From Flavobacterium columnare NBRC 100251 = ATCC 23463 (GTDB lineage: Bacteria; Bacteroidota; Bacteroidia; Flavobacteriales; Flavobacteriaceae), in contig NZ_PCMX01000018.1 of NCBI RefSeq assembly GCF_002530675.1, positions 62,001-126,000 of the forward strand: a DNA stretch of 64,000 nucleotides, read 5' to 3'. The position numbers were made by a program, and so were the translations under genes. Below, piece after piece: positions 1-64,000 of the stretch. The notes below the pieces were generated by a model. That model was not told where the DNA came from. It made no database searches and saw only the letters and a program-made list of their open reading frames with translations. Position 1 is the stretch's first letter. Each line of letters opens with the position of its first letter.

Positions 1-2744
1 ACCATTTTGTGGGTTAGCATACCAAAAGCTAAGGTATCTAAAACGGATACATGATTAGCTATGACAATAGCTTGTTTGCTAAAATTAATTTTATTAGGAT
101 TTATAACTTTCTTTTTTACAATAGGATTTATATGCAATACGGATTTAAAAAAAAGAACCATCATTTTTCTAAAACACATCATTTTTGTTTCTTTTTTTAA
201 GGGCAAAATACCCATTAAAAAACGACCTATGGTAGATAATAAAATTCCTCCAAGAGCATAATAGGTTAGCGCAATTATAGAAACTATAAGGGTAAAAAAA
301 CGAATAGGAATTTTTCCTTTTTTAGGACGATTAAAAAACAACCATTTGAAAACAATTGGGTAAAAAACAAATGTTATTAATAATGCACTGAGGACCCCTA
401 GCAAGGATACTGAGGAAATAGAAACTAAGGCTGGATGTTTGGCAAAAACTAAGGCTCCAATGGCTAAAATAGTGGTTAACGCTGCTAAAATAATTGAAAT
501 ACGATAAGCAGGCATTTCATCCTTTCCTGTGGTATATTCTTTTTGTAAAGCACTTGTCATAAAAATAGTAAAATCTACTCCATGCCCAAATATTAAGGTA
601 CAAACGATGGTACTAAATATATTTAATGGAATATTAAAAATTCCCATTAAACCCGCGGTAACGAATCCTGTGGCTATAATAGGCAATAAACTGACTAAGA
701 CTAATTCAATACGTTTAAAGAAAACAAATAAAATAATAACTACTGCTATAAAAGAATAGTTAATCAGATTGTTAAAATCATCACGCAGTTTTCCTAGAAA
801 AGTTTCATTTAATTGTTGACGATCTATGACTACAACGTTTGCTAAATGTTCAACGGTTTTAATTAATTTTTCTTTCTTTTTTTCATTTATTTTTACAACT
901 GTAGCTATCGTGTACCAATTGGTTGAGTTAGATACATATTCATCCGTCAAATCAGGTAGTAATTGTTTTAAATCACCTAATTGAAGTGGTTTAATATCCG
1001 AACGGATTATATCATAAAAAGCCTGATGGGTTGTTGGTTTAAACCCAAAAGTTTTACCGTTTTGTACTAATTCGTTTTGCACTTTTTGACAAACAGAATT
1101 TGACCAAAAAGATTTCCATTTTTTAATCTTATTCGTTTGTTCTACTTCTGAAGGTAATAAAGCAGCTAACGAACTGTAATTATAAATATTTTTTGTTTGT
1201 TTTTGCTGAGTTAAAATAGCATTTAATTTTGTGTTGCCATCAATGGTTTCTTTTTCATTTTTACCATATACAACGATATAAATGGCTTTAGAGGTTAAAC
1301 GTGTAGATTCTTCTAACTTTTTTTCGGCTTCTTTTACTTCTTTTGGAATAAAATTTAGGTCGCTTAAATTATTATTAAAGCTTACTCTACTAAAGGTAAA
1401 ACAACTTATAAAAAGCAATAAAAATGTTCCTATAATCAAAAATTTGTTTTTCTCGAAAGGTATTTTTGACAAACGATCTAACATTCCTGCATGGGATAAG
1501 CCATTGTTTTTAGGTTTATACAAATGAGGAATGATTAACAATGAAAACAAAGCAGATATCATAACACTTATAGAGGCAAATATCCCCAAGTCTTTAAGTG
1601 CATCTGATTTTACAAATAACAAACACAAAAAAGCGACTGCCGTTGTTGAGCTACTCATTATTAAAGGCTTAGCAGTATCTTTATACAACTGTTTTATATC
1701 GGCATTATATCTATAATGTGTCATGATATGAAGCGAGTAATCTATAGTTACGCCTAACAAAACAGCTCCTACACTTAATGAAATAGCGGAAATCGTTTGT
1801 CGTAAGAAATAAAGGCTGGCAATAGCAAATAAAACACCAAAAATAGTAGGTATAAAGATGATTATAGGAATTGTTATTTTTCTAAAAAATAAGATAAGAA
1901 TCAACATAAGTGTTCCCATAGATAAAAGGACTGTAGTAATGATATCTGCCTTTATTTGGTTAGCATTAGCCACCGCAATAATAGGAGAGCCAAAATACGA
2001 TAACTGTACTTTATTTTTAAAATCTTTGTTAATAGCTGATTGGATGCTTTTTAACAAGTCTACAAACTCAGCATTTTTTTCAGTTTCGCTTCCACCATTT
2101 CGAGGATTGATGAATAACAACAACTTGCTTTGGTCACGAGTTAGCAAATAACCGTCCTTCATGATGAACTCATCTCCTATGGCCAATTGTTGCATTTTTT
2201 TTAATCCTATAAAAGTAATTCCTAATGGGTCTTTTATGATAAAATCACGAGTAATTAGACCGGATGGACTAATTAGGGATTTATAATTATTTTCAACCAA
2301 TACTTTTATACTATCGGATTGGATTTTTTGTCTAATTGTTTTATAATCTTTTTCTTCTAGAAATAAGGGAATATTTTGATAGATAAAATCAAAAACTTGG
2401 TTAATATTTTCTTGTGCAGCTGTACCTTCAATCCCTTTTATATAAGGTTGTACCAAATGAAGACTGTCTATAAAAACGTTGGCTGCTTGTGTTAGATCTT
2501 CAACAGAGCCTGCTCTTTCTTTTTCAATAATAACGGTAATTTTATCCGCAAATTTTAATTGCTTAATAACTTTAGAAGTTATATCTGCTTTGTCATTTTT
2601 TGGTAAAACACGTGTAATATCCTCTTCAAATTTAATTTGAAAAGCAAAAAAAGTTAGTATCACTAAAAACGCTAGTGATGACAAGAATGTTAGAATCCGG
2701 TTCTTTTGAACGAATTCATGAATTTTAATAAAAAAAAAGTGCAT
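1..2744 (-). CDS. MMPL/RND-family exporter fused to PlsC-type acyltransferase (3' end outside window)
   Basis: The minus strand is open from an ATG at 2744 to the left edge, about 914 codons, with no stop. The N-terminal part has a membrane segment, a periplasmic region, a membrane bundle, then a repeat of the same plan, as in MMPL/RND transporters. At the left edge the frame reads a PlsC-like motif, ANHVSVLDT, containing the NHX4D acyltransferase signature. Flavobacterial flexirubin loci are known to carry a trifunctional MMPL/lysophospholipid acyltransferase/methyltransferase protein, so a methyltransferase domain probably follows outside the window. The ATG directly abuts the upstream TAA, so it is operonic with the glycosyltransferase. 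Export or placement of the pigment in the envelope is inferred. Small plus-strand frames here are shadows. Confidence 0.85.
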   Translation of the reverse strand, partial: MHFFFIKIHEFVQKNRILTFLSSLAFLVILTFFAFQIKFEEDITRVLPKNDKADITSKVIKQLKFADKITVIIEKERAGSVEDLTQAANVFIDSLHLVQPYIKGIEGTAAQENINQVFDFIYQNIPLFLEEKDYKTIRQKIQSDSIKVLVENNYKSLISPSGLITRDFIIKDPLGITFIGLKKMQQLAIGDEFIMKDGYLLTRDQSKLLLFINPRNGGSETEKNAEFVDLLKSIQSAINKDFKNKVQLSYFGSPIIAVANANQIKADIITTVLLSMGTLMLILILFFRKITIPIIIFIPTIFGVLFAIASLYFLRQTISAISLSVGAVLLGVTIDYSLHIMTHYRYNADIKQLYKDTAKPLIMSSSTTAVAFLCLLFVKSDALKDLGIFASISVMISALFSLLIIPHLYKPKNNGLSHAGMLDRLSKIPFEKNKFLIIGTFLLLFISCFTFSRVSFNNNLSDLNFIPKEVKEAEKKLEESTRLTSKAIYIVVYGKNEKETIDGNTKLNAILTQQKQTKNIYNYSSLAALLPSEVEQTNKIKKWKSFWSNSVCQKVQNELVQNGKTFGFKPTTHQAFYDIIRSDIKPLQLGDLKQLLPDLTDEYVSNSTNWYTIATVVKINEKKKEKLIKTVEHLANVVVIDRQQLNETFLGKLRDDFNNLINYSFIAVVIILFVFFKRIELVLVSLLPIIATGFVTAGLMGIFNIPLNIFSTIVCTLIFGHGVDFTIFMTSALQKEYTTGKDEMPAYRISIILAALTTILAIGALVFAKHPALVSISSVSLLGVLSALLITFVFYPIVFKWLFFNRPKKGKIPIRFFTLIVSIIALTYYALGGILLSTIGRFLMGILPLKKETKMMCFRKMMVLFFKSVLHINPIVKKKVINPNKINFSKQAIVIANHVSVLDTLAFGMLTHKM

Positions 2745-3926
2745 TTATCCCCTATTATTTTCCCGACGCGAAAGTACTAAATAACTTCCAACTCCAAAAA
2801 TAAATGACATCATGAACGCTAGGATACAACTTCCTATAAGATATTGAAAAAAGTGTTCTTTGAGTTGCGAAAAATCAAAAATGTCAACAAGTTTAAAAGG
2901 TGCTTCTTTTTCTACAAATAGGCTTCCTATTTTTAGCGAACTATAGATAATAATAGGAATCATAGGAGGCACACTAATGTTTGAGAAAGCAAAAGCCAAA
3001 GTTTTATTTAATCGCAATAGCACAGCAGAGGTAATTACAATAGCAGTCTGAAATCCCCAAAAAGGAGCAATACCACAAAAAACACCTAATGCTATTGATT
3101 GCGATTTTTTAGTAGCAGAATCTTGGGTAGAAAAAAGGTCTTCTTTGAGAAATGTTTTAAAACTTTTTCTTTTAAAATTTCTTAAAAAATCACGAGGTTT
3201 TATGTACAAAAATAGAATTAAGACCAATATTGTATTTAAAATACTGATCCGGGTAAAATCTTTAAACGGTCTGAAATGAGAAACTCTTTCGGTAGGATCG
3301 TATAAAACTTGAATGGGAATGTTTTGAACAGCAATACCGTTCCAAGCTGTTCGTACGATAATTTCTATTTCAAATTCAAACTTATTTGTATAAAATGTTT
3401 TAGGAATGGCATAAAGCGGGTATAATCGGTAACCTGATTGTGTATCTGTTAACTGAATACCTGTTTCAAACCAAAACCAAAAACTAGAAAAACGATTACC
3501 AAAGCTACTTTTTTTAGGAACTGAATCATGATTCATGTTTCGACTACCAATAAACAAAACAGGATTATTTGATTCTTCTAATGCTCTTACAAAAACAGGA
3601 ATATCGTCTGGATAATGTTGTCCATCCGAATCTATTGTAATAGCATAATCATATCCTAAATCGAGGGCTTTTTTAAATCCGTTTTTTAAAGCATTGCCTT
3701 TACCTCTATTTTTAGGTAGATTGACTACTGTAATAGCGTCAGCGTAAGTTTTTAAAACAGATGATGTACTATCTGTAGATCCATCATTTACAACAATGAG
3801 TTTTGAAGTATAATTTAATACTCCATCTATTACTCTCTTAAGAGTTTTATGATTATTGTATGTAGGAATAATGACGCACAATTTCAAACTATTAATGCGT
3901 TCAGACAATGATAAATTAGGGATCAT
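2745..3926 (-). CDS. Glycosyltransferase family 2 protein fused to DUF2062
   Basis: This is a 393-residue, two-domain protein. Residues about 14-230 form a GT-A fold of the dolichyl-phosphate mannosyltransferase type, with a VVNDGSTDST nucleotide-sugar motif (45-54) and a DSD acidic motif (99-101) in a TIDSDGQH context. Residues about 265-380 are hydrophobic and match DUF2062, a domain of unknown role often attached to such transferases. A membrane-bound glycosyl transfer in the envelope is the likely role. The substrate is not visible. It follows the upstream gene by one base and its stop touches the next start, so the three distal genes form one transcript. Confidence 0.85.
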   Translation of the reverse strand: MIPNLSLSERINSLKLCVIIPTYNNHKTLKRVIDGVLNYTSKLIVVNDGSTDSTSSVLKTYADAITVVNLPKNRGKGNALKNGFKKALDLGYDYAITIDSDGQHYPDDIPVFVRALEESNNPVLFIGSRNMNHDSVPKKSSFGNRFSSFWFWFETGIQLTDTQSGYRLYPLYAIPKTFYTNKFEFEIEIIVRTAWNGIAVQNIPIQVLYDPTERVSHFRPFKDFTRISILNTILVLILFLYIKPRDFLRNFKRKSFKTFLKEDLFSTQDSATKKSQSIALGVFCGIAPFWGFQTAIVITSAVLLRLNKTLAFAFSNISVPPMIPIIIYSSLKIGSLFVEKEAPFKLVDIFDFSQLKEHFFQYLIGSCILAFMMSFIFGVGSYLVLSRRENNRG

Positions 3927-3927
3927 C

Positions 3928-4410
3928 TTACTTTAATTTAGATTTTTCAGAATCCGTAAAAACCTTAGATTGAGCCATATACCGGTGTATGTATTCTTTT
4001 AGAACAGTATTTTGTTTATTAAATCCTTCCAATATAATTTTTTTATCTTCTTCTATATTACTCTTGTATTTTAAGAATTTAGGAGTATGTTCTTGAATAC
4101 TAAGCCTAACTAAACGGATTTCAACATTATTTTCATCTTTGCTTACGGCTTGTTCTACTGTCTTTACTCCTAATATGAATTGTTCTTTTCGCTCTTCTTT
4201 ATTAGTAGCGAAGCGTGATTTTAATAAAATAGCAGCTCCTCTATAAGCCATTAGTACGGGGGAATCTCCATTGGCTTTTTGAAGTACTTCGTAAAACTTT
4301 TCAGTATTTTTTTTTGATTTAGAAGCATATTCATACTGATTGCGCAAATCTGAAAAATTCTGAAAGAACACTAATAAAAAAGCAATACCTGAAATAAAAA
4401 AAGAGTTCAT
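3928..4410 (-). CDS. Small secreted or membrane-anchored protein, function unknown
   Basis: A 160-residue protein with one N-terminal hydrophobic stretch (about 3-18) that could be a signal peptide or an anchor. The remainder is charged, helical and lysine/glutamate rich, and looks like an irregular TPR-type helical repeat. No motif gives a function. It is the first gene after the hairpin terminator at 4433-4474 and is followed by the glycosyltransferase and MMPL genes. A role in envelope handling of the pigment is only suggested by position. Confidence 0.6.
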   Translation of the reverse strand: MNSFFISGIAFLLVFFQNFSDLRNQYEYASKSKKNTEKFYEVLQKANGDSPVLMAYRGAAILLKSRFATNKEERKEQFILGVKTVEQAVSKDENNVEIRLVRLSIQEHTPKFLKYKSNIEEDKKIILEGFNKQNTVLKEYIHRYMAQSKVFTDSEKSKLK

Positions 4411-4432
4411 ATAATTTTATTAAAATAAAAAA

Positions 4433-4474
4433 CGACTTAAGTAGTTTGCAAAAATACAAACTAAACTTAAGTCG
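4433..4474 (-). terminator. Rho-independent terminator after the dehydratase gene
   Basis: Inverted arms CGACTTAAGT and ACTTAAGTCG, with further GTTTG/CAAAC pairing toward the loop, form a long hairpin. On the minus strand it is followed by a run of six T. It lies between the dehydratase stop (4487) and the next gene start (4410), so it should end or attenuate the upstream transcript. Confidence 0.75.
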
Positions 4475-4486
4475 ATAAAAATTTAT

Positions 4487-4858
4487 TTAAGCTTTACGAT
4501 ACGTATTTGTTAATTTTAACGCTACGGTATCACCAAACTTTGTTGTGTTTTTTACTTTTATTTCGGTATCCAAATCTCCTGAAAGATCTAGCTCTAAAAC
4601 TAATTCAGGATTTGTTTCTGGATTGATAATAGCCATAAATTTTACATTTGAAGAGGCTGTCATTCTTAATTCAGTATGAAGAATTTCTTCTAAAAGTTCT
4701 TTTATAATCTGCATCATACAAACCCCAGGGGTTACAGGATTTCCTGGAAAATGCCCCTTAAAAATTTCATGTCTTGGATTTAAAGTTACTTGCGCCAGAT
4801 ATTTATTATCTGTTAACTGATCTAACTGATTAACGTTATAAAAACCGTTTAAAAGCAT
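4487..4858 (-). CDS. 3-hydroxyacyl-ACP dehydratase, FabZ/FabA hot-dog family
   Basis: A 123-residue single hot-dog domain. The motif GHFPGNPVTPGV (35-46) contains the family's catalytic His (H36) and the proline-rich turn. The protein should remove water from a 3-hydroxyacyl-ACP and so create the double bonds of the polyene chain. It is shorter than FabZ (about 145-150) but keeps the core. It lies four bases downstream of the outer-membrane protein gene and is the last gene before the terminator at 4433-4474. Confidence 0.85.
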   Translation of the reverse strand: MLLNGFYNVNQLDQLTDNKYLAQVTLNPRHEIFKGHFPGNPVTPGVCMMQIIKELLEEILHTELRMTASSNVKFMAIINPETNPELVLELDLSGDLDTEIKVKNTTKFGDTVALKLTNTYRKA

Positions 4859-4861
4859 TTA

Positions 4862-5530
4862 TTATTTTATATCAAATTTATAATAGGCTCCAAAAGAGAA
4901 AAGCGCATTTGAGTGATTTTCTGTTCTAGAAGAGAAAGAAGTTCCGCTGTACGTAGAATGTGTCGTTTGAACTACTGGTGCTACTCCTACTTTAAACCTA
5001 GCTTCTACCCCAAAGTTTTTAGTAATGTCATAACCTGCTCCCATAGAAAGAGTTAAATCTACATCATTTTCAGCTTTAAAGTTCTTACTTGTGATGAAAT
5101 CTAATCCAGGTCCTACATGCAAATTAAATTTCTTAAAATTAAATTTGTTTATAGCTTGTACTCCTAAATAAGAAACATCTAAGTTTCCATCCTCTAATTT
5201 ATTCGTTCTGGGATTATAAACTATTTTTGCGCTAGCTCCTTGAGATGAATAGTTTAGCTCTGGCTGTAACGTATAAAGTTTATTGAATTTTAAGGACGCT
5301 CCAAAACCTAAATAAAAACCAACTTTTGACGAAAAAAGATTACTATTTTCATTTTTAATAGTTTGTCCTGTGTTTGCATCATAAGTATAAGAATATTGAA
5401 ATCCTAATTCTCCATTAGTAAAACGGGAAACATTTAAACCTCCACGAACTATAGGGTTAAAAGTTACTTGAGCTTGAACTCCGCTTACTCCTGCAATAAA
5501 TAAAGCTAATGCTATAAATACTCTTTTCAT
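4862..5530 (-). CDS. Outer-membrane beta-barrel protein, PorT-like
   Basis: 222 residues. The N-terminal 21 residues are a clear signal peptide ending in VQA-Q. The rest alternates polar and hydrophobic residues in strand-length units, with aromatic-rich turns and a terminal strand (GAYYKFDIK), typical of the small 8-10 strand barrels of Bacteroidota (outer membrane beta-barrel/PorT family). It sits between a lipoprotein gene and a dehydratase gene in the pigment locus. Flexirubins reside in the outer membrane, so a role in placing or binding pigment there is possible but unproven. Confidence 0.75.
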   Translation of the reverse strand: MKRVFIALALFIAGVSGVQAQVTFNPIVRGGLNVSRFTNGELGFQYSYTYDANTGQTIKNENSNLFSSKVGFYLGFGASLKFNKLYTLQPELNYSSQGASAKIVYNPRTNKLEDGNLDVSYLGVQAINKFNFKKFNLHVGPGLDFITSKNFKAENDVDLTLSMGAGYDITKNFGVEARFKVGVAPVVQTTHSTYSGTSFSSRTENHSNALFSFGAYYKFDIK

Positions 5531-5535
5531 ATTTA

Positions 5536-6141
5536 TTATTCAATTATTTGTTTTAAAATTATTTTTATATCAAAATTATAATGTTCTAAAAAAATTTGGT
5601 CCGCAAAATCCGTATTTTTCACATCAAAAACTATCGAAAATTTAGCTTTCCTTTTTGAAGATTGTATTATTTTAAACAACTGATTTGTATTATTTTTAAA
5701 GTAAAAATAATTTTGAGCCGTTTCTAAAACTTTTTCTTCTTTGTTTTTTCTTTCTGTTTTAGCTATATGTTTTTCTTGAACTAATAATTTTAGATCATTT
5801 GTTAGTATTTTTAATACGATCTTTTTATTCAGATCTTCTACTACATAATTTAGTTTTACTTCTTTTTCTCCTATAGTAAAATCTAATAATTTATTTCCAA
5901 AATCAGTAGTCATAACGACTCTATGTGAATTTTGGTCTATTTTTTTAACAACTAACAAACCGCTTAAAGCATTTCCGTATACTTCTATCTGAGCTTTGTA
6001 TACATAATCCAGCTCAGGGTTTGCAAAATAAGGATTTACAATCGTTTGCTCTTTTTGTTCTATTACAGAATTAGGAAGAGGCTCGTATACTTTACAGCTT
6101 TGAAAAAAAATAATACATATACTAATTATCAAAAACCTCAT
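5536..6141 (-). CDS. Putative lipoprotein of the flexirubin locus
   Basis: About 201 residues from the ATG at 6141. An ATG at 6156 would add five residues, but the downstream one gives a cleaner signal peptide. The leader is hydrophobic and ends at a lipobox-like FFQSC, so the protein is probably lipidated and anchored in the envelope. The mature part is basic and strand rich, without a recognised domain. The start overlaps the end of the LolA-like gene by about 20 bases, which suggests translational coupling. The pairing with a LolA-like carrier and a barrel resembles a lipoprotein-sorting set adapted to the pigment. Confidence 0.65.
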   Translation of the reverse strand: MRFLIISICIIFFQSCKVYEPLPNSVIEQKEQTIVNPYFANPELDYVYKAQIEVYGNALSGLLVVKKIDQNSHRVVMTTDFGNKLLDFTIGEKEVKLNYVVEDLNKKIVLKILTNDLKLLVQEKHIAKTERKNKEEKVLETAQNYFYFKNNTNQLFKIIQSSKRKAKFSIVFDVKNTDFADQIFLEHYNFDIKIILKQIIE

Positions 6142-6745
6142 CGTTAAACTTTGCATTTACTTGCCTATTTTTAAAAACTATCTTTGTAAAATCGTCTGAG
6201 GGTTCTATTAATTTAACCTGTGAAACGCTTGGATCTTCTTTTGGAAATATTAATTCAATTTGTTTGATGTATTTTTTTACTTGATTTGATTTTGATATTA
6301 ATTTTACAAGATATCCTTCTTTTGTTTTGAAATACGAAATTGCAAATTCTTTATCATCAAACATATTACCGCTTACACTACCAATAATCATTTTATTGAT
6401 TTTTTCAAATAGTTTTCCGTCAACTGTACTTTTTTTTCCTTGATCATTGATAAAAACTTTATTATTCTTAAAAACAATACTGTATTGGTATGGTTTATTG
6501 TATTGCCAATTCAGTAGATTGGGTAACCTGAAATACATTTTACCTGTACTTTCAATATCTTTTGATAAAAAATCTAGATGTTTGTATTGTATAAAGTCTG
6601 TTTTTATCGTTTTAATATTTTTATTTTCTTTTTCTATCAAATTCTTAAAACTAACGATTTCAGAATCTGTCATTTTTTGTTCTTGTGCTCTAAAGCTTCC
6701 AAAGGACAAACAAGCGAATAGTATCAGTATATTTTTTTTTATCAT
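6122..6745 (-). CDS. LolA-like outer-membrane lipoprotein carrier
   Basis: 207 residues with a signal peptide of about 20 residues. The mature part carries the LolA pattern: an early IKTIKTDFIQYKH segment, then GKMYFRLPNLLNWQYNKPYQYSIVF, where the conserved Trp/Tyr strand lies, and VFINDQGKK after it. LolA proteins are periplasmic carriers with a hydrophobic cavity. Aryl polyene loci commonly contain a LolA-like protein. Carrying a pigment or lipidated intermediate across the periplasm is inferred. It overlaps the downstream lipoprotein gene. Confidence 0.75.
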   Translation of the reverse strand: MIKKNILILFACLSFGSFRAQEQKMTDSEIVSFKNLIEKENKNIKTIKTDFIQYKHLDFLSKDIESTGKMYFRLPNLLNWQYNKPYQYSIVFKNNKVFINDQGKKSTVDGKLFEKINKMIIGSVSGNMFDDKEFAISYFKTKEGYLVKLISKSNQVKKYIKQIELIFPKEDPSVSQVKLIEPSDDFTKIVFKNRQVNAKFNDEVFDN

Positions 6746-6757
6746 TATACTCTTTTT

Positions 6758-7507
6758 CTAATTATTGTTTTCTAACTCCTCTATAGTAATGGTTTTATAC
6801 TGATTCTGATCCAGTAATATCAACAATCGTGCCAAAACATTTACCGTCTTTTGAGAAACATCATGAAGTAGTATGATTTTTCCTTTTTCTAATCTAGAAA
6901 TGATTCTATCTAAAATCTTATTTTCGTCCTCAATAACAGTATCTAATGAACGAATGGTCCAACCAATAACTTGATAGTTTTTTTCACGAACGGCTCTTGC
7001 TATATGAGGATTTGTAACGCCAAAAGGGGGTCTGAAAAATTTGTTTTTTTGAGCTGTAAGTTCTTGTATAAGTTGATCGGTTTGATTGAATTCTTTTAAT
7101 ATTTTTTTTTTTCTAAAAAACCCCATTTGATTTGAATGTGAATAGGTATGATTGGCAATTATATGGCCTTCTGCTACTATTCTTTGAGCTATTTTCGGAT
7201 ATTTTTCTAGTTGTTTTCCTATACAAAAGAAAGTAGCTTTTATTTGGTGTTGTTTTAACAAATCAAGTACTTGAGGGGTAAATTCTGTAGGGCCATCATC
7301 AAATGTTAAGGCTATTATTTGTTTATTTGTTTTGAAGCTATTGATGGTGGGCAGAAAGTAACCTAAACGGATATCAAATGCTCCCCAAGCTGTACAACTT
7401 ATATATATATGAATCAGGATAAGGTATACCCACCAAGGCATTTGCCAATATATAAACAAAGGCAATAATAAGAAAAATAAAAAACTTAGGTAGGTATGTT
7501 TTAACAT
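6758..7507 (-). CDS. Polysaccharide deacetylase family protein (NodB domain)
   Basis: 249 residues. Two membrane segments at 8-22 and 25-40 are followed by a NodB domain. Motif 1 is TFDDGP (D70, D71), motif 2 is HTYSH (H120 and H124, metal ligands), motif 3 is RPPFG (159-163), and a late LLHD supplies the last histidine. All metal-binding and catalytic positions are present, so it should be an active metal-dependent de-N-acetylase. The substrate is unknown. It overlaps the upstream KS-like gene by seven bases. Confidence 0.85.
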   Translation of the reverse strand: MLKHTYLSFLFFLLLPLFIYWQMPWWVYLILIHIYISCTAWGAFDIRLGYFLPTINSFKTNKQIIALTFDDGPTEFTPQVLDLLKQHQIKATFFCIGKQLEKYPKIAQRIVAEGHIIANHTYSHSNQMGFFRKKKILKEFNQTDQLIQELTAQKNKFFRPPFGVTNPHIARAVREKNYQVIGWTIRSLDTVIEDENKILDRIISRLEKGKIILLHDVSQKTVNVLARLLILLDQNQYKTITIEELENNN

Positions 7508-8562
7508 TGTGTCAACAGTACTAAACTATGATCTCTTCCTTGATATTGGTTATATAATAAAACTTTTTTTAAGCTGGTTGGCTTTATACCATTCCATTCT
7601 AAGACTTCGGGAATTTCTTGTTTTTTGATCAAATGGGAGGCAATCCACAATCCAAAAGCAGAAGCTGTATTATATTCTCCTGATATATTTTTATAGTATA
7701 GTTGTGATGTAGAACTAAACATAGAGGCTACTTTATCATAAAACACATCGTAATGTACGTCTCCATTATATCCTAAAACTAAAGCATCTATAGCTTCTAA
7801 GTCTATTTTTTGTTCTAAAAGAAATTTACGTACAAAATCTTGAATTTCTTCTTTATCTAATATATTTTGTAGACTTATCGCTTCTACCTTTGCGTAGGTC
7901 GATTCTTTTAATTGATTAGAAAGTGTAAAAAAGGTAGCTCCCTCACTAAAAACTACACCTGTTGTTTTTGTGTTTTTAATAGAAAAAGGTTTGTCTTCTT
8001 CTTTTTTTATTATGTTTACTAACTTGTAAAGTTCTAATGTATGAGAAGAGGTTTCATCTATTCCTCCTACTAAAACTGATTCTGCCTCTCCTGTTTCTAT
8101 TTGCATTTTTCCATCTAATAAAGCGGTTTCAAAAGACACAGCTCCATTAACATACGTAAAATTGTAACTTTTACATTGCAATCCTAGAGCAATCTGACCT
8201 GCTACTGTATTATGGGTAGATTGAATAAACGAAGTGGGGGTTAAGAATTGTTCTTGGTTATCTATAATTGCTTTTAAAAATTTTTCAGAGTCTTCTACAC
8301 AGCCCATCCCTGTACCTGTAATAATAGCATCAGGATAATTTATACCTGCTTCTTCCAATGCTTTATTAGATGCAAAAATGCCCATTTTTACTCCTTTAGC
8401 CATTCTACGAATCATTGCGGGTGGAATTATTTCTTTATAAGAAGGTTGAAGGGCAAATAATACATTTTGATTGTCATGAATTGTTGTTTCATTCAAAAAA
8501 TTGCCTTCGTGTGTTTTTTGAGCGGATACACTCCCAACACCATTTATATAACACGTTTTCAT
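7501..8562 (-). CDS. Ketosynthase-like protein lacking catalytic residues (chain-length-factor type)
   Basis: 353 residues with a beta-ketoacyl synthase fold. The segment VNGAVSFE (138-145) aligns to the nucleophile elbow of the neighbouring active enzyme (TACSSAANA), which puts Asn139 where the catalytic Cys should be. The first His motif (HGTATP in the neighbour) is replaced by a YNGD segment. It therefore cannot condense by itself. Such proteins pair with an active ketosynthase as chain-length factors in type II polyketide and aryl polyene systems. Its gene lies three bases after the intact KS gene (8566-9759), the obvious partner. Confidence 0.8.
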   Translation of the reverse strand: MKTCYINGVGSVSAQKTHEGNFLNETTIHDNQNVLFALQPSYKEIIPPAMIRRMAKGVKMGIFASNKALEEAGINYPDAIITGTGMGCVEDSEKFLKAIIDNQEQFLTPTSFIQSTHNTVAGQIALGLQCKSYNFTYVNGAVSFETALLDGKMQIETGEAESVLVGGIDETSSHTLELYKLVNIIKKEEDKPFSIKNTKTTGVVFSEGATFFTLSNQLKESTYAKVEAISLQNILDKEEIQDFVRKFLLEQKIDLEAIDALVLGYNGDVHYDVFYDKVASMFSSTSQLYYKNISGEYNTASAFGLWIASHLIKKQEIPEVLEWNGIKPTSLKKVLLYNQYQGRDHSLVLLTQC

Positions 8563-8565
8563 TGG

Positions 8566-9759
8566 TTATTTTTTTGAAAAAATTAGGGTTGAACAATTTC
8601 CTCCGAAACCAAATGAGTTGGATAATACATAGTTTATTTCTTTATCTAGTACTTCTATTTGAGGAATTAAATCAAATTCTTTCATTGGAGTCTTAAAGTT
8701 TAAATTTGGGAAGACTTTATTATTCTGAAGAGCAAGAATACTATATACCGATTCAATAGCAGCGGCAGCGGCTAAAGTATGACCTGTAAAAGCCTTAGTA
8801 GAACTAAACTCAGGTATTTTGTATCCTTCAAATGCTCTTATGATAGCTCTTCCTTCAGACAAATCATTATTAGGGGTGGCTGTACCGTGTACGTTAATAT
8901 AATCAATTTTATCAGGTGTAATAGTAGCTTTTTCAAATGCTTTTTGCATCGCTAAAAAGGCTCCTTCTCCATTTTCTGATGAAGCTGTTTGGTGGTATGC
9001 ATCATTAGCATTTCCAAATCCAGTAAGATAGGCTAACACTTTTTTATTTGTTTTTGTGATCATTCTATCCGATTCTAGAACAATGAAAGCGGCTGCTTCA
9101 CCTAAATTGAGTCCTTTTCGTTCATCATCAAAAGGGGTATTATAAGTATCTGAAAGGATCATTAATGTTTTAAAACCATTAATTGTAAACTTTGACAAGG
9201 CATCTGTACCGCCTACAATTACTCGATCTAACTGACCTGAAGCAATCATTCGCGCTCCTAACATAATGGCATTTGCCGCGGATGAACAAGCGGTACTTAC
9301 AGTAGAAACGAATCCTTTTAATCCAATGTAATCCGCTATTTTATGAGAAGAATTACCGGCATCATGCGTCTCTATGTATTTTTGTAATGTTGGATTTTTA
9401 AAATATTCATAATAATATCTTTCCGTCATATCCATTCCTCCTACACTGGTTGCAGAAATGAGTCCTGTTTTATATTCGTTAAGATCAAAGATAGCGGCAT
9501 TTTCAATTGCTTTTTTAGCGGCATAAGCACCTAACATGGCTGTACGAGAAAAATTATTATCCTCAGACAAACCTAACATGGTAGATAATTCTTTATTATT
9601 TAACTTTATTTCACCAACTTTAATAGCTTCTTTATGAAGGGTTTCAATATTTTGAATTTGAGAAATTCCAGCTTTTTTACTCAAAAGTGCTTCATAATTT
9701 TCTTCTACTGTATTTCCTATAGAAGAAATTATTCCCATACCTGTTATAGCAATTTTCAT
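8566..9759 (-). CDS. Beta-ketoacyl-ACP synthase (KAS I/II type)
   Basis: 397 residues, full length for FabF-type enzymes. The catalytic triad is visible: C158 in STACSSA, H291 in NVHGTATP and H327 in FTGHTLA. It should perform malonyl-ACP condensation in elongation of the aryl polyene. The next gene encodes a KS-like protein without a triad, so the two probably form a heterodimer. It is the first gene after the strong terminator at 9801-9834, so it needs read-through or its own promoter. I do not see a convincing promoter in 9760-9800. Confidence 0.9.
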   Translation of the reverse strand: MKIAITGMGIISSIGNTVEENYEALLSKKAGISQIQNIETLHKEAIKVGEIKLNNKELSTMLGLSEDNNFSRTAMLGAYAAKKAIENAAIFDLNEYKTGLISATSVGGMDMTERYYYEYFKNPTLQKYIETHDAGNSSHKIADYIGLKGFVSTVSTACSSAANAIMLGARMIASGQLDRVIVGGTDALSKFTINGFKTLMILSDTYNTPFDDERKGLNLGEAAAFIVLESDRMITKTNKKVLAYLTGFGNANDAYHQTASSENGEGAFLAMQKAFEKATITPDKIDYINVHGTATPNNDLSEGRAIIRAFEGYKIPEFSSTKAFTGHTLAAAAAIESVYSILALQNNKVFPNLNFKTPMKEFDLIPQIEVLDKEINYVLSNSFGFGGNCSTLIFSKK

Positions 9760-9800
9760 TTAAACGAAAGTTTATCGCGATTAATTTATAAAAGGAGTTT

Positions 9801-9834
9801 AAAAAAGGCTGTTTAAAATAATTTTAAACAGCCT
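9801..9834 (-). terminator. Strong intrinsic terminator between ACP and KS genes
   Basis: A 13-bp perfect inverted repeat (AGGCTGTTTAAAA and TTTTAAACAGCCT, three-base loop) at 9806-9834. On the minus strand a run of T follows the hairpin, and there is also an A-run before it. It lies seven bases beyond the ACP stop codon and divides the pigment locus into two transcriptional blocks. Confidence 0.85.
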
Positions 9835-9840
9835 AAAAAA

Positions 9841-10098
9841 TTATTTTGTTCTGTTTTTTGCAATAAAATCAGCCATGGTTTCAACTGAAGCAAAAATAGT
9901 TTTTCCTTCTTTTGGATCTGTTAATTTTATCCCATACTCTTTGTCTAATAGAACGATTAGCTCTAACGCGTCAATTGAGTCTAGACCTAAACCATCTCCA
10001 AATAATGGATCGTTATCTTGAATATCTTCTACTGTTATATCTTCTAAATTTAATACTTCAATAATTTTAGCTTTTAGTTCTCCTTTTAATGCTTCCAT
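9841..10098 (-). CDS. Acyl carrier protein
   Basis: 85 residues, acidic. The phosphopantetheine site is S41 in LGLDSIDALE, with the usual helix II after it. It is the thioester carrier of the second ketosynthase block and carries growing polyene chains in the cytoplasm. It is one of two ACPs in the locus (the other at 19528-19776). It follows the half-KS gene by one base and is followed at once by the terminator at 9801-9834. Confidence 0.92.
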   Translation of the reverse strand: MEALKGELKAKIIEVLNLEDITVEDIQDNDPLFGDGLGLDSIDALELIVLLDKEYGIKLTDPKEGKTIFASVETMADFIAKNRTK

Positions 10099-10099
10099 T

Positions 10100-10714
10100 T
10101 TAATTAAAAATTTGTTTTATACTATCTATTTGGTGTACAGCACCTTTATTCTTTTTATCTACTAAATAAACTACTGCTTTATAGTTTTCTTGAAATAATT
10201 CTACCCAACCACAGAGTACTTTATCTGCTTTTCCTAAATCCAACAATTGTTTTGTATAGGTATATATAAACGATGGTTGAAATTGGTCAAAAACAAAAAA
10301 GGCATTTTCTGAATTTAACTTATGTTTTATACTTACTTCGCCTATACATATATTTGGTAAAGTATAAACAAAAACGGCTGGACTCGGAAAATAATTTTCT
10401 TTGTCTGCAATAGATTCTTGATATTTAACATCTGTATCTAAACTAGCTGATTGGTTTGCAAAGACAATAGCTATATTATTTTCTTGTTCTTTTTTAACTT
10501 CTTCTCTTAATACAATTTCGGATGCTAGAAAAGCCAACTTACTTAAATTATCCATTTTAAAAAATTTTGGATAATTGATTTCATATTTTTTATAAATTTT
10601 TTTTGCAAATTCTACAAATGAATTCTGATCGTTAATCATTAGTGTTTGTCCATCTACAACTAATCCTTTGGATGTAATTGTACAAACTTTATTTATATAT
10701 AATTTAGTTTCCAA
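10100..10714 (-). CDS. Truncated ketosynthase-like protein (half of a thiolase fold, no active site)
   Basis: 204 residues, about half a normal ketosynthase. Elements such as the ANQSASLDTD segment, YFPSPAVFVYTLPN and the late CGWVE resemble the N-terminal half of KAS enzymes. The place of the nucleophile is taken by a Phe-rich stretch (ENAFFVFD), so no catalytic Cys is present. Similar short proteins occur beside KS genes in aryl polyene and flexirubin loci. A structural or regulatory partner role is inferred. It is tightly spaced between a KS gene and an ACP gene, two and one bases away. Confidence 0.65.
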   Translation of the reverse strand: METKLYINKVCTITSKGLVVDGQTLMINDQNSFVEFAKKIYKKYEINYPKFFKMDNLSKLAFLASEIVLREEVKKEQENNIAIVFANQSASLDTDVKYQESIADKENYFPSPAVFVYTLPNICIGEVSIKHKLNSENAFFVFDQFQPSFIYTYTKQLLDLGKADKVLCGWVELFQENYKAVVYLVDKKNKGAVHQIDSIKQIFN

Positions 10715-10716
10715 AA

Positions 10717-11832
10717 TTACTTTATTTTTTTTAATACTATAGCGGTATTACATCCTCCAAAACCTGATGCTGTTTTTAATATAACATTAATAGGCATTTT
10801 TAATGGTTGGGTAATTACATTAATAGGTTGTGTTACTCCACAGGTTTTATATCCTTTTGAAACGATTAATGTATTGTGCTTTGCGCTTTCGATAGTCATA
10901 ATCGTTTCTAACAATCCTGAAGCGCCTAATGTATGTCCGTAATACCCTTTTAAACTATTTAGGGGTTTATTTTGCAACTCTAGTCTATTAAAGGCTATTG
11001 CTTCCATCTCGTCGTTATAAGGGGTAGCTGTTCCATGAGCAGAAATTATATCTACGGAATTACTGGAAATAGTAGCTTCTTTTAATGCGGATTGTATACT
11101 TCTATAAAGTCCTTCTCCTGTACGAGAAGGTCCTGATATATGATTGGCATCATTTACGGCTCCTTCTCCTAGTATTTCAAAGTCATTAGGTTTAACTTCT
11201 TCTTGTAAAGAGGTTATATAAATTGCTGCGGCTGCTTCGCCTAATGTTACTCCTGTTCTATTGGCATCGTATGGTTTACAAGGTTCGTCACTCATTGCTT
11301 GAAATGAGTTAAATCCTGATAATACGAATTCAGTAACTTCATCTGCAGCCACCACGTATGCGTTATCATACAATCCTCCTTGTATAAGTCTTTTGGCTAC
11401 AGAAATAGCTAATACGCCTGATACACATGCATTAGAAACAACTATGGGTTCTGTTTTAAACCCGAAAAAATGGGCTATTTTTTTTGCTAAAGTGCTTAAA
11501 AAAGCTTCGGTAAGACTGTTAGATGTATTTTCTAACTGAACAATATCTCCTTTAGTGGTGGAAAAAATAAAAGCTGTTTTTTCTGTTATTTTATTTGTAT
11601 CTAGAATTGGTTGTAATACTTGAATTAAGGTACGTTCTATTTTTGAATTAGCGTTTATTGATTGGTCTATTAAGTTATCGGGTATGATAGCTGCATAAAA
11701 ATCTTTTAGCATTCCTATTTGTGAATGCTTTTTTATACCTGATTGTTCCGATTGTATGGCGAACCAATTTTTTGCAACGGAATTACCTAAAGGAGTAATA
11801 CAATTGGTTTTTGTTATATAACAGCGTTTCAT
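10717..11832 (-). CDS. Beta-ketoacyl-ACP synthase
   Basis: 371 residues. The active-site residues are C136 in SNACVSGV, H266 in SAHGTATP and H300 in YYGHTLGAS, so the enzyme should be competent. It is somewhat shorter than FabF (about 410). It precedes the half-KS and ACP genes, with starts and stops separated by one to three bases. A role in condensation for the polyene or for the alkyl chains of the resorcinol is likely. Sequence alone does not decide which. Confidence 0.88.
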   Translation of the reverse strand: MKRCYITKTNCITPLGNSVAKNWFAIQSEQSGIKKHSQIGMLKDFYAAIIPDNLIDQSINANSKIERTLIQVLQPILDTNKITEKTAFIFSTTKGDIVQLENTSNSLTEAFLSTLAKKIAHFFGFKTEPIVVSNACVSGVLAISVAKRLIQGGLYDNAYVVAADEVTEFVLSGFNSFQAMSDEPCKPYDANRTGVTLGEAAAAIYITSLQEEVKPNDFEILGEGAVNDANHISGPSRTGEGLYRSIQSALKEATISSNSVDIISAHGTATPYNDEMEAIAFNRLELQNKPLNSLKGYYGHTLGASGLLETIMTIESAKHNTLIVSKGYKTCGVTQPINVITQPLKMPINVILKTASGFGGCNTAIVLKKIK

Positions 11833-11833
11833 T

Positions 11834-12283
11834 TTATTCTATTAAACCACATTTACGTTTCCATTCTTTAAAAAAAGCAGGAAGACTTAATGATAAATCT
11901 CCGTTAGCATCTAAAAAAACTTGCACTGTTTCTCCAGTACAAGCGATATTATTATTGTTATCAAAAATTTTATATCTAAAAATCATTTTAGCGGCAGGGG
12001 TATCTACAAAGGTAGTTTCTATCCTAGCGACATCTCCATATCGCAATGACAATTTATGTTCGCATGATGATTTTACAATAGGAGTTGTATAACCATTAGC
12101 TTGTACATCTAGATAAGAAATTCCGTGCTGACGACCAAAAGCTTCTCTTCCATCTTCAAAATAAGTAATGTAATATCCGTGCCAAACGATTCCTAAAGGA
12201 TCTGTTTCGTTAAATCGAATACGTATATCATGAGCTACTGTTAGCTGAGGAATTTCTTTACACAGCTCTTTTCTTTTTATCAT
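11834..12283 (-). CDS. Acyl-CoA/ACP thioesterase, 4HBT hot-dog family (YbgC-like)
   Basis: 149 residues from the ATG at 12283. A TTG two codons earlier is less likely. The motif NETDPLGIVWHGYYITYFEDGREAFG is the 4-hydroxybenzoyl-CoA thioesterase signature with the catalytic Asp in TDPLG. It hydrolyses acyl thioesters and could release or edit chains. The start lies inside the end of the ABC permease gene, a coupled arrangement. The next gene is a ketosynthase. Thioesterases of this type are usual in aryl polyene loci. Confidence 0.87.
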   Translation of the reverse strand: MIKRKELCKEIPQLTVAHDIRIRFNETDPLGIVWHGYYITYFEDGREAFGRQHGISYLDVQANGYTTPIVKSSCEHKLSLRYGDVARIETTFVDTPAAKMIFRYKIFDNNNNIACTGETVQVFLDANGDLSLSLPAFFKEWKRKCGLIE

Positions 12284-13538
12284 ACACAATGGCTATTGTA
12301 ACTGTTAAAACAAAAAATAATATTAAAAGGATTAAATTAGGCAGGATAGATAATAATCCTGTATTTCTTAAAAGTACATCGTAAAACGCGTTTAATCCCC
12401 AGTTCATTGGCGAAATATGCGAAACATATTGCATTATTTTTGGCATGGCAAAAACGGGAACCCAAACTCCTCCTATAGCAGCAAGAATAACTACTGAAGT
12501 GGCTCCAAAAGGTGCTGATTGTTCTTGTGTTGTAGCTATAGTACCCAATAGAATCCCAAATCCTATGGCTGCTAAACCTGCACATATTGTAACTAAATTC
12601 ATTAGTAAAAAACGCCCACTTATATCTAACTGAGGTAAATTTAAATAAGGAAATAGGTACAGACCTATAAGCATCATTAACCAAAACTGAATCACACAAA
12701 TGATTAAATAGGTAATTGTTTTGCCTAATAGGACGGTGCTATAAGAAACGGGATTAGTAATTAGTCTAATAAATGTTCCTTGGCTCTTTTCTTTGACTAT
12801 GTTGATAGATAAGGGAACTACGATGAAGAAAATAGCAAATAATGTCCAAGCAGGAACATTATGTTGTACTGAATTAGGTATTATTTCTTTGTTATTTATT
12901 TTAGGTATTATTTCTTTGTAAGTAATAAAGTTTTTTTGTTCAAAAATAGGCTCGTCTGTCTCCCCTATTTGCTCTTGAAAAGAGGTATAGATTGTTTTAT
13001 TTTCGATAGTAGCTACCATTTTATCAATAGCATTTTTTATATTGCTTTTAAAGCTTAACTGTGAAGCAGGATCAAAATATAATTTAATTTCTTTTGAGCT
13101 AATATTTTTTTGAGTTTGTTTTTGAGAAGCTTCTGCAACTCCAAAACTACTCATTATTTTTTCAACATTTTGATTTACTTTGGTTTGTAAATCATTACTT
13201 AAATTTTCAGGAACTATTATTGCTAATTGATATTTTCCTTGAAAAACTAATTCCTTAGCCTTTTCTTCGTTTAATTCTATCCCTTCATTTTGGGTTACTA
13301 CCTCTAAAGCACCACTTTTTCCTAAACTCTGAATGATATTTTCGGCAATGGTTCCGTGATCTAAATCTACTACAAGAACAGGTATTTTAGTATCTGAAAC
13401 TGTTTTAAAAGCTTCATTCTGAATGAGCGTAATGGTAATTATTAATACTAAAGGCATTACAAATAATATTACCAAACCGCCAAAATCGCGTTTCAGTAAT
13501 ATTATTTCCTTGTATATAGACATCCAAAGTTTATACAT
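12258..13538 (-). CDS. ABC-2 type transporter permease
   Basis: 426 residues. One membrane segment near the N-terminus (about 22-40), a large extracytoplasmic region of about 200 residues, then five to six membrane segments from about 230 to 420, the YhiH/YbhR/DrrB plan. It overlaps the ATPase gene by eight bases and forms an exporter with it. The genes are embedded in the pigment locus, so pigment or precursor export from the inner membrane is a reasonable inference. Confidence 0.87.
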   Translation of the reverse strand: MYKLWMSIYKEIILLKRDFGGLVILFVMPLVLIITITLIQNEAFKTVSDTKIPVLVVDLDHGTIAENIIQSLGKSGALEVVTQNEGIELNEEKAKELVFQGKYQLAIIVPENLSNDLQTKVNQNVEKIMSSFGVAEASQKQTQKNISSKEIKLYFDPASQLSFKSNIKNAIDKMVATIENKTIYTSFQEQIGETDEPIFEQKNFITYKEIIPKINNKEIIPNSVQHNVPAWTLFAIFFIVVPLSINIVKEKSQGTFIRLITNPVSYSTVLLGKTITYLIICVIQFWLMMLIGLYLFPYLNLPQLDISGRFLLMNLVTICAGLAAIGFGILLGTIATTQEQSAPFGATSVVILAAIGGVWVPVFAMPKIMQYVSHISPMNWGLNAFYDVLLRNTGLLSILPNLILLILFFVLTVTIAIVYDKKKRAV

Positions 13539-14286
13539 TATCTCTTAATTCTTTTCCGGTTAAAGCAATAAAAACATCTTCTAAATTGTAGGCATCAGGT
13601 GTTTTTTGTATTAATTCATCTGGTGTTCCTTCTGCAAAAATGGTTCCTCTATCAATAATAGCAATTTTATTGCAAAAATCTTGTGCTTCTGTTAAATGAT
13701 GAGAGGTATAAATAATGGTTGTTCCTTTTGTATTTAATTCTTTTAAAAAATTAATAATGACATTTTTAGACTGTACATCTACCCCTACAGTAGGTTCGTC
13801 TAAAAAAAGGACTTTAGGATCATGCAAAATACCAGCTATCAAATTCACTCTTCGTTTCATCCCTCCTGAAAACGTTTCAACTCGTTTATGAGCAAACTTT
13901 AACAAGCCAAGGTGTTCTAATAATCGGTCTACTTTGGTTCTAAGTTCATTTCCTTTTAGACCTAGCATACTACCGAAATACAATAAATTTTCACGGGCTG
14001 TTAAAGTAGGATATAAGGCGTATTCTTGTGGTACCACTCCTATGTTTTGTTTGATTTTTTGGGCATCATTTGAGTACGTTAATCCATCTATAGTAAAAGT
14101 ACCTGAGGTAGGTTTTACTAAACCACATAAGATAGAAAGCAATGTTGTTTTACCTGCGCCATTAGGTCCTAAAAGACCAAAGATATCATTTTCAGCAATT
14201 GATAAGTTTAGGTTGTTTACTGAAAAAAAATCAGCTCCTTTATATTGTTTATAAAGCTTCGTAATATGTATGATCTCTTTATTCAT
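13531..14286 (-). CDS. ABC transporter ATP-binding protein
   Basis: 251 residues. Walker A GPNGAGKT (40-47), Q-loop PQEYALYP (86-93), signature FSGGMKRR (139-146), Walker B VLFLDEP (159-165) and a switch His in YTSHH. All nucleotide-binding motifs are intact. The downstream permease gene overlaps, so the two make one exporter. The upstream BtrH-like gene ends four bases before this start. Confidence 0.92.
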   Translation of the reverse strand: MNKEIIHITKLYKQYKGADFFSVNNLNLSIAENDIFGLLGPNGAGKTTLLSILCGLVKPTSGTFTIDGLTYSNDAQKIKQNIGVVPQEYALYPTLTARENLLYFGSMLGLKGNELRTKVDRLLEHLGLLKFAHKRVETFSGGMKRRVNLIAGILHDPKVLFLDEPTVGVDVQSKNVIINFLKELNTKGTTIIYTSHHLTEAQDFCNKIAIIDRGTIFAEGTPDELIQKTPDAYNLEDVFIALTGKELRDNV

Positions 14287-14289
14287 TAA

Positions 14290-15285
14290 TTACACTGCTT
14301 TTTTAAGTTTTTTAAAAAAAAATTCTTCTAATTGTGCTAATGCCTCTAATTCATTAGCTAAAGCATTATACACATCGTGCTGATTGCTTCTGTTTTTGTA
14401 CACTCTTGCTGCCATTACCGCAAAGTCTCTCCATTTATCGCCTATGGTTGTCATTTCTTTTGATAACTCAGCTAAAGAAGGATTGTTTAATACAGTAGAA
14501 GCTTCCTGCAAGAATGCTGCATAAATAAATCGAAAACCACCGCCTCCTGTTCCGATTTCTTCTTGCATCCGTACCATTTGTGCTAGGTAATGATTCGTTA
14601 CTTTAACCCCTCTTTTAGTGGGCCAAATTCGAATGTGTTTGGCCAAACGACGCATTGCGGCAATTCCTATAAACGGCAATGGGGCTAACATATCTTTGCA
14701 TGTATTTTTAATTCCTTTAACAATCGCTGGTTTTAATTGCACTTGTTTTGGGATATTTACGGGATAATACATGTGTCCCTTGGGAGCTAAAGCTCCTTTT
14801 GCAAAACGTACTTTTTCTAATTCTTTTTCGCTCAAAGTGGTAACTGTTTGCATAACAGGGTCGCTAATTAGATAGCTTTTATTTTCTTTACCATATACCA
14901 CTAAGTTATGAGCATTGAAATGAAAACGGTATTCATCAGGAAAATAGGTAAGATGATATACTCCTACTTGTAAACCTGTAGGGATATTATTTTTTAAATT
15001 AGCTTCTAGGGCTTGCTGGGCTTTTTGAGGGTTTGAGAAACGTGTTCTTTTTACCTTTATTCCTAATCTTTTGGCTGCTTTATTAAAGATACTTCCAGGC
15101 ATTGGTCTATAACTAATAGCAGGTGCATGATTAACTTTTAATAATGGGAAATAAAAAAAGAACAAACCTGAACCAATACCAAAAACCATGGGTTCACTAA
15201 GATTAATCCCATTAAACTTTAACAAATTAGATGCTACACCATTTTCACAATGAGCTGATTGATGATGTGTAAAACGAATCTCCAT
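14290..15285 (-). CDS. BtrH-like acyl-ACP transferase (N-terminal BtrH domain plus C-terminal DUF4872-like region)
   Basis: 331 residues. The start HHQSAHCENGVASNLL carries a conserved Cys (C13) in the setting of the BtrH N-terminal domain. A later HFNAHNLVVYG and YLISDPV supply the His/Asp expected of a papain-like fold. BtrH moves an acyl group from an acyl carrier protein to an amino-sugar acceptor in butirosin synthesis. By analogy this protein could transfer an aryl polyene from ACP to another molecule, for example to the resorcinol hydroxyl. That is inference. The gene joins the 134-residue upstream gene with a one-base overlap. Confidence 0.7.
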   Translation of the reverse strand: MEIRFTHHQSAHCENGVASNLLKFNGINLSEPMVFGIGSGLFFFYFPLLKVNHAPAISYRPMPGSIFNKAAKRLGIKVKRTRFSNPQKAQQALEANLKNNIPTGLQVGVYHLTYFPDEYRFHFNAHNLVVYGKENKSYLISDPVMQTVTTLSEKELEKVRFAKGALAPKGHMYYPVNIPKQVQLKPAIVKGIKNTCKDMLAPLPFIGIAAMRRLAKHIRIWPTKRGVKVTNHYLAQMVRMQEEIGTGGGGFRFIYAAFLQEASTVLNNPSLAELSKEMTTIGDKWRDFAVMAARVYKNRSNQHDVYNALANELEALAQLEEFFFKKLKKAV

Positions 15286-15689
15286 TATATTCCTCTAAAA
15301 CTTTTCAATTCTTCAATTGTTATTTCAAACGCATCTGCATAACGCTGCAATTGTTTTTGGTTTAATTTTTTAAAAACAGAGGGGTTTGCATGTCGTTTTG
15401 CTCGCCAAGTCCACATATTAACATAACCTGCAAGCGTAACCCAATCCATTTTATGGAGTTCCATAAAATAAACAATTGGACTTTGAGTTCCTTGCTTCAC
15501 TGCTTCGTTAGCCTGTGCAACTCGTTCTTCAATATCTTTCATAGAATGCTCCAATGCAATGGTTTTGGGTTCCCAACCACTACTTAAAGCGGTTGTATAA
15601 GATCCATCTTTATCTACTGCGTAACAAAGTTCTTTCATGTTATGTTTAGAAAGATTACTTTGATCTTGAGGCACTTCTTCTTTTTTCAT
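15285..15689 (-). CDS. Unknown protein of the flexirubin locus
   Basis: 134 residues, soluble and basic, without signal peptide or recognised catalytic motif. The C-terminus (about 108-132) looks like a small helix-turn-helix-like helical pair. Trp-rich segments occur near 91-106. Its stop overlaps the start of the BtrH-like gene by one base, so the two are likely made together and may act together. Confidence 0.6.
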   Translation of the reverse strand: MKKEEVPQDQSNLSKHNMKELCYAVDKDGSYTTALSSGWEPKTIALEHSMKDIEERVAQANEAVKQGTQSPIVYFMELHKMDWVTLAGYVNMWTWRAKRHANPSVFKKLNQKQLQRYADAFEITIEELKSFRGI

Positions 15690-15691
15690 AA

Positions 15692-16156
15692 TTAGTGAGT
15701 TTGTTGAATAAATAAATTAATTTCAGCTTCTAAAAGCTGAGTTTCATCCTCTGTATTGGATATACAATTCATTGTACAAATACAATAATTATCACCGTCA
15801 AAACGGGATTTTAATTGAGCCTCTGTAATAATCGTTTGTCCTACTTTGGGTATATTAAACAACTGTACTTTTTTTATTCCGCTAATAAAACCTATTAGTT
15901 TCACATTTTCTTTTATTTGCTTATTTTCATCAACAAAAAAAGTCTGTCCTACAATAGCAGAACAGGTTTGTGCCGCATTTTCAAGCATTCCTGTTTCAAC
16001 AAAAAAGTTGTTTTTTAGAAAAATATTGTCTTCTTGTATTTTAAAAATAGTTTTTACAGTAGTTTCTGATAAATTTAGGATATAATCTACCATTAGCATA
16101 GGAGCTCTATGGGGTAAAAAATTTTGTATTTCAATTACTTCTTGAATATCATTCAT
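15692..16156 (-). CDS. Hot-dog dehydratase-like protein (ApeP/FabZ type)
   Basis: 154 residues. FLPHRAPMLMVD (13-24) is the first hot-dog signature of FabZ-like proteins. The usual GHFPxxP catalytic motif is absent, and a segment NNFFVETGMLENAAQ stands where the central helix begins, as in aryl polyene dehydratases of the ApeP kind. It probably dehydrates 3-hydroxy intermediates, perhaps as a pair with the next gene. It overlaps that gene by eight bases. Confidence 0.72.
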   Translation of the reverse strand: MNDIQEVIEIQNFLPHRAPMLMVDYILNLSETTVKTIFKIQEDNIFLKNNFFVETGMLENAAQTCSAIVGQTFFVDENKQIKENVKLIGFISGIKKVQLFNIPKVGQTIITEAQLKSRFDGDNYCICTMNCISNTEDETQLLEAEINLFIQQTH

Positions 16157-16595
16157 TAGATCCTGCGATTACTGTTTTCATCTTGCCTGTAGCTATTATT
16201 TTTCCATTTACGGAAGAATTTATTTCTACTAGCGTAACCCCCATAAACTCTTGTAAAACAACAACCTGTGTCGTTATTTGATCATTTATTTCAGGTAATT
16301 TTATGATATTTATTCCATTTATAGAACCTATATAACCTGTAGGGACTGGTTCCTTTTTTAAGAAATATTGATACCCTGTGTAAATGGCTACTGATTGTGC
16401 CATGTGTTCAATTAATCCTGACTCTTGAAAAATAGCATTGCTAGTAAATATGTTATCTACAGTTACTGTTAATCCTGCTATTACACTTCCTTCTTCGTAA
16501 GCAATTAATTGATCTATCATTACGAAAGGAAATTTTTGTGGTATTAAATTTTCCACAATTTTTTTGTCTAGTATTGGGAATTGTGCAACGGTCAT
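16149..16595 (-). CDS. Second hot-dog dehydratase-like protein
   Basis: 148 residues from the ATG at 16595. A TTG two codons upstream is less likely. The first motif reads LIPQKFPFVMID, so the usual His is Gln, and the central helix reads SGLIEHMAQSVAIYTG with an acidic residue and a His. This fits the ApeI/ApeP-like family of aryl polyene loci. Together with the neighbour (15692-16156) it may form a heteromeric dehydratase. The ATG overlaps the stop codon of the DarB gene. Confidence 0.7.
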   Translation of the reverse strand: MTVAQFPILDKKIVENLIPQKFPFVMIDQLIAYEEGSVIAGLTVTVDNIFTSNAIFQESGLIEHMAQSVAIYTGYQYFLKKEPVPTGYIGSINGINIIKLPEINDQITTQVVVLQEFMGVTLVEINSSVNGKIIATGKMKTVIAGSNE

Positions 16596-17728
16596 TAGCA
16601 AACAGTTAAATAAGCATACGAATATGAAAATCTTCCACTTTCAGGAACTGACAATAGGATGGTATCTCCTTTTTTCAGTTGTTTTGAGTTCATTAGTTCT
16701 TCTAACATTAAATAAATTGAAGCCGAGCCTACATTTCCTACTTTATGTAAATTCATAAACCAATTTTCCATTGGTATATTAACATCTACTTTTTGTAGTT
16801 GTTCTGCTAATCCTTTAACAAAATAATGAGAGGATACGTGCGGTAGGAAATAAGTTATTTCGTTTGCATTTATTTTGTTTTTATCTAAAGCGTTTTTCAT
16901 ACTTATGGCTCCTTTTACTAGAATCTGGGCATCTAATAACTTAACATCTTGTTTGATTGAAAAAACAGATTGCTCTAGCCACTCGTTTGTTGGATAGTCA
17001 CTCCAAGGTTTAATAGATCCGTCTTCATTTTTATCGCCACCTGCATACATACAGGCTTCTAATTCGTGTGCATACGAATAGGATTCCATCCATTCTATCT
17101 TTAAAGAATGTTCTCCTCTAGGTTTATTTTCTAATAAAAAAGCACCTGCTCCATCAGACAACATCCAGCGTAAAAAATCTTTTTTGAAGGCTATAATAGG
17201 TTGTTCTTCTAAATTTTTTAGATTTACTACTTCGTTTTCAAAACGACTGGCTAACATCCAGGTAGACACTCTTTCTGATCCTGTAGCGATTGCATTTATG
17301 GTATTCCCTGACTTTATAGACATATAGGCAAATTTCAAGGCTATCATCCCAGCATTACATACTCCCGAAGAAGAGTTAATTTCTATTGGTCTATTCTTAA
17401 GTAATCCGTGTACCATAGCGGCATGCGATGGCAATAAATGATCAGGAGTAGAAGTTCCACAGGATAAAAGTTGAATATCATTTACATCAAACGCATGATC
17501 TAAAAGACTTTCAATTGCTTTTTGTGTTAAATCAGCATTTGAATGGGTGGGTATTCCTTGTGTATCTAAAGCATAATAACGTGAAATGATTCCGTTATTA
17601 CGCAAAATAATACGACGCGCTTTGGATGGTTTGTTGTCAATTAATCCCAAATAAGTTTCCATATCTTCATTTGATATAGGATTATTGGGTAAAAATTTTC
17701 CAGATCGAGTAATGTAAACGTCAAACAT
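16595..17728 (-). CDS. darB: KAS III-type ketosynthase, DarB-like
   Basis: 377 residues with a FabH-type fold. The triad is visible: C124 in SSGVCNAGM, H297 in FLPHVSSH and N332 in GNVGSAS. DarB enzymes condense a 3-ketoacyl thioester with an unsaturated acyl thioester to make the cyclohexanedione precursor of dialkylresorcinols. The assignment rests on the neighbouring flavodoxin-like DarA gene four bases upstream and on the whole locus. A generic FabH is the alternative. Confidence 0.8.
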   Translation of the reverse strand: MFDVYITRSGKFLPNNPISNEDMETYLGLIDNKPSKARRIILRNNGIISRYYALDTQGIPTHSNADLTQKAIESLLDHAFDVNDIQLLSCGTSTPDHLLPSHAAMVHGLLKNRPIEINSSSGVCNAGMIALKFAYMSIKSGNTINAIATGSERVSTWMLASRFENEVVNLKNLEEQPIIAFKKDFLRWMLSDGAGAFLLENKPRGEHSLKIEWMESYSYAHELEACMYAGGDKNEDGSIKPWSDYPTNEWLEQSVFSIKQDVKLLDAQILVKGAISMKNALDKNKINANEITYFLPHVSSHYFVKGLAEQLQKVDVNIPMENWFMNLHKVGNVGSASIYLMLEELMNSKQLKKGDTILLSVPESGRFSYSYAYLTVC

Positions 17729-17732
17729 ATAT

Positions 17733-18632
17733 TTATACTCCTTGATAGTAGGTTTTTAGTTTTTTAATTTTATTTTTTACAAATGGGCGTTTTAACAAAT
17801 ATATTAAGTATACTAATGGTGAAATAAACCAAATAGCAATAAATAAATAATAATTAAAGACTTTCAGCCAAAGAAGTCTAGACTGCTGTTTTTTAAGAAT
17901 AAAATTAGCCCAAATTTTAAACATTTTATTTGCCTTTTGATCCATTTCTATTAAAAATGGACGAATTTCAACGGCTCCTTTTTTTATTAATTCTTTTTGT
18001 AGGTTAATTGTATTATCTTTTAGAAAGGATAATAAGATTATTCCAAATTTATTAGAACTTTCTATTTCTGTTTTAGATACGCCTGGTTCAGGAAAAATCC
18101 CTAAATATTTTTCTTTTTTTCCTGAAAACATCCATTGAACAATGGTAATGACACTAATATAATTACTATTTCGATCTACTAAAGCAATATTTCCTTTTAG
18201 AATAGCGCCTAAATCTTGTAATTGTTTTTTTACTTTTTCTTGTGCCAAGGCCCACATATTTCTTGCTCCTATAACGGTTACAACAGGGGTGTTTTTAAAT
18301 ATTTTTTTTGCCTCTTCACTCTTTAAAAAAGAATTTATGGGTATGGAGGGACTTAAATACCAAACTTGGTATCCTAGTATGACCAAATCGTATTTTTGAT
18401 GTAAAATTGTATTTTGAGAATCCTTTAACGGATACGGTATTTGTAAAAATGATTCTGGAAAAGCATCAAAAAAAGAGGCTTTGTCCCAAGGAAAAGGAAA
18501 CTCTTTTTGTATTGCTACGTCATAGTAGTTAACTTCAACATCCTGATCTCCTATTAATGGATCTGTAATGTTTTTAATAATTTGTGTTAACTGTCCTGAT
18601 TGACTAAAATGTACTACTAAAACTTTTTTCAT
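17733..18632 (-). CDS. darA: Flavodoxin-like dialkylresorcinol enzyme, DarA-like
   Basis: 299 residues. The N-terminus VLVVHFSQSGQLTQI is a flavodoxin-type phosphate-binding loop for FMN, and VVTVIGARNMWALAQ resembles the second flavin loop. Near the C-terminus (about 260-282) lies a hydrophobic segment that could attach it to the membrane. DarA acts with DarB: it oxidises the cyclohexanedione to the aromatic resorcinol ring. The neighbour is a DarB-like KAS III four bases away, which supports this name. Confidence 0.8.
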   Translation of the reverse strand: MKKVLVVHFSQSGQLTQIIKNITDPLIGDQDVEVNYYDVAIQKEFPFPWDKASFFDAFPESFLQIPYPLKDSQNTILHQKYDLVILGYQVWYLSPSIPINSFLKSEEAKKIFKNTPVVTVIGARNMWALAQEKVKKQLQDLGAILKGNIALVDRNSNYISVITIVQWMFSGKKEKYLGIFPEPGVSKTEIESSNKFGIILLSFLKDNTINLQKELIKKGAVEIRPFLIEMDQKANKMFKIWANFILKKQQSRLLWLKVFNYYLFIAIWFISPLVYLIYLLKRPFVKNKIKKLKTYYQGV

Positions 18633-18642
18633 TTATATATAG

Positions 18643-19521
18643 CTATAGATTAGCTTTCCAAAAATCAAAATAATTAAACCATTGCGAAGGATATTTTTTG
18701 AGTATCCCTTCTACATTTTCTGTATAGGCTTTTAACAAGCCTTTTTCATCTCTTTGCTTTACTTGTGCTATTCTTGCATACAAATGATAATGCAATTGGG
18801 GTTCTTTCATTACATATACAAAGACAACGGGAACTTTTAACCTAGATGCTATTAAAAAAGGCCCCGCTGGAAACAATGCTTTTTCTCCCAAAAGTTCTTC
18901 TTCAAAACATTTACTCCCTTCAAAATAGCGATCGCCTGTAAAACAAATTAATTCGTTATTAGCTAATGCTTGATTAATTTCAAATATATGAGACAAATCG
19001 TCTCTTACTATTATAAATTTTACTGATGGTTTTTTGGTAACCGATTCTAAATATTGCTTAATAACAGAGTGTTCTAAATCTGTGGTTACTAAATTAATCT
19101 GGCATTCTAGATTTATGTCTCCAAAAAAGTGTTCTGCTATTTCAAAATTACCAACGTGAGCACTTATCAGTACTCCTCCTTTTTTTTCTGCTAATAATTT
19201 TTTTAAAATTTCGACACCATCAAACTCATAGGTAAATTTATTTCTTAACCCTGCAGAAATAGCTACTTTATCAATTAATGTTTGTCCAAAAACAAAATAA
19301 CTTTTATAGATATTTAAAAAGGCTTTAAATTTATTTTGTTTTTGACGATTGTGTAAGTAATAAAAAATAGCTCTATTAGATTTAAATTGTGTAAGAAAAT
19401 AATAAAAAGCTACGAAAAAAAGAACAGCATAAGCTGTTCGGATTCCGAGCTTTTTTATACAAAAGACAAAAATTTTATACCCTAAAAGAGTCCCTTTGGA
19501 CTTACCATCCCACTGACTCAT
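18643..19521 (-). CDS. LpxL/HtrB-like acyltransferase
   Basis: 292 residues. A membrane segment near 31-45 and an HX4E motif, H122 to E127 in SAHVGNFEIAE, place it in the late lipid A acyltransferase family. These enzymes transfer acyl groups from ACP to hydroxyl groups. Aryl polyene loci contain such members. Here it could acylate a lipid with the polyene, or make the ester bond of flexirubin. It follows the ACP gene by six bases. Confidence 0.82.
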   Translation of the reverse strand: MSQWDGKSKGTLLGYKIFVFCIKKLGIRTAYAVLFFVAFYYFLTQFKSNRAIFYYLHNRQKQNKFKAFLNIYKSYFVFGQTLIDKVAISAGLRNKFTYEFDGVEILKKLLAEKKGGVLISAHVGNFEIAEHFFGDINLECQINLVTTDLEHSVIKQYLESVTKKPSVKFIIVRDDLSHIFEINQALANNELICFTGDRYFEGSKCFEEELLGEKALFPAGPFLIASRLKVPVVFVYVMKEPQLHYHLYARIAQVKQRDEKGLLKAYTENVEGILKKYPSQWFNYFDFWKANL

Positions 19522-19527
19522 AAGTAA

Positions 19528-19776
19528 TTATTTTTGTGCTATTTTTGTTTCGATTAAATGATAGAAATCTTGAAAAGTATTAACTCCTGTAAAATCAGCT
19601 TCTACTAATTTGACGCCAAAATTTGCCTCAATAGACACCACTAAATCGACATAATCCAAACTGTCTAACCCAAGTGTTTCTTTTAAATTTGCTTCTAGCG
19701 AAATAGTATCTCCATCCACCTCAAATTCATCTACTAAAATTTTATTAATTTTTTCTAAAATAACTATTGATTCCAT
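19528..19776 (-). CDS. Acyl carrier protein
   Basis: 82 residues, acidic. S39 in LGLDSLDYVDL is the phosphopantetheine attachment site. It follows the FabF gene by one base and precedes the LpxL-like acyltransferase, a natural user of its acyl chains. It differs clearly from the other ACP (9841-10098), so the locus has two carrier systems. Confidence 0.92.
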   Translation of the reverse strand: MESIVILEKINKILVDEFEVDGDTISLEANLKETLGLDSLDYVDLVVSIEANFGVKLVEADFTGVNTFQDFYHLIETKIAQK

Positions 19777-19777
19777 C

Positions 19778-21001
19778 TTATCCCTTAAATTTCTTAACTA
19801 TAACGGCAGAGTTTGTTCCACCGAACCCAAATGAATTTGACAAATATAAGTCAAATTTTTTATTTATAGTTTCTTTTACAATATTTAACTTTGCTGAATC
19901 CTCATCTGGTTCTTCAAAATTAATATTAGGAGCAATGAAATCATTTTGCATCATGAGTGTAGAATAAATCAACTCACTGGCTCCTGCCATCCAACACTCA
20001 TGCCCCGTCATAGACTTGGTTGAACTCACATAAGGCTTACTACCAAACACTTCGTAGATAGCTTTTGCTTCATTTGCATCTCCTAAAGGAGTAGAGGTTG
20101 CATGCGCATTAATATACATTATTTCATCGGCTGTTACTCCTGCTTGTTCTAAAGCTCTACGCATGGCCGTTGAGGGGCCATCTACGTTTGGTGTAGAAAT
20201 ATGTCCCCCGTTAGATGAAAAACCATAACCTACAACCTCAGCAATAATGGGAGCTCCTCTCTTTATAGCAGACTCATAACTTTCTAGTATTAAAGTAGCT
20301 CCACCACCACTAGGAACTAAGCCATCTCTATTTTTATCAAATGGTCTAGAAGCTTTTATGGGATCTTTTTCTCTTGGAGAAAAAACACCTAATCCATCAA
20401 AACTAGCCATACTATACGTATTAATTTCTTGAGCTCCTCCACAGATGATTATGTCTTGCAATCCGCTTTTGATCAAATGAAATCCTAAGCCAACGGAGTG
20501 AGAGCCGCTTGCGCAAGCAGCACTAATGGTCATATTTACTCCTCGCAATCTAAAAATAGTCGCTAAATTCATCGTTACAGTGGAGTTCATCGACTTAAAT
20601 ATGGCTCCTGAACCTATTAAAGCGGTATCTTTTTTTTCCCTTACAATATCGATAGCATCTATTACCGCCTTTGATACACTATCATTACCATAAAGAATGC
20701 CCACTTCATTCGTATCAAAGAAAGCATCATCTATATTTGCATTTTTTAAAGCATCTATAGTGGCCATATAGGCAAATTCAGTTTCTTGCCCTATACTAAT
20801 TCTTTGTCTTCTATTTAACAATGATTTTAATTCAGGGTTAGGAACCATACCTGTAAGTGCTGACTGAAAACCAAAATCTTTTCTTTCTGCATCAAAAACA
20901 ATACCTGACTTACCTTGATATAATGATTCTTTAACTTCTGCTAAAGAAGTTCCTAAACAAGAGTAAATCCCCATACCTGTTATAACGACTCTTCTTTCCA
21001 T
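19778..21001 (-). CDS. fabF: Beta-ketoacyl-ACP synthase II (FabF-like)
   Basis: 407 residues, typical FabF length. Catalytic residues are C163 in SAACASGSH, H300 in NAHATSTPLGD and H334 in MTGHECWMAG. It condenses malonyl-ACP with acyl-ACP. It is the second of three intact FabF-type enzymes in the locus and lies between fabG and an ACP gene, the classical elongation set. It may be specific to the pigment rather than the household fabF. Confidence 0.9.
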   Translation of the reverse strand: MERRVVITGMGIYSCLGTSLAEVKESLYQGKSGIVFDAERKDFGFQSALTGMVPNPELKSLLNRRQRISIGQETEFAYMATIDALKNANIDDAFFDTNEVGILYGNDSVSKAVIDAIDIVREKKDTALIGSGAIFKSMNSTVTMNLATIFRLRGVNMTISAACASGSHSVGLGFHLIKSGLQDIIICGGAQEINTYSMASFDGLGVFSPREKDPIKASRPFDKNRDGLVPSGGGATLILESYESAIKRGAPIIAEVVGYGFSSNGGHISTPNVDGPSTAMRRALEQAGVTADEIMYINAHATSTPLGDANEAKAIYEVFGSKPYVSSTKSMTGHECWMAGASELIYSTLMMQNDFIAPNINFEEPDEDSAKLNIVKETINKKFDLYLSNSFGFGGTNSAVIVKKFKG

Positions 21002-21019
21002 TTTATCTACAAGCTATTA

Positions 21020-21751
21020 TTAAGAATAAATACCGCCATTAATATTAATCACTTCTCCTGTGATATATCCCGCATTTTTAGAAGTTAAAAAACCCACTAA
21101 AGCGGCCACTTCTTCCGCTTCTCCAAAACGATTAGCTGGAATCATTTTCACTAATTCTTTTTCATCTAAATCACCAGTCATATCAGTACGAATAAATCCT
21201 GGTGCCACAGCATTTACCGTAATATTTCTTTTGGCTACTTCTTGTGCTAATGCTTTGGTAGCGGCTACTACCGCTCCTTTGGCTGCGGAATAATTAGTCT
21301 GACCCGGAGTACCTTTTACACCAGAAACGGAAACCATATTTACGATTCGCCCGTATTTATTACGTAACATTTTTTGAATAAAAAAATTGGTTACATTATA
21401 AAAACCATTCAAACTGGTATTGATAACGTTATTCCAATCTTCTGGAGTCATCCACATAAATAAACCATCGCGCGTAATGCCTGCATTATTCACCAGAACT
21501 TCTACTATAGCATTAGGATTTTTATCTTGCCATTGTGTTAAGACTTGTGTTACTTCTGCATGATTTCCTACATTAAACTTTAGTATTTCACCAGTTGCTC
21601 CCAGAGCCTCAACTTCTTTCAAGGTTGCTAAGGCTGCTTCTTGATTGCCTTGATAATTAATTAAAATATGGTAGTTCTTTTCAGCTGCTAATTTTTTACA
21701 AATTGCACTTCCGATACCTCTTGAGCCACCAGTCACTAATGCACACTTCAT
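21020..21751 (-). CDS. fabG: 3-oxoacyl-ACP reductase (FabG-like SDR)
   Basis: 243 residues. The NAD(P) motif GGSRGIG (8-14), NNAG (88-91), the catalytic Ser near 141-143 and YSAAK (Y154, K158) make an intact classical short-chain dehydrogenase. It reduces 3-ketoacyl-ACP to the 3-hydroxy form before dehydration. The C-terminal INGGIYS is the FabG-type end. It is first in the biosynthetic block after a 226-base gap behind the lyase gene. Confidence 0.92.
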   Translation of the reverse strand: MKCALVTGGSRGIGSAICKKLAAEKNYHILINYQGNQEAALATLKEVEALGATGEILKFNVGNHAEVTQVLTQWQDKNPNAIVEVLVNNAGITRDGLFMWMTPEDWNNVINTSLNGFYNVTNFFIQKMLRNKYGRIVNMVSVSGVKGTPGQTNYSAAKGAVVAATKALAQEVAKRNITVNAVAPGFIRTDMTGDLDEKELVKMIPANRFGEAEEVAALVGFLTSKNAGYITGEVININGGIYS

Positions 21752-21977
21752 TTTGTATAAGTCTTTTTTTTTATCGTTTTATTTCAGAAGAAACTCTTCT
21801 TTTTCTTTTCAGATTAGAAGGTTCCTTCTGCTTTATATTTTTTGTTAAGGGGCTTCCTAAAAAATAGTTTTAATTATTAAACTGAACCTTTATCAATACT
21901 TCTTCAGCATATTGCTTTTCTAACAAATTAGGACTTAGTAGAACAAGAGAAAAGTTTTCTCCTCTTGTCATATTAGG
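21752..21977 (-). other. Leader region between the lyase and fabG genes, with a possible 33-residue frame
   Basis: The gap contains two short palindromes, AGAAG/CTTCT at 21786-21800 and a perfect 14-base palindrome at 21816-21829. It also has a small ATG-initiated frame on the minus strand (21971-21870, 33 residues) that starts seven bases after the lyase stop. The frame has no recognisable motif and may be chance. I see no clear terminator with a T-run, so fabG may be read from the lyase transcript, perhaps with processing or attenuation at these palindromes. Confidence 0.3.
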
Positions 21978-23495
21978 TTATTGCATTAAATACTCCTTCA
22001 CTTGTTGTATATAAGGGTACATTATCATATCCTCTTTAAAAGTAGGTACAACAGCACGTACTTTATCATAAAACGCACGTGTAGGAGAAGACACTTTATC
22101 GGCAAAACCTAATGCGTCTATAGCTTGAACCACTGTAATTATTTCAATTGCTAAGACTTCAAAAGCATTTTCGATAACTTTTCCTGTCATAACTGCGGCA
22201 TTGGTTCCCATAGATACAATATCTTGATTATCGTTGTTGTTTGGAATACTATGTACGTACATAGGATTTGACAATGTTTGTGATTCCGCTGTTGTTGATA
22301 CAGCTGTAAACTGAACGCCTTGCATTCCAAAATTAAAACCTAAAGTTCCTAGATTTACAAACGGTGGTAACAATTCATTAATTTTAGAATTTAATAAATA
22401 ATTTAGTTGTCTTTCGGCTAACATGGTCATTTTGGTTATGACAATCTTTAGTTTGTCCATTTCTAGGGAAATATAGTCTCCATGAAAATTACCTCCGTGA
22501 TAAACGTGTTTATTTTTTACATCTATTATAGGATTATCATTTGCGGAATTTATTTCATTTTCTAAAACTTTGGCTGTATTATGAATGGTATCTAATACAG
22601 GTCCTAGAATTTGAGGTACACAACGTAATGAATAATATTCTTGTACTTTTTCTTTAAATACTTCTTCTGTATTTTCTCCGCTATATAAATGGTCTTCTCG
22701 CTTACGCACTAATGTACTATTGCTTAAGTGCTGACGCATCATTTTGGCAATTTCTTGCTGACCAGAATGATGTTTTGTATTATTTAATTCCGCAGATAAA
22801 TGGTCGTCATAGGCTTGCACAATTTCATTGATAGCACTAGCTATTTTGACAGACCAATCCAATGCTTTTTTAGCATTATAAACATTAACAATTCCTATAC
22901 CTGTCATAACAGAGGTTCCATTCATTAATGCTAATCCTTCTCTTAATTCTACTTTTATAGGCTCTAACCCTTCTAATTCTAAAACTTCTTTGGTTGTTCT
23001 TCTTTCGCCTTTATAAAAAACTTCACCTTCTCCTATGAGGGTTAATGCTAGATGAGCTAATTGTACTAAATCACCACTTGCTCCTACTCCTCCGTGTTCA
23101 AAAATTAACGGAGTAATATCTCTATTAATGAATTCTTTCATTAAATTAATTACGGACGGATGAACGCCAGAGTTCCCTAAGGACAAGGTATTTAATCTTG
23201 CTAAAATTGCGGATTTTACATTAAGGGTACTTAAGGGTTGCCCTGTGCCTGACGAATGGCTTCTAATTAAATTGTACTGAAGTTGTAATCTATCTTCATC
23301 TTTTATACGATATTGCGCCATAGGACCAAAACCTGTATTCACGCCATAGATGACCTTGTTTTTCGAAAATTCTTTTAAAAAATCAAAACTCTCTTCAACT
23401 CTATTTAAAACTTCTTTACTAATCTCTACATTTTGATTTTTAAAAACTATGGATATGAAATCTTCTAGCTTTAAATATTCCTGTATGACTCCCAT
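21978..23495 (-). CDS. Aromatic amino acid ammonia-lyase, probably tyrosine ammonia-lyase
   Basis: 505 residues, normal for bacterial HAL/TAL. The MIO cofactor is formed from A139-S140-G141 in GGVGASGDLVQLAHL. The catalytic Tyr is Y50 in YGVNTGFG. The selectivity region reads NLIRSHSSG, so the pair is Ser-His as in histidine lyases, yet proteins of this kind in flavobacterial flexirubin loci are tyrosine lyases. It would turn tyrosine into 4-coumarate, the aryl starter of the polyene. No hut genes are nearby, which argues against histidine breakdown. Confidence 0.85.
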   Translation of the reverse strand: MGVIQEYLKLEDFISIVFKNQNVEISKEVLNRVEESFDFLKEFSKNKVIYGVNTGFGPMAQYRIKDEDRLQLQYNLIRSHSSGTGQPLSTLNVKSAILARLNTLSLGNSGVHPSVINLMKEFINRDITPLIFEHGGVGASGDLVQLAHLALTLIGEGEVFYKGERRTTKEVLELEGLEPIKVELREGLALMNGTSVMTGIGIVNVYNAKKALDWSVKIASAINEIVQAYDDHLSAELNNTKHHSGQQEIAKMMRQHLSNSTLVRKREDHLYSGENTEEVFKEKVQEYYSLRCVPQILGPVLDTIHNTAKVLENEINSANDNPIIDVKNKHVYHGGNFHGDYISLEMDKLKIVITKMTMLAERQLNYLLNSKINELLPPFVNLGTLGFNFGMQGVQFTAVSTTAESQTLSNPMYVHSIPNNNDNQDIVSMGTNAAVMTGKVIENAFEVLAIEIITVVQAIDALGFADKVSSPTRAFYDKVRAVVPTFKEDMIMYPYIQQVKEYLMQ

Positions 23496-23551
23496 TCAAA
23501 CTATTTTTTATAACTATTGATGAATATCTTTTTTATTTGATATTATGTATT

Positions 23552-23573
23552 TACTTTTGAAAAGACAAAGTTA
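23552..23573. promoter_or_regulatory. Divergent promoter region of the lyase and halogenase-like genes
   Basis: Two Bacteroidota-type -7 boxes (TAnnTTTG) face away from each other: TACTTTTG at 23552-23559 on the plus strand, 43 bases before the flavoprotein ATG, and TAACTTTG on the minus strand at 23566-23573, before the lyase. Clear -33 TTG elements at the right distance are not evident. The spacing means both genes share a control region of about 100 bases. Confidence 0.5.
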
Positions 23574-23601
23574 GCACATTCTTATAAAGAAAAAAGTAAA
23601 T

Positions 23602-24858
23602 ATGAAACAAGAATTTGTAGACGTTTTAGTAATTGGATCTGGTCCTTCAGGCTGTGTATCAGCATCTTATTTACACAACAACGGTACTCATGTAAAAATT
23701 GTTGAAAAAACAAGATTTCCAAGATTGGTTGTAGGCGAGAGTTTAATACCTCGAGTTATGGATCATTTTTATGAAAGTGGTCTTTTTTCTGCCTTGGATT
23801 CTATGAATTTTGAAAAGAAATTAGGGGCTCGGTTTATAAGGGGAGAGGAAATATGTATTTTTGATTTTAGTGTCAAACATGGCGAAGGATGGGACTGGAC
23901 TTGGCAAGTTCCTCGTGCAGATTTTGATAATACGTTAGCAGAAGAAGTTATTCGAAAAGGTATTGACTTAGAGTTTGAAACAGAAGTATTAGATGTGGTA
24001 TTTAACGGATCAAACTCTATAACAACTGTAAAGGAGAAAAATGGTGAAACCAAAGAAATTCATGCTAAGTTTATAATTGATTCTAGTGGTTATGGTAGAG
24101 TATTACCTCGTTTATTGGATTTAGACACTCCTTCTAAATTGGATCCTCACTCTTCTATTTTCACACATATAAAGGATATTAATAGACCTGAAGGTGAGGA
24201 AGGAACTTTAATTTCTTTTGACATTTTAGAAACTGAGGTATGGCTTTGGGTTATTCCTTTTTCTAACGGAAATACGAGCGTAGGTATAGTTGGCCCAACG
24301 TCATTTATTAATTCATTATCTAAAAATAATGACGCTGCTGAGGCTCTAAAAAATGCGATTCAAAAATCAGATTATTACATCAACCGTTTTGGTGGACTTG
24401 ATTTTTTGTTTGAACCTGTTAAATTAGAGAACTATTCTAGATCTGTTAAAAAAATGTACGGAGAAGGTTTTGCTTTAACAGGTAATAGCTCTGAATTTTT
24501 AGATCCTGTATTTTCCTCAGGTGTGGCATTTGCTACAGAATCGGGAATGCTATCCGCCAAATTAGTTCATCGTCAGTTAAAGGGAGAAAAAATTGATTGG
24601 GAAGTTGAATTTACTCAATATATGCGATCTGGTATTGATGTTTTTACCACTTATGTAAAAGAATGGTATACAGGAAATCTTCAAACTTTATTTTTTCATC
24701 AACCTGAAAATCCAGATGTAAAAAAGAAAATATGCGCTGTTTTAGCAGGTTATGTTTGGGATGAAACAAATCCTTTTGTAAAAAAACACGATAGTGTTAT
24801 TAAAAATATGGCACACTTGATTCACATGGAAAAAGAGCAAAAAGAAACCCAAGTTTAA
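23602..24858 (+). CDS. FAD-dependent halogenase-like oxidoreductase of the flexirubin locus
   Basis: 418 residues. GSGPSG (12-17) binds FAD. VGESLIP (44-50) and KKLGA (72-76), with a Lys where halogenases have their catalytic lysine, are typical of flavin-dependent halogenases. WLWVIP (214-219) is the WxWxIP motif that separates halogenases from monooxygenases. Some flexirubins are chlorinated on the aryl ring, so ring halogenation is plausible. A hydroxylase or reductase role cannot be excluded. It is the only plus-strand gene here and is transcribed away from the lyase. Confidence 0.8.
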   Translation: MKQEFVDVLVIGSGPSGCVSASYLHNNGTHVKIVEKTRFPRLVVGESLIPRVMDHFYESGLFSALDSMNFEKKLGARFIRGEEICIFDFSVKHGEGWDWTWQVPRADFDNTLAEEVIRKGIDLEFETEVLDVVFNGSNSITTVKEKNGETKEIHAKFIIDSSGYGRVLPRLLDLDTPSKLDPHSSIFTHIKDINRPEGEEGTLISFDILETEVWLWVIPFSNGNTSVGIVGPTSFINSLSKNNDAAEALKNAIQKSDYYINRFGGLDFLFEPVKLENYSRSVKKMYGEGFALTGNSSEFLDPVFSSGVAFATESGMLSAKLVHRQLKGEKIDWEVEFTQYMRSGIDVFTTYVKEWYTGNLQTLFFHQPENPDVKKKICAVLAGYVWDETNPFVKKHDSVIKNMAHLIHMEKEQKETQV

Positions 24859-24873
24859 AACTTGGGTTTTTTA
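24845..24873 (+). terminator. Intrinsic terminator after the halogenase-like gene
   Basis: The arms ACCCAAG and CTTGGGT around TTTAAAA form a hairpin that overlaps the stop codon and is followed by six T. The minus-strand gene at 24893 ends just beyond, so the hairpin may serve both converging transcripts. Confidence 0.85.
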
Positions 24874-24892
24874 TTAACTTCTATTTTGATTA

Positions 24893-25651
24893 TTACTTAG
24901 ATTCTAAAGTCATTCTTGTATATTCATAAATCAAGAAACTAAAATAATCCCATTTTACTGAATCTAACGGGTAATTTTTCATAAACTCCGCGTTATCTCC
25001 AAATAAATTGTTATACGTTTCTTTAAATTCATCTTTATGTAACCAAATCATTTTATCTCCTTTTTTGACATAATAAGATTTAATAACACCTCCGCCCATT
25101 TTCATTCCTCCAATAGCTACACCTCCTGTTTCATTTGCATTTGGATCCCCATAAACTTCAATAATACCATTAAAAGAAGGGTTTATTAATTGCATCAAGT
25201 ATTCCTTTTCTTCTTTTTTATTTTTCAAAGAAACCAATTGATTTTTATAAAAAACAGTTTCTTTATTCGTGGCTTTTTTATGATTTTTTGTACTCATACT
25301 ACGAATATTTGTAAAATGTTTCATAGTTTTTCTAAATTTTTCAGAGCCACTTGGAGATAAATACAATTCAGAAATTTTTGAAGCTTCAAAAGCTTCCACT
25401 TTTCCTGTAACACTGTCTTTTACTTCAACTTCCTCTATTTGACCTTTTTTTCTATTGATATCTTTAAAATAACCAATAATTGTACGACCATCTTTTAAAA
25501 TAACCGTTGAAGTCTTTTTATTGTTAACGGTAACAAAAGTCTCTTCAAAAAGAACAGTTTCCATTTCTTTAATTTTTTCCTTTTCAAACTTTACTGTTTG
25601 CCCCATCATAACATTTGTTATGAACAATAATGATAATGCTACCTTTTTCAT
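24893..25651 (-). CDS. Secreted protein of unknown function
   Basis: 252 residues. The leader MKKVALSLLFITNVMMGQ is a signal peptide with Gln at +1, common in flavobacteria. Mature residues about 30-90 have short strands (TVILKDGRTIIGYFKDINRKKG), like a small beta domain. A Gly-rich GGVAIGGMKMGGG lies near 185. No known family is recognised. It follows the interrupted gene at 25680-27329 by 28 bases, probably in the same operon. Confidence 0.6.
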   Translation of the reverse strand: MKKVALSLLFITNVMMGQTVKFEKEKIKEMETVLFEETFVTVNNKKTSTVILKDGRTIIGYFKDINRKKGQIEEVEVKDSVTGKVEAFEASKISELYLSPSGSEKFRKTMKHFTNIRSMSTKNHKKATNKETVFYKNQLVSLKNKKEEKEYLMQLINPSFNGIIEVYGDPNANETGGVAIGGMKMGGGVIKSYYVKKGDKMIWLHKDEFKETYNNLFGDNAEFMKNYPLDSVKWDYFSFLIYEYTRMTLESK

Positions 25652-25679
25652 ATTTATTTAATTTTAGAAACCAAAAATA

Positions 25680-27329
25680 CTAATTTAAATCAACTTTAAT
25701 CATAACATCTTCTTTACGCTTTTTATACACTTCAAACATGAATGCACTTTTAGCTATTTGTATGATACCATTTACAGAAAACTGATAGATTTTAAAATCT
25801 TTTACTTCTTTTGAATTTAAAATAGCTCCTTTAGACCACTCTCCTGTAACATCGTCAATTTTTACAGAAGTCAGGTATCCTCCTTTTTCATCTTTATGAA
25901 GAGTAGGTTCTTTATCTAATGGCAAATCTATATTTTTAATATTATCTAAAAACACTAAATAATGTTTGTTATTTGCACTAAAGTATTTATAAGACATCCC
26001 TCCTCTTCCTTTAAATCCCATTTGATTCTTAGGTATTTTTTTCATCCAAGCTAAAGATCCGTCTGCTTTTAATTTTGTTACTAAAATATTACAGTAATGA
26101 TAGGTATAATAATTTCCTCCTGGAGAACCATTCACTCCTTGAATATAGTTATTAATAATATAGTTTTGTTCTCCTATTAATACGACACTTCCGTCAGGGT
26201 TTAATACCATATCCCTAAAAACAAGATTCCCAAACTGAGGATCATCTCCTTTTCTTTCTTTTTTTTCATTTCGTCTTCTTGTTCTATTGCTTTCATACTG
26301 ATTGATGATTTCTAAAGGGATTGGCTGAAAGGTTGAATAAATTGTTTTTCCTTGACTATCAAATTTAATTAAAGCCACTCCATCTATATCATCATAATCT
26401 GATTTCCCTTTAGCTATTTCACTATAAAAACCACCACAAATTAATTGATCTTTGTTTGTGTCTAAAATCCAAAGGTTATTCACAAACTTGTTGGCATTCT
26501 CATATTTTGAAATATTTATTTTATCAGTACCTGCTTTAACTGTTAACAATTCTATATGATAGTTTGCTTCTTCATCTTTTTTTCTTTTTTTCTCATCTGC
26601 TGAATCATCATGATAAATTTTTTCTAACATATACAGATTTCCTTTTGAATCTAGTTGGTAATCTAAATTTTCCATTCTACGCTATGTATAAGGCATCGTA
26701 ACTTCATTAGAATACAGTTTGTTTAGTGATTTATCATACGAATGCAGACCAATTATATCATAGCTCTTTGTATCCCTCTTTACTTCGGGTTTTTTTCTGT
26801 ACTGAATTAATAGTTTGCTTTTATCATTAGATTGATAAAAGTCAAACTTGTCTTCTACTGAATGGGAAAATCCCATTCCGCTTGACATTAATGTTCCTGC
26901 TATTTTACCTTCAACTTGGAATAATAATTTTGATTCTGGGGAAAACTCTCCTTTCTCAAAATTAATTTCTCTAAAAAACAATTGTTCTTTTTCAGCATCG
27001 CCATCCCAAGAAGAATAAAACAAATAATATTTGTTATTTATTTCTAAAATTTCTTCGAAAGAGTAGTTTCTAGGGAATATCTTTTCATATTTTGTTTCTT
27101 TTATAAAAGCGGGTTTATTTGAATCAAATTTTTGAATTAAAATTTCTTCTCTATCTAATTTAACTGCCATAACTTCATTTCCTTTGGAAAAATAAACTTT
27201 ATTTCGGGCATCAAAAACCTTATATGGCTCACTTATTTTATAAGAATATTCTGATAAGTTTTTCATCTGGGAATAATTTGTCGTAATGGCTAAAACCGAG
27301 ACAAGAAGTGTTAAAAATGTTTTTCTCAT
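25680..27329 (-). pseudogene. Secreted beta-propeller-like protein interrupted by an in-frame TAG
   Basis: Two open frames, 27329-26682 (215 residues with signal peptide) and 26675-25680 (331 residues), lie in the same reading frame. They are separated only by TAG CGT AGA before the ATG at 26675. Removing the stop gives one protein of about 549 residues: a signal peptide and repeated strands with short loops, such as NKYYLFYSSWDG in the first part and GNLYMLEKIYHDD in the second, suggesting a propeller. The second half alone has no signal peptide. A recent nonsense mutation, a sequencing error or stop read-through could explain it. Function unknown. Confidence 0.7.
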
Positions 27330-27400
27330 TTTATATTATTTAATTGATGTCAAAGGTATTTATTTCAAAAAGATGTAGGAGTATAAAAACTTTAAAAAGC

Positions 27401-27438
27401 AAAATACCTCAAAAATGAAATAAATTTTGAGGTATTTT
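27401..27438 (-). terminator. Hairpin terminator
   Basis: The arms AAAATACCTCAAAA (27401-27414) and TTTTGAGGTATTTT (27425-27438) form a near-perfect hairpin. T-rich tracts lie on both sides. It lies downstream of the decayed gene at 27481-27870 on the minus strand and about 70 bases upstream of the start at 27329, so it separates these transcripts. Confidence 0.7.
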
Positions 27439-27480
27439 TAGGGTTTAAAATACATTTTTACTTACGCGGTATAAGAATTA

Positions 27481-27870
27481 TTATACTATTTTAATTTGTT
27501 TACTTCTATTGAATAACCAAAATATGATAGGAAAAACGAGTAGGGTAAGTACCGTTTTGGTTTTACTTTGCTCTAAGAATCCTTTTACTAGAGCTACATT
27601 TTTTTTGTTTCCAAAACCACAAACGTTAAATTCATCTAATTCCCCCTCCTATTTGATGGTATGAACCACCTATAACATCTGGTGCATTTAATGTTCATTG
27701 CCATTTGACCTATATTTCTTAGCTTTTAGTCCTTTTTTTAGCTCAAAATATTCTGGATTGTTTTCAACATCTTGTCTAGAAGACAAGGTTGCCGCATACA
27801 TATCAAACATATCTTCCTCATTTGCCTCAAGTTTTATGATTTCAGTAATTCCTGTAATTAATGATAACAT
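27481..27870 (-). pseudogene. Frameshifted remnant of a small gene
   Basis: A 60-residue frame (27870-27688) starts MLSLITGITEIIKLE and ends at a TAA. Two further open pieces continue in other frames: one reading PDVIGGSYHQIGGG, the other DEFNVCGFGNKK and then a hydrophobic tail with a membrane segment, ending in TAA at 27481. Dropping one G in the G-run near 27645 joins the last two pieces, and a second shift near 27685 joins the first. Together they would give about 130 residues. No family is recognised. This is read as a decayed gene, though a short intact 60-residue gene is possible. The rest of 27330-27480 holds only the hairpin. Confidence 0.4.
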
Positions 27871-28007
27871 TTGCTAAATTGTTCTAGGCTCATTTGCTTT
27901 TGGATAAAAAGGGATCAAGGAAAAACAAAATAGAGAAATATTTTTTTTTTAGTATGATAAAATGATAAATTAGGCCATTTGGTTTATAACAAACAGCCTA
28001 GTTTTAG

Positions 28008-28775
28008 TTATTTTTTAAACCAATCAAAATTTGTTAAGTAGGATATTCTTAATGTTGGGTTCTTTTCTTGAATTGTATTTCCTAGATTCCAAATATTTTG
28101 GTGAATGTAATTTAATTGTACCTGATGGTGTGCATTAATATTATATCCCAAACCAGCAATGGCTCTATTTTGTTGGAATAAAGTTTTGGCATCGGTTACA
28201 TCGATATTTAAAAAAGCTTCATCACCTACGTTTAAAAACAATTTAGATTTTCCATTGGCATCTTTAGTTAAAGGATAATTTACTAAAAACATATAACGCA
28301 AACGGTTTCTGTGTTCATAATGATCTATCACATAATCTCCTGTAGTGTTTTTAACTGGAATCCCTACAAATCGAAACTCATCTCGTAATCGGTTTATAAA
28401 TTTAAAATTACCAAGATTTGCGGTATAAGTACCTTGTATCCAGATGTGATCTTCTGGTGTGTTTATTTTATTTAAAGGTGTTTCACCATACACATAAGTA
28501 TCATAATGTGAATACCCTACACTACCTACTAGGCTTTTGTTGAATTGATAATCTACCGATGGTCTAATAAACCATTGTTGCTTTTCGCTAAAGCCATTTG
28601 CATAACGCATGGTTGCTTCAAGGGTAAAGGATAGCTTTTTTGTAAACATATTTTTTCCAAAATAATGGAACCAAACATCATTGTTGTGGTTTACTTTTTG
28701 AGAAAATGATTTTTGAATTATTATGAAAGATAAAACAAAAAAAAGAAATAGTTTTTTAAATTCGCTATTTAACAT
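28008..28775 (-). CDS. DUF2490 family outer-membrane protein
   Basis: 255 residues with a signal peptide ending near SFSQ. The repeats of aromatic, amphipathic strands and the elements NDVWFHYFGKN and NRLRDEFRF fit the DUF2490 family of Bacteroidota, a likely outer-membrane barrel. The start overlaps the end of the SulP gene by 11 bases, so it belongs to the carbon-uptake operon. Passage of anions across the outer membrane is only a guess. Confidence 0.75.
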   Translation of the reverse strand: MLNSEFKKLFLFFVLSFIIIQKSFSQKVNHNNDVWFHYFGKNMFTKKLSFTLEATMRYANGFSEKQQWFIRPSVDYQFNKSLVGSVGYSHYDTYVYGETPLNKINTPEDHIWIQGTYTANLGNFKFINRLRDEFRFVGIPVKNTTGDYVIDHYEHRNRLRYMFLVNYPLTKDANGKSKLFLNVGDEAFLNIDVTDAKTLFQQNRAIAGLGYNINAHHQVQLNYIHQNIWNLGNTIQEKNPTLRISYLTNFDWFKK

Positions 28776-30374
28776 ATTGTAATTTTTTTCTAGATGAATT
28801 CGGATGATTTGAAAAAGCTTGATGAGATTCTAAGCCTACTACATTTACTTTTCCTCCATTGGCTTCATAATCATGTTTAAAATGTTCTAAATTCTCTAAA
28901 ACGGAATTATCAACCATTTTTGTTTCTTTGAGATTTATAGTTACATTAAATCCGTAAGGTATTTCTTCTAATTTTCTTTTAATTCCTAAAAAATTGGTGA
29001 AAATTGCCGCTTTACTAATATTTATCTGATATTCATTCCCTTCAAACAAAACTTCAGTAGGTGCTTTAAAAAAAGAACTAAGAGGCGTACCGTGATACAA
29101 GTGAATAATTATATTAAGAAGCATACCTGCACCGATACCTACTAATAAGTCTTCAAATAAAGTAAAGAAAATAGTTACTAGAAATATTGCTAATTGTTCT
29201 TTTCCTATTTCAAAAGTATGAATAAATTCTTTAGGATGTGCTAATTTAATTCCTACTGTAATGAGCATTGCGGCTAAAGCTGCATTAGGAATCATTTCTA
29301 ATATGGGAGCAGCCACTAATAAAAATAATAAAATAAATAACCCATGAAAAAAGTTAGCCCAACGTGTTTTTGCGCCATTATTTACATTGGAAGAACTACG
29401 AGCTACCTCAGCAATCATAGGCAATCCTCCTAAAAATGCAGCCAATACATTACCTACTCCAACTGCTATTAAATCTTTATTGTTGTTTGATTTTCTTTTA
29501 AATGGGTCTAGTAAATCAATTGCTTTTACTGTAAGCAATGATTCTAAAGTTCCCACTAAGGCAAACATAATGACATATTTTATAAAAAGTCCTGTTTGTG
29601 ATATTCCTGAAAAATCAACATTTATATTTAGATTTTCTACTAGATTTCCTATTTTAACTAAGGTAAAAGGAGGTTCCGTGTGTTTAAAATCCATAAATAA
29701 TTCCGCAGGAATAGCAAAAAGCAAAACTACAAGTGGTGCTGGGATTTTTTTGATAAAAGTATTTTTAATAAATGGCCATCCCATCATAATCGTTAAACTA
29801 ATTATACCTATTAAAGTCGCTTTTGGATCAAGATTTATAATAAAATTGGGTATATTCATTAACAATTCTAAAGGTTTTTTACCTTTTGCTAACGTGGGGT
29901 CATCATTTAACAAAACAGGAATTTGTTTTGTAATAATAATGATACCTATTGCAGCTAACATCCCATGTATAGCTGAAAGAGGAAAGAAATCTGCTAGTTT
30001 TCCTAACTTTAGTAATCCAAATAGTATTTGAAGTATTCCCGCTACCGCCATGGCTCCTAAAGCAAGTTTCCAACCTAAAAAGTTGCATCTCCTTTACCAA
30101 ATTCGGCTACAGAACCTGCAACAATTACAATTAACCCAGCTGCTGGTCCTTTGATAGTCAACTTTGATCCAGATAGTATACTTACTAGGATACCTCCTAT
30201 AATTGCGGTAATTAAACCCATTATCGGTGGAAAATCTGATGCTTTAGCAATTCCTAAACTTAATGGTAATGCTAATAAAAAAACGATAAAACCTGAAATG
30301 GCATCAGATGAAAAATTTTCTTTTAATCCTGCTAATCCGTCAGTAGGAATATTAATTTTATTTTTTGTGTTCAT
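28765..30374 (-). pseudogene. SulP-family anion transporter with a frameshift
   Basis: The N-terminal part (30374-30075, 99 residues) carries the SulP start, ending GPAAGLIVIVAGSVAEFGKGDA. The rest (30051-28765, 428 residues) carries the remaining membrane segments and a C-terminal STAS domain. At an A5 tract (30077-30081; T5 on the coding strand) the frame breaks. One more base would restore GDATFLGWKLALGAMAVAG, which fits SulP proteins and gives about 535 residues. Beside DabAB and carbonic anhydrases it is probably a bicarbonate transporter. Error, recent mutation or slippage at the tract are all possible. Confidence 0.85.
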
Positions 30375-30395
30375 ATATAATGAATATTTTTTTAT

Positions 30396-32267
30396 TTAAG
30401 AAGATTTATAAGGTAATTCATGATAGGTTTTTACGTGTGGTCCTAAGAATAATCGTGTATAAATACGTACTCCTGCAATTCCCGAAACCACAAAACTACT
30501 GGCTATAAAAAAGGCAAGTATTACTTGATCACTTTCTATATGACTAAACAATAAGTCTTCACCTATAAAAGTAGTCGTAATGGGAAAACCTGTTACACCA
30601 AGAGCTGCAACTAAAAAGAAAAAGGCATATTTGGGATGTTCATATACATGTCCTAAATATTGATTTAACGAGATTTTTCTTTCTATTTTACTTAATTTTA
30701 CAAGTGCTATATATCCTAATACCCCAGCCATTATTATTCCTATGAGGTATAGAGAAATTTCATAAAAATCAACTTTTTCATTAAATAGAATAGCTAAAAC
30801 AATCCAAAAGTGATTAAATATTATCAAAACCCAAGCTACAAAAGGGCTTTTTCGTTCTGAAAATGATTTAAAAACTGAGATTAAACCTATAAAAGCAAAA
30901 AATTCAGGCAATCTATTATTTACTTGTTCTAATAAATGGATCTTGCTTTTTAGTAATAGTATACCTCCTATATAAATTGGCACAAAAAGAAGAAATATTC
31001 TTTTTAAGTTCAAGAAATTCAAAAATTTACCAATGAATTTAAGGGGTTTCCATAGAAATAAATTTACTATTTTTTCCAAATTAAACTCTTTAATACTTAA
31101 TATATAGAGTGCATATTCTAAACGTTTAGGTAAAGAGTCTTCAAATGTGTGTTCTACGGGTTCGTAATGATAAAATTGTTCTCTTATAAGATAACTTACA
31201 ACAGACGGAGAAACCAAAAGTTGATAGGTTCTTAAAAAAGCATTGCCTGCAAAGTGCAATAAGGCCAAAGTATCTAACCCAAGAGCTATTTCTATAAAAA
31301 TTAATCCTATTTGAGAAATGGAGCTATAAGCAATTTGGCTTTTTACAGAAGACTGAACTCGAGCCATAAAAGTGGCTACTAAGCTAGTCAGGGCTCCCAT
31401 TACTCCAATAGCAATTCGTAACGAAGTTTGATGTTCCCAAAAAGGATGAGTTCGTAACATAAGGAATACGCCTAAATGCACGGATAAGGAACCATAAAAA
31501 ATAGCACTTGACGGAGTAGGCCCTTCCATAGCACGAGGCAGCCAAGAAGAAAAAGGGACTTGGGCTGATTTAACAGCTGCTGCACATACTAAACATAAAC
31601 CAATAAAAACGCCAATAAAAGAATGCGTTTGAAGATGTTCGCTTACTAACTCATAATTATACATCTTCATAAAGGTAATGTTCTCATGAAACAAGTGATG
31701 ACTTGCCCACATGGCTAACAATAAGCCAACGTCTCCTATTCGATAAATAGAAAATACCTTAAACGCATTCTTTACCGGTAAATAACGTTCTCTGTAAAAT
31801 GCAATCAATAAAAAGGAGGAAATTCCTATAATTTCCCAACCTATAAATAAGGTTTCAAAATTCCCTGATAAAACAGCTAAATTATATCCAAAAAAGAAAA
31901 ATAAAACCGTTATAAAAAAACGCTTATATCCTTTTTCCCGATGTAAATAGTAACGACTATAGGTGGTAACCATTGAAATTAACAAGGCTCCTACGAATAG
32001 ATAAACAGCGGTTACTTTATCAAAAAAGAAATCAATAAAAAACTCATAATGATTTGTTTTTACTAAACTTACTTCAAAAAGATTAAATGGTTTAGCGCCC
32101 TTTAATATCCAATAAAACAAGAATACTATCAAGGAAAACAATTGAACTAAAACGGTACCTAAAGCGGCTCTAGATAACCCTGATTCTTTTTTTTCAGGCA
32201 ACCAAAAACTAATAAAAAAACCAGCAAAAGGGATTAACACAAATGCTATTAAAATTTCATTCCACAT
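30396..32267 (-). CDS. dabB: DabB-like proton-conducting membrane subunit (NuoL/MrpA family)
   Basis: 623 residues with about 15 or more membrane segments. Core motifs of the NuoL/antiporter family are present: GWEIIGISSFLLIAFYR, the Lys helix around AAAVKSAQVPFSSWLPRAMEGPTPSSA, and a later Lys helix. It ends 12 bases after the DabA gene. In the two-part DAB system this subunit is proposed to conduct cations that drive DabA-mediated CO2 hydration. No other complex I genes are here, which favours DabB over NuoL. Confidence 0.88.
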   Translation of the reverse strand: MWNEILIAFVLIPFAGFFISFWLPEKKESGLSRAALGTVLVQLFSLIVFLFYWILKGAKPFNLFEVSLVKTNHYEFFIDFFFDKVTAVYLFVGALLISMVTTYSRYYLHREKGYKRFFITVLFFFFGYNLAVLSGNFETLFIGWEIIGISSFLLIAFYRERYLPVKNAFKVFSIYRIGDVGLLLAMWASHHLFHENITFMKMYNYELVSEHLQTHSFIGVFIGLCLVCAAAVKSAQVPFSSWLPRAMEGPTPSSAIFYGSLSVHLGVFLMLRTHPFWEHQTSLRIAIGVMGALTSLVATFMARVQSSVKSQIAYSSISQIGLIFIEIALGLDTLALLHFAGNAFLRTYQLLVSPSVVSYLIREQFYHYEPVEHTFEDSLPKRLEYALYILSIKEFNLEKIVNLFLWKPLKFIGKFLNFLNLKRIFLLFVPIYIGGILLLKSKIHLLEQVNNRLPEFFAFIGLISVFKSFSERKSPFVAWVLIIFNHFWIVLAILFNEKVDFYEISLYLIGIIMAGVLGYIALVKLSKIERKISLNQYLGHVYEHPKYAFFFLVAALGVTGFPITTTFIGEDLLFSHIESDQVILAFFIASSFVVSGIAGVRIYTRLFLGPHVKTYHELPYKSS

Positions 32268-32278
32268 ATCCGTTCCTC

Positions 32279-34768
32279 TTATTTAATAATACCTACTTTT
32301 AAATTATCCATACTAGTTTGTGTATATTTAAGTATGTCCTGAATATCACCTAATGCAACCTTTAGAGGTTTATATAACTCAAAACTGCCTTTAATAAATC
32401 GGAAAAGTTGTTTCGTTTCTGGATGCAATACAACTAGATTAACCCATTCATTATAAAACCATTCATAAGTAGCTGAATTTTTAGTAATTGCATATTTTAC
32501 CACTTCTGGAAAATGTTCCACAACTACTAACAATCGAACAGGGTCGTGTACTTCAATCATTTGATTGGGTAGTCCAGGACGTAAATCACCATCAATTCCG
32601 TTAGCAACACCTATTAATCCCATAACATTATGAGGCAGTTTAGATCCTGCTCCTAGCTTATGATTGTCTACTCTAGAAAAATAATACTCTAGATTAATAC
32701 CTCCTCCTACTGGAGCTACTGCATTTAATATTCCCGCCAAATAATCGCCTTTAGGATCTACTTCATAATCAAAAGAATTTAAAAAGGAACGTCTATCTAA
32801 GAATAATTGTTCAGATACTGTTCTTCTCCCCACTATACACATGGCATTGGTAGCATGATTGAGTTCTGGACGTGGTTCGAATAAAGAAACGGAACGACGT
32901 TTAACGGAATTATGTATTTTTTTTAAATCATCTGATTTGGTTATGATTTCAAAACGACGAGAACGCTCAACAGCATTTTTATCCAAAGCTTTTTCAAAAG
33001 TTTTTTTGTTCTGGATGTGAATATCTAAATTGATTTGGGTCAATACTTTTTCATCATAAAACTCAATTTCATCACGAGTTGTATCATGTAGTGCTGGCAA
33101 GAATTGAGTAGTATTAGGAATTTCTATTCCTTTTTTTGATAAAAGAATACGTACTTCAGGATGATTGGCTGCAAAAGATAAGACTTTGGCATTTACGGAA
33201 CTTGGTCTTCCGCTACAAGCACCACAGTCATAACCTGCAAAATGCGTATTATTTACACTAGTGGCACCATGCCCTACTACATATACTATGGGAGCAAAAT
33301 TTTTTACAAGACCTATAGATCTAAGCAATCCTTCTACACGAGTAGCCATTTCTTCTACTGTAAAACCTACTTGTAACCCATCTTGTTGCACCCCATTATC
33401 GTTTTCAATTACTAATTGTGATTTTGGATTTAAATGTTTAAATGAAGCTGATGTTGCAGGGGTAATGGTGGGTTTAAAAATATTCAAAAATAATTTAAAA
33501 GCTGACGCAAAACCTAAGGATTGGCTTATTAACCATCCAAATAACAAAGAATGTGTACGTTTGTGATAATGAAGATCTGTAGCATGTTTTTTCTTTCTAG
33601 GCAGTTCTTTTACCAAATATTTAGGTGTTACTGGAGCTGGACAAAGCTTTGTAAAAAATTTTCCTTCTATTGGTTGATAAAAAAATTCAAAATTAAAGAA
33701 GGCTGCTGTACCAAAGGTTTGAGCATTAGGATCTTCTTCTTCTATATATCGTCTAAAAGAGCATTCTCTATCATCCATACAAAACATAGCTTGAAAACTA
33801 GTTTGTTTTTTAGGTCGTATTTGGGTACTCGTTTCTTGTATCCCTAATAATGCTTGGTTATAAAAACTCCATTCAAAAGCTTCTTGCCATATAGATAATA
33901 CTTCAAAATATTCAGAATACTCAGGAACTGAAAAAATATCTTCAAGTGGTTCTTGTAAATTGTAAGCAATTGGTTTCCAATTTTTGCCAAATTTTTGATC
34001 TAAAACATCTATTTCTAATAGCAATTCAAACTTTATAAGTTCTTGTAATGTAATCCTCTTTTTGGCTAATAATGAAACAGGATTTTGCTCTAATGTTGCC
34101 ACCATACCACTCCAACCTGGATGTGAAAATTGTTGATCAAACAAATAATGAGTATAATAAGCCTCATTACCCACTATAATATGTAATAATTCTTCGATAC
34201 TAATTTCGCTTTGTAATAATGCTTTTGCTCTTGACGTTTTAAAGAAACCGGTGATTCCATTTTTATCTAATTCTTTTATAGAAGCTAAAAATCCTTTATC
34301 ATGAACAGGAAAAGGCCATACTGAAATTCCTTGATCTAGGTAACTACATAATACTCTAAACAAGATTCCGTGTGTTGCTTTGTCTAAATTCATGGCATAG
34401 TGTTCTTTCCATAGAGAGCGAACACTACCTATTCTTGAAGATAAGGATTCATCATAAATTTCATTTAATACTTTATGCTCCCATAACTTATATGAATATT
34501 CTAGTTTCCGATCGTATACTACTTTTTTTAGAATTTCTTTCGAAATTTCACCATTAGCGTATTTGGCTCTGAATTCAGCTAATGATAAATAGGTTTTATA
34601 ACCAAATACTGTAGATGCTTGATGTAAAGCATCAAAAAAAGATTGTTTTTGAAAAGCATGCAAAGTATTGTGGTGCACAAAGTCTTTTAATGGATTTTGC
34701 GCAGGTAAGTAATGCGATAGTTCGTGAAGTACATCATGCTCCACGAATCGCTGATTCGTTAAATTCAT
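32279..34768 (-). CDS. dabA: DabA-like inorganic carbon uptake protein (DUF2309)
   Basis: 829 residues. The zinc-site pattern of DabA is visible: C330 and D332 in MFCMDDRE, H500 in VVGHGATS and C515 in GYDCGACSG. The spacings (2 and 15) equal those between the reported zinc residues of Halothiobacillus DabA. The family works as a beta-carbonic-anhydrase-like enzyme that hydrates CO2 in one direction and traps it as bicarbonate. The adjacent DabB gene supports this. In a heterotroph it would feed carboxylases at low CO2. Confidence 0.9.
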   Translation of the reverse strand: MNLTNQRFVEHDVLHELSHYLPAQNPLKDFVHHNTLHAFQKQSFFDALHQASTVFGYKTYLSLAEFRAKYANGEISKEILKKVVYDRKLEYSYKLWEHKVLNEIYDESLSSRIGSVRSLWKEHYAMNLDKATHGILFRVLCSYLDQGISVWPFPVHDKGFLASIKELDKNGITGFFKTSRAKALLQSEISIEELLHIIVGNEAYYTHYLFDQQFSHPGWSGMVATLEQNPVSLLAKKRITLQELIKFELLLEIDVLDQKFGKNWKPIAYNLQEPLEDIFSVPEYSEYFEVLSIWQEAFEWSFYNQALLGIQETSTQIRPKKQTSFQAMFCMDDRECSFRRYIEEEDPNAQTFGTAAFFNFEFFYQPIEGKFFTKLCPAPVTPKYLVKELPRKKKHATDLHYHKRTHSLLFGWLISQSLGFASAFKLFLNIFKPTITPATSASFKHLNPKSQLVIENDNGVQQDGLQVGFTVEEMATRVEGLLRSIGLVKNFAPIVYVVGHGATSVNNTHFAGYDCGACSGRPSSVNAKVLSFAANHPEVRILLSKKGIEIPNTTQFLPALHDTTRDEIEFYDEKVLTQINLDIHIQNKKTFEKALDKNAVERSRRFEIITKSDDLKKIHNSVKRRSVSLFEPRPELNHATNAMCIVGRRTVSEQLFLDRRSFLNSFDYEVDPKGDYLAGILNAVAPVGGGINLEYYFSRVDNHKLGAGSKLPHNVMGLIGVANGIDGDLRPGLPNQMIEVHDPVRLLVVVEHFPEVVKYAITKNSATYEWFYNEWVNLVVLHPETKQLFRFIKGSFELYKPLKVALGDIQDILKYTQTSMDNLKVGIIK

Positions 34769-34829
34769 TTTTAGGAAATATTTAATTAATACCTCTATTT
34801 TGATGTGAATACATCGCTTAAGGAATTAA

Positions 34830-35222
34830 TTAAACTAGATCGTATTTCCAGTTACAGTAGAGTATATATAGGGGTTGATTGTATATGAGTTTAAAACTCT
34901 TATAACCTATTGCATTGTAGTCTTTTTTTAATAAAAGTAACTGAAGCGAAAAAACATATTCTTTAGAGAAAATAAATTCCTCAATGTTATCATCTTCAAG
35001 GTCTAATTCTGTTAATTCTTCATCGTCTAAGCTCTGGTTAACAGAAATAATTTTTGATTTAGAAGAATTCTTTTCTTTATCTATTTTTACTGGAATTTTT
35101 AAAAAATTCTCAGCATTAGAGAAACTTTTACCTGATATTGATAATAATAACAAAAAAGCCAAAAGGAATGAAATCCATCCCTTTTTTTCAAAAACTTTTT
35201 TATTATTTAGTATCTTAAACAT
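34830..35222 (-). CDS. Small secreted protein of unknown function in the carbon locus
   Basis: 130 residues. A basic N-terminus and hydrophobic stretch (16-32) form a signal peptide. The middle is very acidic (DDEELTELDLEDDNIEE), and the tail is hydrophobic and aromatic. No domain is recognised. It lies between DedA and DabA genes with short gaps. Its acidic patch could bind cations, but there is no direct evidence. Confidence 0.55.
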   Translation of the reverse strand: MFKILNNKKVFEKKGWISFLLAFLLLLSISGKSFSNAENFLKIPVKIDKEKNSSKSKIISVNQSLDDEELTELDLEDDNIEEFIFSKEYVFSLQLLLLKKDYNAIGYKSFKLIYNQPLYILYCNWKYDLV

Positions 35223-35267
35223 CGAGTTTTTTTTATTTAATCTAACAAAGTCAAAATTAATAGTTTT

Positions 35268-35960
35268 TTATTCAATATGTACTTTCTTTTTAAATATTTT
35301 CCATAAAACAGGTAAAGTGGTAAAAGCTACAATTCCTATTACTATGAACTCTATATAATGTTTTAGATCTATACCAAAACTTTGTAAAAATAATGTATGA
35401 AGATAGTGTCCTGCAAAAATCATGGAAAAAGCCCATAAAAAAGATCCTAGTATATTGTAGAACATAAATTTCTTTTTATCCATTTCAACGATACCCGCTA
35501 CCACAGGAGCAAAGGTTCTAACAATAGGTAGGAAACGAGCAAATACAATGGCTCGATTGCCATATTTATCAAAAAATTCTCTTGCTTGGTATAGATATTT
35601 TTTCTTGAAAAAAAATGTATCTTTCTGGTTATATAAATAATTTCCGCTTTTAGCCCCAAACCAGTAACCAGTCATATTTCCAATAAGTCCCATAAGTCCA
35701 ACTAAGAAAGCAAAAACAGATACATTCATAAAGTCATTCCCCAAAGATGTCTGACTCATCAATGTTTCGCTATAAATTCCTGCAAGAAAAAGCAAACTAT
35801 CTCCAGGCAAAAAGAAACCAGCTAACAATCCTGTTTCAGCAAAAACGATAAATAAAACGACAATTAATCCTATTTTAATTCCACCAAATTCTAATAGAAT
35901 ATAAAATTCTGGATTTAGTAATTGCAACCAATTGAACTCTTTCATAATTTTTTCAGGCAT
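35268..35960 (-). CDS. DedA family membrane protein
   Basis: 230 residues. DedA/SNARE-associated signatures are present: ETGLLAGFFLPGDSLLFLAG, GNMTGYWFGAKSG and the FARFLPIVRTFAPVVAG box with its two Arg. DedA proteins are inner-membrane transporters linked to lipid recycling and proton balance. The position in an inorganic-carbon locus suggests a link to pH or charge balance, as inference. The start may be five codons later, at 35945, where an A-rich tract precedes the ATG. Confidence 0.87.
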   Translation of the reverse strand: MPEKIMKEFNWLQLLNPEFYILLEFGGIKIGLIVVLFIVFAETGLLAGFFLPGDSLLFLAGIYSETLMSQTSLGNDFMNVSVFAFLVGLMGLIGNMTGYWFGAKSGNYLYNQKDTFFFKKKYLYQAREFFDKYGNRAIVFARFLPIVRTFAPVVAGIVEMDKKKFMFYNILGSFLWAFSMIFAGHYLHTLFLQSFGIDLKHYIEFIVIGIVAFTTLPVLWKIFKKKVHIE

Positions 35961-36031
35961 TTAAAAGGGCGAAGGTACTATTTTTAGCACAATCACCCTT
36001 ATTTTATTCATTAAATTAATCATAAAAATGA

Positions 36032-36667
36032 TTAAACATCCAGTTGATACATTTCATGTAAATCAGAATTACAAGAAAAATTTACTTGTAAATCTGTTAC
36101 GTATCCTGAATTCAAGCCATACACCCAACCATGTAAAAACAATTCTTGTCCGTTTTTCCACGCTGTTTGTACAATAGACGTTTTCGCTAAGTTTAATACT
36201 TGTTCCTTGACATTAAGTTCTACAAATCTATTGAAGCGTTCTTCTTCATTTTCTATAGAGTTAAGTTTTTCTTTATTAAAACGATAAATATCCTTTATGT
36301 GTCGTATCCAGTTATCAATAATACCAAAAGAGGTATTTCCCATGGCTGCTTTTACTCCTCCGCATCCATAATGACCACAAACAATTACATGACGCACTTT
36401 TAATACATTGACAGCATAATCTAGAACACTTAACATATTCATATCTGTATGTACCACCATATTAGCTATGTTACGGTGTACAAAAACCTCACCTGATTTA
36501 GTTCCTGTAATTTCATTAGCGGGTACACGGCTATCTGAGCAACCTATCCATAATAAAGGGGGATTTTGTCCTTTTGCTAAATCTTTGAAAAAATTGGGAT
36601 CTTGATTTAATTTTGTATCTACCCACTTTTTATTATTATCTAATAATTTTTTATAGAAATCACTCAT
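36032..36667 (-). CDS. can: Beta-carbonic anhydrase
   Basis: 211 residues. Zinc ligands C43, H99 and C102 and the Asp-Arg pair D45/R47 are in CSDSRVPA and CGHYGCGG. The length and NEITG motif match the E. coli Can type. It interconverts CO2 and bicarbonate in the cytoplasm. It lies six bases after the second carbonic anhydrase gene and before DedA and DabAB. Confidence 0.93.
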   Translation of the reverse strand: MSDFYKKLLDNNKKWVDTKLNQDPNFFKDLAKGQNPPLLWIGCSDSRVPANEITGTKSGEVFVHRNIANMVVHTDMNMLSVLDYAVNVLKVRHVIVCGHYGCGGVKAAMGNTSFGIIDNWIRHIKDIYRFNKEKLNSIENEEERFNRFVELNVKEQVLNLAKTSIVQTAWKNGQELFLHGWVYGLNSGYVTDLQVNFSCNSDLHEMYQLDV

Positions 36668-36672
36668 TTTTT

Positions 36673-37356
36673 TTATTTAATTAATTCTTTTAGATTAAAA
36701 TTAGTATCTAAATCGGATTTTATAAAAGCGTAGTCTTCATAAAACTCAACTAAACCTGTTTCTATGTTATACATCCCGCCTATAATTCCTATTTCTCCAT
36801 TTTCTACCATTTGTTCTAAAATGTAACTTCTTTGTAAAATTGACTTAACGGTTCTCTTCACATTAATTTGCGCTACATTTTCTACAAATGTACTATTGTC
36901 TGAAGTCCTATTTTCTTTTGTCATGCGTTCTTCATATACTGCTGGTTGCAATTTAGAAAGGAGTTCTGTTAAGTTCCCCATTTCTACATGATCACAAGCT
37001 CCTTTTACAGCACCGCATTTAGTATGTCCTAAAACTACTATTAGTTTAGACCCTGCTATTTTACAGGCAAATTCCATACTTCCTAAAATATCCGTATTTA
37101 TTACATTTCCTGCAATTCTTACTGAAAAAACATCTCCTAATCCTTGATCAAAGATTAATTCTGCTGAAGTACGACTATCTATACAACTCAAAATAGTGGC
37201 AAAAGGCCATTGTCCGTCTCGCGTATCATTTACTTGTTCTAATAGATCTCTATGAAACTTTAGATTATTTACAAAGCGCTGATTCCCTTCTTTTAATATT
37301 TCTAAAGCGTTCTTTGGACTTATTTGTGACTGTAATTCTTTATTTAGAGTTCTCAT
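36673..37356 (-). CDS. Beta-carbonic anhydrase, second type
   Basis: 227 residues. Ligands C58, H111 and C114 and the D60/R62 pair are in CIDSRTSAE and LGHTKCGAVKGA. The sequence differs clearly from the neighbouring enzyme and represents the other common beta class in Bacteroidota. No signal peptide is seen. It follows the SulP gene by six bases. SulP-carbonic anhydrase pairs are common and fit bicarbonate uptake. Confidence 0.92.
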   Translation of the reverse strand: MRTLNKELQSQISPKNALEILKEGNQRFVNNLKFHRDLLEQVNDTRDGQWPFATILSCIDSRTSAELIFDQGLGDVFSVRIAGNVINTDILGSMEFACKIAGSKLIVVLGHTKCGAVKGACDHVEMGNLTELLSKLQPAVYEERMTKENRTSDNSTFVENVAQINVKRTVKSILQRSYILEQMVENGEIGIIGGMYNIETGLVEFYEDYAFIKSDLDTNFNLKELIK

Positions 37357-37362
37357 GATACC

Positions 37363-38484
37363 TCATTTAGTTGTGTGTTCTACATAAATATGTTTTTCTT
37401 CCTCTCCTGTATTTTCTAATTCATACGCTTCTTTAAAACCAATCAATTTTACCTTAATATTTTCTTCTTTAGCTCTAACTTTCTTAAATTCTTTAATCAA
37501 ATCCAATACATCATGTGCTATGTATACTGTGTCTGACGCATTAATAACTACCGAAGATTTTTCAGGAATAGAAGCTAGAGTTAATTTAATAGCCGCTTTA
37601 TTTAAAAAGGAAACTTCTTGCGCTAGATCAATATGAATAAAATCACCTTCTTTATAATTTTCTTTTCTAAAATTATAAGCACGTTTCATATTTCCTTTTA
37701 AGATAAAAATCACACTTATTATTAAACCTAATGCTACTCCTTTTAGTAAATCTGTAAACACCACTCCAATCATAGTTGCAATAAAAGGAATGAACTGATA
37801 CTTCCCTCGTTCGTAAAAATGTTTGATTACTTTAGGATTGGCCAATTTATACCCCACTAATAGTAAAACTGCTGCCAAAGTAGCTAATGGAATTTTATTA
37901 AGAACAGAAGGTATGGCTACCGCACAAACAATTAGCAAAACCCCATGAAAAATGGCTGCCATTTTAGTTTCACCGCCTGCATTAACATTAGCTGTCGTAC
38001 GAACTACAACAGATGTCATAGGCAAACCTCCCAAAAGAGCACTCACTAAATTACCAATTCCTTGTGCTTTCAACTCGTTATTGGTATCTGTATATCTTTT
38101 ATGCTTATCCATTCTATCAGCTGCCTCAATACACAACAACGTTTCTATAGAAGCAACCACTGCTATTGTAACACCAACAATCCACACTTTTTGATTTGAA
38201 ATTTGTGAAAAATCAGGCATTGTAAAACTCTCTTGAAACTCTACAAATGATTTTGGGACAGGTAATTTTACTAAATGACCGTCTAAAACTGCTAAAGAAG
38301 AACCCAAACTTACAAAAACTTGGTTTAGGATAATTCCTACCACTACGGCAACTAAAGCTGATGGCACTAATTTCAAATCTTTTAACACGGGTATTTTAGG
38401 CCATAAAACTAAAATAGACAAAGATATAATGGCTATTAGAGTAGCTCCCAAATGTATATTTCCTATTATAATTATTAAAACCAA
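37363..38484 (-). pseudogene. SulP-family transporter truncated at its 5' end by the prophage
   Basis: The frame holds the middle and C-terminal part of a SulP protein (GNLVSALLGGLPMTSVVVRTTANVNAGG, then a STAS-like domain) but lacks the first half of the membrane domain. The region upstream of the homologous part has no ATG in frame before a TAA at 38521-38523; only a TTG at 38484 could start it. The homology appears to begin near GNIHLGATLIAIISLS, which aligns with the middle of the SulP at 28765-30374. The sequence before it looks like prophage end DNA. Insertion of the Mu-like element into this gene is the simplest reading. Confidence 0.8.
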
Positions 38485-38785
38485 ATATAAAGCCCTAACC
38501 CCTAAAAAACATTCATTAGCTTACATTTTGGTTTAATTATTAAAAGAAAAAATGAAAGCTTAGTTTAATAAAACCTAAAAAAGGCGCATTTTGGTTGGTT
38601 TAAAGCTTCATTAAGCTGTGAATACTCCAATGAATCAAAACCAAAAAAGAAAACCCCTTATGTATCGGCTTAAAACGTACTTTTTTAAACCTGTAGTTAA
38701 AAAGTAGATTTTTTAAAGGCAAGCGCACGAAATTGAATCGTTTTCTTTGAAATGTAGTTAAAAAATCTACATTTCAATAACTTGT
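38485..38785. other. Left-end region of the prophage, gene-free
   Basis: About 300 bases without a convincing gene. It contains four copies of a TTTGGTTT-like core in both orientations (38477-38485, 38526-38534, 38589-38596, 38637-38646). Further on are two inverted repeats, 38678-38706 and 38749-38775. Mu-type left ends carry several transposase-binding sites, so the TTTGGTTT copies are candidates. Neither inverted repeat has a T-run on the repressor strand, so they look more like protein sites than terminators. Confidence 0.45.
38692..38775. repeat. Direct repeat TGTAGTTAAAAA with inverted arms
   Basis: TGTAGTTAAAAA occurs at 38692-38703 and again at 38753-38764, 61 bases apart. Each copy is part of an inverted repeat: TACTTTTTTAA/TTAAAAAGTA around the first and GAAATGTAG/CTACATTTC around the second (nine perfect pairs). 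They lie between the phage end and the repressor stop. Possible roles are transposase or repressor binding. Confidence 0.5.
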
Positions 38786-39535
38786 TTACTCCAAACGGAT
38801 AACTCCAACTACCAAGGCTATACTTCTAATATCTGACATTGGAACTGTAAATTCTCCATAGTCTTTATTATCGCTCTTACAAACTACACTATCTGGCTTA
38901 TCACTTTTAAGTAAGCGTTTCATTATAACCCCTTGACTAACACTATCTATAACATGTACCTTATTCCATTGTACAAACAAAAGTTCATTCACAAGCCTAC
39001 AAGCCACTACATCTCCACTATTATACTTAGGATACATACTTGAACCTCGTACGGGTATCATAAAATCTATTGTAATCCCATCAAACAAAGGAACTACGTA
39101 TCTATCTTCTATTGTATCAAAATCAACGCCTTGCACACTTGAATCCCCTAAACCAGCGAAGGCATCAAAAGGTAACAACGGAATTCCTTTTTGCGAATTA
39201 GTCATTTTAATCGCTGGAATTATTTCGTCATTTGTAGAGGTTTTTTGCATATTTGGTTTTTTGATAATTTCCTTATCATTTATCTTATCATTTAATTCGA
39301 TAAGATTTTCTTTATATTTCGTTTGATAGACTTCACCTATTCCCATCAATAACCATTCAAGATTTATCGCTTTGTCATAGGCGATAAATTTCGCTATATT
39401 ATCTTCACTTATTCCGCTTTCTTTATCTAGTACACCTCTAGTTATACCAGTGTCTTGGTAAAATTTATATTTACTAAGACCTTTAAAATCAATATATTCA
39501 AGGATTCTTTTTTTAATAGGCGAAATTTGTTGCAT
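38786..39535 (-). CDS. Prophage repressor, CI/LexA-like with S24 peptidase domain
   Basis: 249 residues from the ATG at 39535. Longer frames reach into the divergent promoter and are unlikely. Residues 1-70 form a helix-turn-helix domain ending LEWLLMGIGE. The C-terminal S24 domain has the catalytic Ser in GSSMYP (S166) and Lys in VIMKRLL (K206), and an Ala-Gly pair in DAFAGLG (127-128) fits the self-cleavage site. It should keep the prophage silent and be cleaved when RecA is activated by DNA damage. It is transcribed away from the lytic genes. Confidence 0.88.
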   Translation of the reverse strand: MQQISPIKKRILEYIDFKGLSKYKFYQDTGITRGVLDKESGISEDNIAKFIAYDKAINLEWLLMGIGEVYQTKYKENLIELNDKINDKEIIKKPNMQKTSTNDEIIPAIKMTNSQKGIPLLPFDAFAGLGDSSVQGVDFDTIEDRYVVPLFDGITIDFMIPVRGSSMYPKYNSGDVVACRLVNELLFVQWNKVHVIDSVSQGVIMKRLLKSDKPDSVVCKSDNKDYGEFTVPMSDIRSIALVVGVIRLE

Positions 39536-39542
39536 AATAATT

Positions 39543-39572
39543 TTGTTAAGCGAAAAAAGTTGTTTAGTTTTG
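39543..39572 (+). promoter_or_regulatory. Early lytic promoter of the prophage
   Basis: TTG at 39543-39545 and TAGTTTTG at 39565-39572, separated by 19 bases, match the Bacteroidota promoter pattern (TTG-N17-23-TAnnTTTG). It lies 32 bases before the ATG of the Ner-like gene and within the short repressor-Ner spacer, where the repressor would be expected to bind. On the minus strand TATTTTTG near 39590 is a weaker candidate for the repressor gene. Confidence 0.65.
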
Positions 39573-39604
39573 CGTAGTAATTCAACAGCAAAAATATACA
39601 AAAT

Positions 39605-39790
39605 ATGGAAACGCTCGCACAAAAAATTAACCATAGAGTAGCGACTCCTTACCAAAGGATAGCCCAACTACTCGATACTGACGTCGCCTATGTAGGACAA
39701 ATTGCTAGAGGTGAACGAATTCCTAAGCGTGGCAAAGGCTTGAAAATTAAACAAGAAATTGAAAAACTGATACAAAATGAAAACACTTAA
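39605..39790 (+). CDS. Ner/Cro-like DNA-binding regulator
   Basis: 61 residues. The central AQLLDTDVAYVGQIARGERIP is a helix-turn-helix of the Cro/CI type, and a basic tail follows. It is the first gene right of the divergent promoter, the place of Ner in Mu and Cro in lambda. It probably lowers repressor transcription and tunes early expression. Direct proof is absent. Confidence 0.72.
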   Translation: METLAQKINHRVATPYQRIAQLLDTDVAYVGQIARGERIPKRGKGLKIKQEIEKLIQNENT

Positions 39791-39926
39791 AAATCTACTC
39801 CGAAAACTGCTTAGTAAAGCGGTGAAGTTTGAAAGTCGCATCGTGTACGACTATCATCTTAAAAAAAGTGTAACAGCTAGCTATATGTTACTGTTTGGTA
39901 TATACATCAAAACAATTTACAAATAA
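39777..39926 (+). CDS. Small early phage protein
   Basis: 49 residues, MKTLKNLLRKLLSK at the start, strongly basic, with a hydrophobic C-terminal half (SYMLLFGIYIKTI) that could lie on a membrane. Its ATG overlaps the end of the regulator gene and its TAA overlaps the next ATG, a coupled arrangement that supports translation. No function is recognised. Confidence 0.5.
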   Translation: MKTLKNLLRKLLSKAVKFESRIVYDYHLKKSVTASYMLLFGIYIKTIYK

Positions 39927-40342
39927 TGGACATTGAAATAATTGAAACTATTGAAATTAAAAAGGGACTCGTTTCAGCTTTATTAAACACCGATTTACCC
40001 ATTGCAATTATCAAACACAGGCAAAAATATCTAAATCAATTGCAGTGGAAGTATGACGTGCTGGGTTTGGAAAAAGATAGTGTTAAGCTAGATGATATTA
40101 GCAACAAGTACAATGACCACGGCTTTAGATTGCAAAATTCGACAGAGTATTACGGTAGAGAAGCTAATCCGAAAGGCATTGTAAGTATCACTTTAACACG
40201 TGTGCAAGAACAAGAGTTTAAACAAGTTTTAAACCAGTTTAAAGAAATATGCAACAATAAAGATGGTGCTGTTTATGAAAATCCAAACAACTCCCTTCTA
40301 AAAGCATATAAGCTTTACAAGTTGAAAAATGAATTAAACTAA
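39926..40342 (+). CDS. Hypothetical early phage protein
   Basis: 138 residues, soluble, with alternating acidic and basic helices (RQKYLNQLQWKYDVLG and TRVQEQEFKQVLNQFKEIC) that may form short coiled coils. No catalytic motif. It starts in the stop of the preceding gene, so it belongs to the same early transcript. Confidence 0.65.
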   Translation: MDIEIIETIEIKKGLVSALLNTDLPIAIIKHRQKYLNQLQWKYDVLGLEKDSVKLDDISNKYNDHGFRLQNSTEYYGREANPKGIVSITLTRVQEQEFKQVLNQFKEICNNKDGAVYENPNNSLLKAYKLYKLKNELN

Positions 40343-40372
40343 AACAGCGGAAACTAATTTAAAATTTAAAAA

Positions 40373-40672
40373 ATGCAAATAATAAATGAAATCATTTTAA
40401 AAACAAGAGGAACAGGAAATACGTCTTGGATTTTACAATCAGCTATTGAAAACCCTGAATGTGTAATTGTATCAAAGAATATAAGTGAGTCTGTTTACTT
40501 AAAAAAGGCTTATCGTTACTTACTATCAAAAAGCCCTTGGTATAGAAAAATTTGGTGGAAGTGTATTGGAAGAAAACATCCTTTGTTTGTTTCTATTTAT
40601 GCCAATTTTGACAATTGCAAATGTCCTGTAATTTTTGATAACGGAGCTCTCTATTCAAGAAAAAAGAATTAA
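40373..40672 (+). CDS. Small phage protein with a degenerate P-loop-like start
   Basis: 99 residues. Near the start ILKTRGTGNTSWILQSAI resembles a Walker A loop (GxGKT/S) with Asn in place of the Lys, followed by a strand (ECVIVSKN) as in NTPases. No Walker B is visible and the protein is too short for a whole NTPase domain. It could be a remnant or a binding protein. The C-terminal part is basic and Trp/Cys containing. Confidence 0.5.
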   Translation: MQIINEIILKTRGTGNTSWILQSAIENPECVIVSKNISESVYLKKAYRYLLSKSPWYRKIWWKCIGRKHPLFVSIYANFDNCKCPVIFDNGALYSRKKN

Positions 40673-40689
40673 ACCATTTTTTTACTACT

Positions 40690-40800
40690 ATGATAACAAT
40701 TATTGAAACCTACAAGCTTAGTATCGAAACCAAACTTATAGAAAAAAGAATTAAACTTTTTGGAATAACTATTTACAAAGTTATTAGAGTGGTTGAGTAG
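40690..40800 (+). CDS. Possible very small phage protein
   Basis: 36 residues, MITIIETYKLSIETK at the start, with amphipathic strands and no motif. It lies 17 bases after the preceding gene and before the RNA-like element at 40865. The evidence for translation is only its position and a regular composition. Confidence 0.3.
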   Translation: MITIIETYKLSIETKLIEKRIKLFGITIYKVIRVVE

Positions 40801-40864
40801 TTACTTTATCTATTAAGGATACTTATGCTATGTTTTAAAGTTTGACAGCTCAAATATAGCAAAA

Positions 40865-40910
40865 TTCCCGAGAGGCACACACCCAGTTTCGAGTACTGGG
40901 CGGGAGCAAA
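40865..40910 (+). ncRNA. 46-nt repeated RNA-like element, copy 1
   Basis: An outer stem TCCCG/CGGGA (40866-40870 with 40901-40905) encloses an 11-base one-sided bulge AGAGGCACACA and an inner hairpin CCCAGT/ACTGGG (40882-40887 with 40895-40900, loop TTCGAGT). The same 46 bases recur at 45584-45629 with one change. It lies in the untranslated region 30 bases before the MuA-like gene. Possible roles are a cis-acting RNA such as an antitermination site, a translation control, or a protein-binding site. No family is assigned. Confidence 0.55.
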
Positions 40911-40939
40911 ACAAATTTTTAACCAAATTCACTAACCCT

Positions 40940-43180
40940 ATGTACAAACAAGGCGACATACTATTGCGTAAAGCTGACAAAACGGAAACGTTTTGGCTCT
41001 CGCAACGCCTTGTAATGGAGGTGTGTCAGTTAAATGAAGAATATTTTTGGATTGCTAGAAATAGATACAAAAAAACAGTTCGTGCTTGCGATTTAGCAAA
41101 AAGCGGACAGTACTTACCTGATAGTGGCAAAGGCTGGCGCTGGGCAAAAGTAAACGGTAGTTTTTACTATTGTTTTGACAATATCCCTGACCGTAAACCG
41201 TGTTTTTATAAATCAAAACTAGGTACTGTAAACGATATTAAACAAGCCTATCAAGATTTAGGCGAACTAAGCAAAGGAAGTTTGCTAGAGTTAGCTAAAC
41301 AAAGCATTGCTAACAAAGTCACGGATCTGTACGATAGTTCAGATATTAACTATTATCAGTACAATGCCGAGGTGGGATTTAACAGAGAAAAAGCAACCCA
41401 ACTAATGATGTCTAGGGCTTGGTGTGTTTTTGTGAAACACACCGCAGAAAACGACCAATACAAGGCGTTTGGCATTAAAACCAAATCAGAGTTTTACAAT
41501 GTTTGTGCCGAATTGATTCAACCATTAAATTTAGAAGGATTGAACGTGTCAAGTGGGGCATACTTGCGTAACAAAGTAGATTTATTTCCAGCCACTAACA
41601 CTTTAGCACAACGTACGGCGCTTATTTCAAGCAAATACAACAATACAAACGCTATGCAAGTAGGTAAACACAAGCTTGTGGATACTGAAACTGGCGAAAT
41701 TATAAACGTAGACATTCACCAAGCCGTAATGTTTTACGCATTTATGGCAGTAGGTCAAGGGATTAAATTAAATATGCGCCAGCAGTACGAAAGTTTTTAC
41801 TTACCTACTATGCAGGATTTTGATTTAAAACCTACGGGTTACGAAAACTACACCCGAATTTTAAGACAAAACGGATTAAAACTGCTTACTCTTAAAGAGC
41901 GTCACGGAGCTGATTGGTACAAAAAAAGCTCATTGGCTTACGTGCCTTCTCAAAAATTGCAATACGCACACTCTTTATACTGTGCCGATGGTTCAGGAAC
42001 TATCAATTACAGATATTACAACAATAAAGGTGAAAAGAAATCACGAAAGCTTTATGTAATGCTTATTTCTGATGTTGCTTCTAGTAAAATTGTAGGCTGG
42101 AGCGTTGCCGATAAAGGACAAAGTACTGAAACCTATACAATGCTGGACAAAGCTGTAAAAATGGCTATGGAAACCAGCAACTATCAAACGATGTTTGAAT
42201 TTGTGAGCGATAACCACTCCGCTTATACAGCAAGTGAAAGTAAGGACTTGTTAAATATGGTTTTTAACAAAGTGCGAAACATTCAGGCTGGTAACTCACA
42301 GGCTAACCCCGCAGAAATGCAGTTCAGGTTGTTCAAAAGTAGCTTAAGAGGATTAAGCAATTTCGGTTCAACTTCTTGGGGTGTGGGTATTGAGGGACAA
42401 TCAAACCCCGATTATATCAATATCGACGAATTTCCAACCTACGAAGAAGCTATTATGCAGTTTTACGACATCGTGCAACGATGGAACGAGACAAAAAGAG
42501 CGGATGGTTTGTCGCCTAATGAACGTTTTGAGCATAAAAATCCCAAATGTGAGGCTATGGATAAACGAGTAATTCGCTATCTAAACGCTAATCATACCAA
42601 GGTAAACCCAGCGTATATGCGTGGATTTGTCAAAGTAACCAAATCATTAGGCGGTTATAATAACACGAAAGAGTATCTTTTTGAATTGCCCGACCCAATT
42701 GATAGTATGGAAATCATCGAAAAGGCAAATCACTACAAAAGTGCAGAGGTAAAAGTGGTTTGGGATGATGAAAATGCAGATTTGTACAGCTTGGACGGTA
42801 AATACTTAATGACCTGTAATTTGGCATTAAGAGCGATACAATCGCAAGCCGAAGCAGACGACGCCAGCGAAAACGCATTAGACTATCACTTAGCGAGAAA
42901 ACAAAGGCAAATGAACAAAGCTGACGACTTTAAGGAAACGGTAAAAAGTGCTTTTGATGCCCTGTTTTACGATGAGGAAGAAGATGAAGAGGAAGAGCTG
43001 GTAAACGAATTACCATACACGCATCAAATGCAACTAGGTGGCAATAAGGAAAGTTACAACGAAATCATGGAAACCACCACAGCCGATAAGGTAAAAACAC
43101 CACAGGAGCTGTTACTGGAACGTACAAAAAGAAAGTTCTCCTCTATCAAGGAGAACTTACAAAACCAAGCAAGTGCTTGA
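40940..43180 (+). CDS. Mu-type DDE transposase (MuA homologue)
   Basis: 746 residues. The N-terminal part holds DNA-binding helices. The catalytic core has D350 in YCADGSG, D424 in FVSDNHS and E459 in NPAEMQ, a D,D-35-E arrangement like MuA and retroviral integrases. The C-terminal part is acidic (EEEDEEEELV near 685) and then basic, where MuA contacts MuB. It joins phage ends to target DNA in integration and replication. It precedes the MuB-like gene by 29 bases. Confidence 0.92.
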   Translation: MYKQGDILLRKADKTETFWLSQRLVMEVCQLNEEYFWIARNRYKKTVRACDLAKSGQYLPDSGKGWRWAKVNGSFYYCFDNIPDRKPCFYKSKLGTVNDIKQAYQDLGELSKGSLLELAKQSIANKVTDLYDSSDINYYQYNAEVGFNREKATQLMMSRAWCVFVKHTAENDQYKAFGIKTKSEFYNVCAELIQPLNLEGLNVSSGAYLRNKVDLFPATNTLAQRTALISSKYNNTNAMQVGKHKLVDTETGEIINVDIHQAVMFYAFMAVGQGIKLNMRQQYESFYLPTMQDFDLKPTGYENYTRILRQNGLKLLTLKERHGADWYKKSSLAYVPSQKLQYAHSLYCADGSGTINYRYYNNKGEKKSRKLYVMLISDVASSKIVGWSVADKGQSTETYTMLDKAVKMAMETSNYQTMFEFVSDNHSAYTASESKDLLNMVFNKVRNIQAGNSQANPAEMQFRLFKSSLRGLSNFGSTSWGVGIEGQSNPDYINIDEFPTYEEAIMQFYDIVQRWNETKRADGLSPNERFEHKNPKCEAMDKRVIRYLNANHTKVNPAYMRGFVKVTKSLGGYNNTKEYLFELPDPIDSMEIIEKANHYKSAEVKVVWDDENADLYSLDGKYLMTCNLALRAIQSQAEADDASENALDYHLARKQRQMNKADDFKETVKSAFDALFYDEEEDEEEELVNELPYTHQMQLGGNKESYNEIMETTTADKVKTPQELLLERTKRKFSSIKENLQNQASA

Positions 43181-43209
43181 TATAGGGAAACTAACGAATA
43201 AAAAAAGTT

Positions 43210-44142
43210 ATGACAAAATTAAACAATTTTCAAAAGACAAAACAAATTCCTGATGCTATCAGAACGTATTTGGTAGAAAAAAACACTAACCAAGCCAATT
43301 TAGCAAAGTTATCAGGTGTAGGTGAAGCGTATGTGTCTACCATTTTAGCTGGAAAAACAACCATTGCAAAATCAGAAATAAAGGACAAATACTACGAGGC
43401 ACTTTGTCAATTTATAGGCTTCGAGTTAAAGCCTGAACTATGGAGACACTTTGACACGACAAACTATATGCTTTTTATCACTTCAATTGTGGAAGCAAGA
43501 CAAGAAAAAAAGCGATTCACTTTCGACGGTGATACAGGAAGTGGTAAGACTTACGCCTGCAAAGAGTACAAAAGACAATTTCCAACCAATACCTTTCTTG
43601 TTACTTGTTCGGCTATTGAAAACAGCAAAGAATTTGCCATAAACATTGCCGAAGTTGTAGGAGTTGAAACCCACGGAACTGCTGGAGCAATCATCAAAAG
43701 AGTGGTTAAAAAACTGATAAGCCTTGAAGATGCTATTTTATACATAGACGAAGCGGAACACATAAAAAATAAAAGCGGTTATATCAATATCATTAAAAGT
43801 TTAGCCGATTTACTGGAAGGAAAGGTAGCGTTTGGGCTGGTAGGTATGGGAATCAATGACATATTAAACAAAGGCTTTGAAAGAAACAAGCAGAACTTTA
43901 GACAAACTGCCCGCCGATTTTCCGACCGAGGTAAATGTGTAGAGGATATAGCAGAAGATATAGCCAATATTTGCCACGATATGAATATAACCAGCAAAAG
44001 GATAATAAACTGGTTTACAAACAGAATAAAGGACTTTGACACGATGAAAATTATCACAACCAAAGCAATTAAAGAAATAACAGAAACTGGCGAACCTATA
44101 AGCATTGAACTATTAAACTCTATCTATCATGGCAAATATTAA
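43210..44142 (+). CDS. AAA+ ATPase, MuB-like target selector
   Basis: 310 residues. An N-terminal helix-turn-helix (ANLAKLSGVGEAYVSTILAG, about 29-48) is followed by an AAA+ ATPase with Walker A GDTGSGKT (107-114) and Walker B ILYIDEAEH (176-184). MuB binds DNA as filaments, chooses target sites and activates MuA. The combination and position right after the transposase make this assignment firm. Confidence 0.9.
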   Translation: MTKLNNFQKTKQIPDAIRTYLVEKNTNQANLAKLSGVGEAYVSTILAGKTTIAKSEIKDKYYEALCQFIGFELKPELWRHFDTTNYMLFITSIVEARQEKKRFTFDGDTGSGKTYACKEYKRQFPTNTFLVTCSAIENSKEFAINIAEVVGVETHGTAGAIIKRVVKKLISLEDAILYIDEAEHIKNKSGYINIIKSLADLLEGKVAFGLVGMGINDILNKGFERNKQNFRQTARRFSDRGKCVEDIAEDIANICHDMNITSKRIINWFTNRIKDFDTMKIITTKAIKEITETGEPISIELLNSIYHGKY

Positions 44143-44389
44143 TCAAACTATAAGAAAAGCGCTTCGCAATTATAATCCAGTAATGAACAAAAATTTTGAA
44201 ATACGTTTAAATATTTTAAAGTATCGTTTAAGCTTGTCACTTGTATGTTCAATTGACAAGTATACAAATACTTCGAAGGTAAATGCCAACAATGATTCTG
44301 AACACAACTGTAATCAGGAGCATTTTGAAAATCGTCTTTTCGAATACTTTCAATCTCAGCAGAAAAACGCTCAAAGTCAAGCTCATTAA
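44129..44389 (+). CDS. Uncertain small gene, overlapped by an opposite-strand frame
   Basis: 86 residues, beginning 14 bases before the MuB stop, basic at the start and Asn/Gln rich toward the end, with no motif. On the minus strand 44468-44148 encodes 106 residues beginning MIVFNISYSSDKSSH, with a helical FSELKKFIKLINELDFERF segment, and is equally protein-like. The plus frame fits operon direction and coupling to MuB. The minus frame has a plausible A/T-rich leader. I cannot decide which is real. Confidence 0.35.
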   Translation: MANINQTIRKALRNYNPVMNKNFEIRLNILKYRLSLSLVCSIDKYTNTSKVNANNDSEHNCNQEHFENRLFEYFQSQQKNAQSQAH

Positions 44390-44498
44390 TCAGTTTGATG
44401 AATTTTTTAAGCTCAGAAAAACTATGTGAACTCTTATCTGAACTATAGGAAATATTAAAAACAATCATAAATAAGTTTTTACCACAAATTTAAAAAAT

Positions 44499-44669
44499 AT
44501 GTCAAATAGTAATAACAGAAGATACTATTTACACAAGTGCTTAAAAAAGCTCGGTGTAAGAGTTAAAGCAAGAAAAAAAACGATTTATATCGATCCTGAA
44601 CTAACAGAAAATGTAAAAGTTAAGGAGTTATTAAAATATAATTATACAATTCAAACAGAAATAGTTTAA
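44499..44669 (+). CDS. Small phage protein
   Basis: 56 residues, basic (RRYYLHKCLKKLGVRVKARKKT), then a short acidic helix. Its stop codon touches the start of the DUF3164 gene, which supports translation. The basic surface suggests nucleic acid binding, as inference only. Confidence 0.5.
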   Translation: MSNSNNRRYYLHKCLKKLGVRVKARKKTIYIDPELTENVKVKELLKYNYTIQTEIV

Positions 44670-45344
44670 ATGGAAGTACTAGCACAATTATCAGACGATG
44701 CTCTTTTAAAAGAGTTGTCACGTAGAAACGAGAAAAAAGAAGCTAACAAAAAAGCTTATAACGACTTGAAAGAAGAACACATCCCGCAATTATTCAGCCG
44801 TTTAAAACAATGGTCAGAAGAAGGCGAAGCCATAAAAGCGGAAATCTACCAAGGGCTAAAACAATTAATTGAATTAAAGTTTGAAACCTACGCCACTAAA
44901 ACGAATCAAAAATCGCACACGTTTAGCGCAAGTAATGGCGAAACAATTACCATAGGGTATCACGTTACAGCAGGTTACGACGACACGGTTTATATGGGCG
45001 TGGCAAAAGTAAAAAACTTCATTAATTCATTAATAAAGGACGAAGATACAGCGAAGCTAGTCAAGCAGATAAACAACCTTTTAAAACCTGACAAAAAGGG
45101 TGATTTAGACCCAAAAAGAGTAATGGAGTTGAAACAAATTACTAAAGAGTACAAGGATTTTGAATTAATTGAAGGAGTTGAAATTATTGAAAATGCTTAC
45201 TCGCCACGTCGTTCCGCTTGGTTTATTCAGGCTTCATTTCAAAACAACGTAGGCATTGACCAGCATTTACCGCTTTCAATAGCCTCTATGAATTTCCCCA
45301 AAGGTTTTGATTTAAGCTTTTTGATTAAAGAAGAAAACAAATAA
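44670..45344 (+). CDS. DUF3164 family phage protein
   Basis: 224 residues. The N-terminal half is a charged helical region, and the second half holds the family features, such as the FETYATKTNQKSHTFSASNG segment and the IENAYSPRRSAWFIQ motif. DUF3164 proteins are typical of Mu-like phages and their relatives, in the early region after A and B. The role is unknown. The protein lacks catalytic motifs. Confidence 0.82.
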   Translation: MEVLAQLSDDALLKELSRRNEKKEANKKAYNDLKEEHIPQLFSRLKQWSEEGEAIKAEIYQGLKQLIELKFETYATKTNQKSHTFSASNGETITIGYHVTAGYDDTVYMGVAKVKNFINSLIKDEDTAKLVKQINNLLKPDKKGDLDPKRVMELKQITKEYKDFELIEGVEIIENAYSPRRSAWFIQASFQNNVGIDQHLPLSIASMNFPKGFDLSFLIKEENK

Positions 45345-45348
45345 AGGA

Positions 45349-45570
45349 ATGGTTACAGATACTTACATAAACGAAAACAAAACAGCTACTTTCAAAAAGG
45401 GTGATAAAGTAGAAATGTTTAATTGCTATGAATCAACCTTTGAGAAAAATAAAGGGAAGATTTGGACTTGTCAAACTGATAGTTTCTTAGATATAGGTAA
45501 GCAAGAAGTCGTTTTTCTTGAAGAATTTTCGGGCTGTTTTAGTGCCAAATATTTAAAGAAAGTAGATTAA
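45349..45570 (+). CDS. Hypothetical phage protein
   Basis: 73 residues. Strand-like segments (KKGDKVEMFNCYESTFEKNKGKIWTC) suggest a small SH3-like barrel of the type found in phage regulators. It lies five bases after the DUF3164 gene and just before the second RNA-like element. No function is assigned. Confidence 0.55.
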   Translation: MVTDTYINENKTATFKKGDKVEMFNCYESTFEKNKGKIWTCQTDSFLDIGKQEVVFLEEFSGCFSAKYLKKVD

Positions 45571-45583
45571 AGCCGACAAAAAT

Positions 45584-45629
45584 TTCCCGAGAGGCACACA
45601 CTCAGTTTCGAGTACTGGGCGGGAGCAAA
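45584..45629 (+). ncRNA. 46-nt repeated RNA-like element, copy 2, with a following hairpin
   Basis: Same as 40865-40910 except C to T at 45602, which changes a C-G pair of the inner stem to a T(U)-G wobble and so keeps the fold. The outer stem TCCCG/CGGGA and loop TTCGAGT are identical. Twelve bases on, CCCCTG/CAGGGG (45641-45658) adds a second hairpin before the next gene at 45675. It lies in an untranslated spacer, as does copy 1. Confidence 0.55.
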
Positions 45630-45674
45630 GTTTTAAATGTCCCCTGTTTAGGCAGGGGCATAAAAAAATAAATT

Positions 45675-46133
45675 ATGAATACACAGGATAAAATAAACGC
45701 TTTATGTAGCAAGTTCAGTGCTTCGGCATTGGGTCAGGCAGTGTATATGGAAACTAAACGCACTACTGATATTACGGAACTTTCAAGAGAAGAAGTCGAA
45801 GCACTTTACGCTCGTTTCTTTCCTAAAAAATCAGCCATTGATTTTTTATTTGAAATGGAGCAAGAAAGAGAATTGAAAAGACTTCGCTCGGTAATCATTA
45901 AAGAAGCTCAATTTATTGGAATTTATACGCCTGAATCTTGGGCGACGTTCAACCGTTTTATGCTTCATAAAAGCGTCTTTAAAAAGTCTTTAAACGAGTA
46001 TAAAATAGAGGAATTTCCACAATTAATTCAACAATTCAAGTCGATGAGTGCTAAAGTGTCAAGAGCTAAAATGATACCGCACACCACAGCTTGGTATAAC
46101 GAATTAGGATTGAACGATATAAGCCAAAATTAA
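45675..46133 (+). CDS. Hypothetical phage protein
   Basis: 152 residues, helical and charged (MEQERELKRLRSVIIKEAQ), with a Trp/Phe motif near WATFNRFM. No known domain is recognised. It starts 46 bases after RNA-like copy 2 and may be controlled by it. Confidence 0.6.
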   Translation: MNTQDKINALCSKFSASALGQAVYMETKRTTDITELSREEVEALYARFFPKKSAIDFLFEMEQERELKRLRSVIIKEAQFIGIYTPESWATFNRFMLHKSVFKKSLNEYKIEEFPQLIQQFKSMSAKVSRAKMIPHTTAWYNELGLNDISQN

Positions 46134-46205
46134 AAAAAGACCTGCCAAACTGACAAGCCTTTCCTCTTAGCACAGCAAAGGTAAAAAATTAAATTTCTTT
46201 TCAGC

Positions 46206-46445
46206 ATGGCGTACAACAAAAAAAATCTTTACAAACGTATTATTGAAATCCAAGACATTACAATTCATGAGAAGTACAAAAAAGGGTTAACGCAAAAGGA
46301 GATATACTGGAATATCATTTATCCTAAGTTCAAAATTTGCGAGCGTACATTTTCAAGCTACCTCGGTACTCCAGCTAAACAAGAGCTAAAAAAAATGAAC
46401 CAAGCTGAACAATCGCATAATCAATTAACACTTTTTAATAATTAA
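46206..46445 (+). CDS. Small phage protein with a possible HTH
   Basis: 79 residues. The segment KGLTQKEIYWNIIYPKFKICERTFSSYL reads like a helix-turn-helix (KGLTQKEI then a turn and recognition helix). It may be a regulator of later genes, the place held by Mor/C-like activators in Mu, but no family match is claimed. It precedes the M15 peptidase by one base. Confidence 0.5.
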   Translation: MAYNKKNLYKRIIEIQDITIHEKYKKGLTQKEIYWNIIYPKFKICERTFSSYLGTPAKQELKKMNQAEQSHNQLTLFNN

Positions 46446-46446
46446 C

Positions 46447-46920
46447 ATGGACACAGTAACACAGCAAAGAATTAGCAAACTACATCCCACAGTTAGGGAA
46501 GAAATGGTAAAGATTATTAACAGCTGTAACCAAGCTTTACAAGGTAAAGCACAAGTACGCATCACACAGGGTTTGCGTACTATTGAAGAGCAAAACAAGT
46601 TGTACGCCATAGGCAGGACTGTAAAAGGCAAAAAAGTGACCAATGCCAAAGGCGGTCAGTCTATCCACAACTATGGTTTTGCAGTGGACATCTGCCTGAT
46701 TATCGAGGGGAAAACCGCCAGTTGGGACACGGCAAAAGACTGGGATAACGACAAAGTAGCCGACTGGTACGAATGTGTAAAGATTTTTGCACTTCACGGC
46801 TGGGACTGGGGCGGAAACTGGGCAAAATTTAAGGATATGCCCCACTTTGAAAAGAAAAATCTAACGTGGAAACAGCTGGCTAAGCTTAAGCTAGACACCA
46901 GTGGTTATGTAAAACTATGA
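46447..46920 (+). CDS. M15-family peptidoglycan peptidase (endolysin candidate)
   Basis: 157 residues. The zinc ligands fit the VanY/L-alanyl-D-glutamate peptidase family: H74 and D81 in SIHNYGFAVDI and H133 in DMPHFE, with RTIEEQNKLYA upstream. It cleaves peptide cross-bridges and could serve in host lysis. There is no signal peptide, so it needs a holin or another route. None is recognised nearby. It lies in the early/middle block rather than after the tail genes. Confidence 0.87.
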   Translation: MDTVTQQRISKLHPTVREEMVKIINSCNQALQGKAQVRITQGLRTIEEQNKLYAIGRTVKGKKVTNAKGGQSIHNYGFAVDICLIIEGKTASWDTAKDWDNDKVADWYECVKIFALHGWDWGGNWAKFKDMPHFEKKNLTWKQLAKLKLDTSGYVKL

Positions 46921-47060
46921 AACAAGAAAAAAGTATAAAACCCGTATGTATCCACTCCAGTACTTATACCAAAGTACTGGAGGTTTGGACAACGGTTGAA
47001 AAAACAGTACAAGTGTGCTGTGAATGTCAAAAAGTAATCGGAAAACCAAAGTTTGAATAA
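46917..47060 (+). CDS. Small Cys-rich phage protein over a strong hairpin
   Basis: 47 residues. The C-terminal VCCECQKVIG is like half of a zinc ribbon. The ATG overlaps the stop of the peptidase gene and its stop overlaps the next ATG, so it is probably translated. The coding DNA contains a perfect 11-bp inverted repeat at 46955-46982, so the region might also act as an RNA structure. Confidence 0.45.
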   Translation: MKQEKSIKPVCIHSSTYTKVLEVWTTVEKTVQVCCECQKVIGKPKFE

Positions 47061-47617
47061 TGCAAGTCCTAGCACACACGATAAAAACAGACTGCCACTT
47101 TGTGCTTTTTTATTCAAAATCAGGAAAGCTCGAAGGGGTGAGATTGAAAAAAGGCAAAATGCAACCGCAATTGTGGGATAAAATAGGGAAAATACTCCCG
47201 CCTACTGTTCAAGATTTAACCAGCTTTAAAGAAACTTTAAAAGGTACGGTAAATTATACCGAAGTGGTGAAAGAAAAGAATTTGTTTTCTGAGTTTAATA
47301 CTATTTGGTTTGCCTTTTATGAAAATCATACAGGATTCCCACCAAAGTTTACAGGAATTGACGGCAAGAGTTTAAAGCAAATCATTACTTACCTACAAAG
47401 CGTATGTCCTACTGATGAAGAATGTATGCAAGTGTGGCAAAACCTTTTAAATAACTGGTGTAAACTGGACAAGTTTCATCAAAGAAATACAGATTTGAAA
47501 TACATAAATAGCCAACTTAATAAACTTCTACAAGATGCAAAACAAAGCAATAGCGGTTCAAAAATCAAGTATAGCGACAATTTCCAACGAAAAATTATTG
47601 AATCGCTACAGTCCTAA
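47060..47617 (+). CDS. Hypothetical phage protein
   Basis: 185 residues, soluble. FNTIWFAFYENHTGFPPKFTGIDGKSLKQIITYL resembles a segment found in phage replication or DnaD-like proteins, and the C-terminus is a charged helix rich in Gln/Ser/Lys. The function is not certain. It overlaps the next frame by 83 bases if that starts at its first ATG. Confidence 0.55.
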   Translation: MQVLAHTIKTDCHFVLFYSKSGKLEGVRLKKGKMQPQLWDKIGKILPPTVQDLTSFKETLKGTVNYTEVVKEKNLFSEFNTIWFAFYENHTGFPPKFTGIDGKSLKQIITYLQSVCPTDEECMQVWQNLLNNWCKLDKFHQRNTDLKYINSQLNKLLQDAKQSNSGSKIKYSDNFQRKIIESLQS

Positions 47618-48089
47618 AAACTGTATGGAGCATGCTTACAAATTAACCAATTTGGAGGAAGCTATGAATAGAAATGCGCCAAGTTTAGGCGCAATTCGTA
47701 GAGATAAAGGTGATAAGTTTTCAAAAGGCTTGGTGATGGTGTGGCTAGTGTACATAAATGATATATTAAACTTAAACAAACCACTCACCGAAGACCAAAT
47801 AGAATGGTGTGCCACGCAAATAATTAGTGATTTTGCCTATTTAAAAATATCAGATCTCACCTTGCTAACCAAACGGATTATTTCAGGCGTTTATGGGGAG
47901 TTTTTTGAGTCACTCAATTCGGCTAAATTACTTCGCTTTTTTACAGATTACGCAGAGGAACGTATGGAGTTAGCCGAAAATAACAGCTTACGAGCGCATA
48001 ATAACTATACAAGCGAGGACACTTTCAACTACTCGCAAAATGTTGAACGCATTTGGAAAGGAGCTAAAGGATTTAATAGTAATAAATAG
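47535..48089 (+). CDS. Hypothetical phage protein
   Basis: 184 residues from the first ATG. An ATG at 47625, eight bases past the preceding stop, would avoid the 83-base overlap and gives 154 residues starting MEHAYKLTN. The protein is helical, with motif-like NAPSLGAIRRDKGD and WLVYINDILNLNK segments seen in Bacteroidota phage proteins of unknown role. No catalytic residues are recognised. Confidence 0.5.
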   Translation: MQNKAIAVQKSSIATISNEKLLNRYSPKNCMEHAYKLTNLEEAMNRNAPSLGAIRRDKGDKFSKGLVMVWLVYINDILNLNKPLTEDQIEWCATQIISDFAYLKISDLTLLTKRIISGVYGEFFESLNSAKLLRFFTDYAEERMELAENNSLRAHNNYTSEDTFNYSQNVERIWKGAKGFNSNK

Positions 48090-48091
48090 AT

Positions 48092-48916
48092 ATGGAAAGT
48101 AAAATTTTATCAAAAATCAGGAAATTATTAGCCAAAGCTAATTGCGGAGCTTCTTCTGGAAGTGAAATAGAGACGTGTTTAAAAATGGCTCAAAAATTAA
48201 TGATGCAACACAATCTAGACAAATCAGATGTTGAAATTCATATTTCTGACATCAATAAAGAGGTTATTTACTCCGATTTATGGAAATACTTCAAGTATAA
48301 AACAGCTAATTTCGAATGGAATTTATTAGACACCATAGCCGATAGTTATAATTGCAGAGTATTTAACGGTGTGAGTTATGATTTTGAAGCTAAAGACTGG
48401 CAAAACACAAAAAAAACAAAACTTTCTGTAGTAGGTACTTTTGAAAACAGAATGATAGTTAAGGAGTTGTACCAATCTTGTGTTGAAATATTTTTGAATC
48501 TATCTGAAATTAGATACAATGAATATAAAATATTAAAGAAAAACACTTTAACAAGACAGTTAAATGAGCTTGGAATGCACAAAAACATAACTATTCAATG
48601 GCTTGAAAAACACAAGCTAATGTCTTCTAAAAAAACATTTATTACCTCTTATTTAATTGGTTGTACTAAAGGAATTCAAAAATATTTAGAAGCTCAGAAA
48701 GCAGAACTATTAGCATTAGATGATAATGCTTCTAAATGGGGTTTAATTGTTTTAAAAAACGATGAACTAATAGAAAAAGCTTTACCTGATATAATTGGGG
48801 CTTTTTCTAAAAAAGCTGTAAAAAATGTAGCGCATTGCAAAGAAGGTTTTTTGCAAGGAGTTGAGGATGGGAATAGAAATCAAACAATGAAAGAACTTGA
48901 GGTTTATAATGATTAA
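48092..48916 (+). CDS. DUF2786 domain phage protein
   Basis: 274 residues. The N-terminal 45 residues (KIRKLLAKANCGASSGSEIETCLKMAQKLM) match DUF2786, which occurs in phages and mobile elements and is thought to bind DNA or a partner. The rest is an unassigned C-terminal region with several Cys. It follows the preceding gene by two bases and overlaps the next. Confidence 0.78.
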   Translation: MESKILSKIRKLLAKANCGASSGSEIETCLKMAQKLMMQHNLDKSDVEIHISDINKEVIYSDLWKYFKYKTANFEWNLLDTIADSYNCRVFNGVSYDFEAKDWQNTKKTKLSVVGTFENRMIVKELYQSCVEIFLNLSEIRYNEYKILKKNTLTRQLNELGMHKNITIQWLEKHKLMSSKKTFITSYLIGCTKGIQKYLEAQKAELLALDDNASKWGLIVLKNDELIEKALPDIIGAFSKKAVKNVAHCKEGFLQGVEDGNRNQTMKELEVYND

Positions 48917-49121
48917 ATCAAGCACCTACATCCGAAGTTTTACCCCTGAACAACGCAAGCAACTCGAAGAAGTAGCAAGCGCCAAAGGGTTTAAGACCGT
49001 TCCCGAAATTCTGTTTTACGCCTTAGCGCAACATTTGGAGCAAAACAAAGAAATAGAACGACTAAAAAGAATAATCGAGTACAAACAAAAGAAAATAGAA
49101 AAATTGAATAACGAGAATTAA
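48909..49121 (+). CDS. Small coiled-coil phage protein
   Basis: 70 residues from the ATG at 48909. A TTG at 48897 is less likely. The first half has a ribbon-helix-helix or Arc-like look (YIRSFTPEQRKQLEEVASAKGFKTVPEILFYAL), and the C-terminus (NKEIERLKRIIEYKQKKIEKL) is a coiled coil. Possibly a small DNA-binding dimer. It overlaps the preceding gene by eight bases. Confidence 0.55.
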   Translation: MIKSSTYIRSFTPEQRKQLEEVASAKGFKTVPEILFYALAQHLEQNKEIERLKRIIEYKQKKIEKLNNEN

Positions 49122-49172
49122 TGTTTAAGAAAGAATTTCTACTTTTACTAACTTTAAAATATCAAATAAATA

Positions 49173-49490
49173 ATGAAAAAAGTAATCGGAATTGCATTGT
49201 GTTTATTGACCATAGCTTGTAGTAAAGCTGATTTTTCTAAAATCAAAAGCGGAATGACTACTAAAGAAGTAACTGCTTTAGTAGGAGAACCAAAGGAAAA
49301 CCAAGAAATAGCCTTTTTAGGAGCTTCTTACTGGGTTTATGAAACTCATGTTGTTACTATGGTTGATGGAAAAGTGGAAAGATGTTTAACCAATGAAGAG
49401 TTTGGAAAGCAAATGCCAGATTTTACAAAGGAAGTAGACAAAACAGTGAACACTTTAAAAAAATCTTTAAAAACTTTAGATTCTATCTAA
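49173..49490 (+). CDS. Small lipoprotein, SmpA/BamE-like fold
   Basis: 105 residues. The leader MKKVIGIALCLLTIAC is a lipoprotein signal ending at Cys16. The segment GMTTKEVTALVGEPKE, followed by a YWVYE strand and a DGKV loop, resembles the small SmpA/BamE domain. It would be anchored to an envelope membrane. Expressed from a prophage, it could change the host surface or exclude other phages. That is inference. It is the last gene of the plus-strand early block and is followed by a terminator. Confidence 0.7.
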   Translation: MKKVIGIALCLLTIACSKADFSKIKSGMTTKEVTALVGEPKENQEIAFLGASYWVYETHVVTMVDGKVERCLTNEEFGKQMPDFTKEVDKTVNTLKKSLKTLDSI

Positions 49491-49493
49491 CAA

Positions 49494-49516
49494 AAAGCAG
49501 GCACAACGCCTGCTTT
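49494..49516. terminator. Bidirectional terminator between converging phage blocks
   Basis: AAAGCAGGC and GCCTGCTTT form nine pairs with a five-base loop, followed by T6 on the plus strand. The early plus block ends just before it (49490) and the minus late arm ends at 49518, so it can stop both transcripts. Confidence 0.88.
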
Positions 49517-49517
49517 T

Positions 49518-50027
49518 TTAGTCTAATAGCTTTTGGTACAAATCGGTTTCTAGGTGTACATTTTCAATTACTCCTTTTAAATATTCTTCAGGGGTTGTCA
49601 TACCCTGATAACGACAGCTGTATGTTAAAATATACACGTCCACTACCGTTTCATCCACCGCCAACTCTTCGCCCATAAGTACCAAACGTCCTGTGTTTTT
49701 AGTGTGAAAAGAAACGAGTATTTTGTTTGTAATTCGCACAAAGTCCAAAAATTTTAAGGCTTCTTTGGCGTTAGAACTTACGGAGGAATAATCTCGTAAT
49801 TGTTCATACGCTAGTCGTATGGTCATTGTAGCAGTTTGACTAGTGTGGTCAACGCTCCAGTGTACAAACAAGGCAGGAAACAAATGTGCATCAAAATTTT
49901 GAGGGTCATAATCCTGCCCTGCATATAGGTCAACAAAGCGCACTGGTAGTACACCTTGACTTCGGTAAATGTCCTTGGTTTGTTCCTCCATAAACACGCT
50001 TACCATTTTTTCGTAAAACTCTTTCAT
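49518..50027 (-). CDS. Phage protein, possible tail terminator
   Basis: 169 residues. Strand-rich segments (TMTIRLAYEQLRDYSS and VDVYILTYSCRYQG) and the size agree with tail terminator or head-tail connector proteins of the gpU/gp17 class, but the family match is weak. It is the final gene of the minus late arm, next to the virion morphogenesis gene. Confidence 0.5.
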   Translation of the reverse strand: MKEFYEKMVSVFMEEQTKDIYRSQGVLPVRFVDLYAGQDYDPQNFDAHLFPALFVHWSVDHTSQTATMTIRLAYEQLRDYSSVSSNAKEALKFLDFVRITNKILVSFHTKNTGRLVLMGEELAVDETVVDVYILTYSCRYQGMTTPEEYLKGVIENVHLETDLYQKLLD

Positions 50028-50040
50028 CTTTAAAGTAGGT

Positions 50041-50541
50041 TTAAGATTGGTTTAATTCATTATCAATAGCTTGTTTTAGCATAAGTTCAATCCCACGTGC
50101 TAAATACTGTGAATCGCCTAAAAATTGGCGTTTGGGTACTTTAAAACGACTAGTTCGTGTGTGAAGCTTCACATTGTGGCTTCTGCCATTACGTTTGCGC
50201 TGGTGGCTTCGTACATTTACAGTTTTAGATGTTTCGCCTCCCTCATTATGAACTTGCGCATAAGGCACGTCAGTTCCTATGTAAACAAAGTAGTTACCAC
50301 TGGCTATCTTGCGAATAGAACGTTTTAAACGCCCTGAAACTGTTAGCAATGAACCTCGCCCTTTGCGTTTTCTTGCCTCCCAAGGCTGTGTACCGTTATC
50401 TTTCCAGTTCTTTTCAACAAAGCGTTGTTTGACGAAATTTACTGCCGTTACCCCAGCATGGTCTGTTAATCTTTTTAAAAAGCCGTGTCTGCTGATACGG
50501 CTTAGTTTTTCAAAATATTCGTCTCTAAAATCTAAATCCAT
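50041..50541 (-). CDS. Phage virion morphogenesis protein (Mu gpG-like)
   Basis: 166 residues, very basic. GTQPWEARKRKGRGSLLTVSGRLKRSI and YIGTDVPYAQVHNEGG are the family features of phage virion morphogenesis and HK97 gp10-like proteins, which act in tail completion or head-tail joining. It lies two bases before the tape measure gene's stop and 13 bases before the next gene. Confidence 0.85.
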   Translation of the reverse strand: MDLDFRDEYFEKLSRISRHGFLKRLTDHAGVTAVNFVKQRFVEKNWKDNGTQPWEARKRKGRGSLLTVSGRLKRSIRKIASGNYFVYIGTDVPYAQVHNEGGETSKTVNVRSHQRKRNGRSHNVKLHTRTSRFKVPKRQFLGDSQYLARGIELMLKQAIDNELNQS

Positions 50542-50543
50542 TT

Positions 50544-52544
50544 TTAAGCATTTTCGGCATTTCTAACCATTCGCATAAACATCTCTTCCAAATAACTCTC
50601 AAAATCAGATTGACTCATCCCCTGTGCTTTCGGGTCATTCATATTTATGTCTCCTTTGATGAGCGAACCGATATTGAAAGTTATATTGCGGATTTGCTGG
50701 CTCTCACCTGTAACCTTAGTTACATCGCTGGCTAGTTTGGTTTTCCCTTCTTTGTTTTCTTTAGAGGTTGGCAATGAGCCATATAAATCTTTTAAAGGGT
50801 CGGTTTTCGGCTTTGTTTTGTCTTCTTTTTTGGTTTTTGCCTCCTCTTCTTCGGGGGTGACTAGTTTCATCTTTGTTCGAATACCTAATAATTTATCAGC
50901 CCCTGCTTTGGCATGTTTACCTAATCCAGGTATTTTTGAAAAGAGTTCTAATAGTTGTTGCAATGGTTTTAAGAAAACATCGAGTAAAACAATACCGATA
51001 CGTTTTAACCCGCCTATAATGCCCCCTTTTTCAAAAGCCTCGGTAATACTATCCCAATGCGTTCTAATAAGTAAAAACCCAGAAATTATACGCCCAATAG
51101 GTCCCATAATCCAAAGCATCAATGCGCCAAATTTTTCAAACTTGACAATTGCAATAGTTATATAAGCTATAAGTGCGCCAATGGCTATAACGATAAGCCC
51201 AATAGGGTTGGCACTCATTGCCGTATTTAAAAGCCATTGTGCTACGGTTAAGCCTTTGGTAGCTTGGGACGCCAGTGTAAAAGCCGTAGCAATTTTGTAA
51301 AACAAAAACAGCCCACCCGCTACAGGTATTAACACCTTAAGTACACTTACAATATCGTCAAAATTATTGTAAACAGCATCAATAATAGGTCGTAAAGTAT
51401 TTAATGCACCAGCTACAATAGGAAGGATTTTTTCACCCAATTTTATCATCATTGCTTTTGCTTGATTTTGTATAATTGCCCATTGTTCAAGAGGTGTAAG
51501 ACTATCAAAATAGGCTTTATTTAATGCTCCTGCTGAATTAAAAGCACCGTCAGTAGCTTTTTTTAATCCCTCTATATCCTGCATTAAAACACTAAAACCG
51601 AGTGAAGCTGATTCATCTAATCCTAATTTACTGAATTGTTTAGACCTTTCTACATCTGTTAATCCCTCCATTTTATGGTTTAATTGTTCGATAATTTCTA
51701 CCATTGGACGTATTTTTCCCGAAGCGTTAAAAACCTCAATTCCTAAGGATTTGAACCCGCTAACCATTTTACCTGTCTTGTCGGTTTTTCCTATGGCTAC
51801 GTCAGGATTGGCAAGTGAGCGCATAATGCCCTCCAAGGCTGTAGTGGATTGCTCAGTACTCAGCTTTGTTGTTAAAGAAGCAAAAGCACCAGCTGTATCT
51901 TCAAGCTCATAACCTAACTTTCGGGCTAAAGGAACTACCTTAGGTAAATAGTGAGCAATATCCTTAAAGGAAGCATTACCCGCTTTTACCGTTTGAAATA
52001 GGACGTCATACACTTTGTTGATGTCTTTGCCCGAGGACATCATCGTGCCAATCCCCGCCGATGCTACCGTTTCAATATCGGTAAAACCAGCCTTAGCGGC
52101 TCTTAGTGTTGGCTCTAGGGCTTGCATAGACTGGTTAACGTCCAATCCCGCAGAAATAATACGATTAAAGGCTTTGGGAACTTCTTCGAGAGGCGCAACA
52201 TTTCGTGCGCCTATATCTAGTAATTTGTTTGAAAGCCCTTGCAGTTCTTTCTGTGACATTCCCGCTGTAACGTTGACCTCCGCCAATTGGGTATGCCAGT
52301 CGCTGGCTTGTTTGGTTGCATTAACAAATAGCGAACCTACAGCCATAATACCAGCGCCAAGCAATACCCATTTGTTTGTAGCAATGTCTAAAGCTCGGTC
52401 TAAAAAAGGAATTTCGGCAGTTATTTCGCTGAATGATTCCCGCATTTTTGAAGCTCCACGCTCAAATTTATTTTGAATCGAAGCAAACTTGGAGCTGACT
52501 TTATCGCTCAAATCCAAGAGCATAGTTAATTTAGCTGATGCCAT
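50544..52544 (-). CDS. Phage tail tape measure protein (TP901 type)
   Basis: 666 residues. The N-terminus has coiled-coil helices, residues about 100-330 match the TP901 core (AMQALEPTLRAAKAGFTDIETVASAG style), and about 380-500 holds several hydrophobic segments as in tape measures. It sets tail length and passes into the cell at infection. It lies in the opposite arm from the tail chaperone gene (61855-62390), unlike most phages. Confidence 0.88.
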   Translation of the reverse strand: MASAKLTMLLDLSDKVSSKFASIQNKFERGASKMRESFSEITAEIPFLDRALDIATNKWVLLGAGIMAVGSLFVNATKQASDWHTQLAEVNVTAGMSQKELQGLSNKLLDIGARNVAPLEEVPKAFNRIISAGLDVNQSMQALEPTLRAAKAGFTDIETVASAGIGTMMSSGKDINKVYDVLFQTVKAGNASFKDIAHYLPKVVPLARKLGYELEDTAGAFASLTTKLSTEQSTTALEGIMRSLANPDVAIGKTDKTGKMVSGFKSLGIEVFNASGKIRPMVEIIEQLNHKMEGLTDVERSKQFSKLGLDESASLGFSVLMQDIEGLKKATDGAFNSAGALNKAYFDSLTPLEQWAIIQNQAKAMMIKLGEKILPIVAGALNTLRPIIDAVYNNFDDIVSVLKVLIPVAGGLFLFYKIATAFTLASQATKGLTVAQWLLNTAMSANPIGLIVIAIGALIAYITIAIVKFEKFGALMLWIMGPIGRIISGFLLIRTHWDSITEAFEKGGIIGGLKRIGIVLLDVFLKPLQQLLELFSKIPGLGKHAKAGADKLLGIRTKMKLVTPEEEEAKTKKEDKTKPKTDPLKDLYGSLPTSKENKEGKTKLASDVTKVTGESQQIRNITFNIGSLIKGDINMNDPKAQGMSQSDFESYLEEMFMRMVRNAENA

Positions 52545-52672
52545 TATGTAATTGTATTGATTATTTTATTATTTTTGTCAATGAATCGTTAAAGCTCTAC
52601 ATTAAAGCTACCGAAAAGCTGAGGATAGGATGCATATAAAACCCACTCGATTTAGAGAAAAAGGGGTAAGTT

Positions 52673-55207
52673 TTAAAGATTTTTCCTCTCTACAAGCAGA
52701 CCTTTTCGCACGAAGTGGTCTGCTTGTTTCATATTGTACCATGTATTGATTTTTAAAGCCTTTGTTTTTGGATCAATATCGCAATCAATAACCAGCGCCC
52801 TATCTTTGTAAAATTTGATATAACGACTTTGGAATTTTTGACCGTTGTTTTTGTAGTCAAAGTACCAATGTTCGTCAGGATTCAACAAAGCGTCTTTGAG
52901 GTGTGCAAACAATTGATGTCTTAGCTCGTCCTTACCTGTGTAATAGCCTTGTGTATGTTTATCAAAGTCTTTTTCTGATAAAATCATTTTTCTATCCAAA
53001 TAATCTGAAAAGCCCATATAGTCGGTGTCTTTCTCTTTTTTGAATAGTTCTTTTACATTTTTAGGCGTAATAGTTTCATCCAGTTCAATAGCTTTTAAAG
53101 AGTCTTTAAACGCTTCATAAAGTTTCAGGTTGTACTTATCAAAGGTCATATCGTTAATTTTTTCAGGCAATCCTTTTGCGTCAACGTAAAACTCTTTTTT
53201 GGTAAAAACTTGTTTTAAATCCCCTCGATTGACCTCAAAGGAGGAGCCTTGAAACTTGGAATCGGTAAGCTCAAGCAAACGCTTTGCGTCCGCTCCTTTT
53301 GTAATTACTCCTTCGGTATCGCCTATGTATTGAAGCATTTCACAGCGACAACCAAAACCATTAGGAGGGAACAAGTCCATAGCTTCTTTGTCTGAAAGGT
53401 TAAAAATTTTACCGTTTAATACCTCATGAGCTGAGCGCACTTTATCATCACCCACGGTTTGGTATTGTACGTATGAAGTCACGGTGTCCTTTTCCTCCAT
53501 AAATCGATAGTAAGAAGCTGAATTTTGTCCTACTGCTACCGATAAATTGTATTCTGTACGCAGGTGGCTACGGTTTAAATTTTCCGTTTCTTGCATACAC
53601 AATAATTCAAACTGTTGGTAATCCCTTAACTCTTTTTTGTCTTTGTCTATTAAAAGCTGACTCATTGATGCCATACGTTTCTCAGCCTTTGAGGTTGCAA
53701 ACATAAAAATGTTATACTCCATCATTTGTAAGGCTAGTACGTCAGCGCCAGTATAAGGGTTGATGGTTTTAAAATCTTTGCGTAAACCTTGTAAAAGCTC
53801 CAGTCCTTCGGCTTGTATCATTCTTCCTAATATTCCCTTTGTTTCCTCTCCATTCCAAATCGAAACCGCCAACTCTTTACATAAAGCATCCAATAAAGCA
53901 CTTATACTTTTACCTAGCGCCAAAGGTTCACAGCCGCACTTGTTAGCCACGCTATAGGCTACGGGTTGGGATTTTTTTTTTACTTGAGCCGATGTGTCAA
54001 GTTTATTAGTTGGTACGCTTGCTTCTTTTAATGTTAATGGAATGTTGAAAGTTTGCGATAACCAGTTTGTATCAATGTTATAACCGTTATTCATCATTCC
54101 GCTGGTGATAGTCCATAGTTGCGCAATGTCTACTTCTTGCTGTGCTGTTTTGAAACGAAACACATCATCTGGAGTAATCTTATAACCTTGAAGTATCAAT
54201 AATTCAAAAAGCTGGTCATTCACCACAAAGGCAATCATTCGTTTATCAGCCATTGCAATTTTACCGTCTAAAGTACGCTCGTGTACTTCGGTTTGCGAGC
54301 GATTACCCGCTTGGTCTGATAGTGTAGAGCTTCCAACAAGTAACTTGCTTACTACTTCGGCATTTGATTGAATGAATTCCTTGTAAACCCTAAACGCATC
54401 GGTTCTGTTAGCTTCGTTAAACTTTATTTCTGTTCCGTGCGGAAATGTACCTACAGATGCTTCAGCTAATTCCAAAAGCATTTGATGTACACGTTCAATA
54501 GTCGCATTGTCCCCAGTAGAAGTAGTAGCCGTAATGAGTGGCAAACCGAATTTTTCGCAAAACTCAGCCCACGACTGAAACACGTTTCTAAGCCAAATAA
54601 GGTTAGGGATTATATTATTTATAATTCCTAAATCAGAATCATTACCCAAAGCCAATAGCCAAGGTTTGAAACTTTCATTATCGTACAGGATAAACTCACG
54701 CTTTGATAAATCAGGATAAATACGTTTGAATGCGGGTACAACGTTACGTCTTGGGATAACTGATAATTTTACTTTGTCTCCTGAGAATTCTTTAAACTCA
54801 ACGAGCGTATGCCCGAAAATGATTTTATCCAAAGTCATTTCTAAGAATTCGTAAAACCATTGGTTATTGATTAAGCCTGTTAGTTCCTCATTAACCTTGC
54901 CTGTTTTACGATTGTATATTTCAAACTCAGTATTTAGCGTTGCCATCTTACGCATTTGGATTTGACTTTGCAAGTGTCCATCTGTAAGTAAGTCGTCTAG
55001 TAAATCGTAGTATAAGTTTAGTTTTGGTTCTTTGGGGTGGTTTGCCATTGCTAAAGCATCCCTCCATTTTTGAATGTCTTTTCGTGAGTTGTCTTTAAAA
55101 CTGCTCACGATATTCAAAATAGCGGGATTGGTGTTTGTGCGTGTTTTTTCTTGAATCGCAGAAACCTTATTTTTTTTAACGGAAAATTCAAAACCTAATA
55201 CTTTCAT
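52673..55207 (-). CDS. Portal (DUF935) fused to MuF minor head domain and a PBECR-like nuclease domain
   Basis: 844 residues. Residues about 1-400 match the Mu gp29-type portal family. Around 480-625 lies the head-morphogenesis (Mu gp30/SPP1 gp7) domain, with its Cys pair in GFGCRCEM (about 617-624). Residues about 735-840 look like the PBECR/Barnase-EndoU-RelE group (DELRHQLFAHLKDALLNPDEHW, YIKFYKDRALVIDC). MuF-linked toxin domains are a known polymorphic family. No cognate immunity gene is obvious. The distance from 52545 to 52672 is empty. Confidence 0.82.
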   Translation of the reverse strand: MKVLGFEFSVKKNKVSAIQEKTRTNTNPAILNIVSSFKDNSRKDIQKWRDALAMANHPKEPKLNLYYDLLDDLLTDGHLQSQIQMRKMATLNTEFEIYNRKTGKVNEELTGLINNQWFYEFLEMTLDKIIFGHTLVEFKEFSGDKVKLSVIPRRNVVPAFKRIYPDLSKREFILYDNESFKPWLLALGNDSDLGIINNIIPNLIWLRNVFQSWAEFCEKFGLPLITATTSTGDNATIERVHQMLLELAEASVGTFPHGTEIKFNEANRTDAFRVYKEFIQSNAEVVSKLLVGSSTLSDQAGNRSQTEVHERTLDGKIAMADKRMIAFVVNDQLFELLILQGYKITPDDVFRFKTAQQEVDIAQLWTITSGMMNNGYNIDTNWLSQTFNIPLTLKEASVPTNKLDTSAQVKKKSQPVAYSVANKCGCEPLALGKSISALLDALCKELAVSIWNGEETKGILGRMIQAEGLELLQGLRKDFKTINPYTGADVLALQMMEYNIFMFATSKAEKRMASMSQLLIDKDKKELRDYQQFELLCMQETENLNRSHLRTEYNLSVAVGQNSASYYRFMEEKDTVTSYVQYQTVGDDKVRSAHEVLNGKIFNLSDKEAMDLFPPNGFGCRCEMLQYIGDTEGVITKGADAKRLLELTDSKFQGSSFEVNRGDLKQVFTKKEFYVDAKGLPEKINDMTFDKYNLKLYEAFKDSLKAIELDETITPKNVKELFKKEKDTDYMGFSDYLDRKMILSEKDFDKHTQGYYTGKDELRHQLFAHLKDALLNPDEHWYFDYKNNGQKFQSRYIKFYKDRALVIDCDIDPKTKALKINTWYNMKQADHFVRKGLLVERKNL

Positions 55208-55259
55208 TGTGTTTTATTTTTAAATGGCTTAAAATCGAGTTTAAAGATGGTTTAAAGAA

Positions 55260-55685
55260 TTACCATCTATGATTAGACGGTTTGTTTTTGCTACTTATCT
55301 TAAAACCTGTCATTACTTGGTTGTTTGAATCAGTTAGTTTTGGCAAATCGGGTGTGATTTTTCCTTTGGCTACTTCTTTGAGCCAATCAATAGCATCTTG
55401 ATAGCGTTGTGAACGAATCTCGCTAATCTTACGTGCGCCAGCTGATGTATATAAATGATAAAGTGTGCAGTCAATAACCACCATTACAAGATGCGGGTTT
55501 CTGTCAGTGCCTTGCGCTTTGAAAATAGTTGTTACGTCAAATTTGCCACTCAAATAGTTTTTAATTTGGCTTATCGCCATATCTTGGGCGATGCTTAATT
55601 TTTGTGGTGAATAGTTTTCGAGCAAAATGTCTTTTATCTCGGTGCGTATTAAAGCTGAGTAATCTTCTTCTAAAATGAATCCCAT
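55260..55685 (-). CDS. Mu gp36-like protein (DUF1320)
   Basis: 141 residues. Start MGFILEEDYSALIR, with the following helices and the RSQRYQDAIDWLKEVAKGKI segment, is typical of the DUF1320/gp36 family of Mu-like phages, thought to be a head-tail connector. Its ATG overlaps the stop of the terminase gene by one base. It is separated from the portal gene by 52 bases. Confidence 0.82.
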   Translation of the reverse strand: MGFILEEDYSALIRTEIKDILLENYSPQKLSIAQDMAISQIKNYLSGKFDVTTIFKAQGTDRNPHLVMVVIDCTLYHLYTSAGARKISEIRSQRYQDAIDWLKEVAKGKITPDLPKLTDSNNQVMTGFKISSKNKPSNHRW

Positions 55686-57265
55686 TAGAACCTATTTTTT
55701 TGTTTGTTAATTATTTCCTTTCTACTGACCATTTTTGGCGGTATAGTATTTATAATTGATGCTGTATTGAGCTTAACTATAGCCGATTGTAACGCATCGG
55801 GTGCATCGTCGTGTGCGCCACTTCCTTTTTGAAAAGCTAAAAGCTGGTTTAATAGTTCTTTAAAGTCGTTGCTATTTTCAAGCGATTTACTAAATTTTAC
55901 TTTTCGCCTCTCAAAATAGCCCGCCATTGATTCAATACGGTCGTATTTGTCTGATTTACTTTTTTTGTCCGCCCTTACAGGAATGTACCAGCCTAGTTGT
56001 GCGCCCACATTGTCGAAATCGTTTACAAAATCATCCATCGCAAAAAGCCCTTCAATCCAATAATTCACGTTAAGATTCAATAAACCTTCTTGCGCCACTT
56101 TTTCATACAGCCAAAGTGCGGTATTGTTTTTAGAGGTCTGTCTTACAAAGCAATCCAGTACGTGGAACTCTAAACCTGTTTTGCCTACGAAAAGCATCGC
56201 TTTGAAGTCGCCCGCATCTTTATAGGATAAATCCCCATAAAAAACCAAAGCTTCGTACTTGTTCAGCTTTAAAGGCGTGCAATATTCTATAAATTCATTC
56301 TTGAATATTGAACCTTCCACGATGTGTACGTGTTGGTATTCCCGCATGAACGAGCGGTAAGGCGTTGTGGCGAACTTTTCACGCCAATAATCCGCTGATG
56401 TTTTTTCTGACCAAGAAGGTTCAAAAGTGCTCAGGTTTTTAACCGCTGGTACGCTCACTATAAAGTGGCGAATTGGGAAACCATTTTCTTTAGCTTTTTG
56501 TATGTAACCTTGAAACTCTTTTTTTAATTGATTAATTAAAGTGTTTTTGTGAAAATTATTGTTTGCCACTATAAATCGCCTGCGTGGACTACCTTCGTCA
56601 AATGTTCCTTTTAAGTCCTCCCAAGCCCAGTCGAATAGTTTTTTTGACAGCTCGTCGTTATTACATCGCTGTCTAGTATCAACGTCGTCTATTACAATGT
56701 AGTCAGGTCTTGAATTACTTTCACGTAAACCCCTAGGGGATTGGCTCGCTCCAAGTGCCATGAATTTTGCGCCGTCTGAGGTGGTAAAATCTCCATTAGA
56801 CCAGTCTCCAAACTTAAAACGCTTACCATAGTAATGAATAAAGTTTGGGTTATGAGCTAAATTAGCCTGAATATCGCTAATGAGCTTCTTTGCTTTATCT
56901 TCTGTTTGCGAGGCTAAAAGCATAAAACGAAGTTTACCAGTAGCATACAAAAACAAAGGAATCCCTAACGAAAGATGCACCGATTTTGCCCCTGAACGGT
57001 AAATTTCAGCAAGGACGTCTACTACTTCATTTTCAATAATTAGCTTAGCTAATTTCTTATGAAATGGTGCGCACGGTACACTTGCATATAAAGGAAAGAT
57101 AGCCTCAAACCAGTGTACATAATTTTTTTCTAGTTCGAGGCGTTTCTTTCTGCGTTCTTGAGGTGTTTCGTGAACATTAACGTTTTTAATCTGCTTGATT
57201 GTTTTACAGTGTTCCTCGTAACTAGCCAGTAGTTTTTCTAAGTTTTTACTTAATTTTTCAGCCAT
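55685..57265 (-). CDS. Phage terminase large subunit
   Basis: 526 residues. A deviant Walker A (RSGAKS, 90-95) and a clear Walker B YIVIDDVD (189-196) mark the packaging ATPase. The nuclease half has acidic residues in FYGDLSYKDAGDFKAM and in DDAPDAL near the C-terminus. It packages the phage DNA into heads and cuts it. It follows the small subunit gene by two bases. Confidence 0.88.
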   Translation of the reverse strand: MAEKLSKNLEKLLASYEEHCKTIKQIKNVNVHETPQERRKKRLELEKNYVHWFEAIFPLYASVPCAPFHKKLAKLIIENEVVDVLAEIYRSGAKSVHLSLGIPLFLYATGKLRFMLLASQTEDKAKKLISDIQANLAHNPNFIHYYGKRFKFGDWSNGDFTTSDGAKFMALGASQSPRGLRESNSRPDYIVIDDVDTRQRCNNDELSKKLFDWAWEDLKGTFDEGSPRRRFIVANNNFHKNTLINQLKKEFQGYIQKAKENGFPIRHFIVSVPAVKNLSTFEPSWSEKTSADYWREKFATTPYRSFMREYQHVHIVEGSIFKNEFIEYCTPLKLNKYEALVFYGDLSYKDAGDFKAMLFVGKTGLEFHVLDCFVRQTSKNNTALWLYEKVAQEGLLNLNVNYWIEGLFAMDDFVNDFDNVGAQLGWYIPVRADKKSKSDKYDRIESMAGYFERRKVKFSKSLENSNDFKELLNQLLAFQKGSGAHDDAPDALQSAIVKLNTASIINTIPPKMVSRKEIINKQKNRF

Positions 57266-57267
57266 TG

Positions 57268-57720
57268 TTACCCCTCCTGTAGTGCTTTGTGTTGTAAAAA
57301 CATTTTATGCCACTCTAAAAAAAGTATAGCCGTGTCAGGCTCTTGGTTAGCCATCCATTGGTCAAACTCTTTAAACACTGTAAAAACGATTTGCGCTGAT
57401 GTTTTATCGGAAAGTTGTTCAATTGTTTTTCTAACCTCGGCGATACTTTTCACGTCAAGGGTAGCCTCACCACCTGAGGCAAGATGTGAAAGTTCATCTA
57501 TAAGTACTTTTTTTATGTTATGTGGAGTTGCCTTGTATTGGTTCTTTTTTTCATCCCAAGAGATATTGCTTTCACCAACGCCTTTACTCCATTTGCCTAT
57601 GGTTTGCTCAGAAACTCCTGTAGCACTTGCAATGGCTTTTTTCGTCAAGCCTTCCTCTACATACATACGCTCACAAATAGCATACATCGGGTGATTGTTT
57701 ACACGAGTAAGTTTTGTCAT
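57268..57720 (-). CDS. Terminase small subunit-like HTH protein
   Basis: 150 residues. The N-terminal GLTKKAIASATGVSEQTIGKWSK is a helix-turn-helix, and the rest is helical. This plan and its place before the large terminase gene fit the small subunit that recognises packaging sites. It is the first gene of the minus late arm. Confidence 0.8.
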   Translation of the reverse strand: MTKLTRVNNHPMYAICERMYVEEGLTKKAIASATGVSEQTIGKWSKGVGESNISWDEKKNQYKATPHNIKKVLIDELSHLASGGEATLDVKSIAEVRKTIEQLSDKTSAQIVFTVFKEFDQWMANQEPDTAILFLEWHKMFLQHKALQEG

Positions 57721-57736
57721 TTTAATAATATTTTTT

Positions 57737-57825
57737 CAAAACTACCCACTCAATAACAGTAAGTTAAATAAAATTGCAACCCTTCCCGAAGAAAAAAAAC
57801 AAGTCAAAAACCCGCTTTATGTTTG
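57737..57825. promoter_or_regulatory. Divergent late-promoter region
   Basis: A TAGTTTTG box on the minus strand at 57737-57744 and a TATGTTTG box on the plus strand at 57818-57825 match the TAnnTTTG pattern and face the two late arms. Convincing -33 TTG elements are not seen. The 133-base spacer is otherwise without a gene. An activator is likely needed. Confidence 0.45.
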
Positions 57826-57853
57826 CATCAAATAAAACGACAAATCAAAAGGA

Positions 57854-58927
57854 ATGTTAATTAAAACCATTGAAAACACACTATACGCTTACGGTAGCAT
57901 TTGGCAAGGAGACGGGACTTGGTTTTGCGAAACCTTGAACCGTTTAGAATCTTCTTACTCGGATATTACAATTCGACTACACACTGACGGCGGTAGTGTG
58001 TTTGATGGGAATTTGATTTTTAACGCTATAAACAAAAGCAAAAGTAATATTGAAATAATTGTTGATGGTATAGCCGCATCAATGGGAGCCATAATCATTC
58101 TAGCCTCCAATAAGGTTAAAATAGTAGATAACGGTTTTGTAATGATTCATGCTCCCAGCGTTTACGGCGGTGGAACGGCTTGTGAATTAGAAGGACAAGC
58201 CTCTTTGCTTAGAAAGATGGAAGAGAGCTTTAAAAAGCGTTTATCAGCAAAGACCAATTTAGACCAAGAGCAAATAGATAAGCTTATGATTGGTGACCAT
58301 TGGTTCAATGCGCAAGAATGCTTTGATATGGGGTTAGTAAACGAGGTTATTCCTTGGGTAGTTGAGCCAGCTGTTGAAATTGAACCTGAACAAATGCAAC
58401 CAAGCGATGTCTTTTCTGCTTACGCATCTTTACTAACAATGTCAAACTTAAATAGTCAAAAATTAGACGATAATATGAAACAATTAATCATTCAGGCTTT
58501 AAACCTGCCTAATGTAACAGCTCAAAGCTCAGATACCGCAGTTTTAGAAGCATTACAAAATCAGTTAAAAACAGAGCGTGAGGCAAAAGACAGCGCTCTA
58601 AATGAATTAGCACAATACAAGAAAAACCAGCTTACTGCTTATTTAGATAGAACCGAAGCAAAGGGAGTCTTCAAAAAAGAAGACCGCCCGCTTTACGAAA
58701 GTATAGGCGAAAAAGCGGGGATTGATGCCCTTGCAAAATTGATTGAAGGAATTAAGCCACAAGCTCCAAACATTTCGGCACTTATTACAAATGCAGATGC
58801 TTTTGAAGGTAGCGAAAATTGGACATTCGACCAGTGGCAAAAAGAAGACCCAAAAGGATTGGAAGCTATGGCATCTGCTAATCCTGAAAAGTTTCAAAAA
58901 TTGTTTAACCAAAAATATAAAAAATAA
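57854..58927 (+). CDS. Head maturation protease (ClpP-like) fused to scaffold
   Basis: 357 residues. Residues 1-170 form a ClpP/S14-like protease with nucleophile S76 in DGIAASMGA and H99 in MIHAPS. Residues about 200-357 are a charged helical scaffold region. The protease processes the capsid and scaffold during head assembly. It is followed at once by the capsid gene, with overlapping stop and start. Confidence 0.87.
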   Translation: MLIKTIENTLYAYGSIWQGDGTWFCETLNRLESSYSDITIRLHTDGGSVFDGNLIFNAINKSKSNIEIIVDGIAASMGAIIILASNKVKIVDNGFVMIHAPSVYGGGTACELEGQASLLRKMEESFKKRLSAKTNLDQEQIDKLMIGDHWFNAQECFDMGLVNEVIPWVVEPAVEIEPEQMQPSDVFSAYASLLTMSNLNSQKLDDNMKQLIIQALNLPNVTAQSSDTAVLEALQNQLKTEREAKDSALNELAQYKKNQLTAYLDRTEAKGVFKKEDRPLYESIGEKAGIDALAKLIEGIKPQAPNISALITNADAFEGSENWTFDQWQKEDPKGLEAMASANPEKFQKLFNQKYKK

Positions 58928-59847
58928 TGCCTACTACTAATACAGGTTTATGGTTACAGCAGTATGTAGAACCTCAGTTACTGGAGGATTTCAGAAACTA
59001 CAACGATGATTTTATAGGTGTTTTAAAAGCACCAAATCCGAATGCCGTAACTGCTGACGGTATTCGATTTAACAAGCTTATAAACAACGTAGGCTTCTAT
59101 GTTAACAAGACTGATGATTTTACTGCAAGTAAAATGGGAGGTGAAAAAACATTAGTTGAATGGGATAAGCTGGATACCACTCCGACTGAGTGTACCGATA
59201 GTGAAGCTAGAAGTTTAGCCTTTAACAAAGAGAGTGCCATTAAGGAAGAGCATTTCAAAAGTTTCAAAATAGGAGTTCGTGACTATGCTTTAAACAAGCT
59301 TGCTCCATCAGAACATAAGTCTGGTAAAATGCCAGTTATTAGAACTACTGGAGCGGTTGTAAACGGAAGAAAACGTTTAACCTATGCCGATATGTTAAAC
59401 TTCTTAGAGGAAGTGGCTAGCCTTAATCTGACTGACCAAGAAGCCTTGCAAATGGTTTTAAATACCACGCATCGTATGGACTTGATGCACGATGAAGCTG
59501 GAACGGCTAACCATAGAAACAACTTGGTTTTTGACCCATTGACAGGAAAGATTAAAAGATTATATAATTTGAATCTTTTTGAAAATGCAACCACTCCTTT
59601 ATATGGGAGTAATGGCAAATTGAAATCATTAGGGTCTACTGTTGTTCAAGGCGACCAAAAAGGTTCTATTTTCTTTTATCAACCCAACACGGTGTATCAT
59701 ATTGAAGATGTCAAAGTTCAGTATAAACCAATGTCAGGAGATACTAGAAGTGCTGACCCAAAAAGTGAATTACGTTTACACGCTTACGGGTTGTGTGATA
59801 AAATTCAAGAACACGGCTTCGGAGCTATTATTTCTGATAACGCTTAA
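58927..59847 (+). CDS. Major capsid protein
   Basis: 306 residues. It follows the protease-scaffold gene directly, the usual order. The size, the mixed alpha/beta pattern and the lack of other motifs agree with an HK97-fold capsid subunit of Mu-like phages. The name is mainly from position, as direct motifs are weak. Confidence 0.78.
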   Translation: MPTTNTGLWLQQYVEPQLLEDFRNYNDDFIGVLKAPNPNAVTADGIRFNKLINNVGFYVNKTDDFTASKMGGEKTLVEWDKLDTTPTECTDSEARSLAFNKESAIKEEHFKSFKIGVRDYALNKLAPSEHKSGKMPVIRTTGAVVNGRKRLTYADMLNFLEEVASLNLTDQEALQMVLNTTHRMDLMHDEAGTANHRNNLVFDPLTGKIKRLYNLNLFENATTPLYGSNGKLKSLGSTVVQGDQKGSIFFYQPNTVYHIEDVKVQYKPMSGDTRSADPKSELRLHAYGLCDKIQEHGFGAIISDNA

Positions 59848-59858
59848 AAACAGAAATT

Positions 59859-60164
59859 ATGACAGCAGAAGAAAAAGCGATTGGATTACAAATATTGGAA
59901 AAACAGCCTGATGTAAAGGCTGTTTTCTTAACCTCCGATGGGGAATACTTTACAAATAGAGATTGGGCGATGAACGGCACGAGGGAAAAGGATAAAATAG
60001 AAGTTATTAAACGTCCAAAAAAATCAGGTGAAAAGCATTCTAAAGAAATTGAACCTTTAAATGGTGAAGGTGTATTACAAAATAATACTGGCGAAAACAA
60101 CCAACAAGAGGGAATTAATCTAACCGAGAACACAGGCGAAAAACCTCTTAAAGAAGAAGAATAG
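59859..60164 (+). CDS. Small phage structural-region protein
   Basis: 101 residues. The start MTAEEKAIGLQILEKQPDVKAVFLTSDGEYFTN resembles short head-region proteins in related phages. The second half is a disordered, acidic/basic tail (GENNQQEGINLTENTGEK). It may be a decoration or assembly factor. Confidence 0.55.
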   Translation: MTAEEKAIGLQILEKQPDVKAVFLTSDGEYFTNRDWAMNGTREKDKIEVIKRPKKSGEKHSKEIEPLNGEGVLQNNTGENNQQEGINLTENTGEKPLKEEE

Positions 60165-60168
60165 TAAA

Positions 60169-61407
60169 ATGGCAGATTTAAAGGGATTCAATATAGAAAA
60201 AGGAAAGCAAGGCGCAAGTATTTTTGATAACTCGGAAGGAGTTACTGCTCTTGTTGTTTCTTCACCAGTTCCACAAGGGCTGGAGTATCAAAAACCATTT
60301 GTGATTTACAATTGTAATGATGCAAAGGCAAAAGGTATTACTCCTGAATTTGACACGACTAATAACGTCAATGTGTACAGGCATATATACGAATATTATC
60401 GGTTAGCTAAAGAGGGAAATCCTTTGTATATAATGCTGGTAGAGCAAAACAAAACCATCACCGAAATGACTGAATTGGCTAAAAAACTTTTAGTTTTTGC
60501 TGGCGGATATGCTTCACTTTTAGGAATAGCCGTTAATCTGCCTGCTAACGAAGTACCAATAATGTTAAATGGGTTGCCAAAAAATGTTATTGATGGGATT
60601 TCTAAGGCTCAGGCACTTTACCAATGGAGTTATGATAATAATATGCCTTGTCAAATTTTCTTAGAAGGCTATAATTATTCGGGAATAGCTTCGGCAGTTG
60701 CCGATTTAAGAGGCTTAACCAATTTAGAAGCCGATAAAGTAACTGTGTTTATAGGTCAAGACTATCAACACGCAAAAGTAAAAACAGGCTTAGCCAAAAA
60801 ATACGCTGATATAGGAACTGTTCTTGGTGTGGCATCTAAAGCTTTGGTGCATCAAAACATTGGAAATAACGAGCTTTTCAATATTACTGATGCAACGAAA
60901 GACACTTGGTTAGAACCAGCCTTATCCTCTAATGTTTTAAATATAGACTGCTTTTCCGATTTACAAACCTTAGAAAATAAAGGTTTTGTTTTCGGAATCA
61001 ATTACACGGGGCTAGCTGGAGTAAGAATAAATAACGACCACGTTTGTGCGCCTATAAAAATGGATGCCGACAAAGTAATTAACGAACACACAGTGGCGTA
61101 CGGTAGAACCATGAACAAGGCGGTTAGAAAACTTAGAACGGCTTATTTACCAAAAATAAAAACCGACTGGTTTGTGGATAAAGCTACAGGAGCTTTGTCG
61201 CCAGCAACAATAGTTGCTTTAGAAGATATAGGCAACAATGTTTTTGCTCAAATGATTAAGGAGGGGAATATTTCATACGGCAAAACCATCGTTGATAAAA
61301 ATTCTGACTTATTGGTTCAAAAAACCTTATTCGTATCGTTTGTCATTGTTCCAAAAGGGACAATAGGAGAAATTCAAGGAACTATTAACCTTAAAACACA
61401 AGTGTAA
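60169..61407 (+). CDS. Tail sheath-like protein (DUF2586)
   Basis: 412 residues. Start MADLKGFNIEKGKQGASIF, with later DYQHAKVKTGLAKKYADIGTVLG, fits the DUF2586 family of contractile-tail sheath proteins in Bacteroidota phages. The sheath contracts to drive the tube through the envelope. The next gene overlaps by one base and encodes the tube-like protein. Confidence 0.8.
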   Translation: MADLKGFNIEKGKQGASIFDNSEGVTALVVSSPVPQGLEYQKPFVIYNCNDAKAKGITPEFDTTNNVNVYRHIYEYYRLAKEGNPLYIMLVEQNKTITEMTELAKKLLVFAGGYASLLGIAVNLPANEVPIMLNGLPKNVIDGISKAQALYQWSYDNNMPCQIFLEGYNYSGIASAVADLRGLTNLEADKVTVFIGQDYQHAKVKTGLAKKYADIGTVLGVASKALVHQNIGNNELFNITDATKDTWLEPALSSNVLNIDCFSDLQTLENKGFVFGINYTGLAGVRINNDHVCAPIKMDADKVINEHTVAYGRTMNKAVRKLRTAYLPKIKTDWFVDKATGALSPATIVALEDIGNNVFAQMIKEGNISYGKTIVDKNSDLLVQKTLFVSFVIVPKGTIGEIQGTINLKTQV

Positions 61408-61826
61408 TGGCTGATTTAATTAGAAATTCAAAGGCGTATGATAGCGCCGACGTCAAAGTTAAAATTAACGGTGTGCCTATCGAGGTGAAAAGCATTTCAT
61501 ACGGTAACGAACAGGAGCATCAATTGAACCATTCTTTAGGCGCTAAAGCTACTTCTTGGAGTATGGGTAAAATCACGCCGTCAGCTTCGATAACTTTAGC
61601 AATGCACGATGCCGTTCCACTAGAGGTAGCATCGCAAGGAAATAGCTTACTAAACATTAAACCATTTACTATTACAGTTGAATTTATAAACGAATACAAT
61701 TTAATAGTTGTCGATAAAGTGGTCGCTAAATTCAAAAATGAAGGACGTGAAGTTACAGGCGATATGGGATTGGAAAAACAGTACGAGCTTTTTGCCCTTG
61801 ATGTAGTTTTAAACATCGCATCATAA
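61407..61826 (+). CDS. Tail tube-like protein
   Basis: 139 residues, strand rich (ADVKVKINGVPIEVKSISYG, ASITLAMHDA, TITVEFINEYN). The size and place between the sheath and chaperone genes are as expected for the inner tail tube. No database match was made. Confidence 0.75.
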   Translation: MADLIRNSKAYDSADVKVKINGVPIEVKSISYGNEQEHQLNHSLGAKATSWSMGKITPSASITLAMHDAVPLEVASQGNSLLNIKPFTITVEFINEYNLIVVDKVVAKFKNEGREVTGDMGLEKQYELFALDVVLNIAS

Positions 61827-61854
61827 ATTATTAACCTTTTAAAATCAAAAAAAA

Positions 61855-62199
61855 ATGTCACATACAGATAACCAAGTTAGCACTCAAAAAGTAACAGACG
61901 AAATTATTAATAATTTAAAAGCTACTCACGGGCAAGATTTACGCAAATTGTCATTACCTACTAATGACGAAGAAACTGAATTCTTAGAAGTAATGGCAAT
62001 AGTGCCTAAACGTAAAATTATTGGGCAGTATCAAAAATACGAGCGAATAGATCCTTTAAAGGCTCAGGAAATTGTAGTTAAAAACTGTGTTTTGACGGAT
62101 AAGGAAAGAGTTTTAGCAGACGATGGACTGTTTTACAGTGCCTTCACCGCCTTAACAGAACTAATGCCTATTAGACAGGGAAAGTCGGAAAGAGCCTAG
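61855..62199 (+). CDS. Tail assembly chaperone, short (G-like) product
   Basis: 114 residues. The place after the tube gene and a slippery GGGAAAG at 62178-62184, five codons before the TAG, identify the G-like half of a tail chaperone pair. A -1 slip joins it to the frame described at 62184-62390, giving a 178-residue G-T protein. Such chaperones hold the tape measure during tail assembly in lambda-like and many other phages. Confidence 0.8.
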   Translation: MSHTDNQVSTQKVTDEIINNLKATHGQDLRKLSLPTNDEETEFLEVMAIVPKRKIIGQYQKYERIDPLKAQEIVVKNCVLTDKERVLADDGLFYSAFTALTELMPIRQGKSERA

Positions 62200-62390
62200 A
62201 AGAATTAAGCTTAAACTATAAAGATGATGGGGATTTGTATTTCAAAGTGGACGCAATGATAAGTCACTTTTTACACATCCCTTTCCCCGAAGAGTTAGAC
62301 GATGAAACTTGGGCGAGCAAATGGGCGCAAGTGCGCTGGTTGTCAGAAAAAGGAATATTAGGAATTTCTAAAATGTCAGGTAATGGATGA
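62178..62390 (+). CDS. T-like extension reached by programmed -1 frameshift
   Basis: From G62184 the -1 frame reads GTC GGA AAG AGC CTA GAA and stays open for 68 codons to TGA at 62388-62390. It encodes VGKSLEELSLNYKDDG through WAQVRWLSEKGILGISKMSG. There is no good start codon at its beginning, which fits expression only by slippage. The heptamer G GGA AAG sits exactly in the zero frame, the same sequence used in lambda G/T. The next gene begins inside this extension, at 62383. Confidence 0.82.
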   Translation, partial: GKVGKSLEELSLNYKDDGDLYFKVDAMISHFLHIPFPEELDDETWASKWAQVRWLSEKGILGISKMSGNG

Positions 62391-62970
62391 TGGAGCTTCA
62401 ATACTTATAAATCTTGCCATGCGATATGCTACCGCTTTTGGGGTAGCCTTCCAAAGTAAGGCAGTAGTTGTCAAAGAAGATAACAAGTACAAGGTTGAAT
62501 ATTACGATAATCAGTCTGAAACACAAGAAGAGGTTACATTTAAGTTTGATGGAAATAAAATGGTATTCGGAGCGATGTTGCTTGATGATACTGGAATTTT
62601 TGCCCCGCCTCTTATGATGAATTTTTCAAAAGAGAAAAAGCTTATCGAAACCGAAGTTAGCGGTTCTGACAACATGGTAGTAGAGCGTTGGGGAACATCG
62701 AACTGGGTAATAAATATCACAGGGATTTTAATTGATATTGAAAATAGAGCTTATCCGCAAGAAAAAATTGAAGAACTCGTAAAACTGTTCGATTATAACA
62801 ATATCATAAAAGTTTCGGGAAATCAATTTTTAGACAAGAACATTGATAGTATCTATTTCCAAGCTGTTCATATTGAACCTTTGGACGGTTTTGTAGATAC
62901 AGTACGATTTAATTTATCAGCTCGCAGTATAAAAGAAGTCAGTTACTCCTTATCAAGCCCAAATGAATAG
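62383..62970 (+). CDS. DUF6046-like phage tail/baseplate protein
   Basis: 195 residues. The start MDDGASILINLAMRY and the strand-rich remainder (VERWGTSNWVINITGILID, QEKIEELVKLFDYN) resemble a DUF6046-type protein of Bacteroidota contractile phages, perhaps a baseplate or LysM-like hub partner. It overlaps the frameshift extension by eight bases and the hub gene by eight. Confidence 0.6.
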   Translation: MDDGASILINLAMRYATAFGVAFQSKAVVVKEDNKYKVEYYDNQSETQEEVTFKFDGNKMVFGAMLLDDTGIFAPPLMMNFSKEKKLIETEVSGSDNMVVERWGTSNWVINITGILIDIENRAYPQEKIEELVKLFDYNNIIKVSGNQFLDKNIDSIYFQAVHIEPLDGFVDTVRFNLSARSIKEVSYSLSSPNE

Positions 62971-63964
62971 CCATTATTACAATATCGATATAAAAATTAC
63001 TATCGGTGGAAAACTTGTTATCACACAGATCAAAAGTATAGAAATTGAAAAAAGCCTTGATAAGTTTTCAGACACAGCAAAAATTGAACTCCCAAGGGAG
63101 TTTCGAAATCTAAAAGTAAACGGTACAACTGATTCAATGGCTTACAAAAGTATTTTCGAACTTATAAATAAAGGAGATACAGTTATAATTGAAGCGGGTT
63201 ACAATGGTGAGCTTGTCAAAGAGTTTCAAGGCTATATATCTAACATTGGCGCTGATATTCCCTTGATTTTAGAGTGCGAGGATGAAATGTATAAGATTAA
63301 AAAACTGCCTAAAAAAAGTAAGACTTTTAGTAGTTGCAAGCTTAAAGATATTGTAAGCTTTTTGCTTCCTAATTACCAAAGCGAGGTAATAGATATGGAC
63401 TTGGGTAAGTTTATGATAGACAATGCCACGCCTTTTGATGTGTTTGAAAAATTAAAGAAGGATTGTCGTTTATGGTTTTACTTCAAAGGCAATAAGCTGG
63501 TTGTAAGTTTACTTATTGATTTGAAACCACATCAAAATCACACGTATGTATTTGGAAAAAACATTAGAAAATCTACCGATTTGAAATTTGAAACTAACGA
63601 AGCACGAAAGCTTTTGATAAAGGTTAGTTCGCCTAAAAAAGGGAAAGAGAAAACCTTTTTTGAATACGGAGAAAAGGGAGGGGATGAAATCAGTATTAAT
63701 GCTCCTTTAAATATGGCTCAAAAAGCCATTGAACAACTGGCAAAAAACGAACACAAGCATCGTACACGTAGTGGGTATAGTGGTACAATTGACGGCTGGG
63801 CATTCCCACTAGTGCAACATGGTGATAGTGTTGATTTGAAAGACCCGAACTATCCTGACCAGCATCGAGACGGCAGGTATTTGGTAGAGAGTGTTAAAAT
63901 ATTGTTGAACGAAACGGACGGATTTAAAAGGCAAAGTAAGTTGTCTTACAAACTAAGTATATGA
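62963..63964 (+). CDS. Baseplate hub protein (gpD/gp27-like)
   Basis: 333 residues. An N-terminal strand-rich part (IKITIGGKLVITQIKSIEIEKS) and later HGDSVDLKDPNYPDQHRDGRYLVESV correspond to the late-control D/gp27 hub fold. It joins the tail tube and spike in contractile tails. The next gene starts four bases before its stop. Confidence 0.78.
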   Translation: MNSHYYNIDIKITIGGKLVITQIKSIEIEKSLDKFSDTAKIELPREFRNLKVNGTTDSMAYKSIFELINKGDTVIIEAGYNGELVKEFQGYISNIGADIPLILECEDEMYKIKKLPKKSKTFSSCKLKDIVSFLLPNYQSEVIDMDLGKFMIDNATPFDVFEKLKKDCRLWFYFKGNKLVVSLLIDLKPHQNHTYVFGKNIRKSTDLKFETNEARKLLIKVSSPKKGKEKTFFEYGEKGGDEISINAPLNMAQKAIEQLAKNEHKHRTRSGYSGTIDGWAFPLVQHGDSVDLKDPNYPDQHRDGRYLVESVKILLNETDGFKRQSKLSYKLSI

Positions 63965-64000
63965 AAACAAAAATAATAGTATTGGTAATGTTGGGATTGT
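63961..64000 (+). CDS. Start of a gene cut by the window edge
   Basis: An ATG at 63961 overlaps the hub stop codon and begins MKTKIIVLVMLGL, a hydrophobic leader. Only 13 residues are visible. By position it is in the tail/baseplate block, though a signal-like start would be unusual for a structural protein. Confidence 0.45.
   Translation, partial: MKTKIIVLVMLGL

Follow-up and report, generated by a model that had tools for sequence, protein, structure and literature searches.

A repeated 46-nt sequence in the early region of prophage fF4

Why does the early region of Flavobacterium phage fF4, carried as a prophage in the 64,000-nt stretch of DNA analyzed here (the window), contain the same 46-nt sequence twice? 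The copies lie on the plus strand at positions 40865 to 40910 and 45584 to 45629 and differ by a single mismatch, C to T (40883/45602); the repeat can be extended to 50 nt at 96% identity. An earlier note on this DNA had described such a same-strand pair with one differing base, and a search of the window allowing up to three mismatches bore this out, returning 2 matches against a mean of 0 over 100 shuffles, so that no match is expected by chance. In the genome that carries the prophage, a slightly loosened pattern found only these two copies on the forward strand, 0 matches on the reverse strand, and 0 with a reversed-pattern control. The fold described earlier could be reproduced as well. 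Both copies form an outer stem (UCCCG/CGGGA), an 11-nt bulge, and an inner stem of 6 bp with a loop of 7 nt, and on the plus strand the C-to-T change turns a C-G pair into a U-G wobble (45602/45618 in copy 2). The energy of this fold was by itself unremarkable (z of −1.89 and −0.61) and weak as proof of an RNA; covariation was used in its place.

Apart from the repeat, the two spacers are dissimilar, as had also been noted. Copy 1 precedes a MuA-like DDE transposase gene (40940 to 43180, plus strand; phrog_310 transposase, E = 6.4e-18), which starts 33 nt past the element's base C74 and is followed by a MuB-like AAA ATPase gene (43210 to 44142, plus strand; phrog_296 DNA transposition protein, E = 4.6e-29) that served as bait for finding relatives. 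Copy 2 lies between two small genes behind a DUF3164 gene (44670 to 45344, plus strand), a landmark ahead of the second class of elements. The stop codon of the upstream small gene (45349 to 45570, plus strand) is 14 nt ahead of U1 of the copy, and the next gene, encoding 152 amino acids (45675 to 46133, plus strand), has homologues in some other phages that are likewise preceded by an element. By eye, a G+C-rich hairpin with no T run after it could be seen between copy 2 and this gene (45638 to 45660, plus strand). An imperfect palindrome directly upstream of copy 1 (40827 to 40860, no strand), also read by eye, looks like a putative promoter or operator and may be divergent; a motif resembling it, ATTACTAT..TAAATATAGTAAT, was seen by eye ahead of many MuA-type elements in relatives.

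The element covaries and resembles the top half of a tRNA

That the element is an RNA is concluded from the covariation of its stems in relatives. A 35-row alignment (set A3, which excludes loci L081 and L114:234, both retained in set A2) contained 58 double-change cells compared to 16.4 after shuffling, and 146 distinct 44-nt elements with preselected stems were 99.3% paired, with 622 such cells compared to 164.8. Alignments to the covariance model (CM) are fitted to that model, and stem pairing was a prerequisite for set A5. In a column-pair scan of 246 distinct elements, for which stem pairing was also required beforehand, the top ranks went to the 11 pairs of the stems and to two pairs of tertiary type. 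The latter, between bulge positions 2 and 8 and between bulge position 9 and T-loop position 7, had not been selected for and nevertheless ranked among the stem pairs.

In its layout, this RNA imitates the upper half of a tRNA: an outer stem, an 11-nt strand with GGCA, a T-stem, a T-loop (UUCGAGU in both window copies), and a purine-C end. Copy 1 (40866 to 40907, plus strand; model R2, 69.7 bits, E = 1.5e-17) has its outer stem at 40866 to 40870 and 40901 to 40905, the T-stem at 40882 to 40887 and 40895 to 40900, the T-loop at 40888 to 40894, G73 at 40906, and C74 at 40907, all on the plus strand. Its bulge, AGAGGCACACA (40871 to 40881, plus strand), includes a GG resembling G18 G19 of the D-loop; bulge position 2 (40872) is able to pair with position 8 (40878), and position 9 (40879) with the final base of the T-loop (40894), and the covariation in relatives suggests that both pairs are formed here too. 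Copy 2 (45585 to 45626, plus strand; R2, 71.7 bits, E = 4.2e-18) has the same layout at an offset of 4719. The T-loop of the window copies is closed by a U-A pair rather than the usual G-C, and both copies are without D-stem, anticodon arm, and variable loop.

The features kept across relatives are the T-loop UUCRANY, the GG, a closing G-C or U-A pair (192 and 18 of 210 elements, respectively), and R73-C74, found in 237/246 elements; RC was obligatory in the pattern by which many of these loci were collected. GGCA, the T-loop, and RC were all required by the forward pattern, so that in its loci these letters partly reflect selection. GG occurred in 75/78 bulges and in 66/66 short bulges, against 32 after shuffling. 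Docking of the D-like strand on the T-loop is predicted from sequence: GG is nearly invariant, and bulge position 9 covaries with T-loop position 7. The strand from the T-loop to N73 measured 11 nt in 57/78 elements, including the window copies, and 12 nt, as in tRNA, in 21/78. This geometry count started from 121 CM hits, 18 of which were left out or unmeasured: L081 (inside an open reading frame [ORF]), L114:234, L162, L163, and L168 (host tRNAs), L154 (a tRNA-Asn remnant), L165 (later read as a host tRNA), and 11 hits that the geometry script could not measure, some of them clear elements (e.g., L066 and L142); L164 was spurious. Outer stems are highly varied (31 kinds), N73 is A or G, and multicopy arrays carry unlike stems within one contig; the highest density is eight elements in 6.6 kb.

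Elements precede early genes in phages of several host groups

Within the genus, the covariance model matched 29/398 genomes, including G095, whose sole match is L081. Near a MuB-like gene lay 35 of the 43 element places, all 35 on the MuB strand. Conversely, a strict-filter scan found an element within 8 kb at only 28/60 MuB-like places; it is therefore not essential for Mu-like phages. At the family level, matches occurred in 5/397 genomes (our own and four others, one of which, G763, reads as a tRNA-Asn 3' remnant). The order scan matched 12/346 genomes, by eye 8 with elements (our own included), 3 with host tRNAs only, and 1 (G159) spurious, and the phylum scan matched 24/296. Among the phylum matches read, elements were present in our own genome and G906/G924, and the others looked by eye like a host tRNA, coding sequence, or a spurious match; the remaining matches were mostly 82 to 94 nt and host-tRNA-like.

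The anticodon half is variable, being absent, replaced, or part of a full tRNA form. Five full-length forms scored above the gathering threshold of the Rfam tRNA family RF00005 (L142, L045, L080, L082, and L118). Such forms also sit before homologous genes, and homologous downstream genes carry either the full or the minimal form (L142/L082/L147/L127 and L118/L056/L143). ARAGORN called tRNAs only at L080 (tRNA-Thr) and L142 (tRNA-Lys), and none at minimal elements in sets of 7, 31, and 13 loci. At L121, a c4-2 RNA (RF02944) lies ∼90 nt downstream of, not within, the element.

Phages of Streptomyces, Mycobacterium, Gordonia, and Microbacterium have elements of the same architecture. Across nine named phages (Joe covered as a whole, fF4 and Aaronocolus in part, and six only around the match), 39/39 elements were in sense orientation and 37/39 lay between same-strand coding sequences. 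Overall, elements lie in most cases about 11 to 71 nt ahead of the downstream start codon. Joe has seven strict copies ending 34 to 52 nt ahead of the next start; elements occupy 8/9 gaps of ≥65 nt in its early arm (one of these elements is a variant that is longer by one base) and are absent from the remaining 36 kb. In Aaronocolus, 9/11 such gaps contain one. Copies in phiScoe54 and ElGato adjoin an Ocr-like antirestriction gene, and the Endor2 annotation includes the element in a tRNA. The forward-pattern scan covered at least 120 stretches, which makes its contig counts lower bounds; among the matches listed, 137/169 were foldable, compared to 0/80 for the reversed-pattern control. In unannotated, mostly GC-rich contigs, an ORF started within 120 nt of 86/124 elements compared to 1689/4320 random places, a weak test of placement, and 35/124 elements lay inside a same-strand ORF of >100 amino acids in these contigs, where ORFs are possibly overcalled.

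No element match was found in the E. coli genomes scanned. Caulobacter matches were set aside, as those displayed were confined to the T-arm (42% of the query); in the one read, phage Ccr10, there is no element and the place adjoins tRNA genes. Two Corynebacterium plasmids that were read have the outer stem, the GGCA strand, and the T-loop with an imperfect T-stem, and pCstat1 failed the stem filter.

We thus observed a covarying RNA structure with tertiary-type pairs that stands in sense ahead of genes in the phages we examined, is exchanged with full tRNA-like forms, and extends across a broad range of phages. This agrees with the proposal in the earlier note of a structured, strand-specific, probably cis-acting RNA in the spacers of separate early gene sets, and the strong covariation of the stems and the persistence of the element far beyond the fF4 duplication speak against a duplication only. 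The proposed put-like role was not supported, and the tRNA mimicry, evident from the T-loop UUCGAGU, the GG, and the purine-C end, had been missed.

The Rfam search proposed there yielded no family at the gathering threshold in the window (Rfam 15; tRNA RF00005, Flavo-1, and c4 included). Between 40800 and 45700, three chance families below threshold and no RF00005 match appeared, and L218, L181, and L199, which contain 8, 5, and ≥4 elements, respectively, gave a single chance match to uc_338 at E ≤ 0.5. Among the literature matches listed, drawn mostly from outside subscription papers, no title or abstract opening described the element. The family has 13 covarying pairs and spans phages of several host groups, yet the stretches that were searched matched nothing in the RNA library, despite its presence in the sequenced and named phages Joe, Aaronocolus, and fF4.

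Host tRNA-processing enzymes may recognize the element

What might such an RNA do? We favor, at roughly even chances, a processing signal that works in cis: host RNase P, and perhaps RNase Z, would cut the tRNA mimic and so provide the downstream gene with an mRNA 5' end of its own. The acceptor/T-stem stack of 11 to 12 bp, the GGCA strand predicted to dock on the T-loop as in the tRNA elbow, and the purine-C 3' end would provide the structure. Host RNase P would recognize the elbow and the purine-C end and cut where the outer stem begins on its 5' side, and RNase Z might additionally cut behind the purine. Severing the early transcript just upstream of the start codon would thereby leave the downstream gene with a defined 5' end, and within operons the cistrons would be separated. 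The conserved features are those read by enzymes that act on the tRNA top half (T-loop UUCRANY, GG, and R73-C74); what we infer is that RNase P or Z recognizes and cleaves the element and that the phage benefits.

The 3' strand of mostly 11 nt, instead of the 12 of tRNA, and the near absence of encoded CCA (2/210 elements, with C at position 75 in 10/210) run against processing. MuA-type copies apparently sit in promoter-proximal leaders, with no cistrons there to separate, which runs against punctuation. As to the substrate features of RNase P, R73-C74 is present, C75 is mostly missing, and the ruler is mostly 11. In favor of processing, all 22 distinct tRNA genes read in the host encode N73-C74 and only 2 encode CCA, which resembles the GCAAA end of the element; the RNase P RNA of the host reads GGGGU at the site of CGGGU in the model (by eye, the GGU of L15).

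Several known systems are comparable. The phage C4 RNA is an antisense RNA of a different fold. According to a review (PMC11143913), RNase P cleaves the C4 precursor and some mRNAs; it reads the T-stem-loop, a ruler of ∼12 bp, and the RCC end, and also cleaves hairpins made of an acceptor stem plus T-arm. The C4 precursor of P1/P7 and M3 RNA are, in the same review, phage RNAs cut by host RNase P, as the element may be. The model substrates AT1 and pMini described there (PMC11143913) have a nearly identical minimal architecture, but those are man-made, whereas the elements occur in nature and possess a docking strand of 11 nt. Compared to RF00005 tRNAs, the elements share the T-loop UUCRANY, the T-stem, a continuous 3' strand of 11 to 12 nt, GG in the D-like strand, and purine 73 plus C74; they differ in the stack of 11 bp in the window, the extra bulge pair 2-8, and their location in mRNA spacers. 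Viral mimicry of the tRNA acceptor and T-arm is likewise seen in the tRNA-like structures of plant RNA viruses. Those stand at genome 3' ends and terminate in CCA, whereas the elements are internal and almost always lack CCA. In mitochondria, RNase P and RNase Z cut polycistronic RNA at tRNAs, a process known as tRNA punctuation, and here too tRNA folds stand between cistrons on the coding strand, with short gaps to both genes. The difference is that the elements are minimal, nondecoding tRNA tops in DNA phages of bacteria, in which cleavage is presumed.

Alternative functions

Left uncut, the tRNA-elbow fold could serve as a roadblock in the 5' leader that shields the downstream mRNA from exonucleases, or as a docking site for a factor that binds tRNA and governs how the next gene is translated. 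We regard this as rather unlikely, although the short distances to start codons and the copies in seemingly promoter-proximal leaders, where punctuation would be unneeded, fit it; a plain roadblock would have no use for the conserved R73-C74, and the element can be replaced by full-length tRNA-like forms, which would be expected to enter tRNA processing. Excision could instead release a mini-tRNA of ∼42 to 46 nt acting in trans, e.g., a decoy that occupies host or defence factors able to bind tRNA. The dense arrays and the copies beside the Ocr-like gene are in line with such a decoy, which we nevertheless hold to be improbable: placement before genes, with some gene families recurring downstream, favors a role in cis, and with N73 being A or G and the outer stems varying so widely, no single synthetase identity is kept.

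Antitermination as at HK022 put, suggested in the earlier note, seems very improbable. The element is, like put, a structured RNA of phage early regions, and fF4 has two copies. However, put consists of two hairpins and differs from the tRNA-elbow fold of the element also in copy number and placement: in Joe and Aaronocolus nearly every sizeable early gap is filled, rather than one site being present per transcript. A consensus scan of positions 38500 to 50000, itself a weak test, found 10 terminator-like sites, whereas shuffles gave 7.5; the plus strand has 3 of the 10, with the nearest plus-strand sites 4.3 kb past copy 1 and 3.0 kb past copy 2. That the elements are functionless leftovers of a recent segmental duplication, of decayed tRNA genes, or of attachment sites has a negligible probability in our view. 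Full tRNA-like forms do exist, several CM hits are host tRNAs, and one resembles a tRNA-Asn 3' remnant, but the compensatory changes and the 31 different outer stems already speak against decay, as do the uniform sense placement near MuB and the unlike stems among arrays of one contig.

Returning to the processing signal, its widest form is one that we advance tentatively, at somewhat less than even chances: unrelated DNA phages and, imperfectly, some Corynebacterium plasmids may share an undescribed RNA code in which reduced, nondecoding tRNA tops, derived from or convergent with tRNAs, punctuate early mRNA gene by gene via host tRNA-processing enzymes, which would be the equivalent, in viruses of prokaryotes, of the tRNA punctuation of mitochondria. 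If the elements are cut, phages would punctuate their mRNA with mini-tRNAs and would depend on host RNase P to express their early genes; the elements would then supply minimal RNase P substrates of natural origin, mark genes of this kind, and allow the reduction of tRNAs in evolution to be tested directly. If uncut, a leader with a tRNA elbow would still represent a novel way of controlling phage mRNA. In 31/78 elements, bases −1 and 73 are able to pair (17 U-G, 12 U-A, and 2 C-G), which might shift the position of cleavage.

The repeat in phage fF4 and its relatives

The 46-nt RNA-like repeat described in the earlier note was recovered as two plus-strand copies differing at one base (window 40865-40910 and 45584-45629; 0 expected by chance), and a slightly loosened pattern matched only these two in the genome. 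Over window 39500-47000 the prophage matches MN850656.1 at 100%, which identifies it as Flavobacterium phage fF4, a Mu-like, spontaneously inducing phage (PMC7761591) of F. columnare ATCC 23463. The fF4 record carries no annotation at either copy, and the word "tRNA" has 0 occurrences in the accessible text of the fF4 paper (PMC7761591). Copy 1 lies upstream of the DDE transposase gene, while copy 2 follows DUF3164 and is flanked by two small genes. A G+C-rich hairpin (window 45638-45660) separates copy 2 from the next start codon; identical letters follow the second element of a related locus, L003.

A search of 398 genomes of the genus with the MuB-like protein gave relatives in 43; in their element, the inner stem is fully compensated and the loop UUCGAGU unchanged. 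A covariance model, an approach that the earlier note had proposed, matched 43 places in 29 of the 398 genomes (part of the 43 were read, and the match in genome G095 was false). Thirty-five of these fall in the zone up to 8 kb from a MuB-like match, which makes up, by rough estimate, ∼0.06% of the genomes, and 8 are not near a listed MuB. All 35 are on the MuB strand (13 upstream, 22 downstream), and 28 of 60 MuB-like places have the element. Across 45 matches, 84.5% of cells were paired (69.3 when shuffled; 37.5 to 50.2% in slid controls), with 78 double-change cells versus 22.4 in shuffles; in a cleaner set of 35, the stems likewise covaried (58 versus 16.4). Judged by this covariation, the repeat is a member of an RNA family.

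Scans of the family and the order gave matches in 5 of 397 and 12 of 346 genomes, of which 4 and 8, respectively, were judged true on reading (own genome included in each); none was seen beyond the order among the partly read matches of a phylum scan. In Elizabethkingia miricola, one element precedes the MuA-like gene (L115). Variants in which GGTTTCGACACC-type hairpins replace the usual 7-nt T-loop occur at L140:39-89, L148:7712-7775, and L114:3674-3725, the first two upstream of MuA-type genes.

Occurrence in other phages and plasmids

A blastn search of one element against phage records returned Streptomyces phages over 63 to 67% of its length. In phiScoe54, GCGTG-agtggcacaca-CCCAGG-ttcgagt-CCTGGG-CACGC-AC lies between two genes, and Aaronocolus has a similar element. 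A forward pattern demanding GGCA, the T-loop, and RC matched at least 120 viral stretches; among the matches listed, all in new loci, both stems formed in 137 of 169, with at least 31 different outer and at least 55 different inner stems. The reversed pattern matched 80 stretches, and both stems formed in 0 of 80 matches. One contig (L218) holds eight elements in 6.6 kb. Of 50,697 phage records, 171 matched a 55-nt query, and in 116 the match spanned 80% or more of the query; a minority was read in place. The 171 are from phages of Streptomyces (109), Caulobacter (26), Mycobacterium (20), Sinorhizobium (5), Gordonia (3), Microbacterium (2), and others. In the Caulobacter phage rows listed, the match covered the T-arm only. 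These sequence matches indicate that the element is not confined to flavobacteria. Eleven Corynebacterium plasmids also matched; both of those read, pCstat1 (L301:1501-1544, ∼150 nt upstream of repA) and pET44827 (L300:1501-1545), have imperfect T-stems.

Resemblance to the top half of tRNA

Several features indicate that the element mimics the top of a tRNA. The loop consensus is UUCRANY, and R73-C74 is conserved in 237 of 246 distinct elements. Among 78 measured elements, the strand from loop to N73 is 11 nt long in 57 of them and 12 nt long in the other 21; stem pairs total 11 in 53, 12 in 16, and 9 to 10 in 9, with a shifting break (5+6 in 45, 7+5 in 13, 6+5 in 7, 5+7 in 2). Pair 1-72 is U-A in 73 of 78, and GG occurs in 75 of 78 bulges (66 of 66 short bulges, versus 32 with letters shuffled). 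Host tRNA genes, like the element, end in R73-C74 and then A-rich sequence: among the distinct tRNAs read from 30 of 56 tRNA places, C74 was present in 22 of 22 and CCA was encoded in only 2.

A column-pair scan of the 246 elements, omitting near-invariant columns, ranked highest 11 stem pairs, whose pairing was preselected in the broad sets, and two tertiary-type bulge pairs free of that selection: bulge 2-8 (240 Watson-Crick versus 75.7) and bulge 9-T-loop 7 (227 versus 160.1; A-U, G-C, C-G, and U-A types). Next came echoes of adjacent stem columns, along with a fainter signal for bulge 6-T-loop 6 (227 versus 215.2). Across 146 distinct sequences without gaps, pairing was seen in 99.3% of cells, sliding lowered pairing to 32 to 45%, and 622 double-change cells compared with 164.8; double changes in 13 of 13 pairs were nondiscriminating, being reached by 120 of 500 shuffles.

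Full-length forms also exist. The Rfam tRNA model scored five loci above gathering: L142 (56.1 bits), L045 (51.8), L080 (46.9), L118 (46.6), and L082 (45.6). ARAGORN called only L080 (tRNA-Thr) and L142 (tRNA-Lys); neither L080 nor L082 is near a listed MuB place. The L045 form (L045:12250-12384), directly after DUF3164, has a normal D-arm and a ∼65-nt insert in the anticodon arm. By protein clustering, homologous genes are preceded by full-length as well as minimal forms: the four genes of one family come after, respectively, a full tRNA at L142, a D-arm form at L082, a long form at L147, and a minimal one at L127, and a family of three follows a full tRNA-like form (L118) or minimal elements (L056 and L143, near-identical copies). 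Thirty-nine rows, not all independent, lie upstream of genes clustering with the window's MuA-like gene.

Possible processing

Conservation is limited to the parts that tRNA top-half enzymes recognize, and the decoding half can be dispensed with. Bacterial RNase P reportedly reads the T-stem-loop, a ruler of 12 bp, and the RCC end, and it is described as cleaving acceptor/T-arm minihelices and the phage C4 precursor (PMC11143913). Because such tRNA tops are reportedly read and cut, our first-choice reading, which we consider evenly balanced between right and wrong, is that host RNase P would cut element transcripts just upstream of start codons; the 11 bp, the absent CCA, and promoter-proximal copies count against cutting. 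Charging by one synthetase is unlikely, since neither the acceptor letters nor N73, which is A or G, is constant. An Rfam search, as the earlier note had suggested, gave 0 matching families for the window, nor did Rfam 15 match three element-rich stretches, one from a Streptomyces phage; full-text literature searches listed no paper describing the element, which would be a new form of tRNA-like structure.

Placement relative to genes

We compared 39 elements in nine named phages with CDS tables: fF4 (2, first 12 kb), Joe (8, whole genome), Aaronocolus (10, 36 to 49.6 kb), and, in 1.6- to 3-kb stretches around a match, phiScoe54 (5), ElGato (6), Send513 (3), Aleemily (2), Lupine (1), and Endor2 (2). 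All 39 are in sense orientation, and 37 have a same-strand CDS on both sides, the exceptions being an ElGato copy at a stretch edge, 5' of a CDS, and an Aaronocolus copy that overlaps gp67 at its annotated 5' end. A weak opposite-strand call (Joe_78) also covers one of the Joe copies, the annotation of Endor2 (MT711979; L295:762-844) makes one copy part of a tRNA-Arg, and the Lupine element ends in UC instead of RC. Elements occupy 8 of 9 early gaps of at least 65 nt in Joe, with 0 in the remaining 36 kb, and 9 of 11 gaps in Aaronocolus. In unannotated contigs, a weaker placement test, 86 of 124 elements had an ORF start within 120 nt versus 39% of random places, and 35 of 124 lay inside an ORF.

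In Flavobacteriales, most elements end ∼11 to 60 nt upstream of an ATG. A palindromic stretch resembling a promoter often precedes MuA-type copies, which thus look like leader elements there. The palindrome at window 40827-40860, seen in relatives as ATTACTATTATTTAT..GTGAGACGG..TAAATATAGTAAT ahead of many elements of the MuA type, has the look of an operator or of divergent promoters that overlap. At L121:900-981 (minus strand), an Rfam c4-2 RNA (45.1 bits) has a mini-tRNA element on one side and, on the other, a gene presumably resembling a KilA-N antirepressor.
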